64,000 nucleotides of DNA from positions 32,401 through 96,400 of IMG/VR virus record IMGVR_UViG_3300035661_000025; one strand, 5' to 3'. The notes beneath the pieces are model-generated. The model did not search any database, had not been told where the DNA came from, and was given only the letters and a program-made list of their open reading frames with translations. Shown piece after piece: positions 1 through 64,000 of the stretch. How positions within the stretch are numbered: the stretch's first letter is position 1; each line of letters opens with the position of its first letter. This stretch comes from a virus. Both the position numbers and the translations under genes were made by a program.

Positions 1-1
1 A

Positions 2-301
2 AGCATAGAGTCCGATAATGTAGTGGCTTGTTTGGGTGCAGATTTTCCAGATGAAATATTGAAAAAAGTAAAAGATCCAGTGTTTGTTTATGATAATACC
101 AACATAGACAAGACTGGAGCTAAGAAAGCTTTTAAATACGCAAAACTAGGATATAAAGTTATGATATGGCCTGATATATCATATAAAGATTTTAATGCTA
201 TATTGACTAAAGGTGCGACTAGAGAGAAACTTCAAAAGTTTCTAGAATCAAATATATATCAAGGGCTTTCAGCTCAAGTTAGATTAAAAATGGAAGGATA
301 G
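2..301 (+). CDS. DNA primase (T4 gp61-like), C-terminal end only
   Basis: The reading frame is open from the left edge, so only the last 99 residues are visible. They look like the end of a TOPRIM-type phage primase: a GADFP turn, a VFVYDN-TNIDKTGAKKA stretch with the acidic residues expected of a TOPRIM metal site, then IWP...KDFN and a terminal GLSAQVRLK segment resembling the end of T4 gp61. Such primases make RNA primers for lagging-strand synthesis together with the gp41 helicase. It ends three bases before the next gene. The family assignment is from motif resemblance only; another TOPRIM protein is possible. Confidence 0.6.
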   Translation, partial: SIESDNVVACLGADFPDEILKKVKDPVFVYDNTNIDKTGAKKAFKYAKLGYKVMIWPDISYKDFNAILTKGATREKLQKFLESNIYQGLSAQVRLKMEG

Positions 302-304
302 AAA

Positions 305-1042
305 ATGAGTAATTTCATAATTTTAAACAAACCTCATTATTCCACAAACATACAGCGAGAATTAATTCAATTGAGTGATGATGAACTTGCTGAGGAATTA
401 TTCTATAGTACTGATTGGTTTACGGATGAATTGTTTGAAGCTCGCACAGATTTGTCAATGTCAATAGGAGCAGAATATAGCCGTCTTATGGTTGATTATG
501 AAAAAATAAACAACATAAAAGAACCTGGAAATGCTATTGGTAGAGGTGTTTTGTATACTCATAATTATCAAGGGAAACTTATGAGATTAATTGATGATAA
601 ATCCAATAAGTTTTTGGCTAGTTATGAAAAACGATTAAAATTTTTCAATGAGCAAATATCACTTGCTGAAAGTTTTTTTGATGAAGTTATCATAATAGAT
701 TGTCATTCTTTTGATACACATTATACTAATGTAGTTAACAATACTCCGGGAATGAAACACCCAGATATTTGTATAGGATATAATGAAAAAAATTGTAATC
801 TGTTGAAAATTCAAGAACTAAAAGAACACTTCAAATCTTTAGGTTATTCGGTTAACTTAAATTTTCCTTTTTCCGGAAGTTATTTGCCTGAATACAATAT
901 AGAAAATCCTAATGTGTTTACGGTCATGATAGAAGTAAACAAAGATCTTTACATGAGTAAAGATGGATTTGTACCTCTTAAGAAAGATTCTTTTAATAAA
1001 TTAAAAGAAGATATAACTAATGGTATTATGATATTCGCATAA
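305..1042 (+). CDS. N-formylglutamate amidohydrolase-family protein
   Basis: This 245-residue protein carries the landmarks of the N-formylglutamate amidohydrolase family: TDWFTDELF near residue 37, SRLMVDYE near 60, GRGVLYT near 80, the metal-site stretch IDCHSF near 131, PDICIGYN near 154, and the late NFPFSGSYLP and MIEVNKDLYM motifs. The family hydrolyses formylated glutamate or related amides, in bacteria in histidine breakdown. The substrate in a phage is unknown. The start follows a GAAA-rich leader four bases after the primase stop, suggesting one operon. Its 3-prime end overlaps the convergent downstream gene by 17 bases. Confidence 0.75.
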   Translation: MSNFIILNKPHYSTNIQRELIQLSDDELAEELFYSTDWFTDELFEARTDLSMSIGAEYSRLMVDYEKINNIKEPGNAIGRGVLYTHNYQGKLMRLIDDKSNKFLASYEKRLKFFNEQISLAESFFDEVIIIDCHSFDTHYTNVVNNTPGMKHPDICIGYNEKNCNLLKIQELKEHFKSLGYSVNLNFPFSGSYLPEYNIENPNVFTVMIEVNKDLYMSKDGFVPLKKDSFNKLKEDITNGIMIFA

Positions 1043-1610
1043 AAATAACTACTCTAGGGTCTTCAGGATGGACCTTTCCTTCATCATCTACAAAATCAGA
1101 AACTCCGTCTACAATAGCGTAAGCTTCTCCTGGAGTTCCTGAATTCATTGATTTATCAATTTTGAATCCATGTCTCGAGTATAATGAATATAATGGACCA
1201 TAAATTTCTTTACCTTTACGAAACGCAAAACAATCTAAATGTTTCGCCCCATTTTTCACAGCACTTTTCATAATAGCATCTCCAGAAGATCCCTTCGTAC
1301 TAAAAACCGAGACCAATTCATCTCCATGGTTTATTGCATAACCCGATGAGTTATTGTGACCCAAAAAACATTTCATTTTATTATAATCACTACGATTATA
1401 AACAGACAATGTCTCTAGACCTTTATGTGGCAACCCTTTATTGAGCTTAGCTATATCATTTTCTTTTATTTTAGAAATAGCTCTAAAGAACGTAGTCCCG
1501 TCCACTTCTGAAAAATCATTCTCATCAAATAATTTTTGACCTTTTTCTAATTGCTCAGGAGAAAGTCTCCCCATATCATAAAACTTTTCAAATAATTCTT
1601 TTAATGTCAT
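1026..1610 (-). CDS. Putative GNAT-like protein, late gene
   Basis: The 194-residue product has a helical N-terminus and a C-terminal half with a possible acetyltransferase-like core: DELVSVFS (strand), GDAIMKSAVKNGAKHLDCF (helix then strand) and LYSLYSRHGFKI, which resembles the 'lYxkxGF' ending of GNAT proteins. No clear acetyl-CoA P-loop is visible, so the fold is a guess and an unrelated phage domain is equally possible. A TATAAATA box on the minus strand at 1648-1655 sits 38 bases before the start, which suggests late expression. It is convergent with the amidohydrolase gene. Confidence 0.35.
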   Translation of the reverse strand: MTLKELFEKFYDMGRLSPEQLEKGQKLFDENDFSEVDGTTFFRAISKIKENDIAKLNKGLPHKGLETLSVYNRSDYNKMKCFLGHNNSSGYAINHGDELVSVFSTKGSSGDAIMKSAVKNGAKHLDCFAFRKGKEIYGPLYSLYSRHGFKIDKSMNSGTPGEAYAIVDGVSDFVDDEGKVHPEDPRVVIFMRIS

Positions 1611-1621
1611 CTTTTTATATA

Positions 1622-1646
1622 TTCCTAAGGTTATAAATGTTATAAT
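1622..1646 (+). promoter_or_regulatory. Early promoter, extended -10
   Basis: TGTTATAAT ends at 1646, with a CTAAGGTT element upstream. It drives the three-gene run starting at 1671. It is the first member of the early promoter family seen through the window. Confidence 0.6.
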
Positions 1647-1647
1647 G

Positions 1648-1655
1648 TATTTATA
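1648..1655 (-). promoter_or_regulatory. T4-type late promoter box (minus strand)
   Basis: A perfect TATAAATA is read on the minus strand, 38 bases upstream of the minus-strand GNAT-like gene. It lies two bases downstream of the plus-strand -10 at 1641-1646, so the two start sites collide. Confidence 0.55.
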
Positions 1656-1670
1656 AAAGGACAGAAAGAC

Positions 1671-1898
1671 ATGAAATTAGATTTTTTTAAACAGCCATTG
1701 AATGAAGGTGATTGTGTTGCTTTTCCATCATCTGGTAGTATGATGTTAGGAATTATAGAGAAGTTTAGATTTTTCAAATCTAGAAAAGATCAAACCGTTT
1801 ATCGAGTTGATGGATTTGTACGAAATAGCTCCGGAAACAAAAAATGGAAAGATTGTAGAGATCTTGTAAAATGTCCAGAATCATTTAAGGAGTATTGA
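1671..1898 (+). CDS. Hypothetical protein, 75 aa
   Basis: A small basic protein of 75 residues, with no recognised family. The N-terminal half (EGDCVAFPSSGSMMLGIIEKF) looks like a small beta-barrel or SH3-like fold, as found in phage proteins that bind nucleic acid or protein, but this is weak. It is the first gene after the early promoter at 1641 and starts after AGGACAGAAAGAC. Its TGA overlaps the ATG of the next gene, indicating translational coupling. Confidence 0.6.
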   Translation: MKLDFFKQPLNEGDCVAFPSSGSMMLGIIEKFRFFKSRKDQTVYRVDGFVRNSSGNKKWKDCRDLVKCPESFKEY

Positions 1899-2506
1899 TG
1901 AAAATTATCTCTAAATTTCAAGACTATTATGACTTTTCTTGTGGATATTTCGATAATTCAACTTGTTACCCACGAGAAGTGTTCGCTGTTCAGGATAAAA
2001 ACATTCTTGCTAAATTGGAATCTATTGTTCCAAAATATTCATATCGAATTGATGATGAAATAAAACATCATGCAGGTATTGTAATTTTGAACAACATCAT
2101 GTATCCATTCGTTAGAGTTCTCATAAAAGGTAACTTATCTAGTATTTCATATGAGCCTATAGGTAACAGATATTTTGATAGAATTTTTAAATTTAAAGGT
2201 TCGGTTTTTGAAATTGATGCGCCTGTAGCAATATATGACCCATATGGAGTATCTTTACCAAAAGGTATAAAACCGATAAATTTTAATGGATCATTTTATG
2301 ATTGTAATTATGGATTTGAAAAGCGTTTTATTCATAATGCACCTTTGAAGCCTTATAAGTTTCCATTAGATGGCAGAATTGTGTTACAAGAGATTGAAAC
2401 ATTTCTTAATAAACACAAAGAAGAAATGATTCCACAAGTTTTATCAGATAATGATATTCGAGATGCTAAAGGGTTCGATAAAAATTCATTCCGGAGAACA
2501 AAATGA
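1898..2506 (+). CDS. Conserved phage hypothetical protein
   Basis: The 202-residue product is not recognised by function. Its C-terminus SDNDIRDAKGFDKNSFRR has the look of a conserved phage tail motif (GFD-x-x-SFR). The ATG at 1898 is chosen because AAGGAG lies nine bases upstream and because it overlaps the previous stop (TGATG); a TTG one codon earlier is less likely. It overlaps the next gene by four bases, so the three genes form one early operon. Confidence 0.6.
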   Translation: MKIISKFQDYYDFSCGYFDNSTCYPREVFAVQDKNILAKLESIVPKYSYRIDDEIKHHAGIVILNNIMYPFVRVLIKGNLSSISYEPIGNRYFDRIFKFKGSVFEIDAPVAIYDPYGVSLPKGIKPINFNGSFYDCNYGFEKRFIHNAPLKPYKFPLDGRIVLQEIETFLNKHKEEMIPQVLSDNDIRDAKGFDKNSFRRTK

Positions 2507-2685
2507 TTAAATTACCAATTACTGCAGAAGAGTTTGCTTTGAAATGTGAAGAATTGTGGAGAAATGTAGCAATTGCATATGTTTCAGCTAGCAATTCTTC
2601 AAACAAATATTCAATGAAAGAATGGGCAGATCAAGCAGTTGAAGATTATAGAAAATCTTTTTCATATTGGAATCCAACAAACTAG
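2503..2685 (+). CDS. Hypothetical protein, 60 aa
   Basis: A short, probably helical protein with several Trp residues (EELWRNVA, KEWADQA, YWNP). No family is recognised. It overlaps the upstream gene by four bases (ATGA), the last gene of the early operon that begins at 1671. Confidence 0.55.
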   Translation: MIKLPITAEEFALKCEELWRNVAIAYVSASNSSNKYSMKEWADQAVEDYRKSFSYWNPTN

Positions 2686-2721
2686 AGACAACATCATATT
2701 GACAGATATCTAAAACAAAAC

Positions 2722-2730
2722 TGATATAAT
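2722..2730 (+). promoter_or_regulatory. Early promoter, extended -10
   Basis: TGATATAAT lies just after the 2685 stop. A TTGACA at 2699 is 20 bases from the -10, too far for a normal -35. It is the first of two tandem promoters ahead of the gene at 2860. Confidence 0.5.
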
Positions 2731-2769
2731 AAAAGCAGGGGTTTTAAATTCTGAAAAAATTAATATATT

Positions 2770-2788
2770 CTTAAGGTTAAACCTTAAG
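2770..2788 (+). repeat. Perfect 19-base inverted repeat between tandem promoters
   Basis: CTTAAGGTTAAACCTTAAG is a perfect palindrome about a single central base. It lies between the promoters at 2725 and 2843. With so short a loop it is more like a DNA operator than a strong RNA hairpin. It is not followed by a T-run. Confidence 0.5.
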
Positions 2789-2822
2789 AAAAATTTAATG
2801 AGATATTATAAACGGTTTAATG

Positions 2823-2848
2823 TTTAATTAAGAAATTTATGTTATAAT
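2823..2848 (+). promoter_or_regulatory. Early promoter, TTTAATTAAG plus extended -10
   Basis: TGTTATAAT ends at 2848, twelve bases before the ATG at 2860. An upstream TTTAATTAAG resembles the TTTAAG element of the other early promoters. The transcript would have a very short leader. Confidence 0.55.
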
Positions 2849-2859
2849 AAAGGATAAAA

Positions 2860-3003
2860 ATGTTAGACGAAACTATAGAATATTGGGTTCAAGAAGCTGT
2901 TTATTTTATCAATGAACTTAATTTTGAAACTGATAATGAAACCGAATTTTGGTTTTATCACAAAGCTGTAGATTATTACATTTTATATCACACATCAAAA
3001 TAA
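2860..3003 (+). CDS. Small acidic hypothetical protein, 47 aa
   Basis: A 47-residue acidic, aromatic-rich protein (MLDETIEYWVQEAVYFINEL...). AAAGGA precedes the ATG with suitable spacing and a promoter lies directly upstream. Its stop is followed after eleven bases by the next gene. Length, leader and reading frame make it a likely real small early gene; its role is unknown. Confidence 0.55.
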   Translation: MLDETIEYWVQEAVYFINELNFETDNETEFWFYHKAVDYYILYHTSK

Positions 3004-3014
3004 AAAGGAATGCT

Positions 3015-3350
3015 ATGAAAATTATTTGTTTAGAACTAGATTGGGCAGACGAATTTCATTACCCAATCGTGTCATTAATTTCAAATGAGGATTTGGAAAG
3101 AATCAAAGAGAGGATTGACCATTTAAAAAATGTGGGAACGGATATGAATCACACCCAAGAATATTATTTTGGAACCAACGAAGCTTTTGATTTTTCTTTT
3201 AATGATATTATATCTATGATTGAAGATGCCAAATATATCTCAGAAGAAGAAGTTGATGTATTGATTAAATTTGGTGTTCTTGATTTTGGAACTGATATTG
3301 TAAGCAAATTCTTAGAAACATATGATTATGATGAAGAATGGGATGATTAA
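3015..3350 (+). CDS. Hypothetical acidic protein, 111 aa
   Basis: The start at 3015 is chosen because AAAAGGAATGCT precedes it; an upstream in-frame TTG would run through the preceding small gene. The protein is acidic and ends in a YDYDEEWDD tail. The acidity could suit a DNA-mimic or inhibitor, as many early phage proteins are, but nothing specific is visible. It is the second gene of the operon beginning at 2860. Confidence 0.6.
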   Translation: MKIICLELDWADEFHYPIVSLISNEDLERIKERIDHLKNVGTDMNHTQEYYFGTNEAFDFSFNDIISMIEDAKYISEEEVDVLIKFGVLDFGTDIVSKFLETYDYDEEWDD

Positions 3351-3370
3351 TATTTATTTAATGTAATTTG

Positions 3371-3379
3371 TGATATAAT
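3371..3379 (+). promoter_or_regulatory. Early promoter, extended -10
   Basis: TGATATAAT lies 26 bases before the ATG of the nucleotidyltransferase gene, in the gap after the 3350 stop. Confidence 0.6.
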
Positions 3380-3404
3380 AAAACAATTAAAAAGAAGGAT
3401 TTAC

Positions 3405-4316
3405 ATGAAAGAATATCTTCCAAAATTATACAAAAAAATTAATGAAATTGGTTTTAAATTTCATTCAGATATTTTTAAGAAAGCCGTTACAGAAAAAACA
3501 ACTAAATCTGAGTGGGTTGAATTAGAATTGATTTCTTCAAAAACAAACGGACCTATTTTTGAAAGTGAATTCTCTAGATGTATTAAAGATGTGTTAATGA
3601 TAAAAGGCTATCCAAATGATAGTTTTTTTAAATCTGACATTATTCAAGATGTTTTATCATTGTTAGATCACGCATCTGAATTGTTTAAAAGACATGTTTT
3701 TCCAGATGAAGTTTACGAAATCATGGATATTATGAGCCAATACAATACAAAAATGGTAGGCGGCTCTGTAAGAGATATTTTGCTTAATAAATCACCTAAA
3801 GATTTTGATTTTGTAACAGACGCTTCATATAATGAAGTTACAGAAGAATTAACCAAACATGGATATACAATCAAAGAGACTGGTAAACATTTTTTAGTCA
3901 TGATTGCTTCAAAAAATGGATGGGATTTTGAAATTTCTAATTTTCGTAAAGATGGCACATACTCAGATGGTAGACATCCAGAAGCTGTTATGATTGGAGA
4001 TATTTACGATGATGCATTTAGACGAGATTTCACAGTAAATGCTTTGTATTTGGATGTAAAAACATTTAACTTGCAAGACCCTACAGGTCAAGGGCTTGAT
4101 GATTTTCAAGAAAGAACATTGAAATTTGTAGGAAAGCCAAAGGAACGAATTAAAGAAGATTATCTTCGCTGTTTTAGATTTTATCGTTTCCTTGATAAAG
4201 GGTTTGAGCCGGATCCAGTTTCTCTTAGCGCAGTTAGAGAAATATTTTCCGAAGCTATTGCAAAAACATCACCAGAACGTATTCGTGTAGAAATTGAAAG
4301 AATGGTTAAACTATGA
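3405..4316 (+). CDS. CCA-adding/poly(A) polymerase-like nucleotidyltransferase
   Basis: The 303-residue protein has the class II poly(A) polymerase/CCA-enzyme head: VGGSVRD at residues 118-124, the catalytic DFD at 133-135, and RRDFTVNAL near 209, followed by a FRFYRF segment like the start of the RNA-binding region. About 115 N-terminal residues precede the head and are not recognised. The usual C-terminal neck, body and tail are almost wholly missing, so it is shorter than cellular CCA enzymes. Members add CCA or A residues to RNA 3-prime ends. With the RNA ligase at 6391 and the Thg1 protein at 27338 it suggests RNA repair. Confidence 0.8.
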   Translation: MKEYLPKLYKKINEIGFKFHSDIFKKAVTEKTTKSEWVELELISSKTNGPIFESEFSRCIKDVLMIKGYPNDSFFKSDIIQDVLSLLDHASELFKRHVFPDEVYEIMDIMSQYNTKMVGGSVRDILLNKSPKDFDFVTDASYNEVTEELTKHGYTIKETGKHFLVMIASKNGWDFEISNFRKDGTYSDGRHPEAVMIGDIYDDAFRRDFTVNALYLDVKTFNLQDPTGQGLDDFQERTLKFVGKPKERIKEDYLRCFRFYRFLDKGFEPDPVSLSAVREIFSEAIAKTSPERIRVEIERMVKL

Positions 4317-4531
4317 AATTGATGTTTGTAACAGGGCAGAATGGTGTAAAATGCATAGCACAAAAGGCTATATTTGATTATATAGATACAGCTGTTGTAG
4401 ATACAAATAATAAAGATTTATTTTTTAATTTTAAAGATTATGAAATAAAAATAGGTGATGTTCTTGTAACATTTAACAACAAAGAAAATTATACAAAAGT
4501 ATATGAAGAAATTTTAAAAAATATGAATTAG
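4313..4531 (+). CDS. Hypothetical protein, 72 aa
   Basis: A 72-residue protein beginning MKLMFVTGQNGVKC. It starts inside the stop of the nucleotidyltransferase gene (ATGA overlap), so it is translationally coupled to it. No family is recognised. The alternating strands and charged residues suggest a compact alpha/beta protein. Confidence 0.55.
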   Translation: MKLMFVTGQNGVKCIAQKAIFDYIDTAVVDTNNKDLFFNFKDYEIKIGDVLVTFNNKENYTKVYEEILKNMN

Positions 4532-4541
4532 AAGGAATTAC

Positions 4542-5009
4542 ATGAAATTACTAAAAGTACCTGGATCACGATTAATCAATTTAGAAGCTGTATCTAGCGT
4601 GGGATTTAAGCCTACACCCGAAGGCGAAACTAAGGTTATAGTGAATTATTCACACAGCATTACATTGAAAAATGGTAATATGGTAGCAGATTATACCTAT
4701 ATTTACTACAATAAAAACGTTCAAGAGACCACAAAGGCATTCATAAAAGCTTTGGGTGATACTGCACTAGTAAGTACGGATAAAAATCATTATGTGGTAA
4801 ATGGTGATAAAGTAGCCAACATTGCATTTGACAATGACAAAAGACGTATCATTTTTAATCTTTGTTACTCTAAAGAGATTCAATTGACTGGTGGGGTTTA
4901 CACAATTTCATCTGATTTTTGTTACTGGGATTACTCATCAGATGAAGAATATGAGAAAAATGTAAAAGCATTAGAAGAAAAATCAACACTAGCATCTTTT
5001 AAGGATTAA
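4542..5009 (+). CDS. Hypothetical protein, 155 aa
   Basis: A 155-residue protein rich in predicted beta strands (VIVNYSHSITLKNGN, ADYTYIYYN, RRIIFNLCY). AAGGAATTAC precedes the ATG. It belongs to the run 3405-5870 with short gaps, one base from the next gene. No function is recognised. Confidence 0.6.
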   Translation: MKLLKVPGSRLINLEAVSSVGFKPTPEGETKVIVNYSHSITLKNGNMVADYTYIYYNKNVQETTKAFIKALGDTALVSTDKNHYVVNGDKVANIAFDNDKRRIIFNLCYSKEIQLTGGVYTISSDFCYWDYSSDEEYEKNVKALEEKSTLASFKD

Positions 5010-5010
5010 T

Positions 5011-5346
5011 ATGGGTCAACAATTAACCGATACAGAAATGGAAATGATTGACTCTTTTATAGATCAAAAGCGTTCTGAAGAACAGAATTTGACATTGCAA
5101 TTTGCTAATGAAATTTTAAATCACATGCTTCAGAAAAAAGAAATTGATGGATATATTAAAGACATCAAAACAGACGCCAAAGCAAATGGTATTTTGGTGA
5201 AGCAGGTCATGAAAGCTATTAATGATTTGAAAAAAGAATTAAAAACTACTGATGTGGAAAAATCTGAAGAAGATTTAATTATAACTCTTTTAGATAATGA
5301 TTTTGGTATTAAAAACAAAATTCAAAAATTGATTGAAAAGGATTAA
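5011..5346 (+). CDS. Putative DNA-binding protein (GapR/DsbA-like segment)
   Basis: The 111-residue helical protein contains IKDIKTDAKANGILVKQVMKAI (in two parts, residues 49-70), which resembles both the GapR/DUF2312 core ('AKaxGfdxKxlrkxi') and the small T4 double-strand-binding protein DsbA. If correct it would coat duplex DNA. The N-terminal half is a charged helix. It sits two bases ahead of the thermonuclease gene. The match is short and the assignment tentative. Confidence 0.4.
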   Translation: MGQQLTDTEMEMIDSFIDQKRSEEQNLTLQFANEILNHMLQKKEIDGYIKDIKTDAKANGILVKQVMKAINDLKKELKTTDVEKSEEDLIITLLDNDFGIKNKIQKLIEKD

Positions 5347-5348
5347 TT

Positions 5349-5870
5349 ATGAAGAAAATTTTAACGTTAATGTTATTGGTAACTGGATTGTTCGCATTCC
5401 CAGCAACTGTGGTAAAAATTATAGATGGTGATACTATTACAGTAAAAACTATTGATGGTAATATCACTAAATTGAGATTTGCTGATATTGATACACCTGA
5501 GAAATATCTTGTATCAAATAAAGCTAAATATGATATTAAAACATGTGGTAAATCTACATATACTATGGGGAAAGAAGCAAGTGCTTATTTAGAATCAGTT
5601 GTTAAAATTGGTAATATTGTAGAAGTTAAACTATCTGGAAATACATCTTATGATAGAGATGTTGCTATTATATACTTCAACAATACAAATCTCAATGAAT
5701 TAATGGTTTTACAAGGATATGCTTATGTATGGCATACTGGTAATGATATAACTGATTTATCATATAAAACTATTTTATTAAATAGTCAAACTTCCGCTAA
5801 GGAAAATAAACTAGGTCTTTGGAAAAAATACCCAGATGTTATGGAATGCCTAATTAATTATCATAAGTAA
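5349..5870 (+). CDS. Secreted thermonuclease-like nuclease (SNase fold)
   Basis: The 173-residue product begins with a typical Sec signal peptide (MKKILTLMLLVTGLFA) and continues with an SNase domain: VVKIIDGDTITV, LRFADIDTPE, a YDRDVAIIY segment with the catalytic Arg, and LNELMVLQGYAYVW. The family cleaves DNA and RNA with calcium. With the signal peptide it should act in the host periplasm or outside, so it might degrade incoming DNA of competing phage or scavenge nucleotides. No cysteine-rich tail is seen. It ends the operon that starts at 3405; a new promoter follows. Confidence 0.85.
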   Translation: MKKILTLMLLVTGLFAFPATVVKIIDGDTITVKTIDGNITKLRFADIDTPEKYLVSNKAKYDIKTCGKSTYTMGKEASAYLESVVKIGNIVEVKLSGNTSYDRDVAIIYFNNTNLNELMVLQGYAYVWHTGNDITDLSYKTILLNSQTSAKENKLGLWKKYPDVMECLINYHK

Positions 5871-5872
5871 TC

Positions 5873-5894
5873 TTTAAGGTTAATATGATATAAT
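5873..5894 (+). promoter_or_regulatory. Early promoter, TTTAAG element plus extended -10
   Basis: TTTAAGGTTA (5873-5882) lies ten bases from TATAAT (5889-5894), with TG two bases before it. Bases around the start site (ATTGTATA) recur in the promoter at 23087. It drives the genes from 5925 onward. Confidence 0.7.
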
Positions 5895-5924
5895 TATTGT
5901 ATAAAAAGAAAAGAAGGATAGAAA

Positions 5925-6101
5925 ATGGACGAATCATTAATAAAAGGGCTTAGAAGAACTTCAGTAAAAACTCTATTAAGAAATGGAACATCATTTCTAA
6001 AATATGTAGCTAAGGAATTAGACATTGAAATTAATGATTTTATGTCTGATTTAGAAATAGCAAAATCAATTAAAATGAAAATTGAGAAGGATAGAAATTG
6101 A
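5925..6101 (+). CDS. Small hypothetical protein, 58 aa
   Basis: A 58-residue basic protein (MDESLIKGLRRTSVKTLLRNG...), preceded by AAGGATAGAAA. It overlaps the TTG start of the next gene by four bases. The middle resembles a short helix-turn-helix (FLKYVAKELDIEINDF), so it could be a small regulator, but this is not secure. Confidence 0.5.
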   Translation: MDESLIKGLRRTSVKTLLRNGTSFLKYVAKELDIEINDFMSDLEIAKSIKMKIEKDRN

Positions 6102-6388
6102 CTCAAGGGATAGTAAAGCATAATATCAAAGCATTAGAGATATTAAAAAGGTCAACTCATATACTAGACAGTAGTGGAGCACCGATGTTTACAGATGACG
6201 AGATAGATGAAGCAATTTTAGAACTTGAAAAATTAAAAGATGTTGAGTTAGTGTTCGTTTTACTAAAAAACGAACCTTCAAATTGTGATGTCTGTAAATG
6301 GAAAAATAGTGGTTTATGGTCTAAATGTTTAACTTGTATTCGATACAGAGCACAAGGTCTAAAAGATAATTTTGAAAAGGAAAGATAA
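6098..6388 (+). CDS. Zinc-ribbon-like hypothetical protein, 96 aa
   Basis: The likely start is TTG at 6098, overlapping the previous stop, with AAGGA ten bases upstream. The C-terminal third contains CDVC and CLTC pairs 14 residues apart, a probable zinc-binding site. The N-terminus is helical and charged. It precedes the RNA ligase by two bases and is presumably co-transcribed with it. Function unknown. Confidence 0.6.
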   Translation: MTQGIVKHNIKALEILKRSTHILDSSGAPMFTDDEIDEAILELEKLKDVELVFVLLKNEPSNCDVCKWKNSGLWSKCLTCIRYRAQGLKDNFEKER

Positions 6389-6390
6389 AA

Positions 6391-7446
6391 ATGACATTAT
6401 ACAAATTCCCAAGTATTGAGCAATTTCGCTCAGTGGTAAAACACGTTCGTGAACGTTCACAATTTGATGGGTTAGATGAAAATAACGAACCAATCTACAA
6501 TCATACAAAGAAAGCACCTAAGCTTATGTTTCACGGAACTACTAAGTTGCACGGAACAAATCATTCAATCGTAATTGATAAAGAGGATGGGTTTTATACA
6601 CAATCTCGGGAACGTATTAGTACACCAGAGAAAGATAATGCCGGTTCAAGTATTTGGTCTCATTCACATAAAGAGCATTTTGAAAAGGTAGTACTACCTT
6701 TTATGGAAGACATGCCAGACGCTAAAACTTGTATCATTTATGGTGAATGGTGCGGTGGCAATATTCAAGCAAAAGTAGCGTTAAATAAACTTCCTAAAAT
6801 GTTTGTTATTTTTGGTATCAAATTCATTAACCATGATGAATCTCAAGAATGGATTAATCTTGAAAATTTTAAAGGTCTTGCTGATTCACTAGCAGATGAA
6901 ACAAAAAATATCTATCACATTGAACAATTTCCTACTTGGGATATTGAAATTGACTTTGAGGCACCAGAAGAAGTTCAAAATAAACTGATTGAATTGACTA
7001 CAGAAGTAGAGAAACGATGTCCAGTTGCATTTAAACTTGGAGTAGACGGTATCGGAGAAGGAATTGTGTGGAAATGTGTTACTGATGTTGACGGTATGAA
7101 AACTCGTGATTTAATTTTCAAGGTAAAAGGTGAAGAACATGCAGGTAAATCTAAAACAAAAGTTCTTGCCCCAGTTGACGTTGAACGGATCAAGAACATC
7201 AATGAACTTGTTACTAAACTAACTCCTGATTGGCGTTTGGAACAAATGTATCAAAACGTATTTGATACATTAAATGGTGGAACTGGTGATATTAAACGTC
7301 TTGGTGAATTCCTTAAAGCGATTGTAGGTGATATTGTTAAGGAAGAATTAGATACAATCACTGCTTCTGGATTTGAAGTTAAAGACTTGACTGGAAATAT
7401 CAATAAAGTTAGTCGTGATTGGTTCATGAAGAAATTAGATATTTAA
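6391..7446 (+). CDS. RNA ligase, T4 Rnl2 family
   Basis: The 351-residue protein has the nucleotidyltransferase motifs of Rnl2-type RNA ligases: KLHGTN with the lysine to be adenylylated at residue 52, IIYGEWCGG, GEGIVWKC and the final KVKGEEHAGKSK (motif V). The remaining C-terminal ~110 residues are helical, as in Rnl2. Such ligases seal 3-OH/5-phosphate nicks in duplex RNA or repair cut tRNA. In phages they commonly answer host anticodon nucleases. The gene lies in the operon from the promoter at 5889. Confidence 0.85.
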   Translation: MTLYKFPSIEQFRSVVKHVRERSQFDGLDENNEPIYNHTKKAPKLMFHGTTKLHGTNHSIVIDKEDGFYTQSRERISTPEKDNAGSSIWSHSHKEHFEKVVLPFMEDMPDAKTCIIYGEWCGGNIQAKVALNKLPKMFVIFGIKFINHDESQEWINLENFKGLADSLADETKNIYHIEQFPTWDIEIDFEAPEEVQNKLIELTTEVEKRCPVAFKLGVDGIGEGIVWKCVTDVDGMKTRDLIFKVKGEEHAGKSKTKVLAPVDVERIKNINELVTKLTPDWRLEQMYQNVFDTLNGGTGDIKRLGEFLKAIVGDIVKEELDTITASGFEVKDLTGNINKVSRDWFMKKLDI

Positions 7447-7647
7447 ATTACTTACAATAATTTTATCTATTCTCTTTATGGGATGTGATGAAAGAAACCG
7501 CCTATGTTGGATACAAATGATTCTATAGCATTAGTCACAAATAAAAGATTCAAAACAGTTGATGCCGATATAGCATGTGATAAACATGGGTTTACATATT
7601 ATCAATCATATTCAGCCGATGATGAATATACTTACCTATTTTTTTAG
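7439..7647 (+). pseudogene. Small lipoprotein gene broken by a one-base frameshift
   Basis: Reading from ATA at 7439 gives FKLLTIILSILFMGC-DE, a lipoprotein signal with lipobox, which then meets a stop at 7529. From 7492 the next frame continues KKPPMLDTNDSIALVTNKRF and runs to a TAG at 7647. Adding one A to the run at 7491-7493 would join both into one 69-residue lipoprotein. No ATG, GTG or TTG is available for the signal part; ATA would have to serve. A sequencing error in the A-run, a genuine deletion or a programmed shift are all possible. Confidence 0.4.
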
Positions 7648-7685
7648 AAATGGAGTGTATAATACTTATCAACTAGAATGTAATT

Positions 7686-7693
7686 TATAAATA
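7686..7693 (+). promoter_or_regulatory. T4-type late promoter box
   Basis: TATAAATA lies 28 bases before the ATG of the leader-bearing small protein at 7722. The distance matches the one at the capsid gene. Confidence 0.6.
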
Positions 7694-7721
7694 ACCTAAA
7701 TAAACAAAAAAGAGGTTTAAA

Positions 7722-7973
7722 ATGACAGATTTTAAAACGTTTATTGCTGGTTCTATGAATGAAGCAGATGGTAAATTTGACAGTGTTGATTTTATGATGG
7801 CGTTTGAAGATGGTGATGTTAATGCAAAACAAGCAATTGATGGTTTCGCGGAACTTATCAAAAGTGGTATTGTTTGGAATCTTCAAGGTGTATATGGTAG
7901 AACTGCAAAAGCATTGATTGATGCTGGTTATATCAATAAAGCTGGTAAGGTTCTTAAATACCCAAAAGACTAA
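7722..7973 (+). CDS. Probable packaged internal protein with capsid-targeting leader
   Basis: The 83-residue protein begins MTDFKTFIAGSMNEA. This leader is like the T4 capsid-targeting sequence (MKTYQEFIAEA) and contains a prohead-protease-type site MNE|A after residue 14. The same spacing occurs in the proteins at 14546, 14767 and 16678. The body (AFEDGDVNAKQAIDGFAELI... ) is not recognised. A late promoter box precedes it and a strong terminator follows, so it is a single-gene late unit. Role inferred: internal head protein injected with DNA. Confidence 0.5.
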   Translation: MTDFKTFIAGSMNEADGKFDSVDFMMAFEDGDVNAKQAIDGFAELIKSGIVWNLQGVYGRTAKALIDAGYINKAGKVLKYPKD

Positions 7974-7999
7974 AAAAGTAAGAGTACTCTTACTTTTTT
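7972..7999. terminator. Strong intrinsic terminator
   Basis: AAAAAAGTAAGAGT is followed at once by its exact complement, giving a 12-pair stem with a GTAC loop and a run of T. It sits directly after the stop of the gene at 7722. Confidence 0.8.
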
Positions 8000-8031
8000 T
8001 AATAAAGAATTAATTATAGTTCTTTATTAAA
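7998..8031. terminator. Second hairpin, tandem terminator
   Basis: TTTAATAAAGAA (7998-8009) pairs perfectly with TTCTTTATTAAA (8020-8031) around a ten-base loop, with an A-run after it. Together with the hairpin at 7972 it insulates the late gene from the early promoter at 8053. Confidence 0.6.
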
Positions 8032-8037
8032 AAAAGA

Positions 8038-8058
8038 TTAAGAATATTATGATATAAT
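8038..8058 (+). promoter_or_regulatory. Early promoter, TTAAGAATAT plus extended -10
   Basis: TGATATAAT ends at 8058 with TTAAG ten bases upstream of the hexamer. It drives genes at 8084 and 8776. Confidence 0.65.
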
Positions 8059-8083
8059 TAGTGTAAAGATTGAAGGATAGAAG

Positions 8084-8773
8084 ATGAATTTACCTAAGCA
8101 TTTAATATTATCCATAAAACGAAATGTAGGTGGGTGTTGTAACCATTGTGGGCGAAGCCTTAAACATGTAGTTCAAATAAAAGAAACTGAATCTGGAGAT
8201 ATTTCAAATTTAGGTGCTGGATGTGTTAAAACTGTTACCGGAAAAACTTTAAAAGATATTTTCAAAGAGGAAAAAGTTTACAAAGAAGCCACAAGAATTT
8301 TGGATATTAACAATAAAGGTAAAATCCGAATCCAGGAATACAAAGAGCTAAATGAAGATATGATGAACTTCATAGAAAGCAATTTAGATAATCCATTTTT
8401 GAAATCTATGTACAAGACAATTGAAGAATTTGGAACTCTGTCACCAAATATGTACAACACCGTTTACTCAATGATGTTGCCATTGGAAACCGAAAAAAAT
8501 CCAAAAGATGTAGTAGCGAAAGTTATTAAAGTATCTAAAAAACAAACTGATTTTGGGACAAATTGGACTTTATTTGTAGAACAAAACAGAAAACTCTCTA
8601 GATTATTTTTCAGTTCTTTGAATGCAAAAAACCATGATTTATTTGTAGAATTAGGTTTGTTGGAACCGGATGGTAGTATTTTAATAGATCCACTATCTAA
8701 AGACATAAAGGTTATGTTCTCCGGAACATTTGATGGTTATAAAGTCAAAAGAATAAAAATTAAAAAGGGATAA
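8084..8773 (+). CDS. Cys-rich hypothetical protein, 229 aa
   Basis: The N-terminal region has CCNHCGR (residues 18-24) and GAGC near 44-47, a probable treble-clef or zinc-ribbon site seen in phage proteins of unknown role. The rest alternates helices and strands with no catalytic motif visible. AAGGATAGAAG precedes the ATG. It is the first gene after the promoter at 8053 and lies two bases from the next gene. Confidence 0.6.
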   Translation: MNLPKHLILSIKRNVGGCCNHCGRSLKHVVQIKETESGDISNLGAGCVKTVTGKTLKDIFKEEKVYKEATRILDINNKGKIRIQEYKELNEDMMNFIESNLDNPFLKSMYKTIEEFGTLSPNMYNTVYSMMLPLETEKNPKDVVAKVIKVSKKQTDFGTNWTLFVEQNRKLSRLFFSSLNAKNHDLFVELGLLEPDGSILIDPLSKDIKVMFSGTFDGYKVKRIKIKKG

Positions 8774-8775
8774 TA

Positions 8776-9324
8776 ATGTTTGGTTTATTTAAAAGAAAAT
8801 TAAATTTTGTTGACAAAACAGAAAGATTGGTCAATTACACATTTCCTAAAGCTATAGTATCGAGTTTCAATGATAAATTCCCAGGTAAGTTTGACGAAGC
8901 GGAAAAAGGTTTAAAGTTATTCTTCTTTTTGATATTGTGGAATGAAGAAGCCAATTTTTCTGATATGATAGAAATGTATAATAAAAACGCTAATGAGTTG
9001 TGGAATATATTTCTATCAGATGCTAAAGAATATGCAGATTTTTGTGACCATGTGTTTGGACACTTTATTCATTATACTTCATACGATACAGAAAAAGAAT
9101 TAGAGGAGTACTTCATTAAAGCTAGCCGAGAAGTTTTAATCGCTCTTGATAAAATTCAAAGAAGCGATAATGATTCTCACCTATATATGATAACGTGTTT
9201 GGATTTAGATACAAAAATCAAACCTTCAGGACCTATTATGTCATCTGAAACAGATGACTCTCAAACAGATACCCGTTATTCGGAAAATGCATTAGTTTAT
9301 TTATCTTCAGTATTATATATCTGA
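8776..9324 (+). CDS. Glycine-rich-domain-protein-like protein (GRDP fold)
   Basis: The 182-residue protein has a stretch LWNIFLSDAKEYADFC followed by DHVFGHFIHYTSYD (residues about 75-100) that resembles the 'WHxfILxTxxYxxFCxxxfGxFIHHxP' signature of the plant and bacterial glycine-rich domain-containing protein family. The function of that family is not established. The last 30 residues are acidic and low-complexity (SSETDDSQTD). A moderate match only. Confidence 0.45.
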   Translation: MFGLFKRKLNFVDKTERLVNYTFPKAIVSSFNDKFPGKFDEAEKGLKLFFFLILWNEEANFSDMIEMYNKNANELWNIFLSDAKEYADFCDHVFGHFIHYTSYDTEKELEEYFIKASREVLIALDKIQRSDNDSHLYMITCLDLDTKIKPSGPIMSSETDDSQTDTRYSENALVYLSSVLYI

Positions 9325-9556
9325 TTCACCGTATCTTTAGTTATTTAAGTTCATCTTGTAGCTTAAGCTCATGTAGCGTTGGAGATGGTAAATGTGAATA
9401 GCGTTTATAGGCAACTTAAACTAATTTTAAGGTTATTAGACAGATTATGAAATGTATTCTTTAGAAGAAAAATCTAAAGAAACTTTTGGAAGCTCACGAA
9501 TACCTCAAACATAAAAAGGTAAGTTAAATTATACTTATGAAAAAAGGATTTCAAAA
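9325..9556. other. Intergenic region, 232 bases, no gene supported
   Basis: It holds only reading frames of up to about 20 codons without ribosome sites. A TTTAAGTT element near 9345 has no TATAAT behind it. A weak TTATACTT near 9529 could be the promoter of the gene at 9557. No tRNA cloverleaf can be drawn. Confidence 0.4.
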
Positions 9557-10495
9557 ATGATTAATGAATATATTAAACACTTGTCACTGAATGACAAGAA
9601 AACACTTACTCAAAAAACTCTAAAGCTTGCAGAAGAGCTTGGTGAATTGTCTAAAGTTATTCTTCCTTTTGAAGGAGCTTATGCTACAAATCATCGGATG
9701 TATGATACTCAGAAAATTTTAGAGGAGCTTGCTGATATTCATTTGGTAAATCAATCAATTTTATATTCTATGGGTTTTTCATATTCAGATTTTGATAATA
9801 TGGTTATCAATAAATCAAAAAAGTGGCAACAGCTTCAAATTAAGGAAGATTTTTCCTTGTCAAAAAGCGATCTTATGCCATATGAAATTCACATTACTGT
9901 AAATACTGAAGATGGTATTGATATTCAACAATACAAAGAAGATTGTGATGAGATTGGAGTTAAGCCTATAGTCCTTGCATTGCAAGATCAATCTGCAGTA
10001 AAAGTTATGAATGATGTTATGACTTCTAGTAAATTTGTTGGTAATAATGGAGAAGCTTTCAAAGAAATGACTAGTATATCAGACGCTTTAGCTAATAAAG
10101 GATACACCGTTATTAGAAATAAAATTGAGGCAAGTTATTGGCATCCTAAAGCTCCTTTTAAACAAGCGGGTGATACAAAAATGCCAGAGGGTTGTTATTT
10201 TGAATGTCATTTTAACGTAGAATGTACTGATGAAAAATTATCAGTCTTATCTGAAATTGCTAAGGCACGTAAATGTCATTTATCTCAAAATGTATTTAAG
10301 GTAAAAGAAGATGGTGTGTTTACAATAATGATGACTTATCGAAGTTATACCCAAATGTTTGAAGATTTTGATGAACATTTGAACTCAATAAAATATGATC
10401 TCAATATGTTTGGATTTCCGCTTGAAAAAGAAATTGTGGAGTTCTGCGTTTATGATTCCAAAATAACACATGATGCTAAATGGTTAGAAGCATAA
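9557..10495 (+). CDS. MazG-like pyrophosphohydrolase fused to an unknown domain
   Basis: Residues 1-100 look like an all-alpha NTP pyrophosphohydrolase: KLAEELGELSK (E-x-x-E) and KILEELADI (E-x-x-D) are the metal-binding helices. Residues 109-312 begin PYEIHITVNTEDG and contain VKPIVLAL, DVMTSSKFVG, IEASYWHP and YFECHFNVE. This second domain seems to be a conserved uncharacterised alpha/beta module with possible catalytic His/Cys. MazG-type enzymes hydrolyse NTPs, including alarmone-related nucleotides. The fused domain may use the same nucleotide, which is speculation. Confidence 0.65.
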   Translation: MINEYIKHLSLNDKKTLTQKTLKLAEELGELSKVILPFEGAYATNHRMYDTQKILEELADIHLVNQSILYSMGFSYSDFDNMVINKSKKWQQLQIKEDFSLSKSDLMPYEIHITVNTEDGIDIQQYKEDCDEIGVKPIVLALQDQSAVKVMNDVMTSSKFVGNNGEAFKEMTSISDALANKGYTVIRNKIEASYWHPKAPFKQAGDTKMPEGCYFECHFNVECTDEKLSVLSEIAKARKCHLSQNVFKVKEDGVFTIMMTYRSYTQMFEDFDEHLNSIKYDLNMFGFPLEKEIVEFCVYDSKITHDAKWLEA

Positions 10496-10520
10496 TTTAA
10501 TTTTAACTTCAATATTAATA

Positions 10521-10529
10521 TGTTATAAT
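10521..10529 (+). promoter_or_regulatory. Early promoter, extended -10
   Basis: TGTTATAAT lies in the gap after the MazG fusion, with TTTTAACTT upstream. The leader to the gene at 10625 is about 90 bases long. Confidence 0.6.
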
Positions 10530-10581
10530 TATGTTAAGAAAAGAAATAGCGAAAAATGTAAGAATACTAACGAAGAAACCT

Positions 10582-10601
10582 TAGGTTCAACCTATATTTT
10601 T
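10582..10601 (+). promoter_or_regulatory. Small hairpin with T-run in leader, possible attenuator
   Basis: TAGGTTCAACCTA forms a five-pair stem, followed by TATTTTTT, inside the leader between the promoter at 10524 and the ATG at 10625. It could terminate part of the transcripts. The stem is short. Confidence 0.3.
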
Positions 10602-10624
10602 TAATTTATGTTAAAGGAAATATC

Positions 10625-10780
10625 ATGCCAGTAAAAGATCTAATTGATTTTTTATCTACATTAGATTCAGAAACCATTCTATATAAATGTTATGTAGAAC
10701 AAACTCCTGGAAATTTTCAAGAACTGATTTTACCAGTTATAGATGAAACTGGAGATTTAATTTTCCAAAAAGGAAAATAA
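10625..10780 (+). CDS. Small hypothetical protein, 51 aa
   Basis: A 51-residue acidic protein (MPVKDLIDFLSTLDSETILYK...). AAAGGAAATATC precedes the ATG, and the next gene starts directly after its stop. Similar short proteins precede phage ABA-sandwich genes, but nothing specific is visible. Confidence 0.55.
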   Translation: MPVKDLIDFLSTLDSETILYKCYVEQTPGNFQELILPVIDETGDLIFQKGK

Positions 10781-11137
10781 ATGGTATCTAAAAAAATATT
10801 AGATGCTGTTTTGGGGTTGAATATAAGACAATTTGAAATAGTTGGTAATGATATTATATATCAAGTTTTTGAAATGTCTAAAGATGAAAAAATTAACATC
10901 TATGAACTTGCACATAAATGCAAAGAATGGGCTGTTATGTTACAACCAAACAAACAAGCGCTTTCCTCTTACCCACGATGGGGTAATCATAAAGACTATC
11001 CAGAAACAAACGGACACTATTATATTTGTCAACATTTGGTTACTGGCGTACAATTTGAAGCAGAAACAGAGCCAGAAGCAATATTTAAAGCTTGTGAATG
11101 GATATTAGATAATTGTTTAAAAATCTCTTTTAATTGA
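10781..11137 (+). CDS. Hypothetical protein, 118 aa
   Basis: The protein has a layout like small phage 'ABA sandwich' proteins: N-terminal strand and helix, ELAHKCKEWA near residue 44, PRWGNHKDYPETNG, and a final helix EAIFKACEWIL. AAAAGGAAAATA precedes its ATG, which directly follows the previous stop. No function can be given. Confidence 0.55.
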   Translation: MVSKKILDAVLGLNIRQFEIVGNDIIYQVFEMSKDEKINIYELAHKCKEWAVMLQPNKQALSSYPRWGNHKDYPETNGHYYICQHLVTGVQFEAETEPEAIFKACEWILDNCLKISFN

Positions 11138-11199
11138 TACAATTCAATACAGTAACATCAAAGGTATAGACTCCAATATTACAATGAATAAGGATTAAA

Positions 11200-12252
11200 A
11201 TGCCAGAAAAATACCACTCATATCGTAACCATATAAAACCTATGCTTATGAGAATAAAAGATGATATTCATCTTAACGGAATAGATGGGGAGTCTAAAAA
11301 ACGAATTTTATATTTAGCTGCAATATTTCATGATATATATAATGTTGCTGGGAATATCAAAAATGAAGAAAACAGTGCTGAATATTTTCTTCATTGTTAT
11401 CATAATAAACAATTCATTTTGCCGGCATTGTTTTTTGAGTCCTCATTTAAAGATAATTTATCTATAAATCATCAGTTTATTGTAAATGCTTATGAAGATG
11501 GTTTTATTCCTTTCAATATAATAGAAAATGTTACTGAAGAAGAAAAAGATAAAATCATTGAATTGATTATGAACACCAAAGATACTTTTAATAAAAGACA
11601 CGGAGATGAACTAGGTCATTATTTTTATTTGCTTGATACTTATATACTCCGAGAGGGATTTTATGATTTAATTCAATATGAACATGGCATTTATAATGAA
11701 TATAAAAACAAATATACTCTTGCTGAATATAAAAAAGGTAGAATTGAGTTCCTGCAAAAATGTCTAGAAGAAATTCAAACAGTAAATGAATATGGAATAA
11801 AACAATTAATAAAATACGTTGAAGAAAGAGATTATGGATCTGTAGGAATTTTTGCTGGATCTTTTAATCCATTTCATATTGGTCATAAAAATGTTCTAGA
11901 ACAAGCAAAACGAGATTTTGATAAAGTTATAGTTATACAAATGCAGGATTTTAATAAACCAGTAAATGAATATCGAATGCCTAAATTGAAAGATTGTTTA
12001 GTAATTACTTCAAATGAGACGTTAGTAAACGTATTTGAAACTTACAAACAAGGACATAGAAGCGCTAGCATAGTTAGAGCTCTAAGAAATGGAGATGATC
12101 TTCAACACGAACAAAACTTGAAATTGGTTGTACATGATTTTAATAAACATGTTAGATTTACATACTATCTTGCGGATGAAGGTTTTAGTCATATCTCATC
12201 ATCTCTTGTAAGATCTCTTCCTGATGATCTGAGAGGAAAATATCTTGTTTGA
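11200..12252 (+). CDS. HD-domain and phosphopantetheine adenylyltransferase-like fusion
   Basis: Residues 1-190 form a helical HD-type domain with LAAIFHDIYN (His44-Asp45) and a later GHYFYLLDTYILRE. Residues from about 215 are a nucleotidylyltransferase: GIFAGSFNPFHIGH (the HxGH signature), IVRALRNGDDLQHEQN (like the CoaD RGLRxxxDxxxE element) and SHISSSLVRSL (the ISST-type ending). The second half matches phosphopantetheine adenylyltransferase best, with NMN adenylyltransferase as an alternative. It may make coenzyme A or NAD precursors, and the HD part may hydrolyse a nucleotide. It overlaps the next gene by eight bases. Confidence 0.75.
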   Translation: MPEKYHSYRNHIKPMLMRIKDDIHLNGIDGESKKRILYLAAIFHDIYNVAGNIKNEENSAEYFLHCYHNKQFILPALFFESSFKDNLSINHQFIVNAYEDGFIPFNIIENVTEEEKDKIIELIMNTKDTFNKRHGDELGHYFYLLDTYILREGFYDLIQYEHGIYNEYKNKYTLAEYKKGRIEFLQKCLEEIQTVNEYGIKQLIKYVEERDYGSVGIFAGSFNPFHIGHKNVLEQAKRDFDKVIVIQMQDFNKPVNEYRMPKLKDCLVITSNETLVNVFETYKQGHRSASIVRALRNGDDLQHEQNLKLVVHDFNKHVRFTYYLADEGFSHISSSLVRSLPDDLRGKYLV

Positions 12253-12514
12253 TAAATCTTACATATATAACTCATCTGAATTTAAAATAACAGAATCATT
12301 ACTTCAGAACTTAAAAAATAATGATGTAATAAGCGATTATGAAATAAAAGTAAATTCAGGATATGAAAATACTATAAATGATATAGAGCAGGAATTATCC
12401 GACATTCCCAAGCATGGTCATAGACACATTCATTTACTACAAAATCCATTAATAAATGTTAACATTTACCCAAAACGGGCTATAGAACACATCACTATAT
12501 CCATAAATATTTAA
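12245..12514 (+). CDS. Hypothetical protein, 89 aa
   Basis: The likely start is TTG at 12245 inside the end of the fusion gene, with GAGAGGAAAA upstream. The product has an acidic middle and a KHGHRHIHLLQN stretch that could bind metal. No family recognised. It is coupled to the upstream HD-PPAT gene and followed by AAAAAGGATAAGAC of the next gene. Confidence 0.5.
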   Translation: MFDKSYIYNSSEFKITESLLQNLKNNDVISDYEIKVNSGYENTINDIEQELSDIPKHGHRHIHLLQNPLINVNIYPKRAIEHITISINI

Positions 12515-12526
12515 AAAGGATAAGAC

Positions 12527-12676
12527 ATGGAAAAAGATAATCGAGAAGAAAAATTACAAATTGAATTAGATGAATTATTGTCTCTTTATGAATACATGCC
12601 TGATGAAGATAAAAAGAAAATGCTGATAGATATTATTAGACTTGAAGATGAAATAGATTATTTAACCAAAGGATAA
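12527..12676 (+). CDS. Small acidic helical protein, 49 aa
   Basis: A 49-residue charged helix-forming protein (MEKDNREEKLQIELDELLSLYEY...). AAAGGATAAGAC precedes the ATG. Its end holds the ribosome site (AAAGGA) used by the nuclease gene starting at 12680. Function unknown. Confidence 0.55.
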   Translation: MEKDNREEKLQIELDELLSLYEYMPDEDKKKMLIDIIRLEDEIDYLTKG

Positions 12677-12679
12677 GTC

Positions 12680-13405
12680 ATAAAATTCGCTCCATATAGT
12701 TACTCAAAAATATCATCATTTGCCTGCCCTAACCGATTCAAATTATCTTATATAGATAAGATTAAGGTTTCCAACACTAGTCCTGCTTTAGAAAAAGGGA
12801 CTTTCGTACATCTTGTATTGGAGAATTATGAAACGTTTAAGCAATCTAATTTTCGAGATTTTCCTGATTTTAATTTTAGTGTCCTTACTTCAGACGAGCA
12901 AGAAACAGCTAAACAAATAGTTAAAAAGTTTATAGACTCAGACATAGGAAAATATTATCTAGAAAATAATGAAGTCATAGGTGAAGAAGTCGAATTTGGT
13001 TTAGATAAAAAATTAAATCCCGTTGGGTATTATAGCAAAGAAGCCATAATACGTGGAAAGATTGACAAACTAATCATCAAAGATTCTGAATATATCATAA
13101 TAGATTACAAAACTGGAAAATTTCCAGAAGCGCAATATCACGATAATGGTCAAGGTATTTTATATGCATTATGGTTTTTTAGAAAGTATCCAGAAATACA
13201 AGAAATAAAAATGACTTATGTGTTTGTGGAGCATCTAAAAGAACATGTGTACACATTCAAAAGACAATACCTTCAAAATTATGCAACATTATATAGCAAT
13301 AAAATCATAAAGATAGAAAAATGTGAAGATTATGTAAAAAATGAAACGAAGCTTTGTGATTATTGTGATTATAGAAAATCAGGGTATTGTTTTCCTGAAA
13401 CATAA
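12680..13405 (+). CDS. Cas4/RecB-like PD-(D/E)XK nuclease with ATA start
   Basis: The conserved domain begins upstream of any ATG, GTG or TTG: the frame after the stop at 12674-12676 reads IKFAPYSYSKISSFACPNRFK, then GTFVHLVLENY. ATA at 12680, with AAGGA about seven bases before it, seems to be the start; the only later standard codon is TTG at 12818, which would delete the first conserved block. Active-site elements are IRGKIDKL and IIIDYKTGK. One Cys near the N-terminus plus CDYCDYRKSGYC at the C-terminus make four cysteines, as in Cas4/AddB-type 4Fe-4S nucleases. Cas4-like proteins have been reported from Campylobacter phages. Probable role: DNA end processing. Confidence 0.75.
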   Translation: MKFAPYSYSKISSFACPNRFKLSYIDKIKVSNTSPALEKGTFVHLVLENYETFKQSNFRDFPDFNFSVLTSDEQETAKQIVKKFIDSDIGKYYLENNEVIGEEVEFGLDKKLNPVGYYSKEAIIRGKIDKLIIKDSEYIIIDYKTGKFPEAQYHDNGQGILYALWFFRKYPEIQEIKMTYVFVEHLKEHVYTFKRQYLQNYATLYSNKIIKIEKCEDYVKNETKLCDYCDYRKSGYCFPET

Positions 13406-13433
13406 ATAATTTAAATTTTATTAAGGATTTTCA

Positions 13434-13805
13434 ATGAAAAAATATATCGCAGAGTTAGACAGAGATTCAATAAGCTTAGATTTAGGTTTTAAAATCGCTG
13501 TAATTCATAATGGAACTGTTTATTCAGAATCTGAAGTTACAACTAAATTCCCAAAATATTTCAAAGAAGTAAAAGGTGAAGAAACAGATTCAGTTGCTAA
13601 AGAGGAAATTTTGTTAGTAGATGATTCATCTAAAGTTGAAGTTAAAACTGAAGAAGCTCCAGTTGAGCAATCGGAAGTAGATTCATCTACAGCGGAAGAA
13701 GCTCCAGTTGAAGTTAAAGTTGAAGAAATTCAAGAAGCTCCAGTTGAGTCATCAGAAGATGACTCAACTTCTGATGAGCAAAAAACTTCTCGTAAAAAAT
13801 CGTAA
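13434..13805 (+). CDS. Acidic repeat protein, 123 aa
   Basis: Residues 1-50 look folded (MKKYIAELDRDSIS...FKIAVIHNGTVYSE). The remainder is a low-complexity acidic tail with EEAPVE-type repeats (four near-copies) and a basic RKKS end. It lies just before the neck gene, so it might be a head or core protein; EIQE|AP could be a protease site. CATAAATA at 13404-13411 is a near-late promoter. Function not known. Confidence 0.5.
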   Translation: MKKYIAELDRDSISLDLGFKIAVIHNGTVYSESEVTTKFPKYFKEVKGEETDSVAKEEILLVDDSSKVEVKTEEAPVEQSEVDSSTAEEAPVEVKVEEIQEAPVESSEDDSTSDEQKTSRKKS

Positions 13806-13814
13806 GGCTGATTT

Positions 13815-14543
13815 ATGGCTACCATAAAAACTAAAAATGATTTGTCTGAGTATATACTAAGAAAATTAGGTAGCCCGGTTATTGATGTAGAGGTTTCTCC
13901 TGACCAACTATCAGATATTATAGACTCTGTAATTAGAGAATATTCAGAATATGCTATGGATGGTCAAGAAGAAAAATGTTTTATTATACCTTTGGATAAA
14001 GATATAAAAACGTACATTTTAGATGACCATATTTACTCAATAATCAATCTTAGAACGGCATCTAATTATTCTCCGTTCTCTATTCCTGGTGGATATATTA
14101 TTAATAACACATACAATTTCTTAGGATTTGGAAACAACGGACCTATGAGTCTTAGTGATATTCAGATGTTGACTACACAGTTTCAAATGATTCAAGATTA
14201 TTTCAATATTCCTATAAATCATACTTATAACGCTAACAACAACAAATTAATCTTTTTAGATGAGACTAATATAACTAATACTCATATGTTAGTTCATTGT
14301 TGGAGTTATTATAACCCAGATGAAGTAGATGGTATTTTTAATCATCCTTGGATTAAAGACATGAGTGTAGCTAAAGCTAAATTGCAATGGGCTACAAACT
14401 TAGGCAAATATAATGCACCTCTTATAAATGGAGCTACTATAAATTATAGCGACATTTATTCTCAAGGTCAAACAGAAGAGGAACGTTTACATCAAGAATT
14501 GCTTGATAGATGGTCACCTCCATTAGGAATAACAGTAGGTTAA
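13815..14543 (+). CDS. Neck protein, T4 gp13-like
   Basis: The 242-residue protein starts DLSEYILRKLGSPVIDVEVSPDQ and has IDSVIREYSEYAMDG, the usual opening of T4-type neck (head-to-tail connector) protein gp13. A middle Gly/Asn-rich part and a C-terminal helical region (AKAKLQWATNLGKY) follow. Gp13 closes the filled head and provides the tail attachment site. T4 gp13 is longer (about 309 residues). It sits among capsid genes, which fits. Starts after AAGGCTGATTT, nine bases beyond the acidic protein. Confidence 0.65.
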   Translation: MATIKTKNDLSEYILRKLGSPVIDVEVSPDQLSDIIDSVIREYSEYAMDGQEEKCFIIPLDKDIKTYILDDHIYSIINLRTASNYSPFSIPGGYIINNTYNFLGFGNNGPMSLSDIQMLTTQFQMIQDYFNIPINHTYNANNNKLIFLDETNITNTHMLVHCWSYYNPDEVDGIFNHPWIKDMSVAKAKLQWATNLGKYNAPLINGATINYSDIYSQGQTEEERLHQELLDRWSPPLGITVG

Positions 14544-14545
14544 AA

Positions 14546-14770
14546 ATGAAAACATTTAAATATATAGCAGAAAATGATCTTAACGAAGCAATGAAGCTTC
14601 CTGATATTATTTCCAAATTAAATAAAATTCACAAACAAATAGGTGAATTAGCTAATCAACTAGATAAAGATCTTTATGATTCTTCTAAAGTTTCTAATAG
14701 TGTTAACCCGATTTTAAACGGAATTAAAGATCTAATTGAAAAATTGAGTAAAGGTAAATTAAACTCATGA
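14546..14770 (+). CDS. Probable internal head protein with cleavable leader
   Basis: The ATG at 14546 follows the gp13-like stop by two bases. The 74-residue protein starts MKTFKYIAENDLNEA, nearly the T4 capsid-targeting sequence, and has a protease-type site LNE|A after residue 14, at the same place as in the proteins at 7722, 14767 and 16678. The mature part would be a 60-residue helical, coiled-coil-like peptide (IHKQIGELANQLDKDL). It overlaps the next gene by four bases. Confidence 0.55.
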   Translation: MKTFKYIAENDLNEAMKLPDIISKLNKIHKQIGELANQLDKDLYDSSKVSNSVNPILNGIKDLIEKLSKGKLNS

Positions 14771-15111
14771 ATAAGTTTAAAGAATTTGTTCTAGACTCAA
14801 TGAATGAAGCTGGTGTTAAACCCTTCATCAAAAAAGTTGGTAAAAAAACGTGGGTAGTTAAAATAAATGCCTTGGGTTCAGACCAAGGATTTGCTGAGTA
14901 TAATTTCGGTCAACAAATCGATCCATTAAAAAAGGTAAAAGCTTGGAAAGAAGATGCTAAAAAAGAGTATGTTGATGCAAAAGGTAAAGCAACATTACAA
15001 GCTGTAAAAGATTGGATTAAAGTTAAAAATCCTTCTGAATTTTATGCTTCATGGGAATCTGATTCACCAACATATAAAGATGATTCTGTAGAAATCTTTT
15101 ACAAAGATTAA
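14767..15111 (+). CDS. Probable internal head protein with cleavable leader
   Basis: The 114-residue protein begins MNKFKEFVLDSMNEA with the predicted protease site MNE|A after residue 14. The mature part is basic and beta-rich (KPFIKKVGKKTWVVKINALG, AEYNFGQQIDPLKKVKAWKEDAKK), which would suit packing with DNA. The gene is coupled to the upstream leader protein (ATGA overlap) and is convergent with the gp4 gene, sharing its stop region. Confidence 0.55.
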   Translation: MNKFKEFVLDSMNEAGVKPFIKKVGKKTWVVKINALGSDQGFAEYNFGQQIDPLKKVKAWKEDAKKEYVDAKGKATLQAVKDWIKVKNPSEFYASWESDSPTYKDDSVEIFYKD

Positions 15112-15572
15112 AACAGATCTTCCTCTGTAATAATACGAAATTCCAGTTTATTTAAATCACAAAATTCTCTAGCCGCTTTCCATTTACATTGGTTAGTGAT
15201 ATATGTTTTCATAGCTTTCTCAAAACCTAAAACGCTTTTAGATGTTTTCTTTTTGGGTGGTTTTGGAGGCATAGTTTCTTTTAATGGTTTTATTTCCACT
15301 AAACATCTTCTAATATTTCCCCCACTATCTTCATATTCCATATATAAGTCTACAAAATATCTATGCATTTTTTGATCTGCCTCATTAAAATAAGGTATAG
15401 GAAATGGTTCTGAGCTCCACTTTTTTACAGCTGGGTTCATGTCACAAAATAAGAAAAACCGTTCCTCCCAGCTAGACATATATCTTATTCCTTTTCCAGA
15501 AGTTAATGATTGTTTGGAGTTAATATATTTTTCTGGTTTTTTTAGGTTATACCATCCTTGTTTCGGTGCCAT
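15108..15572 (-). CDS. Head completion nuclease, T4 gp4-like
   Basis: The 154-residue product shows the gp4/TnsA-like nuclease pattern: NLKKPEKYINSK, IRYMSSWEERFF (the conserved SSWE), DMNPAVKKWSSEPFPIPY, HRYFVDLYMEY with the active-site Asp, LVEIKP (E-x-K) and a final KWKAAREFCDLNKLEFRIITE. In T4, gp4 trims or completes the packaged DNA head and is needed for infectious particles. AAAAGGAATAAC precedes the ATG on the minus strand. It faces the leader-protein genes. Confidence 0.85.
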   Translation of the reverse strand: MAPKQGWYNLKKPEKYINSKQSLTSGKGIRYMSSWEERFFLFCDMNPAVKKWSSEPFPIPYFNEADQKMHRYFVDLYMEYEDSGGNIRRCLVEIKPLKETMPPKPPKKKTSKSVLGFEKAMKTYITNQCKWKAAREFCDLNKLEFRIITEEDLF

Positions 15573-15690
15573 GTTATTCCTTTTACAATGTAAGTAATTT
15601 GTATAACTGAATTATTCTTATAACTTCCAATGTGATAAAATTTTCCAGCTTAAAAAAAGTCCGATTGATATGAAAAATACCTTTTTTGAA

Positions 15691-15702
15691 TATTTATAAA
15701 TA
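15691..15702. promoter_or_regulatory. Palindromic late promoter, both directions
   Basis: TATTTATAAATA contains a full TATAAATA on each strand. To the right it is 27 bases from the major capsid ATG; to the left it is about 120 bases from the gp4-like gene. Confidence 0.65.
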
Positions 15703-15728
15703 CATCAATTAATAACTAAGGACATTTT

Positions 15729-16667
15729 ATGAAGAAATCACAGTTAGATTTAATTATTGAAAATTCAATAAAAACAAAAATTCAAGAACTAGTGAAAATG
15801 GATGAAGCTACTACAAGTGCAGATATTGTACCTACGGATAGAATTATTGGAGAACTTATTAAAGAAGTTTACCCATCTTCACTTGCAGGACAAATTTGTA
15901 GTATACAACCATTAACAGGTCCAGAAGGTCATATTATTGCAATTGGCCGTAAACGTGATGCAAATGATAATGTTATTGAAGGACCTGGTTCAGGTATAGA
16001 AACACGTAGAACTTTAGTAACAGCAAAAGATCACATTTTAGAAACAGATTTCACTATTGAATTTATACAAGATATGATTAATTTGTATGGAGAAGATGGT
16101 TATAGTTTCCTAGCAGCTTGGTTGAAAAACACATTAATTGAAGATATGAATAGTGCATTAATTGCTGATATTCGTGCATGTGCAGGAGATGCAGGGCATC
16201 TCATTCCTAAAACAGATTCTGATTTTGATGGTGGTACACACTCAATCATCTATAAAGCACAAAAACTTTACGGGGAAATTCTATCAAAAACAAACCGTTT
16301 CTTTAACCCATTTGTAATCTGTACACCATCAATTGGTATGATGTTAACATTGGGTTCAGATTCAGTTGAGAAAACAGAACATAAAAACTACCTTGGGACT
16401 GTTGCAAATTTTCAGATTTATATCGATAACAATGCAACAGATGATTATGTAATCGTAGGACATCAAGGGAAAGACCCAGGTGATGCAGGATATATTTTCT
16501 CACCTTATGTAACACAGGTGTATGAATCCACATCAGGTCATGATGGTACAATGAAAATATTTGTTAATAACAGATACGCATTAACAAAAAATCCAGCAGA
16601 TCGTGATGAAACTGGCACAAATAGCGATTTCTTTTATAAATTTACAGTTGATCTTTCAGCGTTCTAA
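15729..16667 (+). CDS. Major capsid protein, T4 gp23-like
   Basis: The 312-residue protein is the most likely capsid subunit. It has an N-terminal helical delta segment ending KMDE|A at residue 26, a T4-type prohead protease site, followed by TSADIVPTDRIIGELIKEVYPSSL, PLTGPEGHIIAIGRKRD, and an extended HK97-like body (TRRTLVTAKDHILETDFTIEFIQDM). Its leader of 26 residues is shorter than the 65 of T4 gp23, and the protein is smaller than gp23 (about 520). A strong palindromic late promoter and AAGGACATTTT precede it. Confidence 0.8.
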   Translation: MKKSQLDLIIENSIKTKIQELVKMDEATTSADIVPTDRIIGELIKEVYPSSLAGQICSIQPLTGPEGHIIAIGRKRDANDNVIEGPGSGIETRRTLVTAKDHILETDFTIEFIQDMINLYGEDGYSFLAAWLKNTLIEDMNSALIADIRACAGDAGHLIPKTDSDFDGGTHSIIYKAQKLYGEILSKTNRFFNPFVICTPSIGMMLTLGSDSVEKTEHKNYLGTVANFQIYIDNNATDDYVIVGHQGKDPGDAGYIFSPYVTQVYESTSGHDGTMKIFVNNRYALTKNPADRDETGTNSDFFYKFTVDLSAF

Positions 16668-16677
16668 GGAATAATAA

Positions 16678-16995
16678 ATGAATTTTTCTGAATTTGCATT
16701 AAAGGATTTTATCATTGAAGGTGCAGTACCTTCAATTAAAGCTGTTAGAGAAAGAATAAAGATAATTACATCTTTGAATGAAAAACCAAAAACAGATCCA
16801 GTTTTTGAGATTCAACGATTATTAAGAATATCTGGATATAAAATAAAAAACACTTCGTATGATGCTAAAGGAAATGCTTACATTGAATTAGCATTTTCAA
16901 GCGATATAAAAGATGCTATGAAATATTTAGAAAATCTCGACAATCTACCAACAGAAGTAGAAATAAAAGACAACAAAATATTCGTTCATGCTTAA
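16678..16995 (+). CDS. Leader-bearing small protein downstream of capsid gene
   Basis: The 105-residue protein begins MNFSEFALKDFIIEG, which again puts a protease-type site (IIE|G) after residue 14. The rest (IKAVRERIKIITSLNEK..., YIELAFSSDIKDAMKYLENL) looks like a small alpha/beta domain. It is ten bases after the capsid stop and likely on the same transcript. It ends in a 12-base palindrome (16988-16999) that contains both its own stop and that of the convergent gene. Confidence 0.5.
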   Translation: MNFSEFALKDFIIEGAVPSIKAVRERIKIITSLNEKPKTDPVFEIQRLLRISGYKIKNTSYDAKGNAYIELAFSSDIKDAMKYLENLDNLPTEVEIKDNKIFVHA

Positions 16996-17642
16996 GCATC
17001 AGAAACCTTAATTGCAGGAACTTTAACACCTTTGTTATAGTAAGTTGTAATTAGGGTTTTTCCTTCTATCTTTTCAGTTCTCAAAATCTTATAATTAAAC
17101 TCTGCTTCTAATTCACCTGGCTTATTAAACTCTTTCATATCTTGTTTGGTTTTTTCAAAAAGTACCTGATCTGATGTTAAATGTCCTTTGACATATTTGT
17201 TAAACGCCATAGATAATTTCCAACGATGTGTTCCCATTTCATATATTTTTATACCCAAATCTTGTGACAATTTTCTAAGATCTTCATTACTTTTATATTT
17301 GAATATCACCATATAATCAGATGATAATGCTTCTGTCCAATAATCATTCATTACAAATTTAGAAATATTAGTAGCTGGATCTGTATCTCTTCTTAGAAGT
17401 AAATAAGCATCTTGAGATCGTTGCGGTACTATTGCGCTAACTAAATATCTCTCTTCAGCTTTTGGTTTAACATCAAAATCCACAAATTTAGGCATATCAG
17501 AGTCTGACACTTTTATATACCAATAATATGGAGGGCGAGTATCTACCCATTGAGAATATTCAATCCCATTATTTTGTAATGCGGATAACATTCTATTATA
17601 GTCAGAAACTTTATAATAAGGGTCTACCGTTATGTAAGCCAT
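16992..17642 (-). CDS. Hypothetical late protein, 216 aa
   Basis: A beta-rich protein starting MAYITVDPYYKVSDYNRMLSAL with a DTRPPYYWYIKVSDSD segment. No known family is recognised. A minus-strand TATAAATA at 17684-17691 lies 42 bases before its start, so it is probably a late, possibly structural, gene. Its stop overlaps the end of the convergent leader protein. Confidence 0.55.
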   Translation of the reverse strand: MAYITVDPYYKVSDYNRMLSALQNNGIEYSQWVDTRPPYYWYIKVSDSDMPKFVDFDVKPKAEERYLVSAIVPQRSQDAYLLLRRDTDPATNISKFVMNDYWTEALSSDYMVIFKYKSNEDLRKLSQDLGIKIYEMGTHRWKLSMAFNKYVKGHLTSDQVLFEKTKQDMKEFNKPGELEAEFNYKILRTEKIEGKTLITTYYNKGVKVPAIKVSDA

Positions 17643-17660
17643 TTAAATCCTTCAATAGTT

Positions 17661-17683
17661 TTTAAGTTTTTTTATGTTATAAT
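17661..17683 (+). promoter_or_regulatory. Early promoter, perfect TTTAAGTTTT plus extended -10
   Basis: TTTAAGTTTT (17661-17670), a T-rich spacer, TG and TATAAT (17678-17683) match the published Campylobacter housekeeping promoter pattern closely. It drives the gene at 17706. Confidence 0.75.
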
Positions 17684-17691
17684 TATTTATA
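17684..17691 (-). promoter_or_regulatory. T4-type late promoter box (minus strand)
   Basis: TATAAATA is read on the minus strand, immediately next to the plus-strand -10 at 17678-17683 and over its expected start site. It would drive the minus-strand gene starting at 17642. Confidence 0.55.
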
Positions 17692-17705
17692 AAACAAGGG
17701 AAACT

Positions 17706-18203
17706 ATGGATAAATTTGTTGATTTAAATATACCAGAAGAGTTTAGTCTTGAAGAACGTCTAGAATTTATGTCTAAGATGTGTGAAGAATCTGGATTGGC
17801 TGCGGGGATTTATTATTCAGATATCCATCTTGGCGGAAGAAATGGAGACAAAGTAATCTATTTTAACATAGCTAGAGGTATTCACACTATAAAAGAATTA
17901 AATTTAGATGAAAACAATCGTGGTTTTTATGCTATAAGTTTCTATGAAGATATTAAAAAAGACCCTTTAGCATTGACATTTGTAGATCAAAATCAAGTTC
18001 ATCATATGGGTTTTAGGCTAATAGAAGGAAATTATATATTAGGATCTTTTATTGATAATTTAATTTTTATATATGAACGATTGAATGAAGAAATAAACAA
18101 AAATAGAAAAGTTTTTGTTTCTGAAACCGAAGTAGATCGCAATGCATTAAAGAAAATTTTAGCTGATAAAATTCACCCATTCAGACCTGAAGTTTTCTTA
18201 TAA
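17706..18203 (+). CDS. Hypothetical early protein, 165 aa
   Basis: A 165-residue protein, acidic at the N-terminus, with SGLAAGIYYSDIHLGGRNGDKVIYF and a C-terminal helix ending HPFRPEVFL. No family recognised. It is the first gene after the well-formed early promoter at 17678, with CAAGGGAAACT upstream of the ATG. Its stop overlaps a late promoter box. Confidence 0.55.
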   Translation: MDKFVDLNIPEEFSLEERLEFMSKMCEESGLAAGIYYSDIHLGGRNGDKVIYFNIARGIHTIKELNLDENNRGFYAISFYEDIKKDPLALTFVDQNQVHHMGFRLIEGNYILGSFIDNLIFIYERLNEEINKNRKVFVSETEVDRNALKKILADKIHPFRPEVFL

Positions 18204-18206
18204 ATA
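18199..18206 (+). promoter_or_regulatory. T4-type late promoter box overlapping a stop codon
   Basis: TATAAATA includes the TAA of the preceding gene and lies 20 bases before the TTG start at 18226. It is close to the start for a promoter, so the match could be chance. Confidence 0.35.
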
Positions 18207-18225
18207 ATAAAAAAGGAGAGATACG

Positions 18226-18771
18226 TTGGCTAGTAATGACAGACAATTAGCTTTGGATTCTTTAAAAATGTTCAAAGAATTACTAAAAACTAACACCAAA
18301 CCTAGAGATAGAAATACATTTACCGTAGGAAACATGGTGGCGTATTCATATAATGCTAAAAACCAAGAAGCAATATTTGATAAATCTCCGTTGATATTTG
18401 TATTAAGATCTTCAAAATCATACGTTTTAGGCCTAAATTTTCACTGGTGCCCGCCTCCATCTAGAAAGATATTGATAAATTATGTGTTAAAATTAAATAA
18501 AGAAAATATAAAGAAAAATAAACCTTTAGTAATATCATATAAAATGTTAATGCCCGCAATTATTAGGCTGAGACTTAAGTATGTAATCCGTTTGTATATA
18601 AAGAACAGAATATCAAAACGCTGTTTGATTATACCTCATGAATATTTCTTAAAAGCTGTTCATTTGCCAGCAGAAAATTTCAATAATGGAATGTCATCCA
18701 CTCAATTGTATCAATGGGCTAAAGGTAAAGCCAAAAAACGAATGATTGACAGGAAACCTCGAAAAAAATAG
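18226..18771 (+). CDS. Conserved T4-like phage protein, role uncertain
   Basis: The start is TTG with AAAGGAGAGATACG upstream. The 181-residue basic protein contains GNMVAYSYNAKNQ, SPLIFVLRSSKSYVLGLNFHWCPPPSR, and VIRLYIKNRIS. The pattern 'PLIxxL...LGxNxHxxPxxxR' recurs in T4-like phages in proteins I recall being listed as virion or DNA-end-protector (gp2-like), but I cannot verify it. It lies between an early protein and the replication helicase. Confidence 0.4.
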   Translation: MASNDRQLALDSLKMFKELLKTNTKPRDRNTFTVGNMVAYSYNAKNQEAIFDKSPLIFVLRSSKSYVLGLNFHWCPPPSRKILINYVLKLNKENIKKNKPLVISYKMLMPAIIRLRLKYVIRLYIKNRISKRCLIIPHEYFLKAVHLPAENFNNGMSSTQLYQWAKGKAKKRMIDRKPRKK

Positions 18772-18781
18772 AAAGGAAAGT

Positions 18782-21451
18782 ATGTATTCTCTAACAAAAT
18801 TCAACGCTAAGAAATCTACAGAGAAAGTTCCTAAATCACCATATGGAAATAAAGCGTACAAATTCACTACAGTCAAGTGCTTGACCTTAGAAGAATGTGT
18901 TTCTGTGCTTTCAGAAAATTGGATTTTATCTAATGCTTTAACTGTTGAAAGCATCATAGCTGAAAAAAACAAATCTGAATTAGCTCAATATCGTGACAAA
19001 TCTAACAATATCATGGTATTAGATTTGGATGAGATTACATGTTCAGATGATTATTATAAAATACGAGATTTTTTCAAAGATTCTGATTATACCTGTGTCT
19101 TAGCAAAGTCTAAATCTTTTAATGGATTAGACAATTTCAACATAAAAGGATTCTTAGTAATAAACACTGAGAACACTAATACAACGCTAAGAAAACATGT
19201 CCAATTCCTTCAAGCACATCTTCAAGATTTATGTAAAGTAGATTTGACAGTAAAAAATGATGTGTCTTTTCATGCACCAACATATCAAACTGAGATATTA
19301 TATGTAAATGAATTTGGATCTAATTTTATTGATATAGAAAAGGTCAAACACCGAGAAGTAAAAATCCAAAAACCCTCATTATCCATGGCACATAACTGCA
19401 TTTATAAATGCATCAATATTTACCAATCTATGGGTTATCATATGGTAGATGGTTCTATAAAAGAAAATGGTAGTATTAATTTTGAACATAACTCTGAGCA
19501 GAAATCTAAGGGCGGGTTTTTTATGTTTATTGAAAAACCATTTATAATGCATCATAACAATGAATCTAGAACAGTAAGCATATGGAATGCATTTAAACAA
19601 TCCGAAGAGGGTAAAGAATATTTAAAGAAGTTATTTAAAAAACAACAAGAAGACAATATTTCTGATTTAAACTCTTATAGTAATTTATTGTTGCTTAATG
19701 ATAGATACATAGATATTGAGAAATGTTCTGAATTCATCGATGAATTCATGGAAACAAATAATTCTGTATTGAAAATAAAATCAGCTATGGGGACTGGAAA
19801 GAGCTCAATTATTGATTACATAATAAAAAATACAGATGAACGGGTACTCATAATTTCAAATAGAATATCCGTAGCCATGGATTATAGTAACAAATATAAC
19901 ATCAAAACCTATTTAGATAAAGGTGATGATTCATGGACTCCAGGAGAGCATTTGATTGTTCAATTTGATTCTTTATATAAGTATCAAATTAAATATTTTG
20001 ATATTGTAATCTTAGATGAATTTATGTCTTTATTGTTTCAATCTAGATCTGAATTATCTAATGACAAAAATTATAATTTAAGTAAATTTTATAGTATATT
20101 AAATGGTTCCAAAAAAATAGTAATAGCAGATGCATTTTTAAATGGTTTTGAAAATTCATTATTAACTAAAAAATTTATGTATTATATAAGAAATGATTAT
20201 AAGGATGTAATAAAACATTACAATTATAAACACCGGGAAATGTTTTTTAGTTCTTTGCTACATGTTCTTAAAAACAAACAAAAAAATGAATCCGTTACTG
20301 TATCAGTTATGTCCAAAAACGCTTTGCATGCTATGGAAATGGAGCTTTCCAAATTAGGGTTTAATGTTCAGACGCTAACTGCAGAAACTCCAGAATTGAG
20401 AAAGAGAAAAATATATGAGATATTTCAAGAAGAAGAAGCTAAATGGGATGTTTTATTATTTTCTCCTACATTAACTGTAGGCGTGTCTAATCTAAATAAT
20501 GTAACACATCATTTTCATTTTGATACTGGATTATCCGCAGATGTTATTAGTTCATTACAAATGGTGAAAAGATCTAGAAAAGCTACAGTTCTTCATACAT
20601 TTTTAAAAGAGTCTCAACGATATAATCCTACAAATTCTGAAGATCTTGATACATTATCTAATTATGATATTGTCAATTACTTTAATGGGAGACAAAGCAC
20701 TTTATTGATAGAAATTGATGAAGAGGGAGATTTCAAATTATCTTGGCTAGGAAAATTTGCTAATCAAATAGAAGCTTATTACAATATTTTAGAAAACAAT
20801 CATTCTAATGCTTTTAAAATATTAATGGGGGAACAATTCAGCTACACAACTGAAGAAATTTCTGTTAATGATAATTCATTAAGCTTTTATAATATGATTA
20901 AAGAGCATAAAGATGCCCTAAAAGACAGCATAATTACTATGCTTAAAAATAACAAAGAATGTAATTACTCAGATGAATATCTAATGGAATTAAGATCCAA
21001 AACAATTGATTTAACAGATGAAGAGCGTACTGCACTGATATTGGGTGACATTAAAGAAAAATTTCCTAAGCTTAAAAGAAATGATGTATTAAAAATTGCA
21101 GAAATAAATGCTAGAGAATCTGGAAAATTCATAAAAGAATTGCAGTTATTAAAAGAATCATCTTTGGATGTAGAAGTAATTCAAAAGAAGCTATCTTTGA
21201 TTATCGCATCTTCTGTAAATTCTATTCAAAATAAAGATAAAATATCCTTTTATTCATATTTGATTCAATTAAAACTTTCAACCATAAAAACATGGTATTC
21301 TGAAAATGAAATCTTACAAATAGATTCAGATATAAATCAAGGTAGAAAATTTAAAAGTTTCTTAAAGAAAATAGGTTACAAACCCAAAAATGGAAGAATG
21401 GTCTTAAGCGAAGAACACATAAAATATTACAAATATTTTAATCAACATTGA
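18782..21451 (+). CDS. AEP-primase-like and SF2 helicase fusion (origin-binding-type)
   Basis: The ATG at 18782, preceded by GAAAGGAAAGT, gives 889 residues. The N-terminal ~250 residues contain VLDLDEIT and a spaced SFNGLDNFNIKGFLV and VKNDVSFHAP, resembling an archaeo-eukaryotic-type primase or relaxase-like fold. Helicase elements follow: Walker A SAMGTGKSS near residue 337, DIVILDEF near 408, and QMVKRSRKA near 593. The layout resembles the herpes/NCLDV origin-binding helicases and D5-like replication proteins. It would unwind or prime phage DNA. The C-terminal ~200 residues are helical. The helicase is well supported; the primase part is tentative. Confidence 0.65.
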   Translation: MYSLTKFNAKKSTEKVPKSPYGNKAYKFTTVKCLTLEECVSVLSENWILSNALTVESIIAEKNKSELAQYRDKSNNIMVLDLDEITCSDDYYKIRDFFKDSDYTCVLAKSKSFNGLDNFNIKGFLVINTENTNTTLRKHVQFLQAHLQDLCKVDLTVKNDVSFHAPTYQTEILYVNEFGSNFIDIEKVKHREVKIQKPSLSMAHNCIYKCINIYQSMGYHMVDGSIKENGSINFEHNSEQKSKGGFFMFIEKPFIMHHNNESRTVSIWNAFKQSEEGKEYLKKLFKKQQEDNISDLNSYSNLLLLNDRYIDIEKCSEFIDEFMETNNSVLKIKSAMGTGKSSIIDYIIKNTDERVLIISNRISVAMDYSNKYNIKTYLDKGDDSWTPGEHLIVQFDSLYKYQIKYFDIVILDEFMSLLFQSRSELSNDKNYNLSKFYSILNGSKKIVIADAFLNGFENSLLTKKFMYYIRNDYKDVIKHYNYKHREMFFSSLLHVLKNKQKNESVTVSVMSKNALHAMEMELSKLGFNVQTLTAETPELRKRKIYEIFQEEEAKWDVLLFSPTLTVGVSNLNNVTHHFHFDTGLSADVISSLQMVKRSRKATVLHTFLKESQRYNPTNSEDLDTLSNYDIVNYFNGRQSTLLIEIDEEGDFKLSWLGKFANQIEAYYNILENNHSNAFKILMGEQFSYTTEEISVNDNSLSFYNMIKEHKDALKDSIITMLKNNKECNYSDEYLMELRSKTIDLTDEERTALILGDIKEKFPKLKRNDVLKIAEINARESGKFIKELQLLKESSLDVEVIQKKLSLIIASSVNSIQNKDKISFYSYLIQLKLSTIKTWYSENEILQIDSDINQGRKFKSFLKKIGYKPKNGRMVLSEEHIKYYKYFNQH

Positions 21452-21929
21452 GTTCATTTTTAAGTTCTAATAATTGCTTAGTCCATTTTCCAGAGCTGGG
21501 ATATTTTAATGGTTTTCGTTTAGGATATTTTTCCGAATAAATTTTAGCTAATTTTTTGAATTCATTTTTACCTAATTTAGGTTCTTTAGGAACCTCAGTT
21601 GGGTGTATATATTCGGTTGGTTCTCTTTCTAAATAGTCTGCTAAATTTCTCAAAAGATCTGGCAAAGTTATATCTATTTTATGTAAACCTAATCGTCTCC
21701 ATGCATTGAAAACCTTTCCTTCAAAAGAGTTAACAGATCTATGCAAAACTCCTCTACAAAATCCTGCTCCATCTTCACCTAAAGGTTGATCTTTAAATAG
21801 TTTATGTTTATGATCTAGAACTGCTATCTCACCAAAAATGGGAATTTTTGATATAGGACAGATTCCACCTTGTTGCTCTAATAACATCTCTTTAATTTGT
21901 CGTATTTCGTTAGTTTTTAAATATATCAT
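21438..21929 (-). CDS. Recombination endonuclease VII-like (T4 gp49 family)
   Basis: The 163-residue product has the HNH/His-Me core of endonuclease VII: GGICPISKIPIFGEIAVLDHKHKLF, then FCRGVLHRSVNSFEGKVFNA. These enzymes cleave Holliday junctions and branched DNA before packaging. The zinc cysteines of T4 gp49 are mostly absent: only one Cys remains in each half. ATG at 21929 has AAGAAA upstream; an ATG nine codons earlier (21956) overlaps the opposite promoter and lacks a ribosome site. Convergent with the helicase, overlapping it by 14 bases. Confidence 0.75.
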   Translation of the reverse strand: MIYLKTNEIRQIKEMLLEQQGGICPISKIPIFGEIAVLDHKHKLFKDQPLGEDGAGFCRGVLHRSVNSFEGKVFNAWRRLGLHKIDITLPDLLRNLADYLEREPTEYIHPTEVPKEPKLGKNEFKKLAKIYSEKYPKRKPLKYPSSGKWTKQLLELKNELNVD

Positions 21930-21945
21930 ATTTTTTCTTAATGTT

Positions 21946-21970
21946 GATTTAAACATATTTATGTTATAAT
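21946..21970 (+). promoter_or_regulatory. Early promoter, extended -10
   Basis: GATTTAAACAT precedes TGTTATAAT ending at 21970, with AAGGAG and an ATG 20 bases beyond. It drives the genes at 21990 and 22207. Confidence 0.6.
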
Positions 21971-21989
21971 ATAAAAATAAGGAGATTCA

Positions 21990-22217
21990 ATGAATAGTAC
22001 AGAAGACATAGTAAAAACTTATCTCCAATGTCATTCAGTACAAGAGATGAGCCTACAATTGAAATACTTTATTTTATTAAGAAACTTGAATGAATTAGAT
22101 TTCACTTCTCGACATGCTTTGAATTTTATTCATCGAGAATATTTTGAGATGAATACGTATACTTATCAAGATTTTATTGATACAATTTTATTAGCAAAGG
22201 AATTACATGGTGTTTGA
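21990..22217 (+). CDS. Hypothetical protein, 75 aa
   Basis: A 75-residue helical protein (MNSTEDIVKTYLQCHSVQEM...). AAGGAGATTCA precedes the ATG. It overlaps the phosphatase gene by eleven bases, which suggests coupled translation. Function unknown. Confidence 0.55.
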   Translation: MNSTEDIVKTYLQCHSVQEMSLQLKYFILLRNLNELDFTSRHALNFIHREYFEMNTYTYQDFIDTILLAKELHGV

Positions 22218-22695
22218 TAGAGAGATTGTCCAAAATGATTTATTTGAAGGAATCATGGGACAACATGAATTCAAAGAATATCATAAATTGTTATCTACTG
22301 AAGATAGAAAAAAATTAGTTCTTATATCTATAACCGAGCCCGAAGCTAGCGCTCCATATATGAGCGTAGATGACCCAACATCTACAATAGGATTCCATGA
22401 TGTTTTAGAAATAAAATTTTGGGATGTAGAATATAAGATAGGAAAATATGAACCATTGACTTGGGAACAAGGAAAAATTATCAGAGATTTTATTGTAAAA
22501 AATAAAGACAAAAAATTTCTCATACATTGCAGAGCTGGAGTTAGCAGATCTGCAGGAGTAGGTTGTGCAGTTGAATGTTTAGTTAATCATGATGGTGATG
22601 TATATAATTATTATCTATCAAAAAGTGATATAAAAAACATGCCTAGATATGACCCAAATCTTACAGTGTTTGATCGAATAATTAAAGCTCAATAA
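22207..22695 (+). CDS. Dual-specificity/tyrosine phosphatase-like
   Basis: The 162-residue protein has the Cys-phosphatase P-loop HCRAGVSRSAG (Cys108, Arg114) after a FLI strand, and FWDVEYKI with an Asp that could be the general acid. The C-terminal helix YYLSKSDIKNMPRYDPN is typical. Family members remove phosphate from Tyr/Ser/Thr or from RNA 5-prime ends. Which substrate a phage enzyme has cannot be said. The start overlaps the previous gene and AAAGGAATTAC lies upstream. Confidence 0.8.
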   Translation: MVFDREIVQNDLFEGIMGQHEFKEYHKLLSTEDRKKLVLISITEPEASAPYMSVDDPTSTIGFHDVLEIKFWDVEYKIGKYEPLTWEQGKIIRDFIVKNKDKKFLIHCRAGVSRSAGVGCAVECLVNHDGDVYNYYLSKSDIKNMPRYDPNLTVFDRIIKAQ

Positions 22696-22701
22696 ATACT
22701 A

Positions 22702-22719
22702 CTGTATTTTTTTATACAG
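22702..22719 (+). promoter_or_regulatory. Hairpin abutting a ribosome site
   Basis: CTGTAT and ATACAG pair around six T. The 3-prime arm runs into the AGGAGA ribosome site of the gene at 22729, so folding could mask it. It can also act as a weak terminator. Confidence 0.35.
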
Positions 22720-22728
22720 GAGAATGAT

Positions 22729-22950
22729 ATGATTTTAGGCATAATTCTAACACCCCACGTTTATGATGGAGTACGAAAAATAAAAGTTGAAACCGTTGGA
22801 TTATTTACTTGGTTTAAAGGACCTTATGAAATTCCTGCAACTAACGAACTTTTTAGTGAATTTGATATTGATGAATTGTATTCCAGAGGAATACCTATGT
22901 CTTTTCATATCGACAAAGAAAAGTTATTAGCATATCAGGATCCACAATAA
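22729..22950 (+). CDS. Hypothetical protein, 73 aa
   Basis: A 73-residue protein (MILGIILTPHVYDGVRKIKVETVGLFTWFKGPYE...) with a beta-rich start. A strong CAGGAGAATGAT ribosome site, overlapped by a small hairpin, precedes it. No family recognised. Confidence 0.5.
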   Translation: MILGIILTPHVYDGVRKIKVETVGLFTWFKGPYEIPATNELFSEFDIDELYSRGIPMSFHIDKEKLLAYQDPQ

Positions 22951-22990
22951 CTTAACAATTTTACTATTTTTTCATAACAACAAAGGAGTT

Positions 22991-23086
22991 ATGAACAAAC
23001 AATCAGCTAATCTTTCTGAGAAAAATATTGATTATAATCTCAGAAAATTGGTAAATAAAATTAATTTTCCTTTAAGATTATCATGA
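22991..23086 (+). CDS. Very small protein, 31 aa
   Basis: A 31-codon frame (MNKQSANLSEKNIDYNLRKL...) with a near-ideal AAAGGAG five bases upstream. It ends inside the next promoter (TGA is part of TGATATAAT). The good ribosome site is the only support. Confidence 0.35.
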   Translation: MNKQSANLSEKNIDYNLRKLVNKINFPLRLS

Positions 23087-23092
23087 TATAAT
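23071..23092 (+). promoter_or_regulatory. Early promoter, TTTAAG element plus extended -10
   Basis: TTTAAGATTA lies ten bases before TATAAT (23087-23092), with TG in place. The run TGATATAATTATTGTATA is identical to that at 5886-5903. The leader to NAD kinase is about 140 bases long. Confidence 0.7.
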
Positions 23093-23237
23093 TATTGTAT
23101 AGAAAGAAGAATTAAAAATACAATTTATGCTTTTCTCTATGAGTTAAACATACATTGGTTTTTGATGTGAATTGTTTAAGATTATAGTTTAGTAAATGGG
23201 ATTAGAGATTTTCAATTTGAGAATGAAGGATAACTAA
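23093..23237 (+). other. Long leader of the NAD kinase gene
   Basis: About 140 bases separate the promoter from the ATG. It contains only tiny frames (five to nine codons). I see no clear riboswitch or terminator in it, but its length is unusual in this compact genome. Confidence 0.35.
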
Positions 23238-24011
23238 ATGAAAATTAAAGCTATTGTAAATGTAAATGATCCACGTCAAGATTCATATATCAGATTTCTT
23301 TCCAAATCATTTCCCGAGATGATGAATGAAGAAAATCCAGAAATGTACTTTGTAGTGGGCGGTGATGGCAGCATGCTTCATGCCCACAAGAATTATAATG
23401 AAGCTATCCCGTTTTTTGGAAAAGGATTAGGCACTCTTAATTTCATCATGAACAATTTTGGCAATGATTTTCGTGTTATTGAAGGATTGCTTAATGATAC
23501 ATTAAAACCAACCATTATAAAAACTCCTAAAATTAAAATAATTACAAAATTTCAATCTGGTATGATTGGAGAATATGAAGCAATTAATGATGTTATTATA
23601 GGCTCAGACATTTCTGATTGGAATTCTTTTGAAATCTCTTCTAAGAATGGATCTTTTGAAGAATTTAAATTTAATGGAACTGGTATTTGTGTAAGCACTC
23701 CTTTGGGTTCCTCGGCGTTTAATATGAACAATGGTGGTAAATTATTGCCTATTGACTCTAATCTTTGGAGCATTACATCTGTGGTTTCTAATCATCGAAT
23801 AAATGAATTGATGAAACCACAGAAAGTCAAAATAAAAATTGAATCATTAAGATCAAATCCTACTTTATATGTAGATGGGGTTCCTATTACCGGTTTAGAA
23901 AAAGGTGACAAGGTTTATCTTAAAAAATGTCCGGAATCTTTTCAAATTGCATTTTTGGACCCAAAAGAATTTTTTGCTAAGCGTATGAAATTGCAGCAGG
24001 AGCGAAGATGA
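23238..24011 (+). CDS. NAD kinase
   Basis: The 257-residue protein has the NAD kinase signatures: VVGGDGSML with GGDG at residues 41-44, a NDVIIG stretch (NE/D motif), GTGICVSTPLGSSAFN for the GxxxSTPxGSxAY motif, and LYVDGVPI near the C-terminus. It phosphorylates NAD to NADP in the cytoplasm. In a phage it may shift NAD pools for nucleotide reduction or counter NAD-consuming defence; both are inference. It overlaps a tiny membrane-protein gene by four bases. Confidence 0.9.
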   Translation: MKIKAIVNVNDPRQDSYIRFLSKSFPEMMNEENPEMYFVVGGDGSMLHAHKNYNEAIPFFGKGLGTLNFIMNNFGNDFRVIEGLLNDTLKPTIIKTPKIKIITKFQSGMIGEYEAINDVIIGSDISDWNSFEISSKNGSFEEFKFNGTGICVSTPLGSSAFNMNNGGKLLPIDSNLWSITSVVSNHRINELMKPQKVKIKIESLRSNPTLYVDGVPITGLEKGDKVYLKKCPESFQIAFLDPKEFFAKRMKLQQERR

Positions 24012-24112
24012 TTAATATTACAGTTGTCATTGTCATAAGCTTATGGATTATGTCAGATGCTATGATTAAGATTGCCAAAATTAAATATAAAGCTAAAAAG
24101 GAAGAAAAATGA
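24008..24112 (+). CDS. Tiny membrane protein, 34 aa
   Basis: MINITVVIVISLWIMSDAMIKI forms one membrane helix, followed by a basic tail (KIKYKAKKEEK). Start and stop overlap both neighbours by four bases, which argues that it is translated. Function unknown; a lysis accessory or inner-membrane effector is possible. Confidence 0.5.
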   Translation: MINITVVIVISLWIMSDAMIKIAKIKYKAKKEEK

Positions 24113-24360
24113 TAGATTATGAACAATTCAAACAGATAGTAAATCATTGTGGAGGTTCTAGACCATTCAATTCAGCAAAAAATGCAGATAATTTCTTTGT
24201 TTATTTAGATCATAACATTGGATTATATAATTTTGCTACAGTTAATGACCGATGTCAAGCACCGGAAAGATTGTATATGGATGCTCAAGTAGCTTTAGAT
24301 GTTAGAAATTTATTGAATGATTTGATTTTGAAACAAAAAGTTCCAAATGTGACATGTTAG
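24109..24360 (+). CDS. Hypothetical protein, 83 aa, amber stop before a Cys-rich extension
   Basis: The 83-residue protein (MIDYEQFKQIVNHCGGSRPF...) ends VPNVTC at a TAG. The same frame stays open after the TAG to 24456, adding KKDLCKHYFDKTCLHCENL and more. The cysteines on both sides (C, C, C-x2-C) look like one zinc-binding site split by the stop. Either the TAG is read through, or the gene was recently truncated. Coupled to the tiny membrane protein upstream. Confidence 0.5.
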   Translation: MIDYEQFKQIVNHCGGSRPFNSAKNADNFFVYLDHNIGLYNFATVNDRCQAPERLYMDAQVALDVRNLLNDLILKQKVPNVTC

Positions 24361-24439
24361 AAGAAAGATTTATGTAAACATTACTTTGATAAAACATGTT
24401 TACATTGTGAGAATTTAAATTTATTTGAGGAAAAACCTA

Positions 24440-24739
24440 ATGAGATTTGTAATTGAATTTTTAGCTGTATTATTATTTTTTGTTATTATCGTAGTCATAG
24501 CTATTATTGAGCCTGATTTTATCGATAAGCGTTACATTAAATATACCGACAACAATAAAGAATATTTGACTCAAGAAGGTCAATGTGTAGGTACTTATTA
24601 TTTTGTAGGAGATACACAAGTATTTAATTTAGAAAAAAATCCTATCGAATGTGAATATACCGTGGTCAAAGGTAAAAAATTCAAAGATTTCAATACTTCT
24701 TATTATGTTGAAATGGTCAAAAAGAAATTTAATGAATAA
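24440..24739 (+). CDS. Membrane-anchored small protein, 99 aa
   Basis: ATG at 24440 is chosen with GAGGAAAAACC upstream; TTG at 24425 is possible. Residues 1-25 are a single hydrophobic helix (MRFVIEFLAVLLFFVIIVVIA), followed by a soluble, charged domain with two Cys. The layout fits a membrane-tethered periplasmic protein. It overlaps the next membrane-protein gene by eight bases. Confidence 0.55.
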   Translation: MRFVIEFLAVLLFFVIIVVIAIIEPDFIDKRYIKYTDNNKEYLTQEGQCVGTYYFVGDTQVFNLEKNPIECEYTVVKGKKFKDFNTSYYVEMVKKKFNE

Positions 24740-24899
24740 AATATTTGTTTATGTTATTATAGGAATGTTGATATTATTTTCATTTCCTTATATTATAAGT
24801 TTCTTGTTTATGATTCTAGCATTGTTAATTAAATTGTCTTGGAATATTTTGTGGGTTTTTGTCATAGCTGGAGTTACAATTCTTTACATTAAGAAATAA
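24732..24899 (+). CDS. Two-helix membrane protein, 55 aa
   Basis: A 55-residue very hydrophobic protein with two membrane helices (IFVYVIIGMLILFSF; LIKLSWNILWVFVIAGVTILYI) and a KK end. The size and layout resemble a holin or antiholin, and it overlaps another membrane protein; no endolysin is adjacent, so lysis is only a guess. Confidence 0.5.
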   Translation: MNKIFVYVIIGMLILFSFPYIISFLFMILALLIKLSWNILWVFVIAGVTILYIKK

Positions 24900-24910
24900 C
24901 TTTATTTTAG

Positions 24911-24932
24911 GCTAAGTTTATTATGTTATAAT
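24911..24932 (+). promoter_or_regulatory. Early promoter, CTAAGTTTAT plus extended -10
   Basis: CTAAGTTTAT, TG and TATAAT (24927-24932) precede the ATG at 24949 by 17 bases. It drives the VWA metallopeptidase operon. Confidence 0.65.
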
Positions 24933-24948
24933 TATAAAAAGGAAAATT

Positions 24949-25305
24949 ATGATTATTGACAAATTCAATTTAGAAATGGTTTTTTGTAAAAAGAACAACT
25001 CAGTAATCAAAGCTGTTCCAATGAGTTACAAAATATCTTCCGCATTGCAAGATAAAGAAATAGTCACATGTTATGACGTTATTTTGAAATTAGAAGATGG
25101 TGATTCTATAATTAGATCTTTTTTTGAAATTGATGGAATGCTAAAATCAAATGCTAAAGATATTTTTGTAAATGTTTTAGACTTAAAGGCAGATTTTTTA
25201 AAGCCGTTAGGTTTTGATACTTTACTAATGATTAGACAGAGAGAAGCTAAGTATAACCAATTTGTAAAAAAATATGGTAAAGAATTTCCAGAATTATATT
25301 TATAA
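24949..25305 (+). CDS. Hypothetical protein, 118 aa
   Basis: A 118-residue alpha/beta protein (MIIDKFNLEMVFCKKNNSV...) with a positively charged C-terminal helix (REAKYNQFVKKYGKEF). It lies nine bases upstream of the VWA metallopeptidase and shares its promoter; it might be a partner. No family recognised. Confidence 0.55.
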   Translation: MIIDKFNLEMVFCKKNNSVIKAVPMSYKISSALQDKEIVTCYDVILKLEDGDSIIRSFFEIDGMLKSNAKDIFVNVLDLKADFLKPLGFDTLLMIRQREAKYNQFVKKYGKEFPELYL

Positions 25306-25314
25306 AGGATTGAT

Positions 25315-26568
25315 GTGAAAACTGCAGGAAATAGATTTTATTTTGAAGAAATTGTAGCAAATATGATAGATCCTACAAATAATCTACAATTTTATGCACA
25401 TTTATTGGCTCAATGTAAAATTTCGATGGATAAATCTTTTAGAGCCCCTGCAGGTGTTTATTTTGATACTTATACATATGGTTTGGTTATAAATCCAATT
25501 CTGTTCAATAAATTTACAAAAAAAGAAAAAGTAGCTATTTTAATTCATGAAGCGTTTCATATAGCATACAATCATGTAACAGTTAGAAAAAAAGATGACC
25601 ATGAAAGATGGAATTATGCTACAGATATAGCTATAAATCAGCTAATCAAAGATCTTCCAAAAACAGCTCTTCATTATAGTCAATTTGATTTACCTGCAGG
25701 ATTTTCGGCAGAGCAATATTATATTGCATTACTTGATAATGAGAAATATAATCAGAAAAAAGAGCAAGATGAAAAGCTAAAAAAACAGATGGAAGAATTG
25801 TTTGAAGAAGCAATTAAGAAAGGATCTTTAGATGTAGATTCTGATGAATGTTTTGGAGATGGTTCTGAAATTGATATACCTTTTGATATACCGATTGATG
25901 CTCATGATAAAGAATCAGAAGGGGATGAAGAATATAGAAAAGAAGTTACCAAAAATATGTTAGAAAAAGCCTCTGAAAAATCTAGAGGAAATGAACCAAG
26001 CGATTACGCTGACATGATTTCTTTATATACAAAAAAAGCTGTGGTTGATTGGCGCAAAGAATTGAGACGGATCGTTGGAAACAAAAAAGCAAATAAACGT
26101 AGAACAATCATGCGTCCAGATCGAAGATTCCCTAATAGAGAAGAAATTAAAGGAATAACTAAAGATCGTATATTTGACTTAATTGTAGTCATGGATGTTT
26201 CTGGCTCTATGCAAGACAAAATGTTGGCTGATGGTTTGAATGAAATTAAAGAAATTTGTAAATTGACTAATTCAAATCTAAAAGTTATTCAAGTCGATAC
26301 AGATATTCATGAAGTAACTGAGGTAACAAAAACAACCACTAAATTTAATAGATCAGCTCATGGCGGAACTAGAATTTACCCAGCAATTGAATATATTAGA
26401 GATAATAAAATAGACCACAACGCTATAGTAATAATTAGTGATATGTGGATAGAATCATCAACAGAGTGGAAAATTCCTCCAAAAGTACCTTGTTTTTTCT
26501 TAAACACTTCAGGTAAAGATTGGGATGGATTTTCTAAATTTAAAAATTTTAAAAATTACCGTATATAA
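25315..26568 (+). CDS. VWA-domain metallopeptidase-like protein (DUF2201 type)
   Basis: The start is GTG with AAAGGATTGAT upstream. Residues 60-150 form the putative metallopeptidase domain: ILIHEAFHIAYNH contains HExxH (His78, Glu79, His82), then WNYATDIAINQLI and SAEQYY. A charged linker follows and a VWA-like domain with DVSGSM (MIDAS) near residue 295. VWA proteins of this kind work with MoxR-type AAA+ ATPases, and two halves of such an ATPase lie at 28337 and 31000. Likely a chaperone-like or proteolytic complex acting on host or phage proteins. Confidence 0.8.
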   Translation: MKTAGNRFYFEEIVANMIDPTNNLQFYAHLLAQCKISMDKSFRAPAGVYFDTYTYGLVINPILFNKFTKKEKVAILIHEAFHIAYNHVTVRKKDDHERWNYATDIAINQLIKDLPKTALHYSQFDLPAGFSAEQYYIALLDNEKYNQKKEQDEKLKKQMEELFEEAIKKGSLDVDSDECFGDGSEIDIPFDIPIDAHDKESEGDEEYRKEVTKNMLEKASEKSRGNEPSDYADMISLYTKKAVVDWRKELRRIVGNKKANKRRTIMRPDRRFPNREEIKGITKDRIFDLIVVMDVSGSMQDKMLADGLNEIKEICKLTNSNLKVIQVDTDIHEVTEVTKTTTKFNRSAHGGTRIYPAIEYIRDNKIDHNAIVIISDMWIESSTEWKIPPKVPCFFLNTSGKDWDGFSKFKNFKNYRI

Positions 26569-26579
26569 AGAAGAAAAAA

Positions 26580-27311
26580 ATGAACATTAAATTGCGAGAC
26601 AATTTACATGAACTTAAACAAAAATTGCTACAGAACGTGTTATGTATTTCTGATACTCATTTCGGGCATGTAAAAGTCTTTGAGAAATTTGAACCAATTA
26701 GAAAAACTTATACATTATCTAAAGGTAAGCAAACATTAAAAGATTTTGAAGATCTTATGGTAGAAAACTGGAATGAAACTGTTTTTGATTCTGATACTTT
26801 AATTCATTTAGGTGATGTATGTATTGATAAAATGAACCCGACAAAAACTGAAGAAAACCTAGCAATATCTTTAAAGTTGGAAGGGGAATCATTAATCTTA
26901 ATTAAAGGCAATCATGATAAATCTGATAATTCTCTTTATTATCAAAACGGATGGAATTTCGTAATTGATTGTCCAGTAATTTTATTAGATAATCCTAAAA
27001 TCATAGACAATGCTCCAGGACTAGCTCATTGTATTATAATTGATATAAACGGCAAAAGGGTAATGTTTTCCCATTTTGGAATCCACCAATATAATGAAAA
27101 CTTTGAGGGAAAATATAGAGAACCATTTAGATATTTGACCAAATTATACAATGATTATAAATGTGATTATAATATCCATGGACATAGTCATTCAAATGCT
27201 ATTAACTCAGAAAAATCATTTAACTGTAGTGTTGAAGTAATAAACTTCACACCTAAAAAATTGACAGATATTTTCGCTGTTTTAACTAAATTTAAGAATA
27301 AACTGTTATAA
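26580..27311 (+). CDS. Calcineurin-like metallophosphoesterase
   Basis: The 243-residue protein has the five metallophosphoesterase motifs in order: SDTHFGH, HLGDV, KGNHD, FSHFG and IHGHSHSN. The family uses two metal ions to cleave phosphomonoesters or diesters. The phage enzymes often act on nucleotide diesters or RNA ends, which is not decidable here. A promoter lies over its last codons. AAAGAAGAAAAAA precedes the ATG. Confidence 0.85.
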   Translation: MNIKLRDNLHELKQKLLQNVLCISDTHFGHVKVFEKFEPIRKTYTLSKGKQTLKDFEDLMVENWNETVFDSDTLIHLGDVCIDKMNPTKTEENLAISLKLEGESLILIKGNHDKSDNSLYYQNGWNFVIDCPVILLDNPKIIDNAPGLAHCIIIDINGKRVMFSHFGIHQYNENFEGKYREPFRYLTKLYNDYKCDYNIHGHSHSNAINSEKSFNCSVEVINFTPKKLTDIFAVLTKFKNKLL

Positions 27312-27312
27312 T
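27289..27312 (+). promoter_or_regulatory. Early promoter overlapping the end of the phosphoesterase gene
   Basis: TTTAAGAATA followed by TGTTATAAT (27304-27312) is placed over the last codons of the upstream gene. It drives the Thg1-like gene at 27338. Confidence 0.6.
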
Positions 27313-27337
27313 AATATACAAAATAAAAGGAAAGAAT

Positions 27338-28189
27338 ATGACCTCAAAAATTCAAGAAAAAGACCCATTCGGTCATAGAATTAAAGAATATGAAGCAAGT
27401 GCAGAGATTTATTTGGATAAATCCAAATACTCCATCATGCGAATTGATGGGCACGGCTTTTCTAAATGGACGAAAGGTTTCTCAAAACCTTTCGATGAAT
27501 TTTTAGCAAATGCATTAGCAGAAACAGCTAGAGCATTGATGGATGAATTTAAAGCAGTTTGCGCTTATTCTCAATCTGACGAAATCACCTTGATTTTTGC
27601 TCCAGATGATAACTTGATTTATTCTGGAAGAATTCAAAAACTAACTTCATTAGCGGCATCATTTGCTTCAATGAAGTTCAATGAATTAATCAGAGAAACT
27701 CTTAGTAAATTATACACTGAGAAAGAAGGTTTGATGCGTGTTAGATCTGCTTCTGTTGAATTATCTAAAGAATATGATAAAATTAACAATAAGGTTTCTT
27801 TTTTGGAGACAAAAATTGGAAGAGCATTTTTTGATGCTCGAGTTTTTCAAGTTCCAGATAAAACTGAGGCATTTAATTCACTTTTATGGAGAACCAGAGA
27901 TTGTGAACGAAACTCTAAAAACGTTTTTGCTCAAAGTATTCTATCCCATAAAGAATGTCAAAACAAAACAAGCAATGAACTAGTTGAGATATGTGAAGAG
28001 CTTGGTCATTTTTGGAGCGATATTCCAGATAAATACAAATATGGAATTCTTTGGAAAAAAGAAACGTATTTGAAACAGCCAGAAAACCCAGAGTTAGAAC
28101 CATGTTTCAGAACAAGATTCATCCAAATCATTAAGAGATTGAATTACTCAGACGAGAATGTTGAAATGGTGCTTTGTAATAAACTTTAA
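27338..28189 (+). CDS. tRNA-His guanylyltransferase-like protein (Thg1 family)
   Basis: The 283-residue protein shows the Thg1 signature: DPFGHRIKEYE, MRIDGHGFSKWTKGFSKPFD with the first metal-binding Asp, and AYSQSDEITLIF with the second acidic pair. Thg1-like proteins add nucleotides in the 3-to-5 direction to tRNA 5-prime ends; many bacterial and phage members repair truncated tRNA. Together with the RNA ligase and the CCA-like enzyme it makes a plausible RNA repair set. It follows its own early promoter and AAGGAAAGAAT. Confidence 0.85.
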   Translation: MTSKIQEKDPFGHRIKEYEASAEIYLDKSKYSIMRIDGHGFSKWTKGFSKPFDEFLANALAETARALMDEFKAVCAYSQSDEITLIFAPDDNLIYSGRIQKLTSLAASFASMKFNELIRETLSKLYTEKEGLMRVRSASVELSKEYDKINNKVSFLETKIGRAFFDARVFQVPDKTEAFNSLLWRTRDCERNSKNVFAQSILSHKECQNKTSNELVEICEELGHFWSDIPDKYKYGILWKKETYLKQPENPELEPCFRTRFIQIIKRLNYSDENVEMVLCNKL

Positions 28190-28209
28190 TAAGTTTCAAA
28201 GGTAATTTC

Positions 28210-28218
28210 TGTTATAAT
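28210..28218 (+). promoter_or_regulatory. Early promoter, extended -10
   Basis: TGTTATAAT lies 25 bases before the ATG at 28243, with AATAAGTTTCAAAGG upstream. It drives the small lipoprotein-like gene and the N-half of the ATPase. Confidence 0.6.
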
Positions 28219-28242
28219 TAAATGTAAGAAAGAAGGAGTCCT

Positions 28243-28347
28243 ATGGCGTATTTTTTAACAATTACATTCATTGCTATAATGATGTATGGCGTATTTTCAT
28301 CTTGTAATGTATTTTCAGAATTGAAGGGTAGAATAAATGTTAATTAG
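28243..28347 (+). CDS. Tiny lipoprotein-like or membrane protein, 34 aa
   Basis: MAYFLTITFIAIMMYGVFSSC has a hydrophobic stretch ending in a possible lipobox (VFSSC). AGAAGGAGTCCT is a strong ribosome site. Its end overlaps the ATPase N-half gene by eleven bases, so it may serve as a translational lead-in. Confidence 0.5.
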   Translation: MAYFLTITFIAIMMYGVFSSCNVFSELKGRINVN

Positions 28348-28711
28348 CAATATACGAAGTGTATTAGAGATTTGTTTCAAATCTAATGAAACTTTAATGA
28401 TTGAAGGCCCTCATGGGATTGGAAAATCAGAGGTTGTAGCTAATTTTGCTACAGAAAATAATATGCATAATGAAACATTATTCTTGTCCAACCAAGAAGT
28501 GGGTGATTTGATTGGTATGCCACGTTCAATAGAACGTAATGGTGAGGTTATTCATACATGGACGAAACCTATTTGGTTACAAAAAATGGAAGAAGCGGTT
28601 ATGCCCGCTAAATTCGATGTAGATGATTTAGAATTTTCGGATGAGGACTTCAAGGCTTTCGTTTACTCAAAACTAAAGGAATTGAATGAAGTTAGTAAGG
28701 GACAAATATAA
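28337..28711 (+). CDS. MoxR-type AAA+ ATPase, N-terminal half (split gene)
   Basis: The 124-residue protein holds only the front part of a MoxR-type ATPase: Walker A EGPHGIGKSEVV at residues 23-34, the SNQEVGDLIGMPRSI substrate-contact region, and TWTKPIWLQKM. It stops where the Walker B part should follow. The missing part (Walker B, sensor 1, Arg finger) is encoded at 31000-31953. The last codons are shared with the start of the MazG-like gene in another frame. The two products could assemble into one active ATPase with the VWA protein at 25315. Confidence 0.75.
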   Translation: MLISNIRSVLEICFKSNETLMIEGPHGIGKSEVVANFATENNMHNETLFLSNQEVGDLIGMPRSIERNGEVIHTWTKPIWLQKMEEAVMPAKFDVDDLEFSDEDFKAFVYSKLKELNEVSKGQI

Positions 28712-29213
28712 AGATATAATCCCAGAAGATAAGTTATTTTATATTGAACAAACAGATAAAAAAAGTTTAATAAAATATCTTTCTTTAAAACTAAAAGAGG
28801 AAACTCAAGAGTTTATAGATACTGGATTGACATCTCTAGAAGAACTAGCGGATATTATGGAAGTTTTAGATACCATAATGGAAACATTTGGAATCAATCC
28901 TGATGAGTTGGCGAATGTAGCTAAAAATAAAAATGAAGAAAAAGGGTCTTTTAAAGATTATCTTCTATATGATGATTCTGTTCCAGAAGAAGCAAAAAAT
29001 AATGGCGGAAGCACAGATTATTATAAACTTCCTGCGGGAGCTAAAGATTTGCAAGATCTCATTGAATTTAAAAATATGAACTTTTCTCAAGGTAATATAT
29101 TCAAAGCTATGTATAGATCTGGCGTAGAGCATCATTCGACATATGAAAGAGATTTGAATAAAATTATTTTCTTTGCAAAAAGAGAGTTAAACCGAATTAA
29201 AGGAGACTCATGA
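28686..29213 (+). CDS. MazG-like pyrophosphohydrolase fused to DUF3310-like domain
   Basis: The N-terminal half begins KLVRDKYKDIIPEDK and has LKEETQEFID and LEELADIMEVLDT, the helices of the phosphoribosyl-ATP/MazG-type pyrophosphohydrolases. After a linker, SDYYKLPAGAKDLQDLIEFKNMNFSQGNIFKAMYR resembles (in two pieces) the DUF3310 domain common in phage nucleotide enzymes. It probably hydrolyses a nucleoside triphosphate. Its first 26 bases overlap the end of the ATPase N-half; it overlaps the next gene by four. Confidence 0.7.
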   Translation: MKLVRDKYKDIIPEDKLFYIEQTDKKSLIKYLSLKLKEETQEFIDTGLTSLEELADIMEVLDTIMETFGINPDELANVAKNKNEEKGSFKDYLLYDDSVPEEAKNNGGSTDYYKLPAGAKDLQDLIEFKNMNFSQGNIFKAMYRSGVEHHSTYERDLNKIIFFAKRELNRIKGDS

Positions 29214-29734
29214 AAGTAATAAATTTTTTCGGCGGTCCAGGTACCGGAAAAAGCACTACAGCTGCAGGATTGTTTCATTTAATGAAAACAATGGGTTATA
29301 AAGTAGAATTGGTAACAGAATACGCCAAAGACGTAGTTTATCAAGAATCATTTTTTAAACTTAAAGATCAATTGTATATTTTTACTAAACAACATCATAA
29401 GCTGTGGAAACTTAGAGGAAAAGTAGATTATGTTATAACGGATAGCCCGTTATTGTTATCGTTACATTACTTTCAAGAAAACCCCATTTATAATGAAGAT
29501 AATTTCAAAGCTTTTGTTAAAAGCACATATGATGCTTATGACAATATAAATATTTATCTCATCAGGAATTTAGACCATCACCCATATCAGGGATATGGTC
29601 GAACTCAATCAGAATCTGAGGCGATACAGATAGATCGAGATCTTGTAGAGTTGTTGACACAAAATAAGGTTCAATATTCATCTAAACTAATTACTTCAAG
29701 TATTGTTCAGGATGTTTTTGATATAATCAAATAA
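29210..29734 (+). CDS. P-loop NTPase/kinase (AAA_28-like)
   Basis: The 174-residue protein starts with a Walker A motif FGGPGTGKSTTAAG (residues 6-19), then VELVTEYAKD, a VDYVITDSPLLLS Walker-B-like strand and a YQGYGRTQSE lid. It resembles the AAA_28/NadR-type kinase-like proteins of phages, which may phosphorylate nicotinamide riboside or deoxynucleosides. The substrate cannot be seen. It is coupled to the MazG-like fusion (ATGA overlap), hinting at nucleotide metabolism. Confidence 0.65.
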   Translation: MKVINFFGGPGTGKSTTAAGLFHLMKTMGYKVELVTEYAKDVVYQESFFKLKDQLYIFTKQHHKLWKLRGKVDYVITDSPLLLSLHYFQENPIYNEDNFKAFVKSTYDAYDNINIYLIRNLDHHPYQGYGRTQSESEAIQIDRDLVELLTQNKVQYSSKLITSSIVQDVFDIIK

Positions 29735-29751
29735 CCTAAAAATGTAAGGTT

Positions 29752-29850
29752 ATGTAACTTTTGTTTTTCTGGCAAATGAAACAAAAAGATAGTTACAATG
29801 ATTGAAGCACTTTCTTAAGAAAGTAGGTAAAAGATGATAGGTTTCATCTT
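29752..29850 (+). ncRNA. Candidate structured RNA, three consecutive hairpins
   Basis: The 145-base gap between the kinase and transglycosylase genes is packed with stems. First: GTAACT (29754-29759) with AGTTAC (29791-29796) and, inside, TTTGTTT (29760-29766) with AAACAAA (29779-29785). Second: ACTTTCTTAAGAAAGT (29809-29824), a six-pair stem with a TTAA loop. Third: AAGATGA (29831-29837) with TCATCTT (29844-29850). It has no start codon of note and ends 17 bases before the AAGGAGATC of the next gene. It may be a leader element, riboswitch or small RNA. Confidence 0.45.
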
Positions 29851-29879
29851 CCAACGAAATTGAAAAAAGGAGATCAATA

Positions 29880-30593
29880 ATGGTAATAAATCCAATTGAT
29901 AATTTACGGAAATCTATTAGAATTCAACGAAATTTAATAGTCGGTTTAGTAGCACTTGTTGCAGTGACAGTGTATAGCGCTAAATTGTACATTGATTCGT
30001 ATTATAACGACATTCGTATTGAGAATAAGAATGTAAAAGAACTCAATGATAAAAAAGCTCAAGAAATCGAGCGCCTTAAGAAAGATTTGGAAAGAAATGA
30101 AGCTGAGTTGAAGAAATTTAATGTTCAGAAACAAGTAATTTCAATGTATATTAAGGAGAAAAATCCTAAAGTTGATGATAAAGAAGCTGCTTATTATGCT
30201 ACTGAAATCATCAAATCCTCAAACAAGTATGAAAATGTTAAACATACGGTTTTAACCGGTTTAATAGATTCTGAATCTTCTTTTAAGAAGAATGTCAAAC
30301 ACAATGCTGGATCATCTATACACATTGGTGTAAAAGGATTTACAGGAGTTGCTTCAGGTATATGGTCTAAAGAATTGATTGCCAATCATGTTATCCGAAA
30401 ACCAAGTGATTTGGAAATTCCAAAATACGCTATAGCCGCCGGGGCATATATTTTGAACAAATATTCTAAACATCAGTCCACGTTTGAGGCACTAGTTGAT
30501 TATAAATCAGACTGTCCTTTAGGTAGAAAACAAGCTCTAGATGTTTTAGCTAGAGCTGATAAAATCAAAAGAATGGAAGAAAGATATGCTTAA
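29880..30593 (+). CDS. Membrane-anchored lytic transglycosylase-like protein
   Basis: The 237-residue protein has an N-terminal membrane helix (residues 19-40), a charged coiled coil (residues 45-85), and a periplasmic domain with LTGLIDSESSFKKNVKH (the SLT catalytic Glu) and GVKGFTGVASGIW, matching the start of the soluble lytic transglycosylase fold. The end (AAGAYILNKYSK) is also SLT-like. It would cleave or remodel peptidoglycan from the inner membrane. It overlaps the bactofilin gene by eight bases. Confidence 0.7.
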   Translation: MVINPIDNLRKSIRIQRNLIVGLVALVAVTVYSAKLYIDSYYNDIRIENKNVKELNDKKAQEIERLKKDLERNEAELKKFNVQKQVISMYIKEKNPKVDDKEAAYYATEIIKSSNKYENVKHTVLTGLIDSESSFKKNVKHNAGSSIHIGVKGFTGVASGIWSKELIANHVIRKPSDLEIPKYAIAAGAYILNKYSKHQSTFEALVDYKSDCPLGRKQALDVLARADKIKRMEERYA

Positions 30594-30936
30594 TTTTTTC
30601 AAAAAAGAAAATCCCGATTTTACAATAATCGGGAAAGATTCTACATTTAAAGGCGAGATAACCAGTTCTCATCAAGTTTACATAAAAGGCACTGTAGAAG
30701 CTAATAAAATCATAGCTAAAAGTGTTTTTATTGAAGTTGGAGGTTCTTTAACTGCCGATATAGAATGTTCCGAAGTTTTTATCGCTGGAGTTTATAAAGG
30801 AAACATTAATTGTAGTAATATCACTATTGAACCTACCGGTGACGTAGAATCAGATATTACTTATACATCTATGTTGAATATAAATCCAAACTGCACATAT
30901 AATGGAACCATAAAAAAATCTTTAAATTCCGTTTAA
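30586..30936 (+). CDS. Bactofilin
   Basis: The 116-residue protein has the bactofilin beta-helix pattern: IGKDSTFKGEITSSHQVYIKG then GTVEANKIIAKSVFIEVGG, AGVYKGNINCSN and GDVESDITY, with repeated 'G.i....v.I.G...G.i.a' turns. Bactofilins are polymerising cell-shape proteins; in Campylobacterota (CcmA) they act with peptidoglycan hydrolases in shape control. A phage copy overlapping a transglycosylase gene is unusual and suggests host cell-wall reshaping. Not a near-certain paralogue of a given host gene, but the fold is well supported. Confidence 0.8.
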   Translation: MLNFFKKENPDFTIIGKDSTFKGEITSSHQVYIKGTVEANKIIAKSVFIEVGGSLTADIECSEVFIAGVYKGNINCSNITIEPTGDVESDITYTSMLNINPNCTYNGTIKKSLNSV

Positions 30937-30938
30937 AT

Positions 30939-30968
30939 TATCAGGTTGTTTTAAGCAACAACCTGATA
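30939..30968. terminator. Perfect 12-pair hairpin overlapping a promoter
   Basis: TATCAGGTTGTT (30939-30950) pairs with AACAACCTGATA (30957-30968) around TTAAGC. It directly follows the bactofilin gene and has no T-run after it. Its 3-prime arm contains the start of the next -10 and its loop contains TTTAAG, so it may be an operator as well as a transcription stop. Confidence 0.55.
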
Positions 30969-30972
30969 TAAT
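30949..30972 (+). promoter_or_regulatory. Early promoter embedded in a hairpin
   Basis: TTTTAAGCAA, eleven bases, TG, then TATAAT (30967-30972). The spacing is as at 17661-17683. It drives the separate gene for the C-half of the ATPase. Confidence 0.6.
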
Positions 30973-30999
30973 AATACAAATAAACCTTCAGGAATGATT

Positions 31000-31953
31000 A
31001 TGATAATAACTCGAGAAATCCTTCAAAACTTATACAATCAGTATTATGAAACAGACCACAGTCTGTTGAGCAAACACAACACTCACGTTCATTATTCAAA
31101 AGGTAAACACACCTCATTATTACTAGATGAGTTAAATCGTGCACCATTGGATATAAGACAAGCTGCACTTCAATTAATCCTAAGCAAACAAATACATCAA
31201 CATACATTACCTTATTTTAAAGGTATTCCGGCTATGGTTACAGCTTGTATTAATCCAGAAGATGGATATCAAGTTGAAGCTATGGACCCAGCATTGCTAG
31301 ACAGATTTTTAACATTAAATGTTACTGTTGATGCAAACGCTTGGCTAAAATGGGCGGAAAATCATGATGTCTTAAAAGTTATTAGATCTTTCATTCGTGA
31401 TAATCCAGACAAATTACATTGGAGTTCAGTAGAAGTTCAAGATTCAAAATATCCTACTCCACGAGCATGGACTAAATTATCGGACGTTCTTAAAAACATC
31501 CCAAATGCCAAGAAAAATCCTTTGACTTTAGATTTAATAAAAGGAAAAATTGGAGAGAGTATTGGGACTCGTTTTTATACTTATTTTTGTAAATTTGATG
31601 AACAAATAACATCAGATGATATTCAAGCATATGTAGAAAATCATGAATCTGAAGATCCAGAAATCATTGGAAATGATTTGAGAAAATCATTATTAAAATC
31701 TATGGATGTATTGAACAAATCTGAATTGACTGAGTTTTTCATTAAGACACAAATAGTAAAAAACGCCACAGTCAGTTCAGCCCTTACCGCACTCAGTATG
31801 TTATGGTGTGTAGAATTGGAAACTCGTGGTTCTATTTTGAGCAATTTAAAAGAAAATCATCTAGATGTATTTAAAATTTTCTTGAATTTGGATACAGATC
31901 GTAAAATAACTAAATCCATCACTTCTTTAATATTAAAAGGACGTGAATCATAA
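31000..31953 (+). CDS. MoxR-type AAA+ ATPase, C-terminal half (split gene)
   Basis: ATG at 31000 is chosen because AGGA lies eight bases upstream; an ATG two codons earlier is too close. After about 35 unmatched residues, SLLLDELNRAPLDIRQAAL (Walker B, residues 39-57), TACINPEDGYQ (sensor 1) and ALLDRFLTL (Arg finger near 102) follow, then a helical C-terminal region. There is no Walker A, so the protein alone cannot bind ATP normally. The Walker A half is at 28337-28711. The missing piece between the halves is 2.3 kb of other genes. Confidence 0.75.
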   Translation: MIITREILQNLYNQYYETDHSLLSKHNTHVHYSKGKHTSLLLDELNRAPLDIRQAALQLILSKQIHQHTLPYFKGIPAMVTACINPEDGYQVEAMDPALLDRFLTLNVTVDANAWLKWAENHDVLKVIRSFIRDNPDKLHWSSVEVQDSKYPTPRAWTKLSDVLKNIPNAKKNPLTLDLIKGKIGESIGTRFYTYFCKFDEQITSDDIQAYVENHESEDPEIIGNDLRKSLLKSMDVLNKSELTEFFIKTQIVKNATVSSALTALSMLWCVELETRGSILSNLKENHLDVFKIFLNLDTDRKITKSITSLILKGRES

Positions 31954-31980
31954 ATATTTTTAATTAAAATAAAGGAGTAC

Positions 31981-32028
31981 ATGTGGGTATTGAATGTTGA
32001 TATGACTTTGAAGGAAAGATTTGATTAA
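31981..32028 (+). CDS. Possible 15-codon leader peptide
   Basis: AAAGGAGTAC followed by ATG and 14 more codons (MWVLNVDMTLKERFD) precedes the PhoH gene. The strong ribosome site is the only evidence; it might help expression of the TTG-started gene at 32049. Confidence 0.25.
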   Translation: MWVLNVDMTLKERFD

Positions 32029-32048
32029 TCACCTTTAGAGGCAGTATA

Positions 32049-33404
32049 TTGAATAATTTTGAAAAAATTTATGTTTTAGACACGAACGTTATTTTGAATG
32101 ATGTAGTTAATATTGAGATCTTATCTCAACAATCATCTAACTTGATAGTTTTACCAGAAACGGTAATGGACGAAATTGATGTTAAAAAGACTGGGTTTGA
32201 AGAAATAAATTTCCAAGCCAGATCTTTCGGACGCTTGCTAGAGAAAGCTGATATATTGTACGCTGATAAAAATACAGATTACACAATATCAAGAATGTTT
32301 ATCAATTCGGATAAAAACATTACTATAGATGTTATTTCATTAAACAAATACAAAAGTGTAGAAGGAAATGTAGACCGACACATTTTAAATGACCGAAAAA
32401 TTTTAGAGGTAGCTGAAGAATGTGAAAGACTTTATGATATTCCAATAGTGTTCATTTCTAATGATGTTATGTGTAGACTAAGAGCAATATCTTTAGGTTT
32501 AAAAACTGAAGGTATGGGTCGAGATTACAAAGAAGACTTGGAATTATATCAAGAAATTGAATATAAAGAAGATACATTACCTAAAGCAGTTGAAGCTAAA
32601 GATTTATCAATTCCTGATAATATTTTTGGATTATGTTTGTATAAAGAAGATGGAAATCGAAGTTACTATTACAGATCTGGAAACATATTTCATGAGATTA
32701 ATGAAGATGAACTTAAACGCCAAGATATCAAACCTCAAAACATAGAACAAAAAATATATTCTAGTATGATAAACGATCCATTTTATGATGTAGTTGTAGT
32801 AGATGCACCAGCAGGTTCTGGAAAAACATTGATTGCTTTGAGTGCAGCTATGAAATTAGTAAAAAAGAATCCTACAAGATTCAATAAAATCGTTTACATG
32901 AGAAAAACAGTAAATGCAGATGATGAAGAAATGGGCTTTCTTCCAGGAACACAAGAAGATAAATTATCTCCTTATTTGGCTCCATTGTATTCTAACTTAG
33001 AAGCAATAATCAATGCTAAATTTAAACAAAATAGAAAATTCACTAAAGAAGAATTAGAGAATAAGATGATTGATTTGATTAAAGAATATCAAATAACATC
33101 TTTGTTTGAAGGTTTTTTGCGTGGAACTAATATAAGAGATGCTGTTGTAATTATAGATGAAATTCAAAATGAATCGGTAGCTAGCATTAGAACATCATTG
33201 ACTCGGGTAACAGAAGGTTGTAAAATAATTGCTATTGGTTCTAATAAACAAATAGATAACAAATATATCAATAAACACACATCGGCTCTAACATATTTGA
33301 TTAACCGAATAATGTTAGAAAACAAAGATGTTAATATTGGAGCAATTAAATTAACAAAAACTGTACGTTCTAGAATTGCAGAATGGGCAGACGATTTTAA
33401 ATAA
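32049..33404 (+). CDS. PIN-PhoH fusion (PhoH2-like RNase/helicase)
   Basis: The 451-residue protein has an N-terminal PIN nuclease domain (YVLDTNVILND at residues 8-18, ETVMDEID, and VIFISNDVMCRLRA) and a C-terminal PhoH ATPase: VDAPAGSGKTLIAL near residue 255, GFLPGTQEDK, and VVIIDEIQN near 367. PhoH2-type proteins unwind and cut RNA. In T4-like phages PhoH is common. Start is TTG after TAGAGGCAGTATA. It may take part in host mRNA turnover. Confidence 0.85.
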   Translation: MNNFEKIYVLDTNVILNDVVNIEILSQQSSNLIVLPETVMDEIDVKKTGFEEINFQARSFGRLLEKADILYADKNTDYTISRMFINSDKNITIDVISLNKYKSVEGNVDRHILNDRKILEVAEECERLYDIPIVFISNDVMCRLRAISLGLKTEGMGRDYKEDLELYQEIEYKEDTLPKAVEAKDLSIPDNIFGLCLYKEDGNRSYYYRSGNIFHEINEDELKRQDIKPQNIEQKIYSSMINDPFYDVVVVDAPAGSGKTLIALSAAMKLVKKNPTRFNKIVYMRKTVNADDEEMGFLPGTQEDKLSPYLAPLYSNLEAIINAKFKQNRKFTKEELENKMIDLIKEYQITSLFEGFLRGTNIRDAVVIIDEIQNESVASIRTSLTRVTEGCKIIAIGSNKQIDNKYINKHTSALTYLINRIMLENKDVNIGAIKLTKTVRSRIAEWADDFK

Positions 33405-33413
33405 AGGAAAGAA

Positions 33414-33962
33414 ATGGGTGTTAGAGAAATAGATTTTATTTCAGAATCAGAAGATTCTTTAAGAGATAAGCTAACCCCATTGCCTTTATCTCCAAGAGAG
33501 CAAGTCTTCGCAGCTAATCAATTGATACAGAATAATAAATGTATAGACATTTATGAAAAAATATTAAAACAATTGATTTTTGAAGACAAAAAATTCCTCA
33601 CAATGATAGCAAAAGCATCATTGACTCAAACGAAAAATCAAATTTACTTTTCTAAATTCCTGGATACTATCCAGGAATTGAATTATAAAACAAAAGAATC
33701 TATAATTCAAGATACATTTCAAAGCACATGTACATCTATGAGAGATGAAATGTTTGATTATTGTTTATCTGTTATTCAAGATGCTTCATTTAAAGACAAT
33801 GTAATTTTCTTTTTATTGAGAAATAATCAAAACTTAAATATGAATAAAGTGAAAATTAGACCTGAGGTTATCCATCAAGGGTTTGTGTCCAATCAAGAAG
33901 AAATTATTGAGAATATAGATAAAGACAAATTTTACTTCAAACATCCAGAATTTTACTTATAA
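33414..33962 (+). CDS. Hypothetical protein, 182 aa
   Basis: A 182-residue mostly helical protein (MGVREIDFISESEDSLRDKLTPLP..., SPREQVFAANQLIQNNK). It lies nine bases after the PhoH gene with AAAGGAAAGAA upstream, likely in the same operon. No domain is recognised. Confidence 0.55.
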   Translation: MGVREIDFISESEDSLRDKLTPLPLSPREQVFAANQLIQNNKCIDIYEKILKQLIFEDKKFLTMIAKASLTQTKNQIYFSKFLDTIQELNYKTKESIIQDTFQSTCTSMRDEMFDYCLSVIQDASFKDNVIFFLLRNNQNLNMNKVKIRPEVIHQGFVSNQEEIIENIDKDKFYFKHPEFYL

Positions 33963-33972
33963 TTAATTTTAC

Positions 33973-33994
33973 ATTAAGTATTTTTTGTTATAAT
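33973..33994 (+). promoter_or_regulatory. Early promoter, ATTAAGTATT with TTTTTTG and -10
   Basis: ATTAAGTATTTTTTG then TATAAT (33989-33994) gives the T-rich -16 region described for Campylobacter promoters. It drives DNA ligase. Confidence 0.7.
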
Positions 33995-34018
33995 TATATC
34001 ATAAAATAAAGGAATACA

Positions 34019-35392
34019 ATGGTAATAAAAATTTTTAATGAGTTAAATGAAACAAATTCTACAAAAGTTAAAGAGCAAATCTTAAGAAAATATGAAGATT
34101 TTGAATTGCTTAAAAAAGTAGTTTATTTGGCATTGAGCCCTCGTGTTAAATTTTATCTTAGAAAAATTCCTGAATACACCTCCAAAGAAAATATGACATT
34201 AGAGGAAGCTTTAGAATCATTATCAGTGTTAAGTTCTAGAGAGAAAACAGGTAATGATGCTATTGAACATCTAAAAGGTATTTTAGAAAACCTATCAGTG
34301 AATGATGCTACAGTTATTGAACGAATCATAAAAAAAGATCTAAAAATTGGTTTAAATGAATCCACTGTAAATAAAGTTTGGAAAAAATTAATTGAAACTA
34401 CTCCATATCAAGGTGCTATAGCTTATGATAAAAGTAAAGTTCAAAAACTATTTACAGATCCCAAAGGTGTTATGTCTCAAGTCAAAATGGATGGAAGATA
34501 TGCCAATACAATAATCACAGAATCAATTGTTCATGAATCCCGTTCTGGAGAAATAACATATTTATCTGGAGCGTTGGATGATGTGTTTGAATCATTCCCT
34601 ATGAATGTAATTTTAAATGGGGAATTAACTATTGATGGAGTAAATCGTTACACATCAAATGGCATCATCGCAAGCGTGGTAAGCATTAGCAAAAAAATGA
34701 ACAATGGAGAAGATGTTTCTAAAGAATTAGATGCATTTAATGAAGAATATAATCTAACATTTGAAGAAATGTTACCAAAAATCAAATATACCGTTTGGGA
34801 TTGTATAACCTTAGATGAGTATTTGAATGCTGGATCGAAACGTCCATACCATGAAAGATGGGAAGAATTACAAGAGATGCTTAAATTTGTAAAAACCGAT
34901 AGAGTTAGATTGGTAGAATACAAAATGGTTAAATCTCCAGAAGAAGCTATGAAACATTTTCAAGAATTATTGGCTCGTGGTGAAGAAGGAACTATTGTAA
35001 AAGGAATGAGCGGTATTTGGAAAGATGGTAAACCAAATTATCAAATCAAAATTAAACTTGAGATTGCTGTAGACCTTAGAATCATTGGGTTCAATGAAGG
35101 TAAAAAGGGTACTCGTTTAGAAGGCAATTTAGGTTCATTGATTTGTGAATCAGAATGTGGTATACTGAAAACAGACCCAGCAGGAATTACAGATGAAATG
35201 AGAAAATTCATTTGGGATAATAGAGAATCATTGCTAAACACTTATGCAGAAGTGAAATGTAAGGGAGTTAGTGTTACCGAAAATGGATACAGTTTGTTAC
35301 ATCCAGTATTCGGAAAACTCAGAGATGATAAAACATCTGGTGACACATTGGAAAATATTTTAAAAATTGAAGAGGCAGCGAAAAGCATATGA
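34019..35392 (+). CDS. ATP-dependent DNA ligase (T4 gp30-like)
   Basis: The 457-residue protein shows the ATP ligase motifs: VKMDGRYAN with catalytic Lys156, ESRSGEITY, NGELTID, EEGTIVKG and YQIKIKLEI, and an N-terminal helical domain (residues 1-130) as in T4 ligase. It seals nicks in duplex DNA during replication and recombination. It is translationally coupled (ATGA overlap) with the GroES-like gene and starts 24 bases after the promoter at 33989, with AAAGGAATACA. Confidence 0.9.
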   Translation: MVIKIFNELNETNSTKVKEQILRKYEDFELLKKVVYLALSPRVKFYLRKIPEYTSKENMTLEEALESLSVLSSREKTGNDAIEHLKGILENLSVNDATVIERIIKKDLKIGLNESTVNKVWKKLIETTPYQGAIAYDKSKVQKLFTDPKGVMSQVKMDGRYANTIITESIVHESRSGEITYLSGALDDVFESFPMNVILNGELTIDGVNRYTSNGIIASVVSISKKMNNGEDVSKELDAFNEEYNLTFEEMLPKIKYTVWDCITLDEYLNAGSKRPYHERWEELQEMLKFVKTDRVRLVEYKMVKSPEEAMKHFQELLARGEEGTIVKGMSGIWKDGKPNYQIKIKLEIAVDLRIIGFNEGKKGTRLEGNLGSLICESECGILKTDPAGITDEMRKFIWDNRESLLNTYAEVKCKGVSVTENGYSLLHPVFGKLRDDKTSGDTLENILKIEEAAKSI

Positions 35393-35685
35393 ATAAATTC
35401 ACAGACGAAAACATCACAAAATTTCAACCAACAGGAGACGCAGTTTTGGTTAAATGCTCATTTAAACCAAAAGAAACGCTATCTGGAATAATTTTAGCAG
35501 AAAAAGATACAATTATTGACCGGCCCGATAGAGGACAGGTAATATCTGTAGGTAATATTGTTAAATGTGTGAAAATAAATGATTTTGTAGTATTTGATAA
35601 AACTGCAGGTTATGATTTATATGAAGGAAGTGATGCACTTTATATTTTAATGCAAGATTCCAAAATATTTGGAATCATTTCTTAA
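35389..35685 (+). CDS. GroES-like cochaperonin (gp31-like)
   Basis: The 98-residue protein has PTGDAVLVKCSFKPKETLSGIILAEKD (first part of the GroES fold with mobile loop), RPDRGQVISVG, FVVFDKTAGYDL and a final ALYILMQDSKIFGI. Phage cochaperonins such as T4 gp31 let the host GroEL fold the large capsid protein. Placement next to DNA ligase differs from T4. It overlaps the ligase gene by four bases. Confidence 0.85.
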   Translation: MNKFTDENITKFQPTGDAVLVKCSFKPKETLSGIILAEKDTIIDRPDRGQVISVGNIVKCVKINDFVVFDKTAGYDLYEGSDALYILMQDSKIFGIIS

Positions 35686-35953
35686 CGGTTATAATATAAC
35701 AGTTATTAGCATACCTTAATAATTGTAGTTTTCCAGAAAAAAATTCAGATTCTAAATTAATAGAATAAAAAAGTTAATGGAGAATTTATTATTTGTTCTA
35801 CAAGTCAATAACTTAGAAATCTTCTAAGTTATTTTATCTAAAATATATTTAGTACTTATTAAATGATTATAATTATCATGAAAATCTTAGTCTATTTTCA
35901 TTTTAAAAAACTTTTGTTTCATCTATTTCAGAATCATCAGATAATGATATTTT
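35686..35953. other. Non-coding gap between convergent genes
   Basis: 268 bases of very AT-rich sequence after the GroES-like gene. It contains a bidirectional terminator at 35807-35833 and nothing else that I can support. A GTTATAATATAAC near 35690 lacks a TG and a gene behind it. Confidence 0.5.
35807..35833. terminator. Bidirectional intrinsic terminator
   Basis: AATAACTTAGA pairs perfectly with TCTAAGTTATT around AATCT, with T-rich sequence on one side and A-rich on the other. It separates the plus-strand ligase operon from the minus-strand fibre genes. Confidence 0.7.
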
Positions 35954-36583
35954 TTACTTCATTTTAGCTTCTAAATCTTGTATTCTAATCTCTTGTTCTT
36001 TTATAGCTTCTACTAATAATGCAACAACATTAGCATATGCTACAGAATAATATCCATCAACTTCTTTTACAATTTCAGGAATTACATCCAAAACGTCTTG
36101 GGCAATAAATCCGATATTTTCTTCACCTGTAGAATTTTTCGTAAAACTAACACCTTGTAAAGAAAGAACTTTACTCAATGAATTTTCTAACGGTTTAATA
36201 TTAGATTTGGTTCTTATATCTGATGTTTCCGTTATACTACCAGACACTACTAAATTTGCATTGATTATTAAATCACCCGTCATTGTTCCTCCAGCTAAAG
36301 GAACTTTAGTATTATCTGTTGTTGACATTGACATTGATTGAATATTATCTAAAATATTTGCAGCTACATCAGAAACAAACTTAGCATTTACAGCTTTTCC
36401 AGAAGATTCCCCTAATGTCAAATTAGGAACTATAGGAGATTCCGTGAAAGTTTTTATTCCAGCAATAGTCTGAGGATCTATAATAGTTACCGCGTTGAAT
36501 GTTTTGTTAGCTAATTCGTAAAAATTATTGTCTACTTCATCTCTAGTTAATGGAGAGTCTTTTTCTCTTCTTAATACTATCAT
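35954..36583 (-). CDS. Short tail fibre protein with S74 chaperone end
   Basis: The 209-residue protein opens with the fibre-anchor signature LRREKDSPLTRDEVDNNF shared with the fibres at 36952 and 46977, followed by QTIAGIKTFT. Residues from 121 form a peptidase S74 intramolecular chaperone (SDIRTKSNIKPL, GFIAQDV, VAYANVVALLVEAIKEQ) that trims itself after trimer folding. A receptor-contact role is expected. It starts two bases before the end of the preceding minus-strand gene, so the fibre genes are one unit. Confidence 0.75.
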   Translation of the reverse strand: MIVLRREKDSPLTRDEVDNNFYELANKTFNAVTIIDPQTIAGIKTFTESPIVPNLTLGESSGKAVNAKFVSDVAANILDNIQSMSMSTTDNTKVPLAGGTMTGDLIINANLVVSGSITETSDIRTKSNIKPLENSLSKVLSLQGVSFTKNSTGEENIGFIAQDVLDVIPEIVKEVDGYYSVAYANVVALLVEAIKEQEIRIQDLEAKMK

Positions 36584-36584
36584 A

Positions 36585-36941
36585 TTATCCTACCAATTCT
36601 CTAAATTCTTTTCGTTTTTGTAAAACATCAGCGTAATCAGTTAAAAGCTTTTCTTTTAGCACATTATCATCTAATATCATAGCTTCGCTTATTTTAGTAA
36701 CTACATAATCAGTTTCTAATAAAAATCGTTTAGCCTTTACAATTTCTTGTGCTTTTTGTTCTTCGGTTGATTGTGTTTTTGTAAGAACTGGGTCATGAAT
36801 ACCTTTAGCTTTTGTATACCATTTTCCCGCACATTCATATCCAGCACCTTCTATAAAGACAATAGACGAATTTTCACTTACTTGAGAGGGTTCATTTTCA
36901 TGAATACCTGTAATTAATTTATTATTTATTTCTATCCACAT
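36585..36941 (-). CDS. Putative tail fibre assembly protein
   Basis: The 118-residue protein has a beta-rich N-terminus (MWIEINNKLITGIHENEP) and a helical C-terminus with AKRFLLETDYVVTKISEA and YADVLQKRKEFRELV, the pattern of phage tail-fibre assembly or chaperone proteins. It lies between two fibre genes on the same strand, which supports the guess. Confidence 0.45.
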   Translation of the reverse strand: MWIEINNKLITGIHENEPSQVSENSSIVFIEGAGYECAGKWYTKAKGIHDPVLTKTQSTEEQKAQEIVKAKRFLLETDYVVTKISEAMILDDNVLKEKLLTDYADVLQKRKEFRELVG

Positions 36942-36951
36942 TCAAAAATCC

Positions 36952-37917
36952 TTATTTTTGCCAAAAAGTTACATAGTTAGCTTGTGCTGCGGCTCGTTGT
37001 TCTGAATTTCCACATTGTATTCTTATTCTATCAGTCATTACATAACTGATACAGTATGAAATATCATCACTGTTAACTGTTCCTGCAAACCACATATTTC
37101 TAATAGAAGGTATTACACCCTTGAAATGATCCATTGTGTATCCAGTAGGTGGAAATACATCTGCATAATTTTCTTCAGTAGATTCTGGTTGATAACCTAC
37201 TTTACTAGTAAAACCTCCGCTACATACAACCATACCAGATGATACAAATAATGAACTTCCTGGTCCAGCTGGTCCCATTGGACCTTGAGGACCTTGAGGT
37301 CCAGCAGGTCCCATTGGCCCTGGAGTAGATGAACCTCCACTAAATCCAATCAACGCAGTTTTTACAAATTCAGTGGTAGCCACTTTAGTAGAATTATCAC
37401 TAGAAGGTGGTGTTGGAGCTGTTGGACTAACTGAAAATGATTTTTGCCCTGAAATTGTTTGATTGGTGCTCAATGTAACAAAACTATCAGTGTCAAATGG
37501 AATAGTAATATCTTGAGAACCGTCAAACATAACACCATTTATTTTTCTACCTATTTTGAATTTATCTGTAGTTCCTGAGTTTCCAGATATATCCGTAATC
37601 AAACCATCTGAAAAAGTTTTTACACCAGTAAACGTTTGAGGTTGTGTATTGATAGCCACACCATCTAATGTTTGTGCCGGGATAATAATATTTTGAGTTC
37701 CGTCAAAAGCTACACCATTAATAGTTCTTGGAGTTTGTAATTTTGTAGCAGATGTCGCATTTCCTACTAAATTACCTTGAATAGGTGAAGTGAATGTTTT
37801 AATACCAGCAATTGTTTCATCTGTGGTTTTATTAACCTTCGTGTTATCAAGATAAGTTAAATTGGAATCCATTTCTTCATAAGTTAATGCTGAACCTTTA
37901 GCAGTTCTTAAAATCAT
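36952..37917 (-). CDS. Tail fibre with collagen-like segment
   Basis: The 321-residue protein has the shared N-terminal anchor (MILRTAKGSALTYEEMDSN), two phage-fibre repeats (TIAGIKTFTS, INGVAFDGTQNIIIP and INGVMFDGSQDITIP), then TEFVKTAL, a Gly-X-Y collagen-like run near residues 199-220, and a C-terminal domain with VTFWQK at the end. It probably forms a trimeric receptor-binding fibre. A palindromic late promoter box lies 27-38 bases before the start. AAGGAAGGTTTCTAA precedes its ATG. Confidence 0.7.
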   Translation of the reverse strand: MILRTAKGSALTYEEMDSNLTYLDNTKVNKTTDETIAGIKTFTSPIQGNLVGNATSATKLQTPRTINGVAFDGTQNIIIPAQTLDGVAINTQPQTFTGVKTFSDGLITDISGNSGTTDKFKIGRKINGVMFDGSQDITIPFDTDSFVTLSTNQTISGQKSFSVSPTAPTPPSSDNSTKVATTEFVKTALIGFSGGSSTPGPMGPAGPQGPQGPMGPAGPGSSLFVSSGMVVCSGGFTSKVGYQPESTEENYADVFPPTGYTMDHFKGVIPSIRNMWFAGTVNSDDISYCISYVMTDRIRIQCGNSEQRAAAQANYVTFWQK

Positions 37918-37943
37918 TTAGAAACCTTCCTTATGTTTTGTAA

Positions 37944-37955
37944 TATTTATAAATA
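37944..37955. promoter_or_regulatory. Palindromic late promoter, both directions
   Basis: TATTTATAAATA reads TATAAATA on both strands. It stands 20 bases from the plus-strand gene at 37975 and 27 bases from the minus-strand fibre at 37917. Confidence 0.65.
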
Positions 37956-37974
37956 GAAATAAAAAGGTTCAAAT

Positions 37975-38259
37975 ATGAATTTGCCCGAGTTTTATATAGA
38001 AAAAAATAATTTTTACAAGAAAGATGATATTGTTTATGAATTGATTTATCAAAATGACCAGTTTAGTATTACTTTAAAGCACCCAATAACTTTCACTGAG
38101 GAAGAAAATACTCAATTAGACACTAGAATTATAGATACCGATTATTTTAGAACGTATTATCCAAAAATATCAGAAACATTTCCTAGCGCTAATTATAAAC
38201 AGAAAAAACTAGTCATAACACATGCACTTAATTCATTAAAGGCATTAGCTGGAGAATGA
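37975..38259 (+). CDS. Hypothetical late protein, 94 aa
   Basis: A 94-residue protein (MNLPEFYIEKNNFYKKDDIVYELIYQ...) read from the palindromic late promoter, with AAAAAGGTTCAAAT upstream. No family recognised. It is coupled to the next gene. Confidence 0.5.
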   Translation: MNLPEFYIEKNNFYKKDDIVYELIYQNDQFSITLKHPITFTEEENTQLDTRIIDTDYFRTYYPKISETFPSANYKQKKLVITHALNSLKALAGE

Positions 38260-38261
38260 AT

Positions 38262-38501
38262 ATGAAATTTGATGATAATATTAGTTCAGTAATTTATTTT
38301 ATTGAAGAAGAATTTAATTTAGAAGAATATCTAGATGTTATTTTCTCAAGAAATTTATCAGATGATGAATTTGAGAAACAAATATTTGAATATGTAGATA
38401 TGATTATATTAGAAATTTCAAATACATTACATATAGAGTTTGACGAAGGAAAGGCTCTATATGATGAATATTTGACTAGAAATATCATTGATATATTATA
38501 G
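38262..38501 (+). CDS. Acidic hypothetical protein, 79 aa
   Basis: The ATG at 38262 has GGAGAATGAAT upstream at good distance; an ATG at 38256 is too close. The product is acidic and helical. Its end overlaps the convergent minus-strand gene by 17 bases. Function unknown. Confidence 0.5.
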   Translation: MKFDDNISSVIYFIEEEFNLEEYLDVIFSRNLSDDEFEKQIFEYVDMIILEISNTLHIEFDEGKALYDEYLTRNIIDIL

Positions 38502-39042
38502 TAAAAATTCCTTCTATAGATGAAAATTCTTGAATATCAAAATCATTGAATTTAAACATATGATTTTCATTTAATTCATTGAACCCGAGCAATATATCAT
38601 TATCAGAGTATTGAAGTTCTTTTTGTGATATTAAACTCTCCGCGCCCTCTTCTCCTGAATAATTGTTTATTTCAAAAACTTTACCTTCATCATCATACAT
38701 CAAGTAATATGCATAAAAACTATTTCCTCGCTTTTCTTTAATTTTAAACAAAATTTCATCTTTATAAGTCAGCTGAAAATAATCACCATTGTCAGCCAAT
38801 AATCCAGTCATTTTGGAATTTGTATAAGATGGAGTGAAAACGATTACATCATCTCTAATAATTTTGACATATTGAAAGCCTGAGATTTCTCTTGAGTTCA
38901 AAAAAGGTATAGATGCATCTATACCTAAAAAAGGCATTTGGGTGGATGGTATTGAATCATTGAACGTAAACTCTATAGATGTATTTTTACCTTCTATTTT
39001 AAACAAATTTAAAGGTACTGAATAATTAATAATTTCAGTCAT
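38485..39042 (-). CDS. Last member of YD/RHS-like cassette, 185 aa
   Basis: The 185-residue protein is beta-rich with YYLMYDDEGKVFEINNY, a YD-repeat-like turn, and LADNGDYFQLTYKDEIL. It belongs to four adjacent minus-strand genes with such repeats. It overlaps the upstream gene by one base. It may be a small fibre or adhesin subunit. No known family. Confidence 0.45.
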   Translation of the reverse strand: MTEIINYSVPLNLFKIEGKNTSIEFTFNDSIPSTQMPFLGIDASIPFLNSREISGFQYVKIIRDDVIVFTPSYTNSKMTGLLADNGDYFQLTYKDEILFKIKEKRGNSFYAYYLMYDDEGKVFEINNYSGEEGAESLISQKELQYSDNDILLGFNELNENHMFKFNDFDIQEFSSIEGIFTIIYQ

Positions 39043-40565
39043 TATTTATCTCCTAGCTCATAATATTCGCGTAATTTTAAATCATCTGTATTAATATCAA
39101 AATCTAATGTATATTGAGTGTATTCTTGAACGTCATTATCTTTATCATATATAACTTGACCTATCTCCAACTTGCCATAATTATCATAAATTGAAGCAAT
39201 TTTATTATCTTTAGTCATTTTGAAAGAATATTTACCTGATTTAAACTCACCTACTCCGGCGCTATCATGTTCCACAATTAAAGTTCGATCTAATGGATTA
39301 TATGGATTTCTATCATAAACAAACGTGTTAGCCCATATAGGTTGATCTGTTTTGTTATAATAATAAGTTTCAATACTAGAAATCAAATTTTTAGAATAAA
39401 AATATTTAATATAACCTAACTTAGTCAATGAGTCAAAATCATGTATTCCCAATGTTACAATTTTACCTCTTTTATATTCTGGAATAAACTTATATATGTT
39501 TACTCCTTTATAAATGTATTCTATTTCAGAAATATTTGGTTGTAAGCCTAACATATCTATATTATACATAAACAAATTAGAAATAGTTCTATCTGGTGTT
39601 ATAATTCCAGGAACCACAAATCTATTTACGAATGATTTAGTTACGTTATATTTGAAGTTAAGAACAGCTTCGCCAAATATCGAACTTTTCTGTAATTTAT
39701 CTCCTTTAAATCTAAATGAAGTTATATCATTATTAGAGAATGTCAAGTAGTTTTTATTAACTTTGAACCATAAATTTTTTGAAGTTGTTATTTTATATAC
39801 AGAACTTAACTCACCTACGGAATTATATTGTAATTCAATTTTTTTGTAAGGTGTTCCCGTGCTAGTAATATATGCTACTCTATCATTAGAATAAAATAAA
39901 CTAAAGCTAGCATCTAAAAGATATTGTTCGTTTCCCAAAGGTGTTTTTCTTAATGAGTATTCATCTATTCGTATAAGAATATCATCAGAATTATAAATGT
40001 AGTTTACCCTAAAATTTAGATTATTGACTTGGTCATAACCCAACACATTTAGTATTTTTCCATCGTAATATGTGGGAACAATCTGTAGTGACGTATCATA
40101 ATTTCTTATAAGATCTATCTGAGCTTGTTTTCCTCTACAATCAATATTTTCTAAATTATATTCTCTTAAAATACTAATAGGTATTTTATTTACTATTTCT
40201 CTTTCATCATGAAAATGAAATAATTTCTCTTTTCTTCCAGAATGATATTCAGATTCTTTAGATATAATGGATTTTCTTACATAAAACTCATTGTAATCAT
40301 CACTATTGGCTAATTTTACTATAGCTTCTTTTTTATCTTTATGTAAGATAAATTTTATAACTTCATCATTCACATCTCTTTGAAACGTAACTATAGGCTC
40401 AATATTAGAGGTTCTTTTATCTGATACATTCAATATTTTTCCATTAAGGAATTCTAAATCATATTCTACAGAATCCAATCCTGGCGCTATTCTAGACATA
40501 CTAGTTATATCATTACCAGTTTCATCATTACCAGTTTTGTTGTAAATATAAACTCTTTGTGCCAT
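39042..40565 (-). CDS. YD/RHS-like repeat protein, 507 aa
   Basis: The 507-residue protein is made of irregular repeats of the type 'V.YIYN.DDILIRIDEYS', 'LQYNSVGELSSVYKITTS', 'YDNYGKLEIGQVIYDKDND', as in RHS/YD-repeat shells. No signal peptide or membrane helix is seen. Start overlaps the previous gene's end by one base. Placement in a late fibre region suggests a virion adhesin, but an intracellular effector is also possible. Confidence 0.45.
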   Translation of the reverse strand: MAQRVYIYNKTGNDETGNDITSMSRIAPGLDSVEYDLEFLNGKILNVSDKRTSNIEPIVTFQRDVNDEVIKFILHKDKKEAIVKLANSDDYNEFYVRKSIISKESEYHSGRKEKLFHFHDEREIVNKIPISILREYNLENIDCRGKQAQIDLIRNYDTSLQIVPTYYDGKILNVLGYDQVNNLNFRVNYIYNSDDILIRIDEYSLRKTPLGNEQYLLDASFSLFYSNDRVAYITSTGTPYKKIELQYNSVGELSSVYKITTSKNLWFKVNKNYLTFSNNDITSFRFKGDKLQKSSIFGEAVLNFKYNVTKSFVNRFVVPGIITPDRTISNLFMYNIDMLGLQPNISEIEYIYKGVNIYKFIPEYKRGKIVTLGIHDFDSLTKLGYIKYFYSKNLISSIETYYYNKTDQPIWANTFVYDRNPYNPLDRTLIVEHDSAGVGEFKSGKYSFKMTKDNKIASIYDNYGKLEIGQVIYDKDNDVQEYTQYTLDFDINTDDLKLREYYELGDK

Positions 40566-41566
40566 TAATATTCCTCTCTAACTTGTGTTATATTTCCATT
40601 TGAGTCATAGTCATAATATAATGTGCTTATCAAATTTCTATCTCCATCAGTGTATTTAACATGATGAATCTTATATGGATCTGGAACAGAGTTAACAACT
40701 CCGCCATAATACATTATAAACTGGTTCAATATTTTAGTTCTAGAATAATTAAGTATTTCTATGTAATCAATATAAGGCTGATTAGTATTAGATGGTATCA
40801 TATAAAATTGTAAAGGACCTTGTTCACCCATATAAAAAGTGTTTACATACGGAAGATCTTTATTATAAACTACATGAATAAATCTATCATCTATTTCACT
40901 AAAAGAAAATGCAGAATGAATTGTAGGCTCAACGAAGTCAGGTTCATTATTTACCCAATCTAAATTATCATACATTCCATTAATTGCTAAAGTGTTATTT
41001 CTAGCACTAGCATAATCTGAATAATCCAGCTCAACATAATCTGATTGAGAATATAATTCTTCATTATAATTAGGGTTTACATTTTCATAAGTATTATCAT
41101 CCCAATAATCATGGCTAACATACCCTCTAGGAGTTAGCAAATGACCTGATCTAACATATTCCTGAATTACGGTATAAAATATTCCTTCTGTTAAGTATCC
41201 AGAAACTAAAGACCCTTCATATTTGACAGATAGATATGGTGATTCTATCATATTATCTCTATAATTTATGATAGACTCTAATATATTATCAGAGCTAAAT
41301 TTCATCAATTGTTTTTCATTAGATACCATACCTATTGCAGATTCAAAATCTGTATAGATATAATTATCAAAAATGTTTATTTCTTTTTCTAAGCTTAGAT
41401 AGCCACCATCTAAGCTTCTTATTTTTCGATTATAAACCTCAGTATCCGCATAATTATAGGAAACATATGTTGGTTCCACATAAAGTTCTTCAACAGGTCT
41501 ATAACTAGACAAAACTCCTGCTTCATATAAATTTAATGTAGAGGTTTCTAAATCATTGTATCCCAT
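40565..41566 (-). CDS. YD/RHS-like repeat protein, 333 aa
   Basis: The 333-residue protein ends LISTLYYDYDSNGNITQVREEY, a clear YD repeat, and contains GYVSHDYWDDNTYEN, which resembles GYVSQYPIYEP...SYWDDDF in the neighbour at 41700. Many Tyr, Asn and Asp suggest a beta-shell surface. AGGAGGATAATATACA on the minus strand is a strong ribosome site. Function not known. Confidence 0.45.
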   Translation of the reverse strand: MGYNDLETSTLNLYEAGVLSSYRPVEELYVEPTYVSYNYADTEVYNRKIRSLDGGYLSLEKEINIFDNYIYTDFESAIGMVSNEKQLMKFSSDNILESIINYRDNMIESPYLSVKYEGSLVSGYLTEGIFYTVIQEYVRSGHLLTPRGYVSHDYWDDNTYENVNPNYNEELYSQSDYVELDYSDYASARNNTLAINGMYDNLDWVNNEPDFVEPTIHSAFSFSEIDDRFIHVVYNKDLPYVNTFYMGEQGPLQFYMIPSNTNQPYIDYIEILNYSRTKILNQFIMYYGGVVNSVPDPYKIHHVKYTDGDRNLISTLYYDYDSNGNITQVREEY

Positions 41567-41699
41567 TGTATATTATCCTCCTGGATATTGAATATAGCCA
41601 TCTTAATCAATGGCATAATTTTCATCGGAATGTAACTAAACAGATCATAAATCTAATGCATATGATACATCTACGTAATTAAATTACATACAGTATCTT
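41567..41699. other. Gap between two YD-repeat genes
   Basis: 133 bases. It holds the AGGAGGA ribosome site of the minus-strand gene at 41566 and a short GTAATTAAATTAC hairpin. No further gene is supported. Confidence 0.4.
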
Positions 41700-43799
41700 T
41701 TACAAGCACATAGCTACATACTCAAAATCTGATGAGAAATCATCATCCCAATAGCTAGTGTCACATTCATCATCTGGACATGGCTCATAAATTGGGTATT
41801 GACTAACATAACCTTCTTTTGGAATTACATAATCATCAACTTCAAAATACCCTAACTTGTGATAACTATCTACAAAATCGATATATTTTATAGCGTTAGA
41901 ATTTTCTGAGTTAAAATATCCATCTTTAGTCATATATGGTTTAGCTACCATGATTTGATATTCAATATCAGGGTGTTCAAATTTAGATGATTCTCTTCCT
42001 AAAGTGCTAAGGAATTCAATTCTTTTTATGAAATTTCCAACGTAAACATCATTTATTTTCTCAAATACATCTACATATTGACAAATGCCATCTTTTCTAT
42101 AAAAAGGAATGAAGAAAAAATCAATGCCCCCGTTTTTAACTATTATGTATTTCAAGTAAGGTTGACAACCAGTTCCTTCAGCAAAGTTCCAATCATTTTC
42201 ATTCATAAAAAATCTTTGAACTTTAGGTCTATTATAATCATAAACATAATCTAATGAATTGTTTTCATCAATAAACACAGATTCTGTAGCAACGGGATCA
42301 TCTTTATCAGAAACACCATCAATTTCGCCAATGATACAATCACCATCACTAAGAAATTTCAATTCAATAGTTAAAGTATCTTCAAAAAATATCCCGTTTA
42401 TTTTAGAGCTAGAGTAACAAATTTTATACCAAAGAACTGGATTTTCATGTACATTGATATATCTATAAGCTTTATGAAAATAACCATTGTATTTTTTATA
42501 CTCTAAGTGAATATCAAAATTAATGTTTTTTCTATTCAAGAAGGTTTCAATCCTTCCTTTATCATCTCTAACAACCGTATAATATTTAGATATATTTTCG
42601 TCCGCATCAAAAAACATAACTTTATATAATTTTCCATTCAAATCATAATAATAATTCATTATACCATAATATGAATAATTTACTCCATCACTTTCTATAC
42701 GTTCAAAAATTAAAGAATCTATAAGATTATCTGGGCGATATTTTGGAGTAGCTTTTTGATATAAAATATCAATTTCATTGTAATATAAAATTTCTTCAAC
42801 ATGCTTATGTTTTTTATCGAAAGATAAAAAAGCGAGACCATAATCTGACATATCTGAGAATGCATTTACAGGAGGCTTATCTTCATTAATTAATACTTCT
42901 ATACGTCTAGAACCTTCTTTTTTTGCTCCAAAATATTGTTCGCATTTTATAGCTAAATTTAAATTAGCTGGTCCCGTAACAAAAGGTTTTTCAGCAAAGT
43001 AGAATATATTACAAGCTATAACAGTATTCCACTCTTTTTGATATGAAATTACTTTAGCTCTTCCATCAACGTCTGTACTGAATCTCATGTAAGAATAATT
43101 TTCTCTATCAAATCCTATCAAGAATCTTGAAGTATTTGTATAAGAGTAAACACATTTTTGAAAATCGACAACTTCACCATTTTCGATATATGATTGTCTC
43201 ATTTGAACATCATAAAGCTTACCATCTTCATCTGTATTCAATGACTCTATAGTTCTAACTAATTCAAATGTAGTTCCATTAGATGAAGTATATTCTTTAA
43301 CTGTTATGTTTCCATTGATATATTCATATGTCCATTTTTTTGTGGTTAATTTCGATTGAATGTCTACATATAACAAAGTATTAATTTGGAATTTATCTTC
43401 TAATTCATCATACTGAGTAATATATTCTCCTATTATGAAACCATTGTAAAATTTCTTAATAGATTTTATAAAACAAACATCTAAAGATTTATCAAAAGAT
43501 GCGTAATATAACATGTTTCTAAAGTTAGTAAATGGTATTATTTTCTTTTTAGTATTGTCATATTCAAAAAGCAATCCTATATTCAAACCGTTTTCTTGGC
43601 AAATTTCATAATGAACATTATTACAATTATATTCTAAAGGTACTACAGCTTCTTTAGAAATATTTGTATTTTTGTAGATAGGAGCTATAAGATTATATGG
43701 TTTGCTAGGTATTCCAAATACAGTAGCTAAGTCTGACGTGGCATTAAGGTCTCGGTACTCATATTCAAAAATGTGAACATTTGGACTCAAAATTTCCAT
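41700..43799 (-). CDS. Large YD/RHS-like repeat protein, 699 aa
   Basis: The 699-residue protein opens MEILSPNVHIFEYEYRDLNATSD and has repeats such as WTYEYINGNITVKEYTS, YYYDLNGKLYKVMFFD and VVRDDKGRIETFLNRKN, typical YD-type turns. The C-terminal part has EGYVSQYPIYEP, matching a segment of the protein at 40565. Its first gene position and a near-late box (TATAAGTA, 43840-43847) suggest late expression. Candidate variable fibre or host-interaction protein. Confidence 0.45.
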   Translation of the reverse strand: MEILSPNVHIFEYEYRDLNATSDLATVFGIPSKPYNLIAPIYKNTNISKEAVVPLEYNCNNVHYEICQENGLNIGLLFEYDNTKKKIIPFTNFRNMLYYASFDKSLDVCFIKSIKKFYNGFIIGEYITQYDELEDKFQINTLLYVDIQSKLTTKKWTYEYINGNITVKEYTSSNGTTFELVRTIESLNTDEDGKLYDVQMRQSYIENGEVVDFQKCVYSYTNTSRFLIGFDRENYSYMRFSTDVDGRAKVISYQKEWNTVIACNIFYFAEKPFVTGPANLNLAIKCEQYFGAKKEGSRRIEVLINEDKPPVNAFSDMSDYGLAFLSFDKKHKHVEEILYYNEIDILYQKATPKYRPDNLIDSLIFERIESDGVNYSYYGIMNYYYDLNGKLYKVMFFDADENISKYYTVVRDDKGRIETFLNRKNINFDIHLEYKKYNGYFHKAYRYINVHENPVLWYKICYSSSKINGIFFEDTLTIELKFLSDGDCIIGEIDGVSDKDDPVATESVFIDENNSLDYVYDYNRPKVQRFFMNENDWNFAEGTGCQPYLKYIIVKNGGIDFFFIPFYRKDGICQYVDVFEKINDVYVGNFIKRIEFLSTLGRESSKFEHPDIEYQIMVAKPYMTKDGYFNSENSNAIKYIDFVDSYHKLGYFEVDDYVIPKEGYVSQYPIYEPCPDDECDTSYWDDDFSSDFEYVAMCL

Positions 43800-43815
43800 A
43801 GTGACCTCATTAAAG

Positions 43816-43838
43816 TTTAAGTTAAGTTATGATATAAT
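43816..43838 (+). promoter_or_regulatory. Early promoter, TTTAAG element plus extended -10
   Basis: TTTAAGTTAAGTTA then TGATATAAT (43830-43838) precedes the gene at 43886. Confidence 0.65.
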
Positions 43839-43839
43839 A

Positions 43840-43847
43840 TACTTATA
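43840..43847 (-). promoter_or_regulatory. Near-match late promoter (minus strand)
   Basis: TATAAGTA on the minus strand, one base from TATAAATA, starts two bases beyond the plus-strand -10, the same placement as at 1648 and 17684. It could drive the large YD-repeat gene. Confidence 0.35.
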
Positions 43848-43885
43848 AATCATAAATATTTTGAATTATTTATCAAAGGATCTAC

Positions 43886-44203
43886 ATGGAATATGATAAA
43901 GTTTCCAAAATACCTAGCTCAATAGCAGATGCCCGAAACATCATTGATATTTCTAAACGAAAAAACCAAATGATTTTAACATACGATATTAAGCAACATT
44001 TTTCTGACGACACTACCTCTTTAGAAGAGAAAAAAACAATAATTATAACTTATAACAAAAAAATTAAAAGCTTTGATGTACAAGTAGATGAAGAAGATAA
44101 TGTTTTCTTAGGTGTTGTTTTTAAACCTCCTTTTTCATTTTTTGGGTGGAGATTAACAAAGGATAATAATGCAGTTAACCCCTCATCAACAACTAATATT
44201 TAA
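43886..44203 (+). CDS. Hypothetical early protein, 105 aa
   Basis: A 105-residue protein (MEYDKVSKIPSSIADARNII...), with a beta-rich middle and FKPPFSFFGWRL near the end. AAAGGATCTAC precedes the ATG. It overlaps the helicase gene by 35 bases in another frame, an unusually long overlap for this genome. Confidence 0.55.
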   Translation: MEYDKVSKIPSSIADARNIIDISKRKNQMILTYDIKQHFSDDTTSLEEKKTIIITYNKKIKSFDVQVDEEDNVFLGVVFKPPFSFFGWRLTKDNNAVNPSSTTNI

Positions 44204-45485
44204 TGATATAATTGATGGAATAGATACGTCTCTAGGAATGGGTCAAAAATTCTTTGGATCTTTAACTGGACCCGCAGGAACAGGAAAAACTGTAATTTCT
44301 TCAAGAATAATTAAATATCTTTTAGAAAAATATCCTATGAAAAATTTAAGAGTTACTACACCTACTCACAAATCATTAAAAGTTTTAAATGACTATATTG
44401 ATAAAAGCATCAAAAAACATAGAAATTATTCATCAAGCACTATTCACTCTTATTTAAAACTGAAAATGCAAAAATTAGAAGATAGAATTGTATTGATAGA
44501 AGATTTTGATGATGGAAAAATGGATAAAACAAAAATTTTAATTATAGATGAAAGCTCTATGGTCTCTAAATCTTTGTTTGACCATATAAAAAACAAAGCA
44601 TTTAAAAGTGGAATAGATGTAGTTTTATTTGTTGGAGATAAGATGCAATTACCTCCAGTAGAAGGTGGAGAAAACCCAGTCTATGATTCTATAGATCAAT
44701 ATGAATTAACCGAAGTAGTAAGACAGGCTGCAGATAGCCCTATTTTGAAAAAAGCTACAGAAATTAGAATGTGTATAGCTAATAACAATTTTGATATGAA
44801 TGTGTTGAGATTTGATGAGTTTACAAATTCTTCTAATGGAATATTTCTTTATAAAGATATGAAAGAATGGCTTAAACATTACTTAGAAAATAAAGATGAC
44901 AAAATGTTATCTTCGTTTACAAACGATTCTGTTAATGCTTATAATAAATTTGTTAGAAATTATGTTAATGGTAGTGTAAATTTACCTAAATTGATAGATG
45001 GAGAAGAGGTAGTTCTTCAAGAAGCATATTCATTTGATAATAAATTTTTATCAAATGGCGATACTTTAACAGTATATTCACCAGTTTTAAATCATCACCC
45101 AGTATTAAAAGTTAATTATTGGTCATTTACTCCAAAAGAAGAAGATACTGAGGGAATTTTCGTTCAAGTCCTAGATGATGATTCTATTGGAGCTTATAAT
45201 GAATTATTAGACAAAATATCAACAAAAGCAAAAAAATTCAAATTTGAAGGTAAACACAAGGAAGCCAAAGAATTATGGGATAAGTATTGGGAAGTTAAAT
45301 CTATGTTTGTAGATGTAAAATACAACTTTGCCAATACCATTCATAAATTACAAGGTTCCAGTTACAATGATGTTTATCTTAATTTAAAAGAAACTATTGA
45401 TAATTCACCAGATAGAAAAATGTTATTTCATCTAGTTTATGTTGCATTAACTAGAGCTAGAAAAAATGTTTATCTTTTCGTTTAA
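44169..45485 (+). CDS. Dda-like SF1B DNA helicase
   Basis: The 438-residue protein has helicase motifs: Walker A TGPAGTGKTVIS at residues 33-44, TPTHKSLKVL, STIHSYLK, Walker B ILIIDESSMVS near residue 126, GDKMQLPPVEGG, NTIHKLQGSSYNDV and YVALTRARKNVYLF near 423. These match RecD2/Dda enzymes that unwind DNA 5-to-3 and clear bound proteins at replication start. AAAGGATAATA precedes the ATG. A strong terminator follows directly. Confidence 0.9.
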   Translation: MQLTPHQQLIFNDIIDGIDTSLGMGQKFFGSLTGPAGTGKTVISSRIIKYLLEKYPMKNLRVTTPTHKSLKVLNDYIDKSIKKHRNYSSSTIHSYLKLKMQKLEDRIVLIEDFDDGKMDKTKILIIDESSMVSKSLFDHIKNKAFKSGIDVVLFVGDKMQLPPVEGGENPVYDSIDQYELTEVVRQAADSPILKKATEIRMCIANNNFDMNVLRFDEFTNSSNGIFLYKDMKEWLKHYLENKDDKMLSSFTNDSVNAYNKFVRNYVNGSVNLPKLIDGEEVVLQEAYSFDNKFLSNGDTLTVYSPVLNHHPVLKVNYWSFTPKEEDTEGIFVQVLDDDSIGAYNELLDKISTKAKKFKFEGKHKEAKELWDKYWEVKSMFVDVKYNFANTIHKLQGSSYNDVYLNLKETIDNSPDRKMLFHLVYVALTRARKNVYLFV

Positions 45486-45512
45486 TTGAACATTTGAATG
45501 TTCAATTTTTCA
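45485..45512 (+). terminator. Intrinsic terminator after the helicase
   Basis: ATTGAACAT and ATGTTCAAT pair around TTGA, followed by TTTTT. The stem begins at the last base of the helicase stop codon. Confidence 0.85.
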
Positions 45513-45584
45513 TTTTTGGAAGGTTTTATATTCAAAAATAAATTTTTTAAACTCACCTCAAAATAATTCTACTTATTTTTTCTG

Positions 45585-45592
45585 TATAAATA
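45585..45592 (+). promoter_or_regulatory. T4-type late promoter box
   Basis: TATAAATA lies 26 bases before the ATG at 45618, after a long stretch without genes. It starts the late run through the fibre at 46977. Confidence 0.65.
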
Positions 45593-45617
45593 TTATAATT
45601 CAATTAAGGCAATTATA

Positions 45618-46211
45618 ATGCAGAAATTCTCTCAGTTCATCACAGAAACTATTTCTTATGACCAAATTATAAAAGCTATAAAACTAAATAATCTAAACGG
45701 ACCTTTCCTTTGGCGAGGAGTAACTTTCAAATTAGATGATGATTTTGGTTTGAAAAAAGTTAGAAAAGATAGAGAATCTCTATCTAATTACTCTTATCAT
45801 TATGAATTTAATGAGCTGTTTTTCAAAAAATTTAAATCTAAATTAAGATCTGAAGCTGTTTTTTGTGTAAAAAATCAACATTTAGCTGCAGATTATGGAA
45901 CTCCTGTAATTGTTATACCTAAAGATAAAGCTAAGTTTTATCATTCGCCATTTGTTAAAGACTTAATTACATTTGATAAAATAAAATTAAATCTTCAAAA
46001 TAATGAGATTCTGAAAGATAAAAAAACCATAGAAGAAAAATTACAAGCAATAGTAGATACATATATTGAATATTCTGATATTTCTAAAATAAAAGATAAC
46101 AATGAAATAATGATATTATGTAATGAATATTATTATATTAATGTAGAAAATATGCCGTATATGCATACTTATGAGGATTTAGTTGATTATTTGGAGGAAA
46201 ATAATGTTTAG
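45618..46211 (+). CDS. Putative packaged ADP-ribosyltransferase-like protein
   Basis: The 197-residue protein begins MQKFSQFITETIS, close to the T4 internal-protein leader MKTYQEFIAEA, with ITE|T as possible protease site. The body has GPFLWRGV, VRKDRESLS, LRSEAVFCVKNQHLAADYGTPVIVIP and SPFVKDL, an arrangement that looks like small phage ADP-ribosyltransferases (R-G strand, a Ser-containing middle strand, later acidic region). It is driven by a late box. A packaged effector of host takeover, as T4 Alt is, is a reasonable guess; the enzymatic assignment is weak. Confidence 0.35.
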   Translation: MQKFSQFITETISYDQIIKAIKLNNLNGPFLWRGVTFKLDDDFGLKKVRKDRESLSNYSYHYEFNELFFKKFKSKLRSEAVFCVKNQHLAADYGTPVIVIPKDKAKFYHSPFVKDLITFDKIKLNLQNNEILKDKKTIEEKLQAIVDTYIEYSDISKIKDNNEIMILCNEYYYINVENMPYMHTYEDLVDYLEENNV

Positions 46212-46692
46212 CTTCAAAACATATCTAGATGATTTGAACAATCAAGTGAATACTTTTGATTTAAATAAAGATTTAATAGAGACTATTATAGATCCTTGTA
46301 TAAAATACTCTAAACGATTAAAAAATAGAGATTTATTTTTTATAGAAACTAATTTTTCAAATATACAAGGTCCAGGTATAATAGTTAAAAACATATTAGA
46401 ACCAACTGAAGTTAAAAGAGAAGGTGAAAATGTTTTTATACCAATAGATTTATTTCAATGCACACAGATCGTAAATAATGAAGAAATCAAAACTTTAAAA
46501 ACTCTTGAAGAAAGTATTATAATGTTTGAATCTAATAATTATTTTATTTTAAACTTATCTAGATTATTTTCATTTATGAACAAGAGCAAATTAAATAAAA
46601 TAAAATCTATTAATGAAGTTAAAACATACAGTGATTTAATTTATTTTTTAACTGTATTTAAAGATTATTACAATTATAGGAGAGGAAAATGA
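46204..46692 (+). CDS. Hypothetical late protein, 162 aa
   Basis: ATG at 46204 has GGAGGAAAATA upstream and overlaps the previous gene by eight bases. It begins MFSFKTYLDDLNNQV, which has the aromatic spacing of the leader family but no clear protease site. The rest (IDPCIKYSKRLKNRDLFFIETN, IQGPGIIVKNILEPT) is not recognised. Likely late. Confidence 0.5.
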   Translation: MFSFKTYLDDLNNQVNTFDLNKDLIETIIDPCIKYSKRLKNRDLFFIETNFSNIQGPGIIVKNILEPTEVKREGENVFIPIDLFQCTQIVNNEEIKTLKTLEESIIMFESNNYFILNLSRLFSFMNKSKLNKIKSINEVKTYSDLIYFLTVFKDYYNYRRGK

Positions 46693-46838
46693 ATGAAGAA
46701 ACTGCAGCTGCAGATATAGCAGGTGTTGACTTACCATTAGGTGATAAAAACAATAAATACAATCAGATAGTTAAACGCATTAAAAAAATCAAAAAAAGGA
46801 AACCTGATGCAAAGCAGATACAACAAGCACCTGAATGA
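46689..46838 (+). CDS. Small basic protein, 49 aa
   Basis: A 49-residue protein with a basic end (IVKRIKKIKKRKPDAK). It overlaps the previous stop (ATGA) with AGAGGAAA upstream. Its small size and lysine-rich tail resemble short T4-like head or tail accessory proteins. It ends inside another small frame. Confidence 0.5.
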   Translation: MNEETAAADIAGVDLPLGDKNNKYNQIVKRIKKIKKRKPDAKQIQQAPE

Positions 46839-46893
46839 ATTAGACGGTGGCTCAAATGATGAAAAAGAGCTTTTGGGAAAAATTGAAAGATAA
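46807..46893 (+). CDS. Possible tiny protein, 28 aa
   Basis: A frame starting at ATG 46807 after AAAGGAAACCTG gives 28 residues (MQSRYNKHLNELDGGSNDEK...), overlapping the end of the previous small gene by 32 bases. A further 29-codon frame lies behind it at 46855-46944. The ribosome site is the only support. Confidence 0.25.
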   Translation: MQSRYNKHLNELDGGSNDEKELLGKIER

Positions 46894-46976
46894 TGCAGAA
46901 ATTTTAATTAAATATAGACAGCTATTGCTTTTAAAAGATCTATAAGATCTAATGAATTTAGGATAAGGAATAAATT

Positions 46977-48149
46977 ATGGCATTAATATTAAGAAGAGAC
47001 AAAGGTACTGTATTAACACACAATGAAGTGGATGATAATTTCGTTTATCTAGATACCACTGCTGTAAAGTTAACAGGCAGTCAAACTATAGATGGAGTTA
47101 AAACATTCACTAGTACAATTGCTGGTTCAATTACTGGTAATTCAGAAACAGTAACTAATGGTGTTTATACAATTGGAAATCAATCCATAGATGGAGTTAA
47201 AACATTCACTAGTACAATTGCTGGTTCAATTACTGGTAATTCAGAAACAGTAACTAATGGTGTTTATACAATTGGCAATCAGATTATTGCAGGAACAAAA
47301 ACATTCTCTAGTACAATTATTGGGTCAATTTCAGGTAATGCAGCTACAGTAACTGATGGAGTTTATGCTAGTACCACTCAAACTATTACAGGAGCTAAAA
47401 CATTTACTACAATTATTACTGGTAATATTTCAGGAAATGCAGCTACAGTAACAAATGGTGTTTATACAACAGGAAACCAAACTATAGCTGGTGTTAAAAC
47501 TTTTTCAGATGGTATAGTAGCAAATACAACAGGTAATGCAACAACAGTAACTGATGGAGTTTATGCTAGTACCACTCAAACTATTACAGGAGCTAAAACA
47601 TTTACTCAGATAATTACTGGGTCAATTTCAGGTAATGCTGGAACAGTTACAAATGGAGTTTATACAACAGGAAACCAAACGATAGCTGGTGTTAAAACAT
47701 TCTCTAGTACCATTACTGGGTCAATTTCAGGTAATGCTGGAACAGTAACTGATGGAGTTTATGCTAGTACCACTCAAACTATTACAGGAGCTAAAACATT
47801 CTCTAGTACAATTATAGGATCAATTTCGGGAAATGCTGGAACAGTAACTGATGGAGTTTATGCTAGTACCACTCAAACTATTACAGGAGCTAAAACATTC
47901 TCTAGTACCATTACTGGGTCAATTACTGGTAATGCTGGAACAGTTACAAATGGAGTTTATACTGTAGGAAATCAGTCAATAGCTGGTGTTAAAACATTTA
48001 TTGATGATGTTGTTATGACTCCTAGTGCATCAGTTGTTCCAGTAAATAACGGGGATATGATGTTTGAATTAACATCTGATACATCATTAACGATAAAAGT
48101 AAAAGGTTCAGATGGCGTAGTTCGTAGTACAGTTTTAACTTTAGCATAA
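46977..48149 (+). CDS. Tail fibre with 33-residue tandem repeats
   Basis: The 390-residue protein begins with the shared fibre anchor (LRRDKGTVLTHNEVDDNFVYLD) followed by about ten copies of a 33-residue unit of the form TVT(N/D)GVY...Q(T/S)I.G.KTF...I.GSI.GNA. The last ~45 residues are a different C-terminal cap. The first two copies are identical over 86 bases. The repeats form a long trimeric shaft; unit number can change by recombination. AAGGAATAAATT precedes the ATG. Confidence 0.75.
   Translation: MALILRRDKGTVLTHNEVDDNFVYLDTTAVKLTGSQTIDGVKTFTSTIAGSITGNSETVTNGVYTIGNQSIDGVKTFTSTIAGSITGNSETVTNGVYTIGNQIIAGTKTFSSTIIGSISGNAATVTDGVYASTTQTITGAKTFTTIITGNISGNAATVTNGVYTTGNQTIAGVKTFSDGIVANTTGNATTVTDGVYASTTQTITGAKTFTQIITGSISGNAGTVTNGVYTTGNQTIAGVKTFSSTITGSISGNAGTVTDGVYASTTQTITGAKTFSSTIIGSISGNAGTVTDGVYASTTQTITGAKTFSSTITGSITGNAGTVTNGVYTVGNQSIAGVKTFIDDVVMTPSASVVPVNNGDMMFELTSDTSLTIKVKGSDGVVRSTVLTLA
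47080..47996 (+). repeat. 99-base tandem repeat array inside the fibre gene
   Basis: About ten 99-base units. Copies at 47091 and 47190 are identical for 86 bases. The units alternate between a GNQ-type and an STTQ-type. Several share 50 bases or more without change. Confidence 0.8.
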
Positions 48150-48156
48150 TTTATTA

Positions 48157-48178
48157 GAAGGGTTAAGTGTAACCCTTC
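48157..48178 (+). terminator. Hairpin after the fibre gene
   Basis: GAAGGGTTA pairs with TAACCCTTC around AGTG, eight bases after the stop of the fibre gene. There is no T-run, so it may work with low efficiency or stabilise the mRNA end. Confidence 0.6.
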
Positions 48179-48186
48179 ATAATATA

Positions 48187-48207
48187 TTAAGTTTATTATG
48201 TTATAAT
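48187..48207 (+). promoter_or_regulatory. Early promoter, ATTAAGTTTA plus extended -10
   Basis: ATTAAGTTTATTATGTTATAAT ends at 48207. It drives the gene at 48237. Confidence 0.65.
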
Positions 48208-48236
48208 ATTGTATTAAAAATTAAAGGATAGAAGAA

Positions 48237-48467
48237 ATGAAAACACAAGTATTCAAAACAGAAGCGGTTAAGACCATTAAAGTAAAAGGTGAGCTTGTAG
48301 AATTGAATAATGGAGAATATGCAATTAAATTATATGATGGACGTATTATGGTTCCGGTTCTTACTTTTATGGAAAGTAGAGATATGACAGGCAATAGCCT
48401 TACTGGTTATGATGAAGAGTTTTATGCTAGAGGAATGTCTTTTAGCAATAAAATAAATATTGCTTAA
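48237..48467 (+). CDS. Hypothetical early protein, 76 aa
   Basis: A 76-residue beta-rich protein (MKTQVFKTEAVKTIKVKGELVELNNGEYAIKLYDGR...). AAAGGATAGAAGAA precedes the ATG. Its stop lies in a terminator stem shared with the convergent terminase gene. Function unknown. Confidence 0.55.
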   Translation: MKTQVFKTEAVKTIKVKGELVELNNGEYAIKLYDGRIMVPVLTFMESRDMTGNSLTGYDEEFYARGMSFSNKINIA

Positions 48468-48491
48468 GAGTTTTCGCTCTTAAGCATTTTT
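48461..48491. terminator. Bidirectional terminator over two stop codons
   Basis: TGCTTAAGAG pairs with CTCTTAAGCA around TTTTCG, followed by TTTTT. The stem contains the stop of the plus gene and the last codons and stop of the minus-strand terminase gene. Confidence 0.8.
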
Positions 48492-48994
48492 ATAATATCA
48501 TGAGTGCTTGAAATGAAATTGTTTTGAGTATTATTGACTGTATTTGGACCTTCTTGTTTGCCAAAATTCATAATTTCTTTTTGAACTTGTACGATGTCTT
48601 TATATATAGAGCTAAGCAATTTCAAAGATTGGTTGACTGCATTAGTTAATTCAGCAAATGAAGTTATCATTTGAGCTTTTCTTTCAGAATCAGAAATTAA
48701 TAACTCATCAGCAACTGATTGTAATATCAATCTTCCGCTTTTAACAGTACTTAACAACGTTTCACGAATTGTCATGAAATCTTCTTTTAAAAGTGATGTT
48801 TTAATTACACTTTCAGCAACTTCTACTGGAAGTTCAATTGGATTTGTTTCAAATGTAGCTTCTTGAGGTAAAGTTTCTAAAATATATTCATGCATTTCAT
48901 CAGCTGCACTTTCTGCTATATCAAATTGAGAGGCAATTTTATCTAATTTTTTAGATAATTGTTCCCCTCTTTTTATTTTTTCCGCTAAGCTCAT
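48464..48994 (-). CDS. Terminase small subunit, T4 gp16-like
   Basis: The 176-residue helical protein has the gp16 layout: N-terminal helix, IRETLLSTVKSGRLILQSVADELLISDSERKAQMI in the middle (in two parts), a long coiled coil (LTNAVNQSLKLLSSIYKDIVQVQKEI) and a C-terminal NTQNNFISSTHDIIKMLK resembling the 'NxxFxGST' ending. Small terminase oligomers recognise DNA and activate the packaging motor. It overlaps the gp15-like gene by four bases. The large subunit is outside the window. Confidence 0.65.
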   Translation of the reverse strand: MSLAEKIKRGEQLSKKLDKIASQFDIAESAADEMHEYILETLPQEATFETNPIELPVEVAESVIKTSLLKEDFMTIRETLLSTVKSGRLILQSVADELLISDSERKAQMITSFAELTNAVNQSLKLLSSIYKDIVQVQKEIMNFGKQEGPNTVNNTQNNFISSTHDIIKMLKSENS

Positions 48995-49665
48995 AACTCT
49001 CCTTTAGGTGATGGATCAAACCCATTATAAACATTAGCTATTACATGATTTATTATTTTTCCATCTTTTATAGGAGGATATAAGTTACCATTAAGAGATA
49101 ATGAAATTTCAGCAGTAACAAGACGTATATTATCATCCATAGACAAATCCGTATCAAGATTCCATGATACTTCGTTAATTTTAACAGGTATATTAGTGTA
49201 TTCAGAATGAAATTCAATATCTTTTATTTTTAAAGTATATGTTGGGTTAAACATTGGTACTATTTGCTCTACTATCATTGTTAAATCTGTAAATGTATCA
49301 GCTAAAATATGAAGAGTAAAATCGAAAGTCCACGCTACAGAATTATACGTGTATGTTATATTCTTTCCATCATCATTTATCTTTAATGTTTTATTTAATT
49401 TGTTTGTGTCTCTCTCTGGAGCTTTGCTCATTCCATCAAAAGATAAAGCCATTCTAGGTAGAACATTATATTTAGATTCTCGATATTTTGTATAATCATC
49501 ATCTGTTAATGTGTAAGCTTTTTGAGCCGAAGCAAAAGAGATAGGTACTATGTAATCAGATTCTTCAATGTTTGTTTCTGAGAATCTTTTTACATGTATA
49601 TCATTAAAAGTATCTTTTAATGCGGCTGTGTATCGCCGCAAACTGTAGTGATGAAAAAAATTCAT
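48991..49665 (-). CDS. Tail completion/sheath stabiliser, T4 gp15-like
   Basis: The 224-residue protein begins MNFFHHYSLRRYTAALKDTFNDIHVKR with SDYIVPISFASAQKAY and VLPRMALSFDGMSKAPERDTNKLN, closely following T4 gp15. Gp15 caps the finished tail at the head-proximal end and joins tail to neck. AAAGGAATTTAG precedes the ATG on the minus strand. It lies between gp19 and gp16 genes. Confidence 0.8.
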   Translation of the reverse strand: MNFFHHYSLRRYTAALKDTFNDIHVKRFSETNIEESDYIVPISFASAQKAYTLTDDDYTKYRESKYNVLPRMALSFDGMSKAPERDTNKLNKTLKINDDGKNITYTYNSVAWTFDFTLHILADTFTDLTMIVEQIVPMFNPTYTLKIKDIEFHSEYTNIPVKINEVSWNLDTDLSMDDNIRLVTAEISLSLNGNLYPPIKDGKIINHVIANVYNGFDPSPKGEL

Positions 49666-49685
49666 CTAAATTCCTTTCGGATAAA

Positions 49686-50177
49686 TTATGCCCAGTGACT
49701 ATAAGCAAATGTAACTGTGAATTCTGAAATTGTATCAGCTGAATCTGATGCAAGATCTACTGATGAAATTACAGTTGGGTATGCGTTGAATAAAACGAAC
49801 TCACGAGTTGGGTTGTTTTTAGAATCCAATTGTGTTACGCTCAAGTTAACCATGTATTCATCATTACCACTGACTGATTTTTGTTCAGTTAAATAACTAT
49901 CAATTTTTGCAATTTCTTGAGTGAAAATATCTCGAAGATTCAAATCTTCTGTATTGTAAAATGTAACATCCCATGTTCCTGCATATTGAGCTTCTCCAGC
50001 AACCAATAATTTACGTCCACGATGCCAAACTTCTACAGTTCCTAATGTAACATCAGGTAATGAAGTTGCCTTAGCTAGTACGTCCATTTCCTGAGCACTT
50101 GAATAAGGCAAATTAATTCGGTATTTGTTAGCACGAGCTCCAAGGCCTAAAGTACTCTTTAAAAGATCAAGACTCAT
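49686..50177 (-). CDS. Tail tube protein, T4 gp19-like
   Basis: The 163-residue protein has the gp19 landmarks: MSLDLLKSTLGLGARANKYRI, ATSLPDVTLGTVEVWHRGRKLLVAGE, TWDVTFYNTEDLNLRDIF, and FNAYPTVISSVDLASDSADTISEFTVTFAYSHW. It forms the inner tube of the contractile tail. A minus-strand late box is at 50213-50220. GGAGAACAT precedes the ATG. Confidence 0.9.
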   Translation of the reverse strand: MSLDLLKSTLGLGARANKYRINLPYSSAQEMDVLAKATSLPDVTLGTVEVWHRGRKLLVAGEAQYAGTWDVTFYNTEDLNLRDIFTQEIAKIDSYLTEQKSVSGNDEYMVNLSVTQLDSKNNPTREFVLFNAYPTVISSVDLASDSADTISEFTVTFAYSHWA

Positions 50178-50197
50178 ATGTTCTCCTATATGTTTTG

Positions 50198-50205
50198 TAT
50201 AAATA
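50198..50205 (+). promoter_or_regulatory. T4-type late promoter box (plus strand)
   Basis: TATAAATA lies 40 bases before the ATG at 50246 and starts the baseplate run. Confidence 0.6.
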
Positions 50206-50212
50206 TCTTATA

Positions 50213-50220
50213 TATTTATA
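50213..50220 (-). promoter_or_regulatory. T4-type late promoter box (minus strand)
   Basis: TATAAATA on the minus strand, 35 bases before the tail tube start. It is arranged so that the two divergent late promoters cross each other. Confidence 0.6.
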
Positions 50221-50245
50221 TCATTAAAAACTGGGAGATAAAAAA

Positions 50246-50731
50246 ATGAGCATGATGCCTCAATTGCAAAAAATCAAATCAACCAATATAGATAGCCCCA
50301 ATAAATTTGATGTTACTATATCTAAAGGGTTATTAACCATAGAAGAAGCCCAGCTATCATTAAAATCTATAAATATACCTCAATACAATGATGAATCTAT
50401 AGAAACCTTTTTCAACAATAGATGGGTTATGACTAGAGGAAGAGCCTCTATTTTTCAAATTCAGTTAACTCTAAGAAATATAAAATCATTGTATTTGTAT
50501 CAAAGGTATCTTAAATGGATGAATGATAATGTAAATGAGTATCCTATAAAACAATATGTTGACATAGAAGTTACTTACACCGGAAATTTTAAAGGTCAAA
50601 CCCATAAAACCATTATTTTTAAAGATTGTTTAATGTCTAATTTATCAGATTTGGCATTTGACCATAGTATAACCAACAGCACATTAGATTTTTCTGTTGG
50701 TTTTAAATCTAATAGCATGATAATTAAATAA
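50246..50731 (+). CDS. Tail-tube-like baseplate protein (possible gp54-type initiator)
   Basis: The 161-residue protein resembles the tail-tube fold: ISKGLLTIEEAQLSLKSINIPQ, WVMTRGRASIFQIQLTLRN, KDCLMSNLSDLAFDHSITNSTLDFSVGFK. It may be a tube paralogue that initiates the tube at the baseplate (a role of gp54 in T4, whose protein is longer). First gene of the plus-strand baseplate operon, driven by a late box at 50198. Confidence 0.4.
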   Translation: MSMMPQLQKIKSTNIDSPNKFDVTISKGLLTIEEAQLSLKSINIPQYNDESIETFFNNRWVMTRGRASIFQIQLTLRNIKSLYLYQRYLKWMNDNVNEYPIKQYVDIEVTYTGNFKGQTHKTIIFKDCLMSNLSDLAFDHSITNSTLDFSVGFKSNSMIIK

Positions 50732-50760
50732 ATATATAAAATATAAAAAAAAGGATATTG

Positions 50761-51435
50761 ATGTTACCTAAAATACAACCTACTTATTACGATTTTGAAA
50801 TTAATGGAAAAATTGTAGAGTTCAGAGCTTGGAAAACTAAAGACGAAAAAGAGTTTTTGATTTTACAAACAACTAAAGATGAAATTTCTGATGAAGATCT
50901 ATACAACTCATTGGTTAAGCCTTGTTTAAAAAACCCTGATATTAAATTGACTGAGGGTGAAAAACAAATGCTTATGATTGAAATAAGAAAAAAATCTTTT
51001 GGTGATAGTATAGATGTTCAATTTACATGTGGGAATTGTAAAAAATATAATGAAACTAAAATGAAACTTAGTGATATTGTAAAATATACACCTTATAGAT
51101 TTGAAAAAATCACAAAAAATGGAATATCTATTAGTTTTAGAAATGAAATTGATGTTTCTAAATTACCTAAAAATTCAGTCGCAGAATATAATTTCTCAAA
51201 ATTTGTAATGCATGTTGAAACAATTACTATAGACAATGAAGTTCATAGAGATTTTTCATTCGATGAAGCATTTTCATTTTTTGATGAGTTAGAAGCAGAG
51301 ACTTTTGATTATTTCTTTAATGAATATTCAAAGCAATTGGAAGATGTTAGCTATCATTCCGTAGAAAAATGTATGTTCTGTAAAACTGAACAAGATATTG
51401 GATTAGGTGATATCCCAAATTTATTTCCATGGTAA
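50761..51435 (+). CDS. Baseplate hub/tail assembly protein, gp26-like
   Basis: ATG at 50761 follows AAAAAAGGATATTG. The 224-residue protein has FEINGKIVEFRAWKTKDEKEFLI, CLKNPDIKLTEGEKQMLMIEIRKKSFGDSIDVQFTC, then CGNC and, at the end, CMFC...GDIPNLFPW. It follows the plan of T4-like baseplate hub proteins annotated gp26. A slippery AAATTTA at 51417-51423 near its end would allow a -1 shift into the next frame, giving a longer product. It probably chaperones the tape measure. Confidence 0.55.
   Translation: MLPKIQPTYYDFEINGKIVEFRAWKTKDEKEFLILQTTKDEISDEDLYNSLVKPCLKNPDIKLTEGEKQMLMIEIRKKSFGDSIDVQFTCGNCKKYNETKMKLSDIVKYTPYRFEKITKNGISISFRNEIDVSKLPKNSVAEYNFSKFVMHVETITIDNEVHRDFSFDEAFSFFDELEAETFDYFFNEYSKQLEDVSYHSVEKCMFCKTEQDIGLGDIPNLFPW
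51417..51423 (+). promoter_or_regulatory. Candidate -1 ribosomal frameshift site AAATTTA
   Basis: In the frame of the 50761 gene the bases read A|AAT|TTA, a canonical X-XXY-YYZ heptamer. It lies ten bases before the stop, and slipping back one base enters the frame of the 53-codon gene at 51429 without a stop. Confidence 0.55.
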
Positions 51436-51590
51436 TTACGAGTACCACGCTCAGTGACTTGTACAATTATTATAATAATATGAAATATTATGGAAACTAT
51501 ACTACATTTGAAATAGATGATATGTACCCATTTGAGCGTGAGATTTACCATGGATTATTATTTGAGACTCGAAAAATCAATAATGAATAA
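51429..51590 (+). CDS. Small tail-assembly protein / frameshift extension, 53 aa
   Basis: The 53-residue frame (MVITSTTLSDLYNYYNNMKYYGNYTTFEIDDMYPFEREIYHGLL, abbreviated here in two ideas: a Tyr-rich start and an MYPFER-type helix) overlaps the end of the gp26-like gene by seven bases. It has no ribosome site but sits in the -1 frame behind a slippery heptamer, so it is likely made as a fusion, as with lambda gpG-T. It directly precedes the tape measure. Confidence 0.5.
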   Translation: MVITSTTLSDLYNYYNNMKYYGNYTTFEIDDMYPFEREIYHGLLFETRKINNE

Positions 51591-51613
51591 AACAATGAAA
51601 GGAGAACTTAAAT

Positions 51614-54460
51614 TTGGAAAATAAAGAAAATAACGGGCTCCTTTCTAAATTAAAGGGGTTTCGCGATTCTACAGCCGAGTCTGTAGAAAAGATAGGAAAT
51701 TCAAAAGCTGTAAAAACTGTAAAAGGTACTAAAAACGTTTTAAGTTATTTGTTTACAGATAAAGGTTATGAGAAACATTCCAAAGATATTCATAAGACTT
51801 TAAAAGATACAGTTAAAAATATAGTTTTATCTGAATATCAAAAAGAGAAAAAAGATTTTGAAGAAAATTTAAAACAAACTATAGATATTTTATTAAAAGA
51901 TTTGAAAGGTGATGAAGCCGATGAAATCAAAGATAAAATAATGAAAGAAACCGTTTCAAAAATAATGAAACGAGATAAAGATGAATTGTCTAAAATAATG
52001 AAAGATAGTAAATTGATGACTGAAGAATTTACTGCTTCATTAGATGGTGCAATGAAGCCATTTGAAAAAGTTCTTTCTCCAGATCATTTTTCTGATACAA
52101 TAGATAATGCAATCAAACGTGCTTTTTTTGGAGATATTGAACAGAAAAATCAAAAAGAAAATAAAAAAGTATTTGATGAAATATCTAATAAAGTTGATAA
52201 TTTACCAGATTCAGATGAAATTAATTTATCTATAAAATCTATAGTAAAAGAAGCTGAAGGTAAATTATCAAAAAGAGTAAATAAGTTAGACACCAAGCTT
52301 ACTAAGTTATTGCTTAAATCACATAGGCCTGATTTAGATTTTGATAATGCAATGGCTGGAAAAAATCTTGGCGAAAATAAACCAGGATTATTCAAAAAAT
52401 TGGACACTAATTTAAAAACTGACCAATCTGTGAATAAAGATTCCAGTGGCGGCGGATTATTAGATATGTTTTTAGGCGGTGCCAGCGCTGTAGGTGCATG
52501 GGCTGCCATGAAAAAAATGTTAGGTATTGGCAAAACACCGGTTAATGAGTCAGTTAATCCTAAAGTTAAACCAAATTCATGGTCAACTAAATTAGGTGAT
52601 GTTGAAGCCGGATCTGATATTAAACCAGTAAATAAATTAGCTCCAGTAAAACCGTTAGCTCAGTCGGCACCTGTAAGTGACGTTAGCAGATTATCAAAAT
52701 TAACGTCTAAAATTCCTACGGGTGTTTCAAAAGGGTTAAAGGTTGCTGGAAATGTAGCTAGTAAAGTTGCAGTTCCCTTAACGGGTGCAATTGCTGGATA
52801 TGATAGATATAATCAAGTAAAAAATGATGAAACATTATCTACGGGTCAAAAAACAACTAAGGTAGCGGCAACCGCCGGAGGAGCAATGGCAGGAGCCGCT
52901 ACGGGTGCAATGGCAGGAGCCGCTATTGGAAGTGTAGTTCCTGTTTTTGGTACTGCTATTGGAGGTATTGTTGGTGGTATTGCCGGTGCATATTTAGGGC
53001 AAAAAGGTGGTGATGCTTTAGGTGATTATGCAAGCTCAAAAATGCAATCACCTAAAGCGCCAGCTGGATATATCCCACAAAAAACAGTTCCTGGTATAAA
53101 ACAAGGACCTGTTCCAGATGGTATGTTACCTCCGCCTCCTCTATTAGTAAAACAAATAGATCGTGTAGAAAACGCGGCTGATAAATTAGAAGGTCTTAGT
53201 GGAACATCTAAAGTTTCTAAAAATAACAAAACTGTTATTAAAAAACCAGTAACTATAGATCAAAAAGTAGCTAAGATAGAACAAAATACTAAAGATATTT
53301 CTAAAAACGTTAGTATATTGACTAGAAACCTTATAAAAGAGAAACAAAAAGAATCTTTAGGATTTGATACCACCACAGCTAATAAACCAGATAAATCAGT
53401 TAAAATTGAAGCTACAAATGTTGCTGATGAAGGTGATGATGATGATAATAAAGGATTTTTAGGTTCTATAACTTCAGGATATCAAAATAATGGATTATCT
53501 GGTTCAATTAAAGCAGGTGCTCAATATATTTCTAATAAAGTGTCTTCAGGTGGAGGACTTTTTGGAGGATCTAATAATGGCGGCGGTTCCGCATCTCCTG
53601 GATCATTTTTCTCAAAAGCTTGGCAAAATGCTTCTAACGCTGTAACTAATATAGGTAATTCAATCAAAGGAAAAGGTTTCAAGCTAAGTGGTGGCGTAAA
53701 TTACCAAGGAGTTAATTCTGGGGTCAAAAAGAATTTTGAAGAAATGGCTGCAGAATATAAGCAAAAAACTGGTAAAGATATTTTAATCACTTCTGGATAT
53801 AGATCTTCTGAAGAACAAGCTAGATTGTATGCTTCCAAACCAAAAGGGATGGCAGCAAAACCAGGAAGATCTATGCATGAATATGGTATGGCTATAGATA
53901 TAGATCCATCTAACGCAAATGACTTGGCTAATATGGGGTTATTATCAAAATATGGATTTGATAGACCTTACTTATATAATAGAGGTGAGACTTGGCATAT
54001 AGAACCAGTAGGTTTAAATAAAGATGCTATAATGAAAGCTGGTTATCAAAACACTCAAGCAGCAACAGCCAAAACTTCAACACCCTCAACTCAATCATCT
54101 GGAGTAAGCAAAAAACCTACAGCTACAGATATGGCTACGGATGGTGTAGATACACAAACATTAGAAGCCGATAAGGAAGAAGATTCTGTTGCAGCAGCAT
54201 TAGACAAAAAGACTTATTCATCACCAACAGTTTCTAATCCTAAAGCAGTATCAGTAGATATAAAACCATCAGATTCACCAGTTACAGTTGCTCATCAAAA
54301 TGATAAACTAGATACTACAAAAACTAAAAAAGCGGCTCCTATTGTTATAAATAATCAAAATAATAATAGTAAAAGCGAAAAAGCTCGCGACAAATCAGAA
54401 TTCGGAATGAAACATTTAGAAAGCGTTAATCCGTATATCACGGCATTAATGACTTTGTAA
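51614..54460 (+). CDS. Tail tape measure protein with M15 peptidase domain
   Basis: The 948-residue protein starts at TTG after GGAGAACTTAAA. Residues 1-250 are charged coiled coil. A Gly/Ala-rich membrane-like segment lies at about 415-470, typical of tape measures that cross the membrane. Residues about 700-800 form a D,D-/L,D-carboxypeptidase-like M15 (VanY) domain: ITSGYRSSEEQARLYASKP, GRSMHEYGMAIDID and TWHIEPVG with the zinc ligands. It sets tail length and, on injection, may cut peptidoglycan. The last ~150 residues are low-complexity. T4 gp29 is shorter and lacks the peptidase. Confidence 0.75.
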   Translation: MENKENNGLLSKLKGFRDSTAESVEKIGNSKAVKTVKGTKNVLSYLFTDKGYEKHSKDIHKTLKDTVKNIVLSEYQKEKKDFEENLKQTIDILLKDLKGDEADEIKDKIMKETVSKIMKRDKDELSKIMKDSKLMTEEFTASLDGAMKPFEKVLSPDHFSDTIDNAIKRAFFGDIEQKNQKENKKVFDEISNKVDNLPDSDEINLSIKSIVKEAEGKLSKRVNKLDTKLTKLLLKSHRPDLDFDNAMAGKNLGENKPGLFKKLDTNLKTDQSVNKDSSGGGLLDMFLGGASAVGAWAAMKKMLGIGKTPVNESVNPKVKPNSWSTKLGDVEAGSDIKPVNKLAPVKPLAQSAPVSDVSRLSKLTSKIPTGVSKGLKVAGNVASKVAVPLTGAIAGYDRYNQVKNDETLSTGQKTTKVAATAGGAMAGAATGAMAGAAIGSVVPVFGTAIGGIVGGIAGAYLGQKGGDALGDYASSKMQSPKAPAGYIPQKTVPGIKQGPVPDGMLPPPPLLVKQIDRVENAADKLEGLSGTSKVSKNNKTVIKKPVTIDQKVAKIEQNTKDISKNVSILTRNLIKEKQKESLGFDTTTANKPDKSVKIEATNVADEGDDDDNKGFLGSITSGYQNNGLSGSIKAGAQYISNKVSSGGGLFGGSNNGGGSASPGSFFSKAWQNASNAVTNIGNSIKGKGFKLSGGVNYQGVNSGVKKNFEEMAAEYKQKTGKDILITSGYRSSEEQARLYASKPKGMAAKPGRSMHEYGMAIDIDPSNANDLANMGLLSKYGFDRPYLYNRGETWHIEPVGLNKDAIMKAGYQNTQAATAKTSTPSTQSSGVSKKPTATDMATDGVDTQTLEADKEEDSVAAALDKKTYSSPTVSNPKAVSVDIKPSDSPVTVAHQNDKLDTTKTKKAAPIVINNQNNNSKSEKARDKSEFGMKHLESVNPYITALMTL

Positions 54461-54472
54461 TAAGAGGGAAAA

Positions 54473-55372
54473 ATGAATAATGCTAAGACAACATCTTTAG
54501 GCGGAACAACTTCAAATAATAAATCAAGTACACCTAAAGGCTTAATTTTTCCAACGAGAACTGCAGCATTAGAACAGGAGCCATATATATGTATAACTGC
54601 AGCATATGAAAATGAAGATTCTAAAAAAGGTGATAAACGATATAAAGCTTTAGCACCTGCTTTAGAAATAAAAGGTTCTGTGGTTTTGCCTATGCCTAAT
54701 CAAATACAAGATGCTCAAGAGCATATGTGGTCTACATATTCAATAACAGACTCTGTTCAAGAATTTGCCGGAGAGGTTGGATCTGCATTGGGTGGTGTTG
54801 CTTCAAAAATTGCAGGAGCAGCGTCTACCGTTGGAGGATTGGTCGCATCTAATGGGCTTATTAGTAAATTATCAAGACGAACAACCGGAGTTGGTATAGA
54901 TCCAAACACTAGATTGGAATACACTGGAGAAGGACTAAGGGAATTTACTTTCAATTTTACATTGTTACCTGAGTCAGCTGCGGATGCAACTGCAATAAAA
55001 AATATAATTAAATTCTTTAGAGTATTTGGAACTGGTATAAAATCTCAAACATCAGGGGATATGACTGCTAGCGTAAGTGAGGGTCTTCAAGCTATAGGAG
55101 TTAATAATATTAATGCATTTATAAAAGAGCCTCATGTGTTCATTATAAATTTTGCTAATCCTCATATTAATGATATGCTAATGCCTATAGATTGTGTATT
55201 GGTTAATTTTAGTACATCATTTTTTGAAGATGGTTATGCCGCATTTTTCAAAGATGGTATGCCAAAAAAAGTATCTATTTCTATGACATTTAAAGAGCGT
55301 TATACATTATATGCCCAGGATTGGTTAAAAACTTCTTCAGGTGTAAGTGTAGGAAAAACTGATAAAATTTAA
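54473..55372 (+). CDS. Baseplate tail-tube cap, T4 gp48-like
   Basis: The 299-residue protein has the gp48/gp54 pattern: an N-terminal LIFPTRTAALEQEPYICITA, a Gly/Ala-rich hydrophobic linker, then DPNTRLEYTGEGLREFTFNFTLLPES, IKNIIKFFRVFGTG, and VNFSTSFFEDGYAAFFKDGMPKKVSISMTFKE (in two parts). It sits on the central baseplate hub and starts tube growth. GAGGGAAAA precedes the ATG. Located between tape measure and gp53. Confidence 0.65.
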   Translation: MNNAKTTSLGGTTSNNKSSTPKGLIFPTRTAALEQEPYICITAAYENEDSKKGDKRYKALAPALEIKGSVVLPMPNQIQDAQEHMWSTYSITDSVQEFAGEVGSALGGVASKIAGAASTVGGLVASNGLISKLSRRTTGVGIDPNTRLEYTGEGLREFTFNFTLLPESAADATAIKNIIKFFRVFGTGIKSQTSGDMTASVSEGLQAIGVNNINAFIKEPHVFIINFANPHINDMLMPIDCVLVNFSTSFFEDGYAAFFKDGMPKKVSISMTFKERYTLYAQDWLKTSSGVSVGKTDKI

Positions 55373-55381
55373 GGAACAAAT

Positions 55382-56206
55382 ATGAAATCTAGAATAAAAT
55401 TTGATGATATTGTAACAACATCTAAATATGGAGAATTTTCCTTTAAAAATTTTACTAGAAATTTGAATTTAATTCCTGATGAGTATTTTAAAGATGATTA
55501 TTATAATAAAATTTTAGTAGATGATGATTTAACTTTTGAATTATGTTCATTAGGAATATATGGAGTAACCGATTATTGGGATATCTTGATGATATACAAT
55601 AAAATTAACGACCCTTTAGTATTACCTAAATCCACTTATGTAGTTTCAGATTTGGTTGATGTTAAGTTTAATAAATGGTTAGAACGTTACTTAAGAAAAG
55701 GTAAAGACATAGACGTTCCAGATATAATGATTAAAGATAATATTTGGTACATGTTTGTTGCTGATGAATATTCTACAAGAATAGAAAATAAAGAACTTAT
55801 TACCAAACAATCTGAGTACAACAAACAAATAGACGAAAAAACTCTTAAATTAACATTGTTAGAATCAGAGTATGAATCTATAAAAGATGACGGGTCCGAA
55901 TACGGTGTATTTAGAAGAAAAAATTTAAGACAAGAAATATATGATATTAGAGAAGAAATATTTAAAATTCAAGAAATAATTTTAGATTTAGTAGAAGATG
56001 GCATTGAACCTAAAGGAACATGGGTTCCTATTAAACAAAAAGATGCTGAAAAATTAATTAATAAAAATACTTCAACAATGGTTAAGAATGTTTATGATAA
56101 AATGATGAATGATGAATTGATTAAAAATGAACAATATAGATACATTAAATATCCTAAAAGAGAATATTTAGCAAAAATTCTAGATTTCATAAACAAAGGA
56201 CTTTAA
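55382..56206 (+). CDS. Baseplate wedge protein, gp53-like
   Basis: The 274-residue protein contains YGVTDYWDILMIYNKINDPLVLP, similar to the LysM-like part of T4 gp53, then a long charged coiled coil (residues 140-210) and a C-terminal helical region. T4 gp53 is about 196 residues, so this copy has extra sequence. It ties wedges together at the baseplate. It shares one base with the next gene and starts after AAGGAACAAAT. Confidence 0.55.
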   Translation: MKSRIKFDDIVTTSKYGEFSFKNFTRNLNLIPDEYFKDDYYNKILVDDDLTFELCSLGIYGVTDYWDILMIYNKINDPLVLPKSTYVVSDLVDVKFNKWLERYLRKGKDIDVPDIMIKDNIWYMFVADEYSTRIENKELITKQSEYNKQIDEKTLKLTLLESEYESIKDDGSEYGVFRRKNLRQEIYDIREEIFKIQEIILDLVEDGIEPKGTWVPIKQKDAEKLINKNTSTMVKNVYDKMMNDELIKNEQYRYIKYPKREYLAKILDFINKGL

Positions 56207-57414
56207 TGAAAGCGAGCCCATTATCTGAATTATTCATAAAAGAATGTGAATTCTTTTTTAAAAACAAAGCTGGTGAAAAATATTTTGTAGAACCAAGTTG
56301 GATAGATATGTTTGTTATTCATTGGGATCTTTTAAAGATGAATGGACTTGTGGGTAGCACATTATCTTTTCAGGATTATCTATCATTTCATGAAACAATG
56401 CCTATAGAACCTGGAGTTACTTTTGAAGTTAATTTAGTAGATACACAAAAAAATAAATTTAAATATATTTTCATAGTCACTGATTTTAATGTAGAAACTG
56501 TAAAAAGAGATAGAAAACGCATTACCGCAGCTATGATGGATCCATACTCTTATAAGATGTCTCAGATATTTGATAGCAAGGGTTATTCATTAAAAAGAAC
56601 TGATGAAATATGGAATGCGATAAAAACAGACCCGGATTATAAATTAGATAAGCCAGTCAATGGACATCATGAGTTTATAAATTCTACTAAAGATTGGGAG
56701 ATACCTACAGATTTTTGTAAGACTTATAGTTATATATTAAATGGGAAAAAATCATTATTCAGAAATTTAAAAGATAAATATTATGAAGAAGGTTTGCTTT
56801 GTTTCACTGATAGAAAAAATAGACAATTAACATTTTTAAAAGAAATCTTTAAAGATAAAGAACCTAGACCAGATATATATCATGTAGTAGCTCCAAATGA
56901 TAATTATTATTATAAAATTGATGAGGTACATAAGTTACCGCCAGAGATAATAGATCTACAAGATGACACTTTGAAAAAAGAATGGTTTTCACAATTTTAT
57001 GCATTTCCCCAAAGAGTGGATATAGATCTTCCAGAATATGAAAAAAATTTTGGATACAAAAAGAAAATTAATAAACCGTATGATTATCATGCTAAAATTG
57101 GTGAAAACGATACTAGGTTAAATGATGTATCTCCTGAAGGTAGAATAATTCACACATATTTATCTAAAGTTGTACAACGGCATAAAATTAAAATTATGAT
57201 TTATGGTGACTTTACTTTGGAAATAGGTACTTTATTGGAAACTTGTGTTTATTCAACGGGTGGAAGAACTGATGAAGTTGATGAAGAAATGTCTGGAGTG
57301 TGGTTGGTAATTGGAATACAAGATGTGATTCAACCTCCTTCTTTTTATCAAATAGTTACTTTAGCTAGACCTAGAATAATGAAAACAGATACTGCGCCTG
57401 TAAAACCTAAATAA
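56206..57414 (+). CDS. Baseplate hub protein, T4 gp27-like
   Basis: The 402-residue protein has a length and position fitting T4 gp27 (391), just ahead of the gp5-like spike gene. It is beta-rich with TFEVNLVDTQKNKFKYIFIVTDFN and SGVWLVIGIQDVIQPPSFYQIVTLARPRI (in two parts) near the C-terminus, as in hub proteins of the gp27/VgrG type. It forms the ring that joins tube to spike. Direct motif evidence is modest; gene order supports it. Confidence 0.6.
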   Translation: MKASPLSELFIKECEFFFKNKAGEKYFVEPSWIDMFVIHWDLLKMNGLVGSTLSFQDYLSFHETMPIEPGVTFEVNLVDTQKNKFKYIFIVTDFNVETVKRDRKRITAAMMDPYSYKMSQIFDSKGYSLKRTDEIWNAIKTDPDYKLDKPVNGHHEFINSTKDWEIPTDFCKTYSYILNGKKSLFRNLKDKYYEEGLLCFTDRKNRQLTFLKEIFKDKEPRPDIYHVVAPNDNYYYKIDEVHKLPPEIIDLQDDTLKKEWFSQFYAFPQRVDIDLPEYEKNFGYKKKINKPYDYHAKIGENDTRLNDVSPEGRIIHTYLSKVVQRHKIKIMIYGDFTLEIGTLLETCVYSTGGRTDEVDEEMSGVWLVIGIQDVIQPPSFYQIVTLARPRIMKTDTAPVKPK

Positions 57415-57435
57415 ATATTAAAAAAGGAGTATATA

Positions 57436-58413
57436 ATGGATGACTTTCAAAGATTAAAAGATACTGTCAATCCTAATTATATATTTTACAGAGCATTAGT
57501 AGAAGATAATAAAGATCCTGAATTATTGAATAGATGTAAGATTAGAATAGTAAGCATTCACACTGAAGATAAGAAAAAATTACCTACAGAGGCTCTCCCA
57601 TGGGCTGAATTAGCATTTCCTACAACTAGGGGAGACCAAAGCATTCCTTTACCTGGAGATTGGGTCTGGTGTTTCTTTGATAGAGATGATGAAAATCGTC
57701 CCATAATTTTTGCAAGAATTCCGTTTTTAAACCAAGGAAAACCAGATTTATCTAAAGGTTTTAGTGACCCATCAGGTGTATATCCTAAAGAACAAGATTA
57801 TAATCAATTAAGCACTCATAGATGTTCTAGAGTTCAAGAGTTAGATAAAACACCGCATAAGATAATAAATGATTCTTTAACTGAATGTGATGAATCTGGA
57901 GCAGCTTGTGGAACAAGCGTTTCCTTTTATTTTAAAGAGAAACCTTCAAAAAATGATGCATCAAAATATCCAGATGTTGCCGTTCAGGAAACTTCAGCTG
58001 GTCATGTTTTTGAAATAGATGATACTGCAGGAAATAATAGAATACGTGTTTTTCATTCATCTCACACATATTATGAGATAGAAAATACGGGAACTTTAAC
58101 GTTAAAAACTGTAAAAAACTTTGAAAGATTCGTAGAAGCTGATGATTATGAAAATATTAAAGGCAATAAATTAAAAAGAGTTGTGGGTAATGAAAAAACT
58201 GGTATTGATGGAAATCGTGAAACCTTAGTAAAAGGTAATGTGGAACAAGCTATTGTTGGTAATCAAACCGAAGGAATTTCTGGTAACGTTACTAGAAAAG
58301 TTTGTGGAAAAGAAGATGTTAATATTTCAGGCGGATTTAATATGAACGCTAACCCAAAAGCAAAAATTCATGCAAGTGCTGTTTTTATAGACAGCTATGT
58401 CTATTTAGGATAA
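57436..58413 (+). CDS. Central spike protein, gp5/VgrG-like, without lysozyme
   Basis: The 325-residue protein opens with an OB-type domain (CKIRIVSIHTED, LPWAELAFPTTRGDQSIPLPGDWVWCFFD) and ends in a repeated beta-helix-like part (residues about 225-325: GNKLKRVVGNEKTGIDGN, VKGNVEQAIVGNQTEGISGN). T4 gp5 carries a lysozyme between the two; here the link holds only HVFEIDDTAGNNRIRVFHSS. The protein forms the membrane-piercing spike. A PAAR tip is encoded at 61978. Confidence 0.75.
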   Translation: MDDFQRLKDTVNPNYIFYRALVEDNKDPELLNRCKIRIVSIHTEDKKKLPTEALPWAELAFPTTRGDQSIPLPGDWVWCFFDRDDENRPIIFARIPFLNQGKPDLSKGFSDPSGVYPKEQDYNQLSTHRCSRVQELDKTPHKIINDSLTECDESGAACGTSVSFYFKEKPSKNDASKYPDVAVQETSAGHVFEIDDTAGNNRIRVFHSSHTYYEIENTGTLTLKTVKNFERFVEADDYENIKGNKLKRVVGNEKTGIDGNRETLVKGNVEQAIVGNQTEGISGNVTRKVCGKEDVNISGGFNMNANPKAKIHASAVFIDSYVYLG

Positions 58414-58422
58414 AGGAACACA

Positions 58423-61400
58423 ATGGCTACAGCTAAAATGATAACTACCATAACTGAAAAGATCTCTACTTCTGGTCCGGGAACTCCTCAGTTAGATGCA
58501 CTTAATGGTATATTAAGAACAGCAAAAACTAGTTGTATAAGTCAAACTGGATTTTTAACTGAGGCACTTAGTCAGTATAATCAAATAAGAAGCTTATTAA
58601 ATTCAGCATCTTGTACCGTACATTGGAGTACTTTTGATTTTGCAGGAAGAATAGCTATGGGTGACTTCATGGATGATTCCATGACAGAATTACTTGGAAC
58701 TAATCCTTCAGCAGCGTTAACAAAAGCAAACAATTTAATAAATTCTGCATGTTCTATGATAAATGGTCTTATGAATTTTGTAAACATGATGAAAAATTTC
58801 ATGCTTCAGATATATTCACTTTTAGACTTTCTTAAAGGAATAGGAGATTTTGATATTGATTGTAATTTTGGCGATCTAGTTACATTATTATCTCAAACAC
58901 CTAATTTTTCACCTTCAACATCGTTTCCGTCTTATATGGAAGGTCATTTAAGAAAAACCGAAAGAATAATCGGAAAAATGTACGGAAATAAATCTAATGG
59001 CACTAGAAATATAAAAGCTTTAAATGAAGTTCAATTGACTAGATATCCGACAGAAAATATATCTTTAGCAGATATTTTGAAGTATAGTAAAGTGAATATT
59101 GATAGTGCGGAATATGACCCAGATTTTGGTTATATGTATGACGCTGGTGTTAGATATGACCAAGAATTGGTAGATATGCAATCTAGACTAGTAAATGCTT
59201 TAGTTGCTGAAGCTGGAGATATTGGAACTTCAGAATTACAAACTCAAGGTTTTTGTTCTATTTCAGGAAATGATACTAAAGAAGCGTGTTTAGCTGCTGG
59301 TGGTATTTGGACATTAAATGATGATATATCAAAAACAGTAAAAAAAGTTCCTAGAACATGGTATGTAGAATCTGATATAGATTTTATGAATTTAGATATT
59401 CTAGCTGGTGATAATGTAGAAGATAAAAGAAATGGAACATTATATATAAAAACACATGAAATAATTCCAGAATTGTTTTCTGATGTAATGATTCAAGGTT
59501 GGGCAAATCATGTAGCCCCATTCAATTTCATTTTAGATAATAAAAGCAAAAAGGGTGATAATTCATTCATAACTCTTCAAGATATTCCAAATCTAGAAAA
59601 AATATTGATTAGAGCTAAAACTGACTATGATAATTCAATTTATAAAAAGACTATAACAATAGCTAAATATACTGATTCATTATCTAGATTAGCTGAGACG
59701 GGAGAAACCCCATCAGTAATACAAGATTATTTAACTTTTATGAATTCATATGACTTAAGAACTGTAAATTTATACACATTATATGAGATTTTGGATAATA
59801 ATCCAAACAAAATTGGTAGATTAAAATGGATTATTGAAGCTGGTAAAGACGCTATTGCTAATAAAACAAATAGCTTCACTAAAAATGATGGTATAAATGG
59901 GAATATAACTCTTACTTTTCCATTATCATCATATGATTATGAAAATATAAAGAACAATGACATAAACAATAGCAATGAATTTATAAGCACAGATATTTCA
60001 AAAATTAATTCATTTAATTATCATATAAAACAATTTTATGATGAATTCAAAAACTTTGATGAATTTATTACTAACTTAACCGAAAAGATTACGGAAATGG
60101 ATTCAAAATATAATGATTTCATTATAAAAAATTCATTATCAGATGCTTTATATTACGGAACCAAAAAATCTTATGATTACCCAGGTAAAAATATAATTAG
60201 AATAGGGGACGGCAAAGTTTATTTAGCTTTTTCTAATCCACACATTCAAATAACAAACGAAGTTTCCGAAAATCCTTCTTTGAATTTATTTCATGGCGAT
60301 GTTTGGCAAGATAGTACTACACATAAAGTTTACATGTATTTGAGATTACTGGGTAGCACTTCATCTACATTCACTTATGAATGGAAAGAGATTGGAAGTA
60401 CTGTTCAAATTTTTAGGGATTTAAATGAAGATCCCATAAATGTAACTTTAACATTAGATGCTTCGGTTTTTTCTAATATTGATAACAAAACAAATACATA
60501 CTCATCTAATGATGGAATAGACCCAGCTGCTACTTGGAATGAGTATCAATCATGGACTAATATTGGAGATATTTGGTTAGATTCTAGTGATTCTGCTTTA
60601 GGTATTAGACAAAAAGTATATTCATATAATGGAACTAATTTCGTTTGGACTCCTTTGTTATCAAATAACCCTCCTATTATTGCTCCAGTAGTAATAAATA
60701 CAGCTGAAGATACTGCAATTACTGGAAATATGTTGAATGGTGTTTTTGATATTGATGGTGATAGTTTCTATCTAGATAGCATCAAAATAAATGGAACAGA
60801 AATTTCTACGAACCCTAATTTAGCTAGTGTTGATGTTCATATATCTGGATTTGGTTTGTTAAAATTGATTGGAAATAAAGGTGATTATTATTTTTATCCA
60901 GATCAAAATGTAAATGGTTCATTTAGTTTCAGTTATAAAGTAATTGATTCTAAAGGAGCATCTAGCGTTTCGTTATGGACTATATATATCACTCCCGTCA
61001 ATGATAGACCTGTTATATCAGGGCCAATCAATGTGGTTTATAGCGCAGATGTGTTGACTACTCAATCTATAAATTTATTGCAAAATGCTTCAGATCCAGA
61101 AAATGATGAATTGTTTGTATCAGATATAGAATGTTTGACTGATAATGATAAAGCTGGTCAGTCTGGTATTGAAAAATATTTTACAACATCTAATATATTG
61201 AATGTGCTGCCATCATATTATAAAGATATATTAAAAAGATCTGAAACAGAAATTATAAATTATACTTATTCAATAACAGATGGTTATTCACCTAAAGCGT
61301 TCACTGGATTGACTATTTCAATAACTGGTATCAATCACGCTCCAGTTTTAAATGAGGTTATTAAAAATTATAATTTCTTTGCAGATGTTAATTCCACTGA

Positions 61401-61956
61401 TATTTTATTATCAGATTTAGCTACAGATTTTGATGGAGATATTTTAAATATTTCAGATTACGTGAAATTTACAGATCCGAAAAATTCATTATCTGCAAAC
61501 GTTACAAAGTTTGTGATAAATCCATCCAAATATTATAATGTTTTGAAAAGAGGTGAAGTTCAAAATATATCAGCTAATTATAAAGCTAATGATTTGAATG
61601 GTGGGTTTTCAGATTTAGGAACATTGAATTTTAAAATAACTGGAGTTAATCACGCCCCAGAAATAACACAAGATTATGGGGTTAGTTTTATAAAAACTGA
61701 TGCATCTTCCAATATAGATATGCTAAAATATGCTATTGATTTTGACGATGATGTATTACTTGTAGAACCAAATAGTATCTCAATAACTGGAGACGATGCT
61801 GGGATAGCTATTAATAATAACATAATTACAGTAACACCATCTTCGTATTCGACAATAACAAATCCTGAGATCATAACAATATTTTTCAAAGTTAAAGATG
61901 AAATGAATGTAGAATCTAATCTAGGAAAAATTATTATAACTATAAATCCTCAATAA
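58423..61956 (+). CDS. Large baseplate-associated adhesin with VCBS/cadherin-like repeats
   Basis: The 1177-residue protein has a helical N-terminal part (residues 1-180, several Met/Leu-rich helices), a middle region, and from about residue 760 three or four Ig/cadherin-like units: PPIIAPVVINTAEDTAITGN, NDRPVISGP, INHAPVLNEV and VNHAPEITQDY, each followed by DFDGD-type calcium sites. It sits between the spike and PAAR genes, so it may be a tail-tip or baseplate adhesin. I do not recognise a T4 homologue. AAAGGAACACA precedes the ATG. Confidence 0.6.
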   Translation: MATAKMITTITEKISTSGPGTPQLDALNGILRTAKTSCISQTGFLTEALSQYNQIRSLLNSASCTVHWSTFDFAGRIAMGDFMDDSMTELLGTNPSAALTKANNLINSACSMINGLMNFVNMMKNFMLQIYSLLDFLKGIGDFDIDCNFGDLVTLLSQTPNFSPSTSFPSYMEGHLRKTERIIGKMYGNKSNGTRNIKALNEVQLTRYPTENISLADILKYSKVNIDSAEYDPDFGYMYDAGVRYDQELVDMQSRLVNALVAEAGDIGTSELQTQGFCSISGNDTKEACLAAGGIWTLNDDISKTVKKVPRTWYVESDIDFMNLDILAGDNVEDKRNGTLYIKTHEIIPELFSDVMIQGWANHVAPFNFILDNKSKKGDNSFITLQDIPNLEKILIRAKTDYDNSIYKKTITIAKYTDSLSRLAETGETPSVIQDYLTFMNSYDLRTVNLYTLYEILDNNPNKIGRLKWIIEAGKDAIANKTNSFTKNDGINGNITLTFPLSSYDYENIKNNDINNSNEFISTDISKINSFNYHIKQFYDEFKNFDEFITNLTEKITEMDSKYNDFIIKNSLSDALYYGTKKSYDYPGKNIIRIGDGKVYLAFSNPHIQITNEVSENPSLNLFHGDVWQDSTTHKVYMYLRLLGSTSSTFTYEWKEIGSTVQIFRDLNEDPINVTLTLDASVFSNIDNKTNTYSSNDGIDPAATWNEYQSWTNIGDIWLDSSDSALGIRQKVYSYNGTNFVWTPLLSNNPPIIAPVVINTAEDTAITGNMLNGVFDIDGDSFYLDSIKINGTEISTNPNLASVDVHISGFGLLKLIGNKGDYYFYPDQNVNGSFSFSYKVIDSKGASSVSLWTIYITPVNDRPVISGPINVVYSADVLTTQSINLLQNASDPENDELFVSDIECLTDNDKAGQSGIEKYFTTSNILNVLPSYYKDILKRSETEIINYTYSITDGYSPKAFTGLTISITGINHAPVLNEVIKNYNFFADVNSTDILLSDLATDFDGDILNISDYVKFTDPKNSLSANVTKFVINPSKYYNVLKRGEVQNISANYKANDLNGGFSDLGTLNFKITGVNHAPEITQDYGVSFIKTDASSNIDMLKYAIDFDDDVLLVEPNSISITGDDAGIAINNNIITVTPSSYSTITNPEIITIFFKVKDEMNVESNLGKIIITINPQ

Positions 61957-61977
61957 ATATTTTAAAAGGATAACATT

Positions 61978-62256
61978 ATGCCACCAGTATCTAGACAGGG
62001 TGATACTTGTAATCATCCTTGTTGGTCATCTCATGTAATTCAAATGGGGTCCAACAATGTTTTTACTAATAACATTCCTACAGCTAGGCTTCAAGATCCG
62101 GTAACTACTCATTGTTGTGTTACTTGTCATTCTGGAACATTTTGTAAAGGATCTAACAAAGTGTTTGTTAATGGAAAACCATGTATTAGAATAGGGGATT
62201 CTGTGGATTGTGGATCTATGTCTGCTATGGGGTCATCTAATGTATTTGCTAACTAA
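61978..62256 (+). CDS. PAAR-repeat spike tip protein
   Basis: The 92-residue protein starts PPVSRQGDTCNHP with GSNNVFTNNIPTARLQDP, SHVIQMGS, GSNKVFVNGKPCIRIGDSVDCGS and a closing GSSNVFAN, the PAAR signature. His and Cys residues (CNHPC, HCCVTCH) can hold the metal at the tip. It sharpens the gp5-type spike. AAGGATAACATT precedes the ATG. Confidence 0.9.
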   Translation: MPPVSRQGDTCNHPCWSSHVIQMGSNNVFTNNIPTARLQDPVTTHCCVTCHSGTFCKGSNKVFVNGKPCIRIGDSVDCGSMSAMGSSNVFAN

Positions 62257-62265
62257 AGGACTATA

Positions 62266-62514
62266 ATGAATGAAGAATTTTCTTTAAAAGCGACATCTCT
62301 ACCTGATTTACCTAAAGGAAATCTTAGTATTTTATCTTTAGAGGAGAAGATAGATAAAGTATTATCTATATTTGAATCTATAGATGAAGTTGATGGTTAT
62401 ACCGTGGTTAAGTTTAAATCTAAAATAATTTTAGGTTCTGATAAAGAATTAGGGTTAGTTTCTGGAACTAATGTGGTTATAAAAACTATTGATGGCGGAA
62501 TCTTTCTTAATTGA
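62266..62514 (+). CDS. Hypothetical baseplate-region protein, 82 aa
   Basis: An 82-residue protein (MNEEFSLKATSLPDLPKGNLSILSLEEK...) between PAAR and gp25. It ends in beta strands (VVKFKSKIILGSDKELGLVSG). Its position suggests a small baseplate component; no family recognised. Confidence 0.45.
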   Translation: MNEEFSLKATSLPDLPKGNLSILSLEEKIDKVLSIFESIDEVDGYTVVKFKSKIILGSDKELGLVSGTNVVIKTIDGGIFLN

Positions 62515-62542
62515 ATAAATAATTAAAAAGATGGAGTTGTTA

Positions 62543-62905
62543 ATGAAATATTCTGATATATCTCCGGATTTCGTGACTCATTCTATAATTGACAAAGATA
62601 GTATAAGAAATTCTATAAAAAATCTAATATTGATAAAGAAAAATACTTTGATGGGTAATGTCTTGTTAGGTTCTAGAGTTACTGGCTATTTGTTCAAAAA
62701 TATGAATCTAGCAGATCAAATAAATTTAGAATTGGAAATAAAAACAGTTTTAAAAAATCACGAACCGAGAATAAAAGTAGATTCAGTGTCCATAATATTA
62801 ACAGATAATAATGAATTATTTTGTAATATTTTTTATACAATTTTAGAAAGTTTTGAAGAAACCCAAGATTCCGTTAGAATCTTGTTAGAAAAAGGAGTTT
62901 ATTAA
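62543..62905 (+). CDS. Baseplate wedge protein, T4 gp25-like
   Basis: ATG at 62543 with GGAG upstream; an ATG four codons earlier has no site. The ~120-residue protein has SIRNSIKNLILIKKNTLMGNVLLGSRVTGYLF, then LELEIKTVLKNHEPRIKVDSVSI, the pattern of gp25/GPW lysozyme-like wedge proteins. It overlaps the gp6-like gene by one base. Confidence 0.85.
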   Translation: MKYSDISPDFVTHSIIDKDSIRNSIKNLILIKKNTLMGNVLLGSRVTGYLFKNMNLADQINLELEIKTVLKNHEPRIKVDSVSIILTDNNELFCNIFYTILESFEETQDSVRILLEKGVY

Positions 62906-64000
62906 TGTTAGAAGTAGTTCCATTCAATTTTGAAGAAATAAAAGAATCTTTAAAAAATAAAATGAAAGAGTCTGATGTATTTAAAGATGTTGATTATGAA
63001 GGTTCTAACATTTCTGTGTTGATAACATTATTAGCTTCAGCAGCTCAAATTGTTAATGCAAATACATCTTTTGGTATTAATGAGATGTTGCTTACAGATG
63101 CTGTAGATCGCACAAATATTCTCAAAGTGGCTAGAAATTTAGGTTATGAGGCGTTAAGAAGAAAATCTGCAGAATTTGAAATAACATTAGTTCCTAAACT
63201 AAATATCAATGATTGGCCAGCCAATGAAATTACCTTTAGAATTTCTAAATACACTCGTTTCAAAGCTTCTAATAATCTTTACTGTTATTACATGGGTGAA
63301 GATTTTGAAAGAACTATAACTAAACAAGATATTTTAAATTACAACGAAAATTCAAGAATAAAATTGAAAGTCAAAGAAGGTATTTTAATTAAAAATACTG
63401 ATAGAGATGATTTTAATTATGTAATTAATACCTTTGTAGATTATAATGGAGAAATAAAAGTAGAATCATCGGTATTGATCTATGAAGAAAATATCGAAGA
63501 AGATGGAATCGAAGTTTTTGTAACCTCTCCAGATGACATAAATGTATATTTTCAGGAAGAAATTCCTACAATGGTTCCTAAAAACTCATTGTGGGTGAGA
63601 ACAGCTAATTCAAATGGCTTAATTAAAGATATCGCTCAAGAAACTAACATTTATATAGCAAAAGCTGAAGGTTCATCTAACCTTATGAAAGGTGAATGGG
63701 AATTTTTAAGTTCTTGGAGAAATTCAACAAATAGTGTAATTAAAAACTATAAAAATAATCCACTGTTAGATATTCAATCCGTAGATCCTATGAAATCTAG
63801 ACCATTCACTAAACGTACATATTTTGTAGTTGATGATGAAGTTGATAACAATAAAGATAGTTTTTTACCTTTGTTAGATTTTGACACTAATTTTTTAAGA
63901 TTATATTTTAGTTATGGAAGAACTGGAAAAAATTTATATCCAGGATCTAAAGTTAGCGTTAATGTATTAAAATCATCTGGATCTTTAGGCAATGACATTA
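62905..64000 (+). CDS. Baseplate wedge protein, T4 gp6-like, N-terminal part
   Basis: The open frame from ATG 62905 runs off the right edge. It begins MLEVVPFNFEEIKESLKNK, then FKDVDYEGSNISVLITLLASAAQIVNANTSFGINEMLLTDAVDRTNILKVARNLGYEALR (in several parts), the usual opening of gp6/gpJ-type wedge proteins. AAAAGGAGTTTATTA precedes it. The gp25-gp6 order is as in T4. Confidence 0.8.
   Translation, partial: MLEVVPFNFEEIKESLKNKMKESDVFKDVDYEGSNISVLITLLASAAQIVNANTSFGINEMLLTDAVDRTNILKVARNLGYEALRRKSAEFEITLVPKLNINDWPANEITFRISKYTRFKASNNLYCYYMGEDFERTITKQDILNYNENSRIKLKVKEGILIKNTDRDDFNYVINTFVDYNGEIKVESSVLIYEENIEEDGIEVFVTSPDDINVYFQEEIPTMVPKNSLWVRTANSNGLIKDIAQETNIYIAKAEGSSNLMKGEWEFLSSWRNSTNSVIKNYKNNPLLDIQSVDPMKSRPFTKRTYFVVDDEVDNNKDSFLPLLDFDTNFLRLYFSYGRTGKNLYPGSKVSVNVLKSSGSLGNDI

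Follow-up and report, generated by a model that had tools for sequence, protein, structure and literature searches.

In T4, docking of proteins on the prohead core is mediated by a short leader that gp21 removes, while the mature bodies remain in the head and get injected; IPI, Ip2 and Ip3 act as inhibitors of type IV restriction enzymes (PMC3012670, PMC7411985, PMC12373910). The ejection proteins of phiKZ and SPN3US are likewise packaged in the head and trimmed by the prohead protease, with propeptides mostly longer than 100 residues and, in SPN3US, an AxE site (PMC5694885, PMC7411985). In addition, polyvalent proteins such as DdrB of P1 are packaged multi-domain effectors, the release of which is thought to occur via a built-in metallopeptidase (PMC5512222).

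The DNA analyzed here (the window) comprises 64,000 nucleotides, bases 32401-96400 of a viral record of 96,400 bases that is itself a fragment. Based on their sequences, about ten unrelated small proteins appear to share one short, removable head-packaging tag, and we estimate a probability of roughly 88% that the leader genes of this T4-type phage encode internal head proteins that are capsid-targeted, protease-trimmed and injected. The original prediction of a T4-style capsid-targeting leader combined with a gp21-type protease is well supported by the presence of the protease on a sister contig, by additional members and by a T4 control. A leader protein would be expressed late and start with a capsid-targeting propeptide of ~8-15 residues (M-x1-3-[FY]-x2-[FYI] ... 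[LIM]xE), by which it would dock on the prohead core. At prohead maturation, the gp21-type serine protease would cut after the leader Glu, and the trimmed body would be retained in the head and, along with the DNA, ejected into the host. We infer docking, cleavage, retention and injection by analogy, and for most of the bodies we infer an early role in counter-defence or host takeover.

As judged from the genes, the phage is of T4 type and belongs to a distant lineage. A search of 50,697 phage records found nothing closely matching the region at the DNA level. G001 (IMGVR_UViG_3300037010_002878), a sister viral contig that extends beyond the right end of the window, shares 100% identity with it over 12,025 + 4,964 compared bases (~17 kb), and because of this identity G001 is considered to derive from this phage or from a near-identical one. 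The gp21-type protease anticipated for the full phage, whose absence would have refuted the original prediction, is located on G001, in a head module with the order portal gp20, a 75-residue protein at the gp67 position, gp21, scaffold gp22 and gp23. This gp21 matches phrog_207 (E 2e-54) and Peptidase_S77 (E 5e-29) and, when aligned with T4 gp21, has conserved His78 and Ser131, the catalytic residues of the Peptidase S77 family. A search for Peptidase S77 on the window's own contig (the 96.4-kb fragment) gave no match, gp21 being known from the overlapping metagenome contig. The major capsid protein gp23 of G001 (phrog_138, E 1e-98) displays ~50% identity to that of Vibrio phage Va1 and 48% to those of Campylobacter phages, e.g., CP220, and inspection revealed a candidate cleavage site, MLKE/G (the slash marks the predicted cut), of the type seen on the leaders. 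Since the true gp23 lies on G001, the protein encoded at 15729, previously called the capsid protein, is ruled out as the major capsid protein and is instead a second member of the gp23/gp24 family, probably the vertex protein; the MDE/A noted at its residue 26 was confirmed.

All four leader genes are present at their proposed starts (7722, 14546, 14767 and 16678) with plausible ribosome-binding sites, and in each of them Glu14 is followed by Ala or Gly (Table 1). The predicted sites, MNE/A, LNE/A, MNE/A and IIE/G, are of the gp21 [LI]xE/[AGS] type with L, I or M at P3, Met being also found at P3 in the MDE/A site of the 15729 protein in the same phage. As claimed, the bodies are unrelated and the leader is common, as BLAST among the members aligned residues 1-18 only (56% for 14767 and 7722) and found nothing of note in the bodies. 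A propeptide of 14 residues, within the short range of about 10-20, is therefore common to otherwise unrelated proteins. The leaders had been described as basic, which is incorrect, as all four are acidic (pI 4.4-4.9). Like T4 IPI, IPII, IPIII and Alt, these proteins combine a short aromatic propeptide and an [LIM]xE/A-type site with unrelated bodies, and leader 2 is closely similar to the start of ipI, while ipII and ipIII begin with MKTYQEFIAEA. The gp21-type protease, the T4-type head module and the swapping of cargo are also shared with T4. Unlike in T4, the cargo consists of DUF7417, a KDDSVEI domain and a kinase, and the leader genes of this distant lineage lie dispersed along the contig, several of them preceded by a late promoter of their own. 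The phiKZ and SPN3US ejection proteins, head-packaged and protease-trimmed as the proteins here would be, are also similar, yet their long propeptides and AxE motif contrast with leaders of 8-15 residues ending in [LIM]xE (14 residues, with L, I or M at P3, in the four) (PMC5694885, PMC7411985).

Table 1 Features of the leader genes and neighboring head and neck genes in the window.
Feature	Coordinates	Strand	Evidence or remark
T4-type late promoter TATAAATA	7686..7693	+	36 nt before 7722
Cargo gene 1, leader + DUF7417 (residues 25-80)	7722..7973	+	PF24192 E 1.9e-21; phrog_3908
Leader 1, MTDFKTFIAGSMNE/A, predicted cut before Ala15	7722..7763	+	pattern match, BLAST
Terminator-like hairpin, 12-bp stem with U run	7972..7999	+	folding energy
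Neck protein, gp13-like (head-tail adaptor Ad2)	13815..14543	+	phrog_211 E 2e-29
Cargo gene 2, 60-residue basic mature body	14546..14770	+	no family above cut-off
Leader 2, MKTFKYIAENDLNE/A	14546..14587	+	T4 IPI start is MKTFKEF
Cargo gene 3, leader + ~85-residue "..DSSSYKDDSVEI.Y" (KDDSVEI) domain	14767..15111	+	ten other viral contigs
Leader 3, MNKFKEFVLDSMNE/A	14767..14808	+	BLAST likeness limited to leader
Head-closure/completion protein, T4 gp4-like	15108..15572	-	phrog_218 E 2.9e-47
Late promoter TATAAATA	15695..15702	+	34 nt before 15729
Second gp23/gp24-family capsid protein, 312 residues, predicted MDE/A at 26	15729..16667	+	PF07068 E 1.6e-32
Cargo gene 4	16678..16995	+	stays beside gp24-like gene in related contigs
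Leader 4, MNFSEFALKDFIIE/G	16678..16719	+	E14 G15 invariant in relatives
Probable further member, MQKFSQFITE/T	45618..46211	+	leader pattern, late promoter at 45585
Doubtful member, aromatic leader MFSFKTYLDDL, without cleavage site	46204..46692	+	leader pattern scan

The expectation that a search would yield more leader genes was borne out on the contig outside the window, with L001:4319 (MLFTEFLNNRDNILE/A) and L001:9385 (MNFKNFILPE/A) as members. The contig also has the leader-like genes L001:9896 (MKTFEEYMILE/E), L001:13459 (MTFKKLIE/S) and L001:13747 (MNIFKDFVLGLNE/V). In this wider set, both the position of the site and the P1' residue vary; a predicted site at position 14 is common to the four, and across the wider set the sites are at about residues 8-15. 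Two genes had been suggested as outlying members, of which 45618 is plausible and has its own late promoter, whereas 46204 is doubtful. PADLOC analysis of ten leader proteins found nothing.

The gene at 7722 has, as proposed, its own late promoter as well as its own terminator-like hairpin (-10.4 kcal/mol, z -3.1), which a consensus scanner misses due to the low G+C. The promoter at 15695 probably also serves 16678 downstream, and TATAAATA is found 33 nt upstream of 45618. In the window, TATAAATA is not over-represented (15 sites versus 19.6 expected), and 10 of the 15 sites are placed 25-60 nt before a start, where 0.37 would be expected, the highest share among 248 A/T octamers. The variant AATAAATA is located 33, 26 and 28 nt upstream of L001:4319, L001:9385 and L001:13459, respectively. 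Across the whole contig, the late-promoter element precedes 5/10 leader genes versus 14/131 other genes (Fisher p 0.004), and on L001 and L002 it is found at 4/49 genes, three of them leader genes (p 0.002), p values that are only indicative because the list of leaders and the promoter variants were hand-chosen by us.

Since F, K, I, N and E are common in an AT-rich genome, short low-complexity N-termini could resemble each other by chance, and the cleavage site alone is merely about two-fold enriched (21 genes versus 11.2 in shuffles). However, the joint pattern of an aromatic core and an [LIMVF]xE[AGS] site matched 6/168 genes against a mean of 0.34 in 2000 shuffles (maximum 4) and none of the 562 internal Met positions. 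As the pattern was composed after the four were known, most weight is carried by the two of the six matches that lie beyond the window, L001:4319 and L001:9385, and by the control, in which a site scan of T4 returned ipI (MKTFKEFTSTTTPVSTITE/A), ipII and ipIII (MKTYQEFIAE/A), plus gp22, gp23 and gp24. In the first 50 kb of Campylobacter phage CP220, no clear leader enrichment was seen. Given the joint pattern, the members outside the window and the conservation of leaders in relatives, chance resemblance is rejected as extremely improbable. It could also be speculated that the hydrophobic and aromatic N-termini constitute another signal, e.g., an amphipathic helix binding a membrane, a host factor or the replication complex. 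Such a role is very unlikely, given that the leader closely matches T4 IPI and has a gp21-type site at its end, that three members have head and neck genes as neighbors, and that late promoters precede several.

An unlikely but less remote alternative is that some or all members are parts of the prohead core or scaffold, like T4 gp67 and gp68, which are cut up and lost rather than injected as effectors. The gene at 16678 may indeed encode a structural core component instead of an injected effector, as its relatives (63-69% identity) stay adjacent to the gp24-like gene; they also keep the leader, with E14 and G15 invariant. In favor of the alternative, the domain of the 14767 protein is fused in G012 to a gp67-like protein adjoining gp21-gp22-gp23. 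In contrast, the position that 14546 and 14767 occupy here, with the neck gene on one side and the gp4-like gene on the other, contains in relatives L004 and L006 an unrelated zinc-ribbon-like protein with the leader MKFKSFIFEDE or MKFRKFVLEDE, and the short-leader proteins of T4 are the retained ones (PMC7411985). The families of 7722 and of the kinase are also unrelated to scaffolds. DUF7417 (PF24192) is recognized in the 7722 protein with 76 bits versus a curated cut-off of 27, and a homologue in Streptomyces phage Unstoppable (52% identity) is leaderless, beginning at the DUF7417 domain; relatives of the 7722 protein were searched for in viral contigs, and none were found. The zeta-toxin-like kinase L001:13747, present in 217 phage records, is 53% identical to gp231 of Escherichia phage Lw1, which begins MKSFKDFVSLDE/ALITFGG, i.e., with a leader. 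In the favored reading, the leader is a transferable tag that various bodies have acquired, among them DUF7417, the KDDSVEI domain, the zeta-toxin-like kinase and a very basic protein.

The set of leaders as such belongs to the already known kind of T4 internal proteins, while lineage-specific leaders and the re-tagging of cargo are less expected. The KDDSVEI domain is found in ten other viral contigs, each time behind other, unrelated N-termini, with E/[AGV] just upstream of the domain in 10/10 and, by inspection, a hydrophobic P3 in 9/10. Protein searches of the 50,697 phage records and profile searches of PDB sequences gave no match to this domain, and its predicted structure (pLDDT 72) matched none among solved or viral folds. 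In G009, the domain follows the leader MIKATDILDLME, a type matched by 43/174 genes of that genome, and in G011 it follows MLREIFE, with 11/164 genes matching the MLKEI[IL]E type. In G014, it forms the end of an ORF of 779 residues, in which junctions of the ESVELDE[AG] type recur. These observations suggest that T4-type phages may re-tag common cargo with leaders specific to the lineage, and on one contig of 98 kb about 40 genes would be so tagged. We lean towards a broader reading in which each T4-type lineage would have its own leader dialect, recognized by its own core and protease, cargo domains would be re-tagged between lineages, and some phages would string cargo as a polyprotein with prohead-protease sites between domains, as in L022 (779 residues). 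The L022 ORF is comparable to the polyvalent proteins, but its junctions look gp21-type, in place of release by a built-in metallopeptidase (PMC5512222).

Targeted full-text literature searches, with partial journal coverage, found no description of lineage-specific leader types and cargo re-tagging. Proteins injected with phage DNA act ahead of any phage gene expression, and the small number with a characterized function, T4 IPI, Ip2 and Ip3, block restriction enzymes. Through a leader readable from sequence, small phage genes otherwise called "hypothetical" can be listed as injected effectors for testing, as the tag and its cutting enzyme are both recognizable by sequence alone. If the broader reading is true, leaders would provide a general route to cataloguing the proteins, often anti-defence ones, that uncultured phages inject. 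For example, a homologue of the Thoeris inhibitor Tad6 in G009 bears the leader of that genome.

On the viral contig G009 (IMGVR_UViG_3300001687_000013, 98 kb; L030-L034), a single leader type, defined by the pattern M-x-[KT]-[AS]-x-x-[IL]-[LI]-x-L-[LIFM]-E, is found in 43 of the 174 genes, while shuffles give 2.8 (maximum 8). The codon usage of these leaders varies, their bodies are unlike one another, and the contig also carries a T4-type gp20-gp21-gp22-gp23 module. Among the leader-bearing products is a RimK-like ATP-grasp and zinc-protease fusion; another, starting MRTANELINLSES, matches Tad6, a type I Thoeris inhibitor, and leader and match together suggest a head-packaged anti-defence protein. 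A third leader type, M[LI][KR]EI[IVLF]E, occurs in 11 of the 164 genes of contig G011 (L050-L055), against a shuffle expectation of 0.17.

On contig G014, around eight junctions of the type ES-V-[DE]-[LI]-x-E-[AG] separate the segments of a long ORF, which is a candidate head-packaged polyprotein. One segment has a match in Methylophilales phage Melnitz.

Features discussed in the text
Feature	Coordinates	Strand	Details
Window gene	1026-1610	-	own TATAAATA promoter; start MTLKELFEKFYDMG
779-residue ORF, G014	L022:2982-5321		start MKTFKELKAQINEA
T4 gp61.1, 54 residues	L045:18966-19130	-	N-terminus MKTFKEFIKED
Tad6-like gene, leader-bearing, G009	L031:3600-4232	-	PF25188, E 1e-28
RimK-like/zinc-protease fusion, leader-bearing, G009	L030:1238-2650	-	

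In T4 itself, gp61.1 starts with an IPI-like leader. The window gene at 1026-1610, whose relatives begin MTFQKL[LI]EKFTD, is possibly an additional leader gene. Close to the end of the sister contig G001 lie 11 tRNA genes (L008:427-2897).

What the first reader, a model, noticed from the sequence alone, without database searches (positions are those of the whole stretch)
28337..31953. AAA+ MoxR ATPase broken into two genes with a 2.3-kb cassette between
Seen: the 124-residue product at 28337 has Walker A and ends before Walker B; the product at 31000 has Walker B, sensor 1 and the Arg finger but no Walker A. Between them lie a MazG-DUF3310 gene, a P-loop kinase, a multi-hairpin RNA, a transglycosylase and a bactofilin. 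Each half has its own promoter and ribosome site. Known: MoxR ATPases pair with VWA proteins, and such a protein is at 25315. Inferred: both halves may still assemble in trans, so the gene was split by an insertion without loss of function.
Basis: partly seen in the sequence, partly recalled or inferred. Interest (0 to 1): 0.76.

Follow-up and report, generated by a model that had tools for sequence, protein, structure and literature searches.

The report
Phage motor ATPase in two pieces
In a group of uncultured phages the gene for a ring-forming ATPase is cut into two separate genes kept apart by unrelated genes, and both pieces are preserved by evolution, which suggests that the enzyme now assembles from two chains.

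Summary
Window 28337-28711 encodes the Walker A part and 31000-31953 the Walker B/sensor/Arg-finger part of one MoxR-type AAA+ ATPase; they match adjoining, non-overlapping stretches of one phage ATPase profile. Intact orthologues exist in Vibrio and Alteromonas phages and in uncultured viruses.

The split is not unique and not decay. Three further uncultured viruses (53-58% identical) carry the same two halves at the same break, 2.3-3.8 kb apart, around the same genes. Among 157 distinct ORFs surveyed, 150 are uninterrupted, 3 cut by contig ends, 4 split. Both halves are under purifying selection (dN/dS about 0.05-0.11) and keep all 28 near-invariant residues. The break falls in a loop between two helices of an insert. 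The C half has its own conserved TATAAT box and ribosome site; the N half only a ribosome site.

Best reading: a 'gene in pieces' whose products assemble in trans. Assembly is inferred. The intervening genes look like native MoxR neighbours, not a mobile cassette, so local rearrangement is about as likely as insertion. New variant of a known kind.

The parts
28337..28711 (+). N half of the MoxR-type AAA+ ATPase: beta1, Walker A (GPHGIGKS), beta2, helix-2 insert, helix 2 and the first part of the alpha2-beta3 insert; 124 aa
   Evidence: aligned to intact Va1, AD45 and L018 proteins
31000..31953 (+). C half of the same ATPase: second part of the insert, Walker B, sensor 1, Arg finger, sensor 2 and lid; 317 aa from ATG 31000 (mechanical ORF from 30994)
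28323..28328 (+). ribosome-binding site of the N half (GAAGGG)
   Evidence: read by eye
30939..30968 (+). 12-bp hairpin between bactofilin and the C half (terminator- or processing-like); a hairpin is predicted in the same interval in 4 of 4 split viruses
   Evidence: fold -16.0 kcal/mol; others -11.1, -13.8, -23.5
30967..30972 (+). TATAAT box 33 nt upstream of the C-half start; 30-33 nt upstream in 4 of 4 split viruses
30990..30993 (+). ribosome-binding site of the C half (AGGA), 6 nt before ATG 31000
28686..29213 (+). MazG-like + DUF3310-like fusion; overlaps the end of the N half by 26 bases; the MazG part is absent from L008 and L010
   Evidence: weak family matches
29210..29734 (+). P-loop kinase (AAA_28 / phrog_2107), intervening gene in 4 of 4 split viruses
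29735..29879 (+). untranslated leader of the transglycosylase gene, 134-145 nt in 4 of 4 split viruses, with weakly supported hairpins
29880..30593 (+). transglycosylase (SLT) with N-terminal hydrophobic segment, intervening gene in 4 of 4; otherwise seen only beside an intact MoxR in L020
30586..30936 (+). bactofilin, intervening gene in 4 of 4
25315..26568 (+). likely partner: DUF2201 metallopeptidase + VWA domain protein
   Evidence: pairing of this domain architecture with MoxR in jumbo phages described in PMC7824862

Best explanation
A MoxR-type AAA+ ATPase, partner of the DUF2201-VWA protein at 25315, is encoded in two pieces in a small clade of uncultured phages. The N chain supplies the ATP-binding P-loop; the C chain supplies Walker B, sensors, Arg finger and lid; the two associate non-covalently into the usual subunit and ring. 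The break lies in a loop inside an insert between helix 2 and strand 3, where cutting costs little. Shown: two separate, complementary, conserved ORFs under purifying selection, with intact orthologues elsewhere; a conserved TATAAT and ribosome site for the C half. Inferred: assembly in trans, ATPase activity, ring formation, action with the VWA partner as a virion-assembly or processing chaperone. The split probably happened once, in the clade's ancestor, by insertion or local rearrangement (undecided).
For: Complementary halves on one profile, 11-96 and 97-310 of 356. Intact orthologues: 369 aa in Vibrio phages (N 54%, C 33-34% identical), 435 aa in Alteromonas phage AD45, 429 aa in L018. 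The same split in three further viruses, two of them each seen in two contigs (L007/L011 identical, L008/L009 99.9%), so not an assembly error. dN/dS (NG86, pairs without the window): N 0.10-0.11, C 0.05-0.10, against 0.14 for VWA and 0.10 for PhoH in the L008-L010 pair. 28 of 28 columns conserved at 95% or more in 25 intact rows are kept in 4 of 4 split viruses. N and C trees both make the split viruses one group (SH-aLRT 98 and 100) with the window outermost. AlphaFold2 of intact L018: mean pLDDT 92.5; the break maps to residues 111-116, between helices 101-110 and 119-130. Best solved folds: NorQ and NorQ-NorD VWA complexes, CbbQ. No other MoxR in the 96.4-kb record.
Against: No direct evidence that the chains meet: no two-chain model, no coevolution test (only 4 viruses), no experiment. 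The records are partial, so an intact MoxR elsewhere in these genomes cannot be excluded. dN/dS against the window is saturated or undefined in many pairs; the usable values come from three close relatives, several with dS above 1. Trees do not place the insert-bearing intact proteins (L018, AD45) next to the split clade, so the history of the insert is unclear.
Confidence: 0.74

Rival explanations
1. Origin by local rearrangement rather than cassette insertion: the intervening genes are native downstream neighbours of MoxR, and a duplication with reciprocal loss (or relocation of the 3' piece past them) left the N half in place and the C half beyond the bactofilin gene. It concerns the origin and is compatible with assembly in trans.
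For: SLT homologue about 140 nt downstream of an intact MoxR in L020, and this SLT family was otherwise found only in split viruses; kinase homologue (42-44%) 3.9 kb downstream of intact MoxR in L018. No mobility gene, intron or intein between the halves. Intervening genes are conserved and constrained.
Against: No remnant of a second copy of either half was found (the best stray hit beside an N half, E 0.03 among many uncorrected comparisons with composition correction off, is in another frame). The halves meet almost exactly, with no overlap or gap, which a clean insertion explains more simply. Only 2 intact relatives show the linkage.
Confidence: 0.42
2. Origin by insertion of a gene block (perhaps carried by a now lost homing endonuclease) into the insert loop of MoxR, as for nrdA of phage Aeh1. 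Also compatible with assembly in trans.
For: Clean break with no lost residues against L018 and AD45. The spot after the N half keeps changing content: MazG in the window, a 329-aa ORF plus MazG in L007, nothing extra in L008 and L010. Precedent: split but working phage genes (PMC2988022).
Against: No endonuclease in any of the four intervals as far as scanned; block genes are neighbours of intact MoxR in two relatives.
Confidence: 0.45
3. The halves have parted ways: one or both have a new, independent function and no longer form one ATPase.
For: Separate control of the C half; N tails are variable in length and sequence.
Against: Catalytic residues of a composite active site are kept on both chains in 4 of 4 viruses. 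A Walker B/Arg-finger chain without a P-loop has no evident use alone (inference).
Confidence: 0.15
4. The transcripts or proteins are joined again (trans-splicing intron or split intein).
For: Clean break.
Against: No Rfam match in the window at gathering threshold, and only a spurious miRNA model at E<=5 in 28300-31100. N halves end within a few residues of the break, leaving no room for an intein; the C half has its own start codon and ribosome site in 4 of 4.
Confidence: 0.02
5. Assembly artefact or pseudogene remnants.
For: Metagenome contigs only.
Against: Four distinct viruses, two of them in two contigs each, same break, low dN/dS.
Confidence: 0.01

Closest known systems
MoxR-VWA(metallopeptidase) chaperone pair of jumbo phages (PMC7824862)
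   Same: Same ATPase type with a VWA partner bearing an N-terminal metallopeptidase domain; proposed there for virion assembly and processing (passages read).
   Different: There described as a MoxR-VWA pair, with no mention of a split MoxR in the passages read; here the ATPase is two genes, and a Thg1-like gene lies between VWA and the N half (in the window a phosphoesterase too).
Genes-in-pieces of T4-like phages: Aeh1 nrdA, phage 25 gene 43A/43B, T4 genes 39/60 (PMC2988022, passages read)
   Same: One enzyme gene broken into two ORFs in phages; nrdA shown active and gp43A/B shown to co-purify, as reported there.
   Different: There a homing endonuclease or an untranslated spacer splits the gene; here four or more ordinary genes with no endonuclease found, and the broken protein is an AAA+ ATPase cut between Walker A and Walker B.
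Split DNA polymerase III alpha and split RNA polymerase subunits of jumbo phages (PMC7824862)
   Same: Catalytic module encoded by separate genes expected to reconstitute the enzyme (passages read).
   Different: Different enzymes.
NorQ-NorD and CbbQ-type MoxR ATPases (PDB 9qh4, 9qh8, 6l1q)
   Same: Nearest solved folds of the intact relative L018, NorQ solved with a VWA partner.
   Different: Single chain; about 14% identity.

Membership tests
MoxR-type AAA+ ATPase (PHROG 1297) | Sequence match to the phage MoxR-like ATPase profile | tested here: met
   N half 2.5e-12 (11-96), C half 8.1e-38 (97-310); intact L018 2.9e-58
MoxR-type AAA+ ATPase (PHROG 1297) | Walker A, Walker B, sensor 1, Arg finger, sensor 2 all present (motif names recalled) | tested here: met
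   Present, but on two chains:
MoxR-type AAA+ ATPase (PHROG 1297) | Helix-2 insert and pre-sensor-1 beta-hairpins (feature recalled) | tested here: inconclusive
   In the intact L018 model strands 62-65/70-73 lie between beta2 and helix 77-86, and short strands precede 195-200; not tested on the split protein as a whole
MoxR-type AAA+ ATPase (PHROG 1297) | VWA partner gene nearby | tested here: met
   DUF2201-VWA 1.1-1.8 kb upstream of the N half in 4 of 4 split viruses (coordinates)
MoxR-type AAA+ ATPase (PHROG 1297) | Hexameric ring and ATP hydrolysis | not testable with these tools
   needs protein
Phage gene in pieces | Uninterrupted orthologue in relatives | tested here: met
   150 of 157 distinct ORFs
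Phage gene in pieces | Both pieces conserved and under purifying selection | tested here: met
Phage gene in pieces | Homing endonuclease between the pieces (usual cause) | tested here: not met
   No endonuclease among the intervening proteins scanned; most L008 and L010 genes judged by homology
Phage gene in pieces | Pieces co-assemble and work | not testable with these tools
   only one chain at a time could be modelled
Split intein / trans-splicing intron | Intein fragments at the break or intron RNA | tested here: not met

The most novel reading that the evidence does not exclude
An obligate two-chain AAA+ motor in which P-loop and Walker B/Arg finger sit on separate, separately controlled proteins: the N chain is made with the upstream genes, the C chain from its own conserved TATAAT/ribosome-site unit behind a hairpin, so the timing or amount of the C chain would set when the MoxR-VWA chaperone ring forms during infection. 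The insert halves (helix 101-110 from N; helix 119-130 from C, numbered on L018) would be the stitching surface.
Probability: 0.35. Interest if true: 0.75.

Novelty: new variant of a known kind. Interest (0 to 1): 0.58.

Why it matters
AAA+ rings use an active site shared between neighbouring subunits; here the site within one subunit would itself be built from two gene products. It shows how deep a AAA+ domain can be cut and still be kept by selection, gives a natural split point for engineered split AAA+ proteins, and offers a phage gene in pieces without the usual homing endonuclease, with a candidate alternative origin. It also warns that annotation pipelines would call each half a fragment or a hypothetical protein.

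Tried and rejected
Rfam on the whole window and, permissively, on the interval: nothing useful. Single-protein scans of viral contigs with each half found only the same virus; alignments were needed. The genome-contig scan gave only distant relatives, 79 of 80 uninterrupted and one cut by a contig end. Sigma-70 promoter scan: no excess over chance; a wider TATAAT-type motif in the window: 16 found, 9 expected, weak. Remnants of a duplicated half: none convincing. The first conservation count for the C part was wrong because N tails had been aligned onto Walker B columns; it was redone with each half read only on its own side of the break, and only that is used. Leader RNA 29735-29879: three of four sequences are near-identical, so covariation is uninformative. 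NCBIfam: no useful hit.

Selections: trees and conservation used 25 intact rows of about 150 plus the 4 split viruses; the two structure alignments used 60 and 36 rows; the synteny table prints only loci below L100 with at least one non-MoxR hit; dN/dS left out the MazG/DUF3310 gene because its make-up differs between viruses.
Full report
What is there. Window 28337-28711 (+) encodes 124 aa with the P-loop GPHGIGKS; 31000-31953 (+) encodes 317 aa with LLLDELNR, the sensor-1 Asn, LLDRF and TPRAW (motif names are recalled). Both match one phage ATPase family, PHROG 1297, in adjoining parts: 11-96 and 97-310 of 356. Between them lie, on the same strand, a MazG/DUF3310-like fusion, a P-loop kinase, a 145-nt untranslated leader, an SLT transglycosylase and a bactofilin. 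The record is a 96.4-kb partial virus contig, and no other MoxR is found in it.

Intact relatives. tblastn finds uninterrupted orthologues in Vibrio phages Va1, phiKT1024 and others (369 aa; N half 54% over residues 1-92, C half 33-34% over 35-319) and in Alteromonas phage AD45-P1 (435 aa, overlapping the VWA gene). Vibrio proteins lack a stretch of about 60 residues between helix 2 and Walker B; AD45 and the uncultured virus L018 have it, and the window's N tail and C head align with its two parts with hardly a residue missing. So the gene was cut inside this insert.

The split is shared. An alignment-guided scan of viral contigs gave three further split viruses: L007 (= L011, identical over 15 kb), L008 (= L009, 99.86%) and L010. 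L003/L005 are the window's own virus again (100% over 21 kb) and are not counted as independent. N halves are 55-58% and C halves 53-54% identical to the window's. Distances from N stop to C start: 2,288, 3,797, 2,265 and 2,389 nt for window, L007, L008 and L010. All four have VWA and Thg1 upstream and PhoH downstream. In a survey of 183 loci (157 distinct ORFs), only these four lack the upstream part without being cut by a contig end; 3 are cut, 150 are uninterrupted.

Both halves are kept. NG86 dN/dS for pairs without the window: N half 0.10-0.11; C half 0.05 and 0.095 (the third pair is saturated); VWA 0.06-0.14; several of these have dS above 1, and comparisons with the window are largely saturated. 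All 28 columns conserved at 95% or more in 25 intact rows are kept in the four split viruses; at an 88% threshold 39 of 41 are kept, at 80% 50-51 of 56, within the range of intact rows (44-56). Separate trees of N and C parts group the four split viruses (SH-aLRT 98 and 100), the window outermost in both. This suggests one origin and joint inheritance, though four tips are a weak test of congruence. The trees do not put L018 or AD45 next to the split clade, so where the insert came from is open.

Where the cut is. AlphaFold2 of intact L018 (60-row alignment) gives mean pLDDT 92.5 and pTM 0.81. Helix 101-110 ends the N part, helix 119-130 begins the C part, and the break maps to the loop 111-116. 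The C half alone is predicted at mean pLDDT 86.3, pTM 0.71, with residues 19-33 below 50. A two-chain model was not available. Nearest solved folds to L018: NorQ and NorQ-NorD VWA complexes and CbbQ; a profile search also finds midasin and NorQ.

Expression. In 4 of 4 viruses the C half has AGGA/AAGGA about 6 nt before its ATG, a TATAAT 30-33 nt upstream and a predicted hairpin before that. TATAAT occurs once per 660 bases on the window's + strand, so the chance at four given positions is about 0.6% per virus, though three of the viruses are close relatives. The N half has ribosome sites in 4 of 4, but a TATAAT within 150 nt in only 2 of 4, at different distances; it probably rides on an upstream transcript. 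Consensus promoter matches as such are at chance level.

How it arose. No endonuclease, transposase, intron or intein was found between the halves. DUF3310-like, kinase, SLT and bactofilin genes occur in all four intervals; MazG and, in L007, a further 329-aa ORF come and go next to the N half. The SLT family was otherwise met only about 140 nt behind an intact MoxR in L020, and a kinase homologue lies 3.9 kb behind the intact MoxR of L018. The block may thus be native neighbours rather than cargo, and a local duplication with reciprocal loss would leave the same picture. No remnants of second copies were found. I hold insertion and rearrangement about equally likely.

How it probably works. 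A MoxR ATPase with a metallopeptidase-VWA partner in jumbo phages was proposed to assist virion assembly and processing (PMC7824862, passages read). I infer that N and C chains fold together, with the P-loop strand slotting between strands of the C chain (AAA+ topology, recalled), and form the usual ring. Two phage enzymes in pieces are reported to work or to co-assemble (Aeh1 NrdA; phage 25 gp43A/B; PMC2988022, passages read).

Novelty. Five searches of the open literature showed no paper on a split phage MoxR; listings and, for four papers, passages were read. The kind (a phage gene in pieces) is known; the protein, the place of the cut and the lack of an endonuclease are new to me.

Noticed in passing
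window 29735-29879; L007 8336-8471, L008 4863-4996, L010 4713-4848: Untranslated leader of 134-145 nt before the transglycosylase gene in all four split viruses, with hairpins (z -1.4 to -2.8) and no Rfam match in the window; possibly a regulatory leader.
   Followed up: partly
L020 9746-11674 (also L183): The same rare SLT transglycosylase sits about 140 nt behind an intact MoxR; in viral contigs this SLT family was seen only beside MoxR (whole or split), which hints at a functional link.
   Followed up: partly
window 27338-28189: Thg1-like tRNA-His guanylyltransferase gene between VWA and the N half in all four split viruses (PHROG 4717); unusual phage cargo.
   Followed up: no
window 23238-24011: NAD-kinase-like protein (name by recall), 76-79% identical in the split clade, among the most conserved neighbours.
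   Followed up: no
window 28686-29213 versus L007 7166-7804: MazG-like and DUF3310-like parts are fused in the window, separate in L007, and MazG is missing in L008 and L010; L007 adds a 329-aa ORF (phrog_2475) at the same spot: a turnover hot spot directly after the N half.
   Followed up: partly
L007 10994-12433: PhoH protein of L007 is only 37-40% identical to those of the other three split viruses (67-92% among these), as if replaced by a foreign copy at the same place.
   Followed up: no
window 25315-26568 and public records: The DUF2201-VWA family (phrog_1314) is labelled 'HNH endonuclease' in PHROGs and in many phage records, although Pfam shows a metallopeptidase plus VWA domain: a likely spreading mis-annotation.
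   Followed up: no
window 58423-61953: 1177-aa protein with cadherin-like/Ig-like repeats, likely a tail or adhesion protein.
   Followed up: no

Follow-up and report, generated by a model that had tools for sequence, protein, structure and literature searches.

A gp26-like gene and its -1 frame as a predicted frameshift locus for short and long tail assembly chaperones in a T4-like virus

In a T4-like virus, the end of a gp26-like gene overlaps a frame of 53 codons just upstream of a tape measure-like gene, which raises the question of whether the small frame is a gene of its own or the C-terminal part of a longer protein. The stretch of DNA analyzed here (the window) comprises 64,000 nt, positions 32,401-96,400 of IMG/VR record IMGVR_UViG_3300035661_000025. 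The original prediction was a -1 frameshift of the G/GT kind upstream of the tape measure gene, and this is supported by the layout, by conserved heptamers, and by homology of the fusion to the gp51 family. Comparison of the sequences indicates that the gp26-like gene and the 53-codon frame very probably constitute one programmed -1 frameshift locus of the lambda G/GT type, encoding a short (TAC-N) and a long (TAC-NC) protein. The features concerned are as follows.

50246..50731, + strand: tail tube-like protein, preceding the chaperone gene (phrog_45 tail tube, 4.8e-14)
50761..51435, + strand: gp26-like gene, short form (TAC-N), 224 aa (PF12322 T4_baseplate, 8e-29; phrog_150 "baseplate hub", 1.4e-21)
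51405..51410, + strand: AGGTGA resembling a Shine-Dalgarno site, ~6 nt before the slippery heptamer; might stimulate the slip
51414..51420, + strand: second slippery heptamer C CCA AAT, overlapping A AAT TTA and 3 nt upstream of it, possible alternative slip site
51417..51423, + strand: A AAT TTA, slippery heptamer read in frame with the gp26-like ORF and matched in relatives
51423..51590, + strand: gp51 C-terminal domain read in the -1 frame, extending the protein by a predicted 55 aa past the slip (phrog_634, 1.2e-7)
51424..51496, + strand: predicted downstream stem, 5' arm 51424-51434 (UUUCCAUGGUA), 3' arm 51486-51496 (UAUUAUGGAAA)
51614..54460, + strand: tape measure-like protein with a TTG start codon (VanY domain; phrog_23574 tail length tape measure, 4e-11)

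The chaperone locus sits between the tail tube (phrog_45) and tape measure-like genes, as G/GT-type loci do. The tape measure-like gene has a strong ribosome site at its TTG start (anti-SD, -8.7 kcal/mol), and its product carries a VanY domain (D-Ala-D-Ala carboxypeptidase type) at residues 700-769. Elsewhere in the window, at 46977-48149, an ORF with many near-identical repeats (TITGAKTFSSTIIGSISGNAATVTDGVYAST...) was seen, which is tail fibre-like by appearance only.

The sequence AAATTTA was confirmed at 51417-51423, where the ORF at 50761-51435 reads it as A AAT TTA. The position and frame originally given for this heptamer were borne out, whereas its spacing of ten bases was not: it lies 9 nt before the TAA at 51433-51435. 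After a -1 slip at this site, ATT TCC is read next and then the ATG at 51429, from which the frame stays open to 51590, and the overlap between the two frames is 7 nt, both as predicted. The slip would add 55 new residues to 221 residues of the short form, giving a predicted long form of 276 aa; the ORF of 53 codons has its start within this -1 frame, at 51429. Because the open part of the -1 frame extends upstream no further than 51411, the slip is confined to a 22-nt stretch. The heptamer C CCA AAT also lies within this stretch, and it was found in L104, L105, L113, and L143 as well (L numbers designate the relatives used for comparison, which were drawn from viral contigs).

The -1 frame matched phrog_634, the "baseplate hub assembly catalyst" or gp51 family (1.2e-7), and the profile of its C-terminal domain matched the C-terminus of T4 gp51 and of the long gp51 of Va1. 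A tblastn search with the 55-aa -1 peptide gave no matches in named phages. The dN/dS values in the -1 frame, calculated for the window versus L104 and L105, were 0.07-0.09, and the -1 frame is under purifying selection. Readings of the small frame as a sequencing error or a pseudogene were dropped, because independent contigs share the layout and because of these dN/dS values. A related proposal sees in the small frame what is left, through decay or misassembly, of a gp51 that was once fused, and one relative (L189) does offer a precedent in that it resembles a broken long gp51. However, the proposal is contradicted by the selection test on the -1 frame, and the layout is identical in independent contigs and dozens of genomes, leaving it scarcely credible.

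The small frame could also be a separate small gene, translated by termination-reinitiation from the ATG at 51429 within ATGGTAA, with no frameshift involved. The 7-nt overlap of this ATG with the gp26 stop is a common coupling layout, an ATG at the junction is retained by the window and its closest kin, and it is kept in L104, L105, and L148. However, this ATG has no ribosome site, as originally stated: the best anti-SD value upstream of 51429 was +0.6 kcal/mol, compared with -5.4 to -8.7 kcal/mol for five neighbouring starts. The junction ATG in the window is itself a by-product of the Pro-Trp codons CCA TGG. In addition, L108, L112, L161, L186, L190, L197, and many cyanophages lack a start codon at the junction itself, and their domain is conserved from the slip. 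In several relatives, the -1 frame offers its first start codon only inside the conserved domain, with the domain conserved from the slip onward, and in many cyanophages the first ATG in this frame lies only 53 or 95 nt past the gp26 stop. In T4- and Va1-type phages, the domain occurs solely at the C-terminal end of a long protein. The original prediction had named a protein with only a free Met start as the contrary outcome; the relatives lacking a junction start codon and the long in-frame protein of T4- and Va1-type phages speak against such a protein. These observations make a separate small gene unlikely and favor the frameshift locus.

The original prediction had also made the frameshift depend on conservation of the heptamer, and both its position and its frame are conserved in relatives. 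A canonical heptamer was found 7-16 nt before the gp26 stop in all frameshift-type relatives examined except the Ackermannviridae and one Vibrio relative. Members of the window lineage carry A AAT TTA/G/T, with T TTT TTN instead in those that do not preserve the Asn; at the same place and in the same frame as in the window, L104 carries AAATTTG, L105 carries AAATTTA, and L108, L109, L111-L113, and L143-L146 carry AAATTTT. In cyanophages, T TTT TTC lies exactly 10 nt before the gp26 stop in 80 of 80 loci, and the -1 frame is conserved. The same motif was observed in Menderavirus YB07, Schizotequatrovirus QD01 and V07, Synechococcus BUCT-ZZ01, and Prochlorococcus MED4-213, and the heptamer of the Pootjesviridae is T TTT TTG. 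Scans of viral contigs for Rhizobium, T4, and KVP40-like loci yielded few.

Two further observations concern individual groups. In L010 and other cyanophage records, the annotated gp51 begins at an internal ATG, omitting the conserved residues that lie between the slip and this ATG. In the Ackermannviridae (Salmonella phage SP1 and kin) and Vibrio phage K397 (L097, L099, and L198-L212), the gp51-like -1 frame is kept; no canonical heptamer was found in their gp26 stop regions, only ATTTTC or CTTTTC, and in the Ackermannviridae the -1 frame has its first start codon, a GTG, 32 nt past the gp26 stop.

The AT-rich genome and the conserved Pro-Asn-Leu/Phe at the end of gp26 might by themselves produce a heptamer at this place, with the slip occurring at another site (e.g., C CCA AAT) or never. 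In-frame X XXY YYZ sites account for 1.1% of codon pairs in the long ORFs of the window. Among synonymous versions of the overlap, with the same amino acids and the gene's own codon usage, the window heptamer alone has P = 0.19, and for some window kin the chance given the amino acids rises to 0.79; the codons AAT and TTA also fit an AT-rich genome. In contrast, the combined P for nine window-lineage loci, which are not fully independent, is ~4e-4 given the amino acids, and for TTT TTC, invariant across 19 non-redundant cyanophages, it is ~7e-14. Furthermore, where Phe-Phe is retained in two-gene relatives, it is encoded by TTC TTT or TTC TTC, or else the base in front of it disrupts the heptamer. 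Judged from these sequences, the heptamer is weak evidence from the window alone and strong evidence once relatives are compared, and a mere by-product of the gp26 end is very improbable.

For possible stimulators of the slip at A AAT TTA, both flanks were considered. The SD-like stretch upstream of the slip gave an anti-SD value of -6.7 kcal/mol in the window. The group averages were -6.7 for cyanophages, -4.6 for window kin, and -4.6 for the others, with a background near 0, and the minimum lay 6-8 nt upstream of the slip in all three groups. These values make the SD-like stretch a candidate stimulator; part of its sequence is dictated by conserved amino acids (Glu-Gly, Gly-Asp), so that it may not be under selection of its own.

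Downstream of the slip, an 11-bp stem was predicted in the window (z = -3.1; z = -2.4 on 100 nt), and z values down to -8.6 were obtained in relatives. In L108, L109, L111, and L112, a common 12-bp stem was observed, with all cells paired and compensatory changes at three pairs, albeit in four sequences only; sliding its arms abolishes the pairing. The register of this covarying stem is 3 nt away from that of the window stem, and it includes the gp26 stop, TAA being paired with Tyr TAT and TAG with Tyr TAC. The stem cannot be general, since no significant downstream stem was found in L104, L105, L113, L143, or L144. A downstream stem as a general stimulator was also rejected for the cyanophages, where the mean z is -0.75 and most have no stem.

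On this basis, we infer that most ribosomes would stop at 51433 and release the 224-aa short form (TAC-N), whereas a fraction would slip at A AAT TTA and produce the 276-aa long form (TAC-NC) with the gp51 C-terminal domain. The slip would perhaps be aided by the upstream SD-like stretch and the downstream stem. By analogy with lambda G/GT, both forms may jointly coat the tape measure protein, encoded by the next gene, and recruit tail tube subunits.

The baseplate hub assembly chaperones of T4, gp26 and gp51, are homologous over their full length, gp26 corresponding to the short form and gp51 to the virtual fusion. T4-type gp51 (six phages) aligned with the virtual fusion over 241 columns (hhalign, 99.6%), T4-type gp26 aligned only with its N part, i.e., the short form, and in this comparison of T4 and Va1 types the C-domain profile detected only the long proteins. 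In T4, the two forms derive from two convergent genes with no slippery site, whereas the window has one gene and a predicted -1 slip. Two separate genes as in T4 are a trait of the T4 branch and not of the whole family; they were not found in the 96.4-kb record, in which there is one PF12322 copy and one phrog_634 place, but the record is possibly a fragment and a separate long gene may lie outside it.

The long form is also a gene of its own in Va1, L116-L119, L147, L149-L156, and L185, mostly with a short paralog just before it. In L189, the gp51-like ORF resembles the C-terminal part of the L185 long gene broken by an indel, through either sequencing error or decay. An in-frame heptamer was found in the last 60 nt of the short gene in 0 of 18 short genes from two-gene phages, a set that includes Campylobacter phage WX1, counted as two-gene though its long gene was not sought.

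In the N-domain tree, the T4-type pair (99/97) and the Va1-type pair fall in different halves, each of which also holds frameshift types, so that these sequences point to two or more origins of the two-gene state. A second gp26-like gene directly follows the frameshift gene in L143 (2740-3468), L144 (2747-3439), and L146 (ORF ending 3377). These second short copies have no heptamer or -1 extension (in L146 by ORF reading only), and the arrangement is possibly a halfway state of duplication. We somewhat favor a history in which the frameshift is ancestral and was left at least twice independently by duplication into a short copy without a slippery site and a long fused copy, with L143, L144, and L146 halfway; the lineage of the window would slip at A AAT TTN, four relatives adding the stop-containing covarying stem. 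Because the N-domain tree is unrooted, "frameshift first" is only the simpler reading.

The AlphaFold2 model of the short form had a pLDDT of 90.1. Its residues 1-82 showed a modest fold similarity to the HK97 tail assembly chaperone gp13 (2OB9, Z 4.7) and to YqbN (3KLU, Z 4.5), both below Z 8. These chaperones ranked above unrelated structures (Z 2.5 or less), with a Foldseek E of 1.7. A Foldseek search of the short form against the PDB returned nothing significant (E 0.4 or worse), and a sequence search against solved structures gave no match; against predicted viral proteins, the Foldseek matches were the gp26/gp51 family itself.

Frameshifts in lambda G/G-T and other tail assembly chaperone genes were reportedly described by Xu et al. 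in 2004, and Vladimirov, Gautam & Davidson are said to have identified gp26/gp51 in 2022 as the TAC-N/TAC-NC chaperones of T4-like phages. The slippery sequence of lambda G/G-T is unlike that of the window, and the likeness is drawn without any claim of sequence similarity. The gp26 and short "gp51" of Kyanoviridae cyanophages resemble the window in having one gene with a conserved -1 frame, with the heptamer 10 nt before the stop; their site is T TTT TTC with no consistent downstream stem, whereas that of the window is A AAT TTA. In the Vandenendeviridae/Andersonviridae (phage Adele, PMC12846349), a -1 frameshift in a myovirus chaperone gene was likewise mis-annotated as two genes, the motif being GTTTTT (PMC12846349) rather than A AAT TTA.

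In passages of the PRFect paper (PMC10885494), Vladimirov 2022 is cited for T4-like phages with one short and one long fused gene, and in passages of the Adele paper (PMC12846349) for polyT slippery sequences in T4-like TAC-N genes. As far as these passages go, the core idea, that T4-like phages have TAC-N/TAC-NC proteins, some of them made by frameshifting, is already published. The original remark that T4-like phages are not usually annotated with a frameshift is true of annotation but not of the idea. By sequence, the window lineage stands apart in its heptamer and in the covarying stem that some of its members have.

Sullivan 2010 (PMC3037559) described the gp51 of cyanophages and marine vibriophages as lacking the first ~200 residues, with no explanation in the passages found of that paper. 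The frameshift locus accounts for these "truncated" gp51 proteins, suggesting that many deposited gp51 genes of cyanophages and marine vibriophages are mis-annotated pieces of a fusion. Overall, the family offers a natural comparison of two routes to a ratio of short to long protein, frameshifting and gene duplication.
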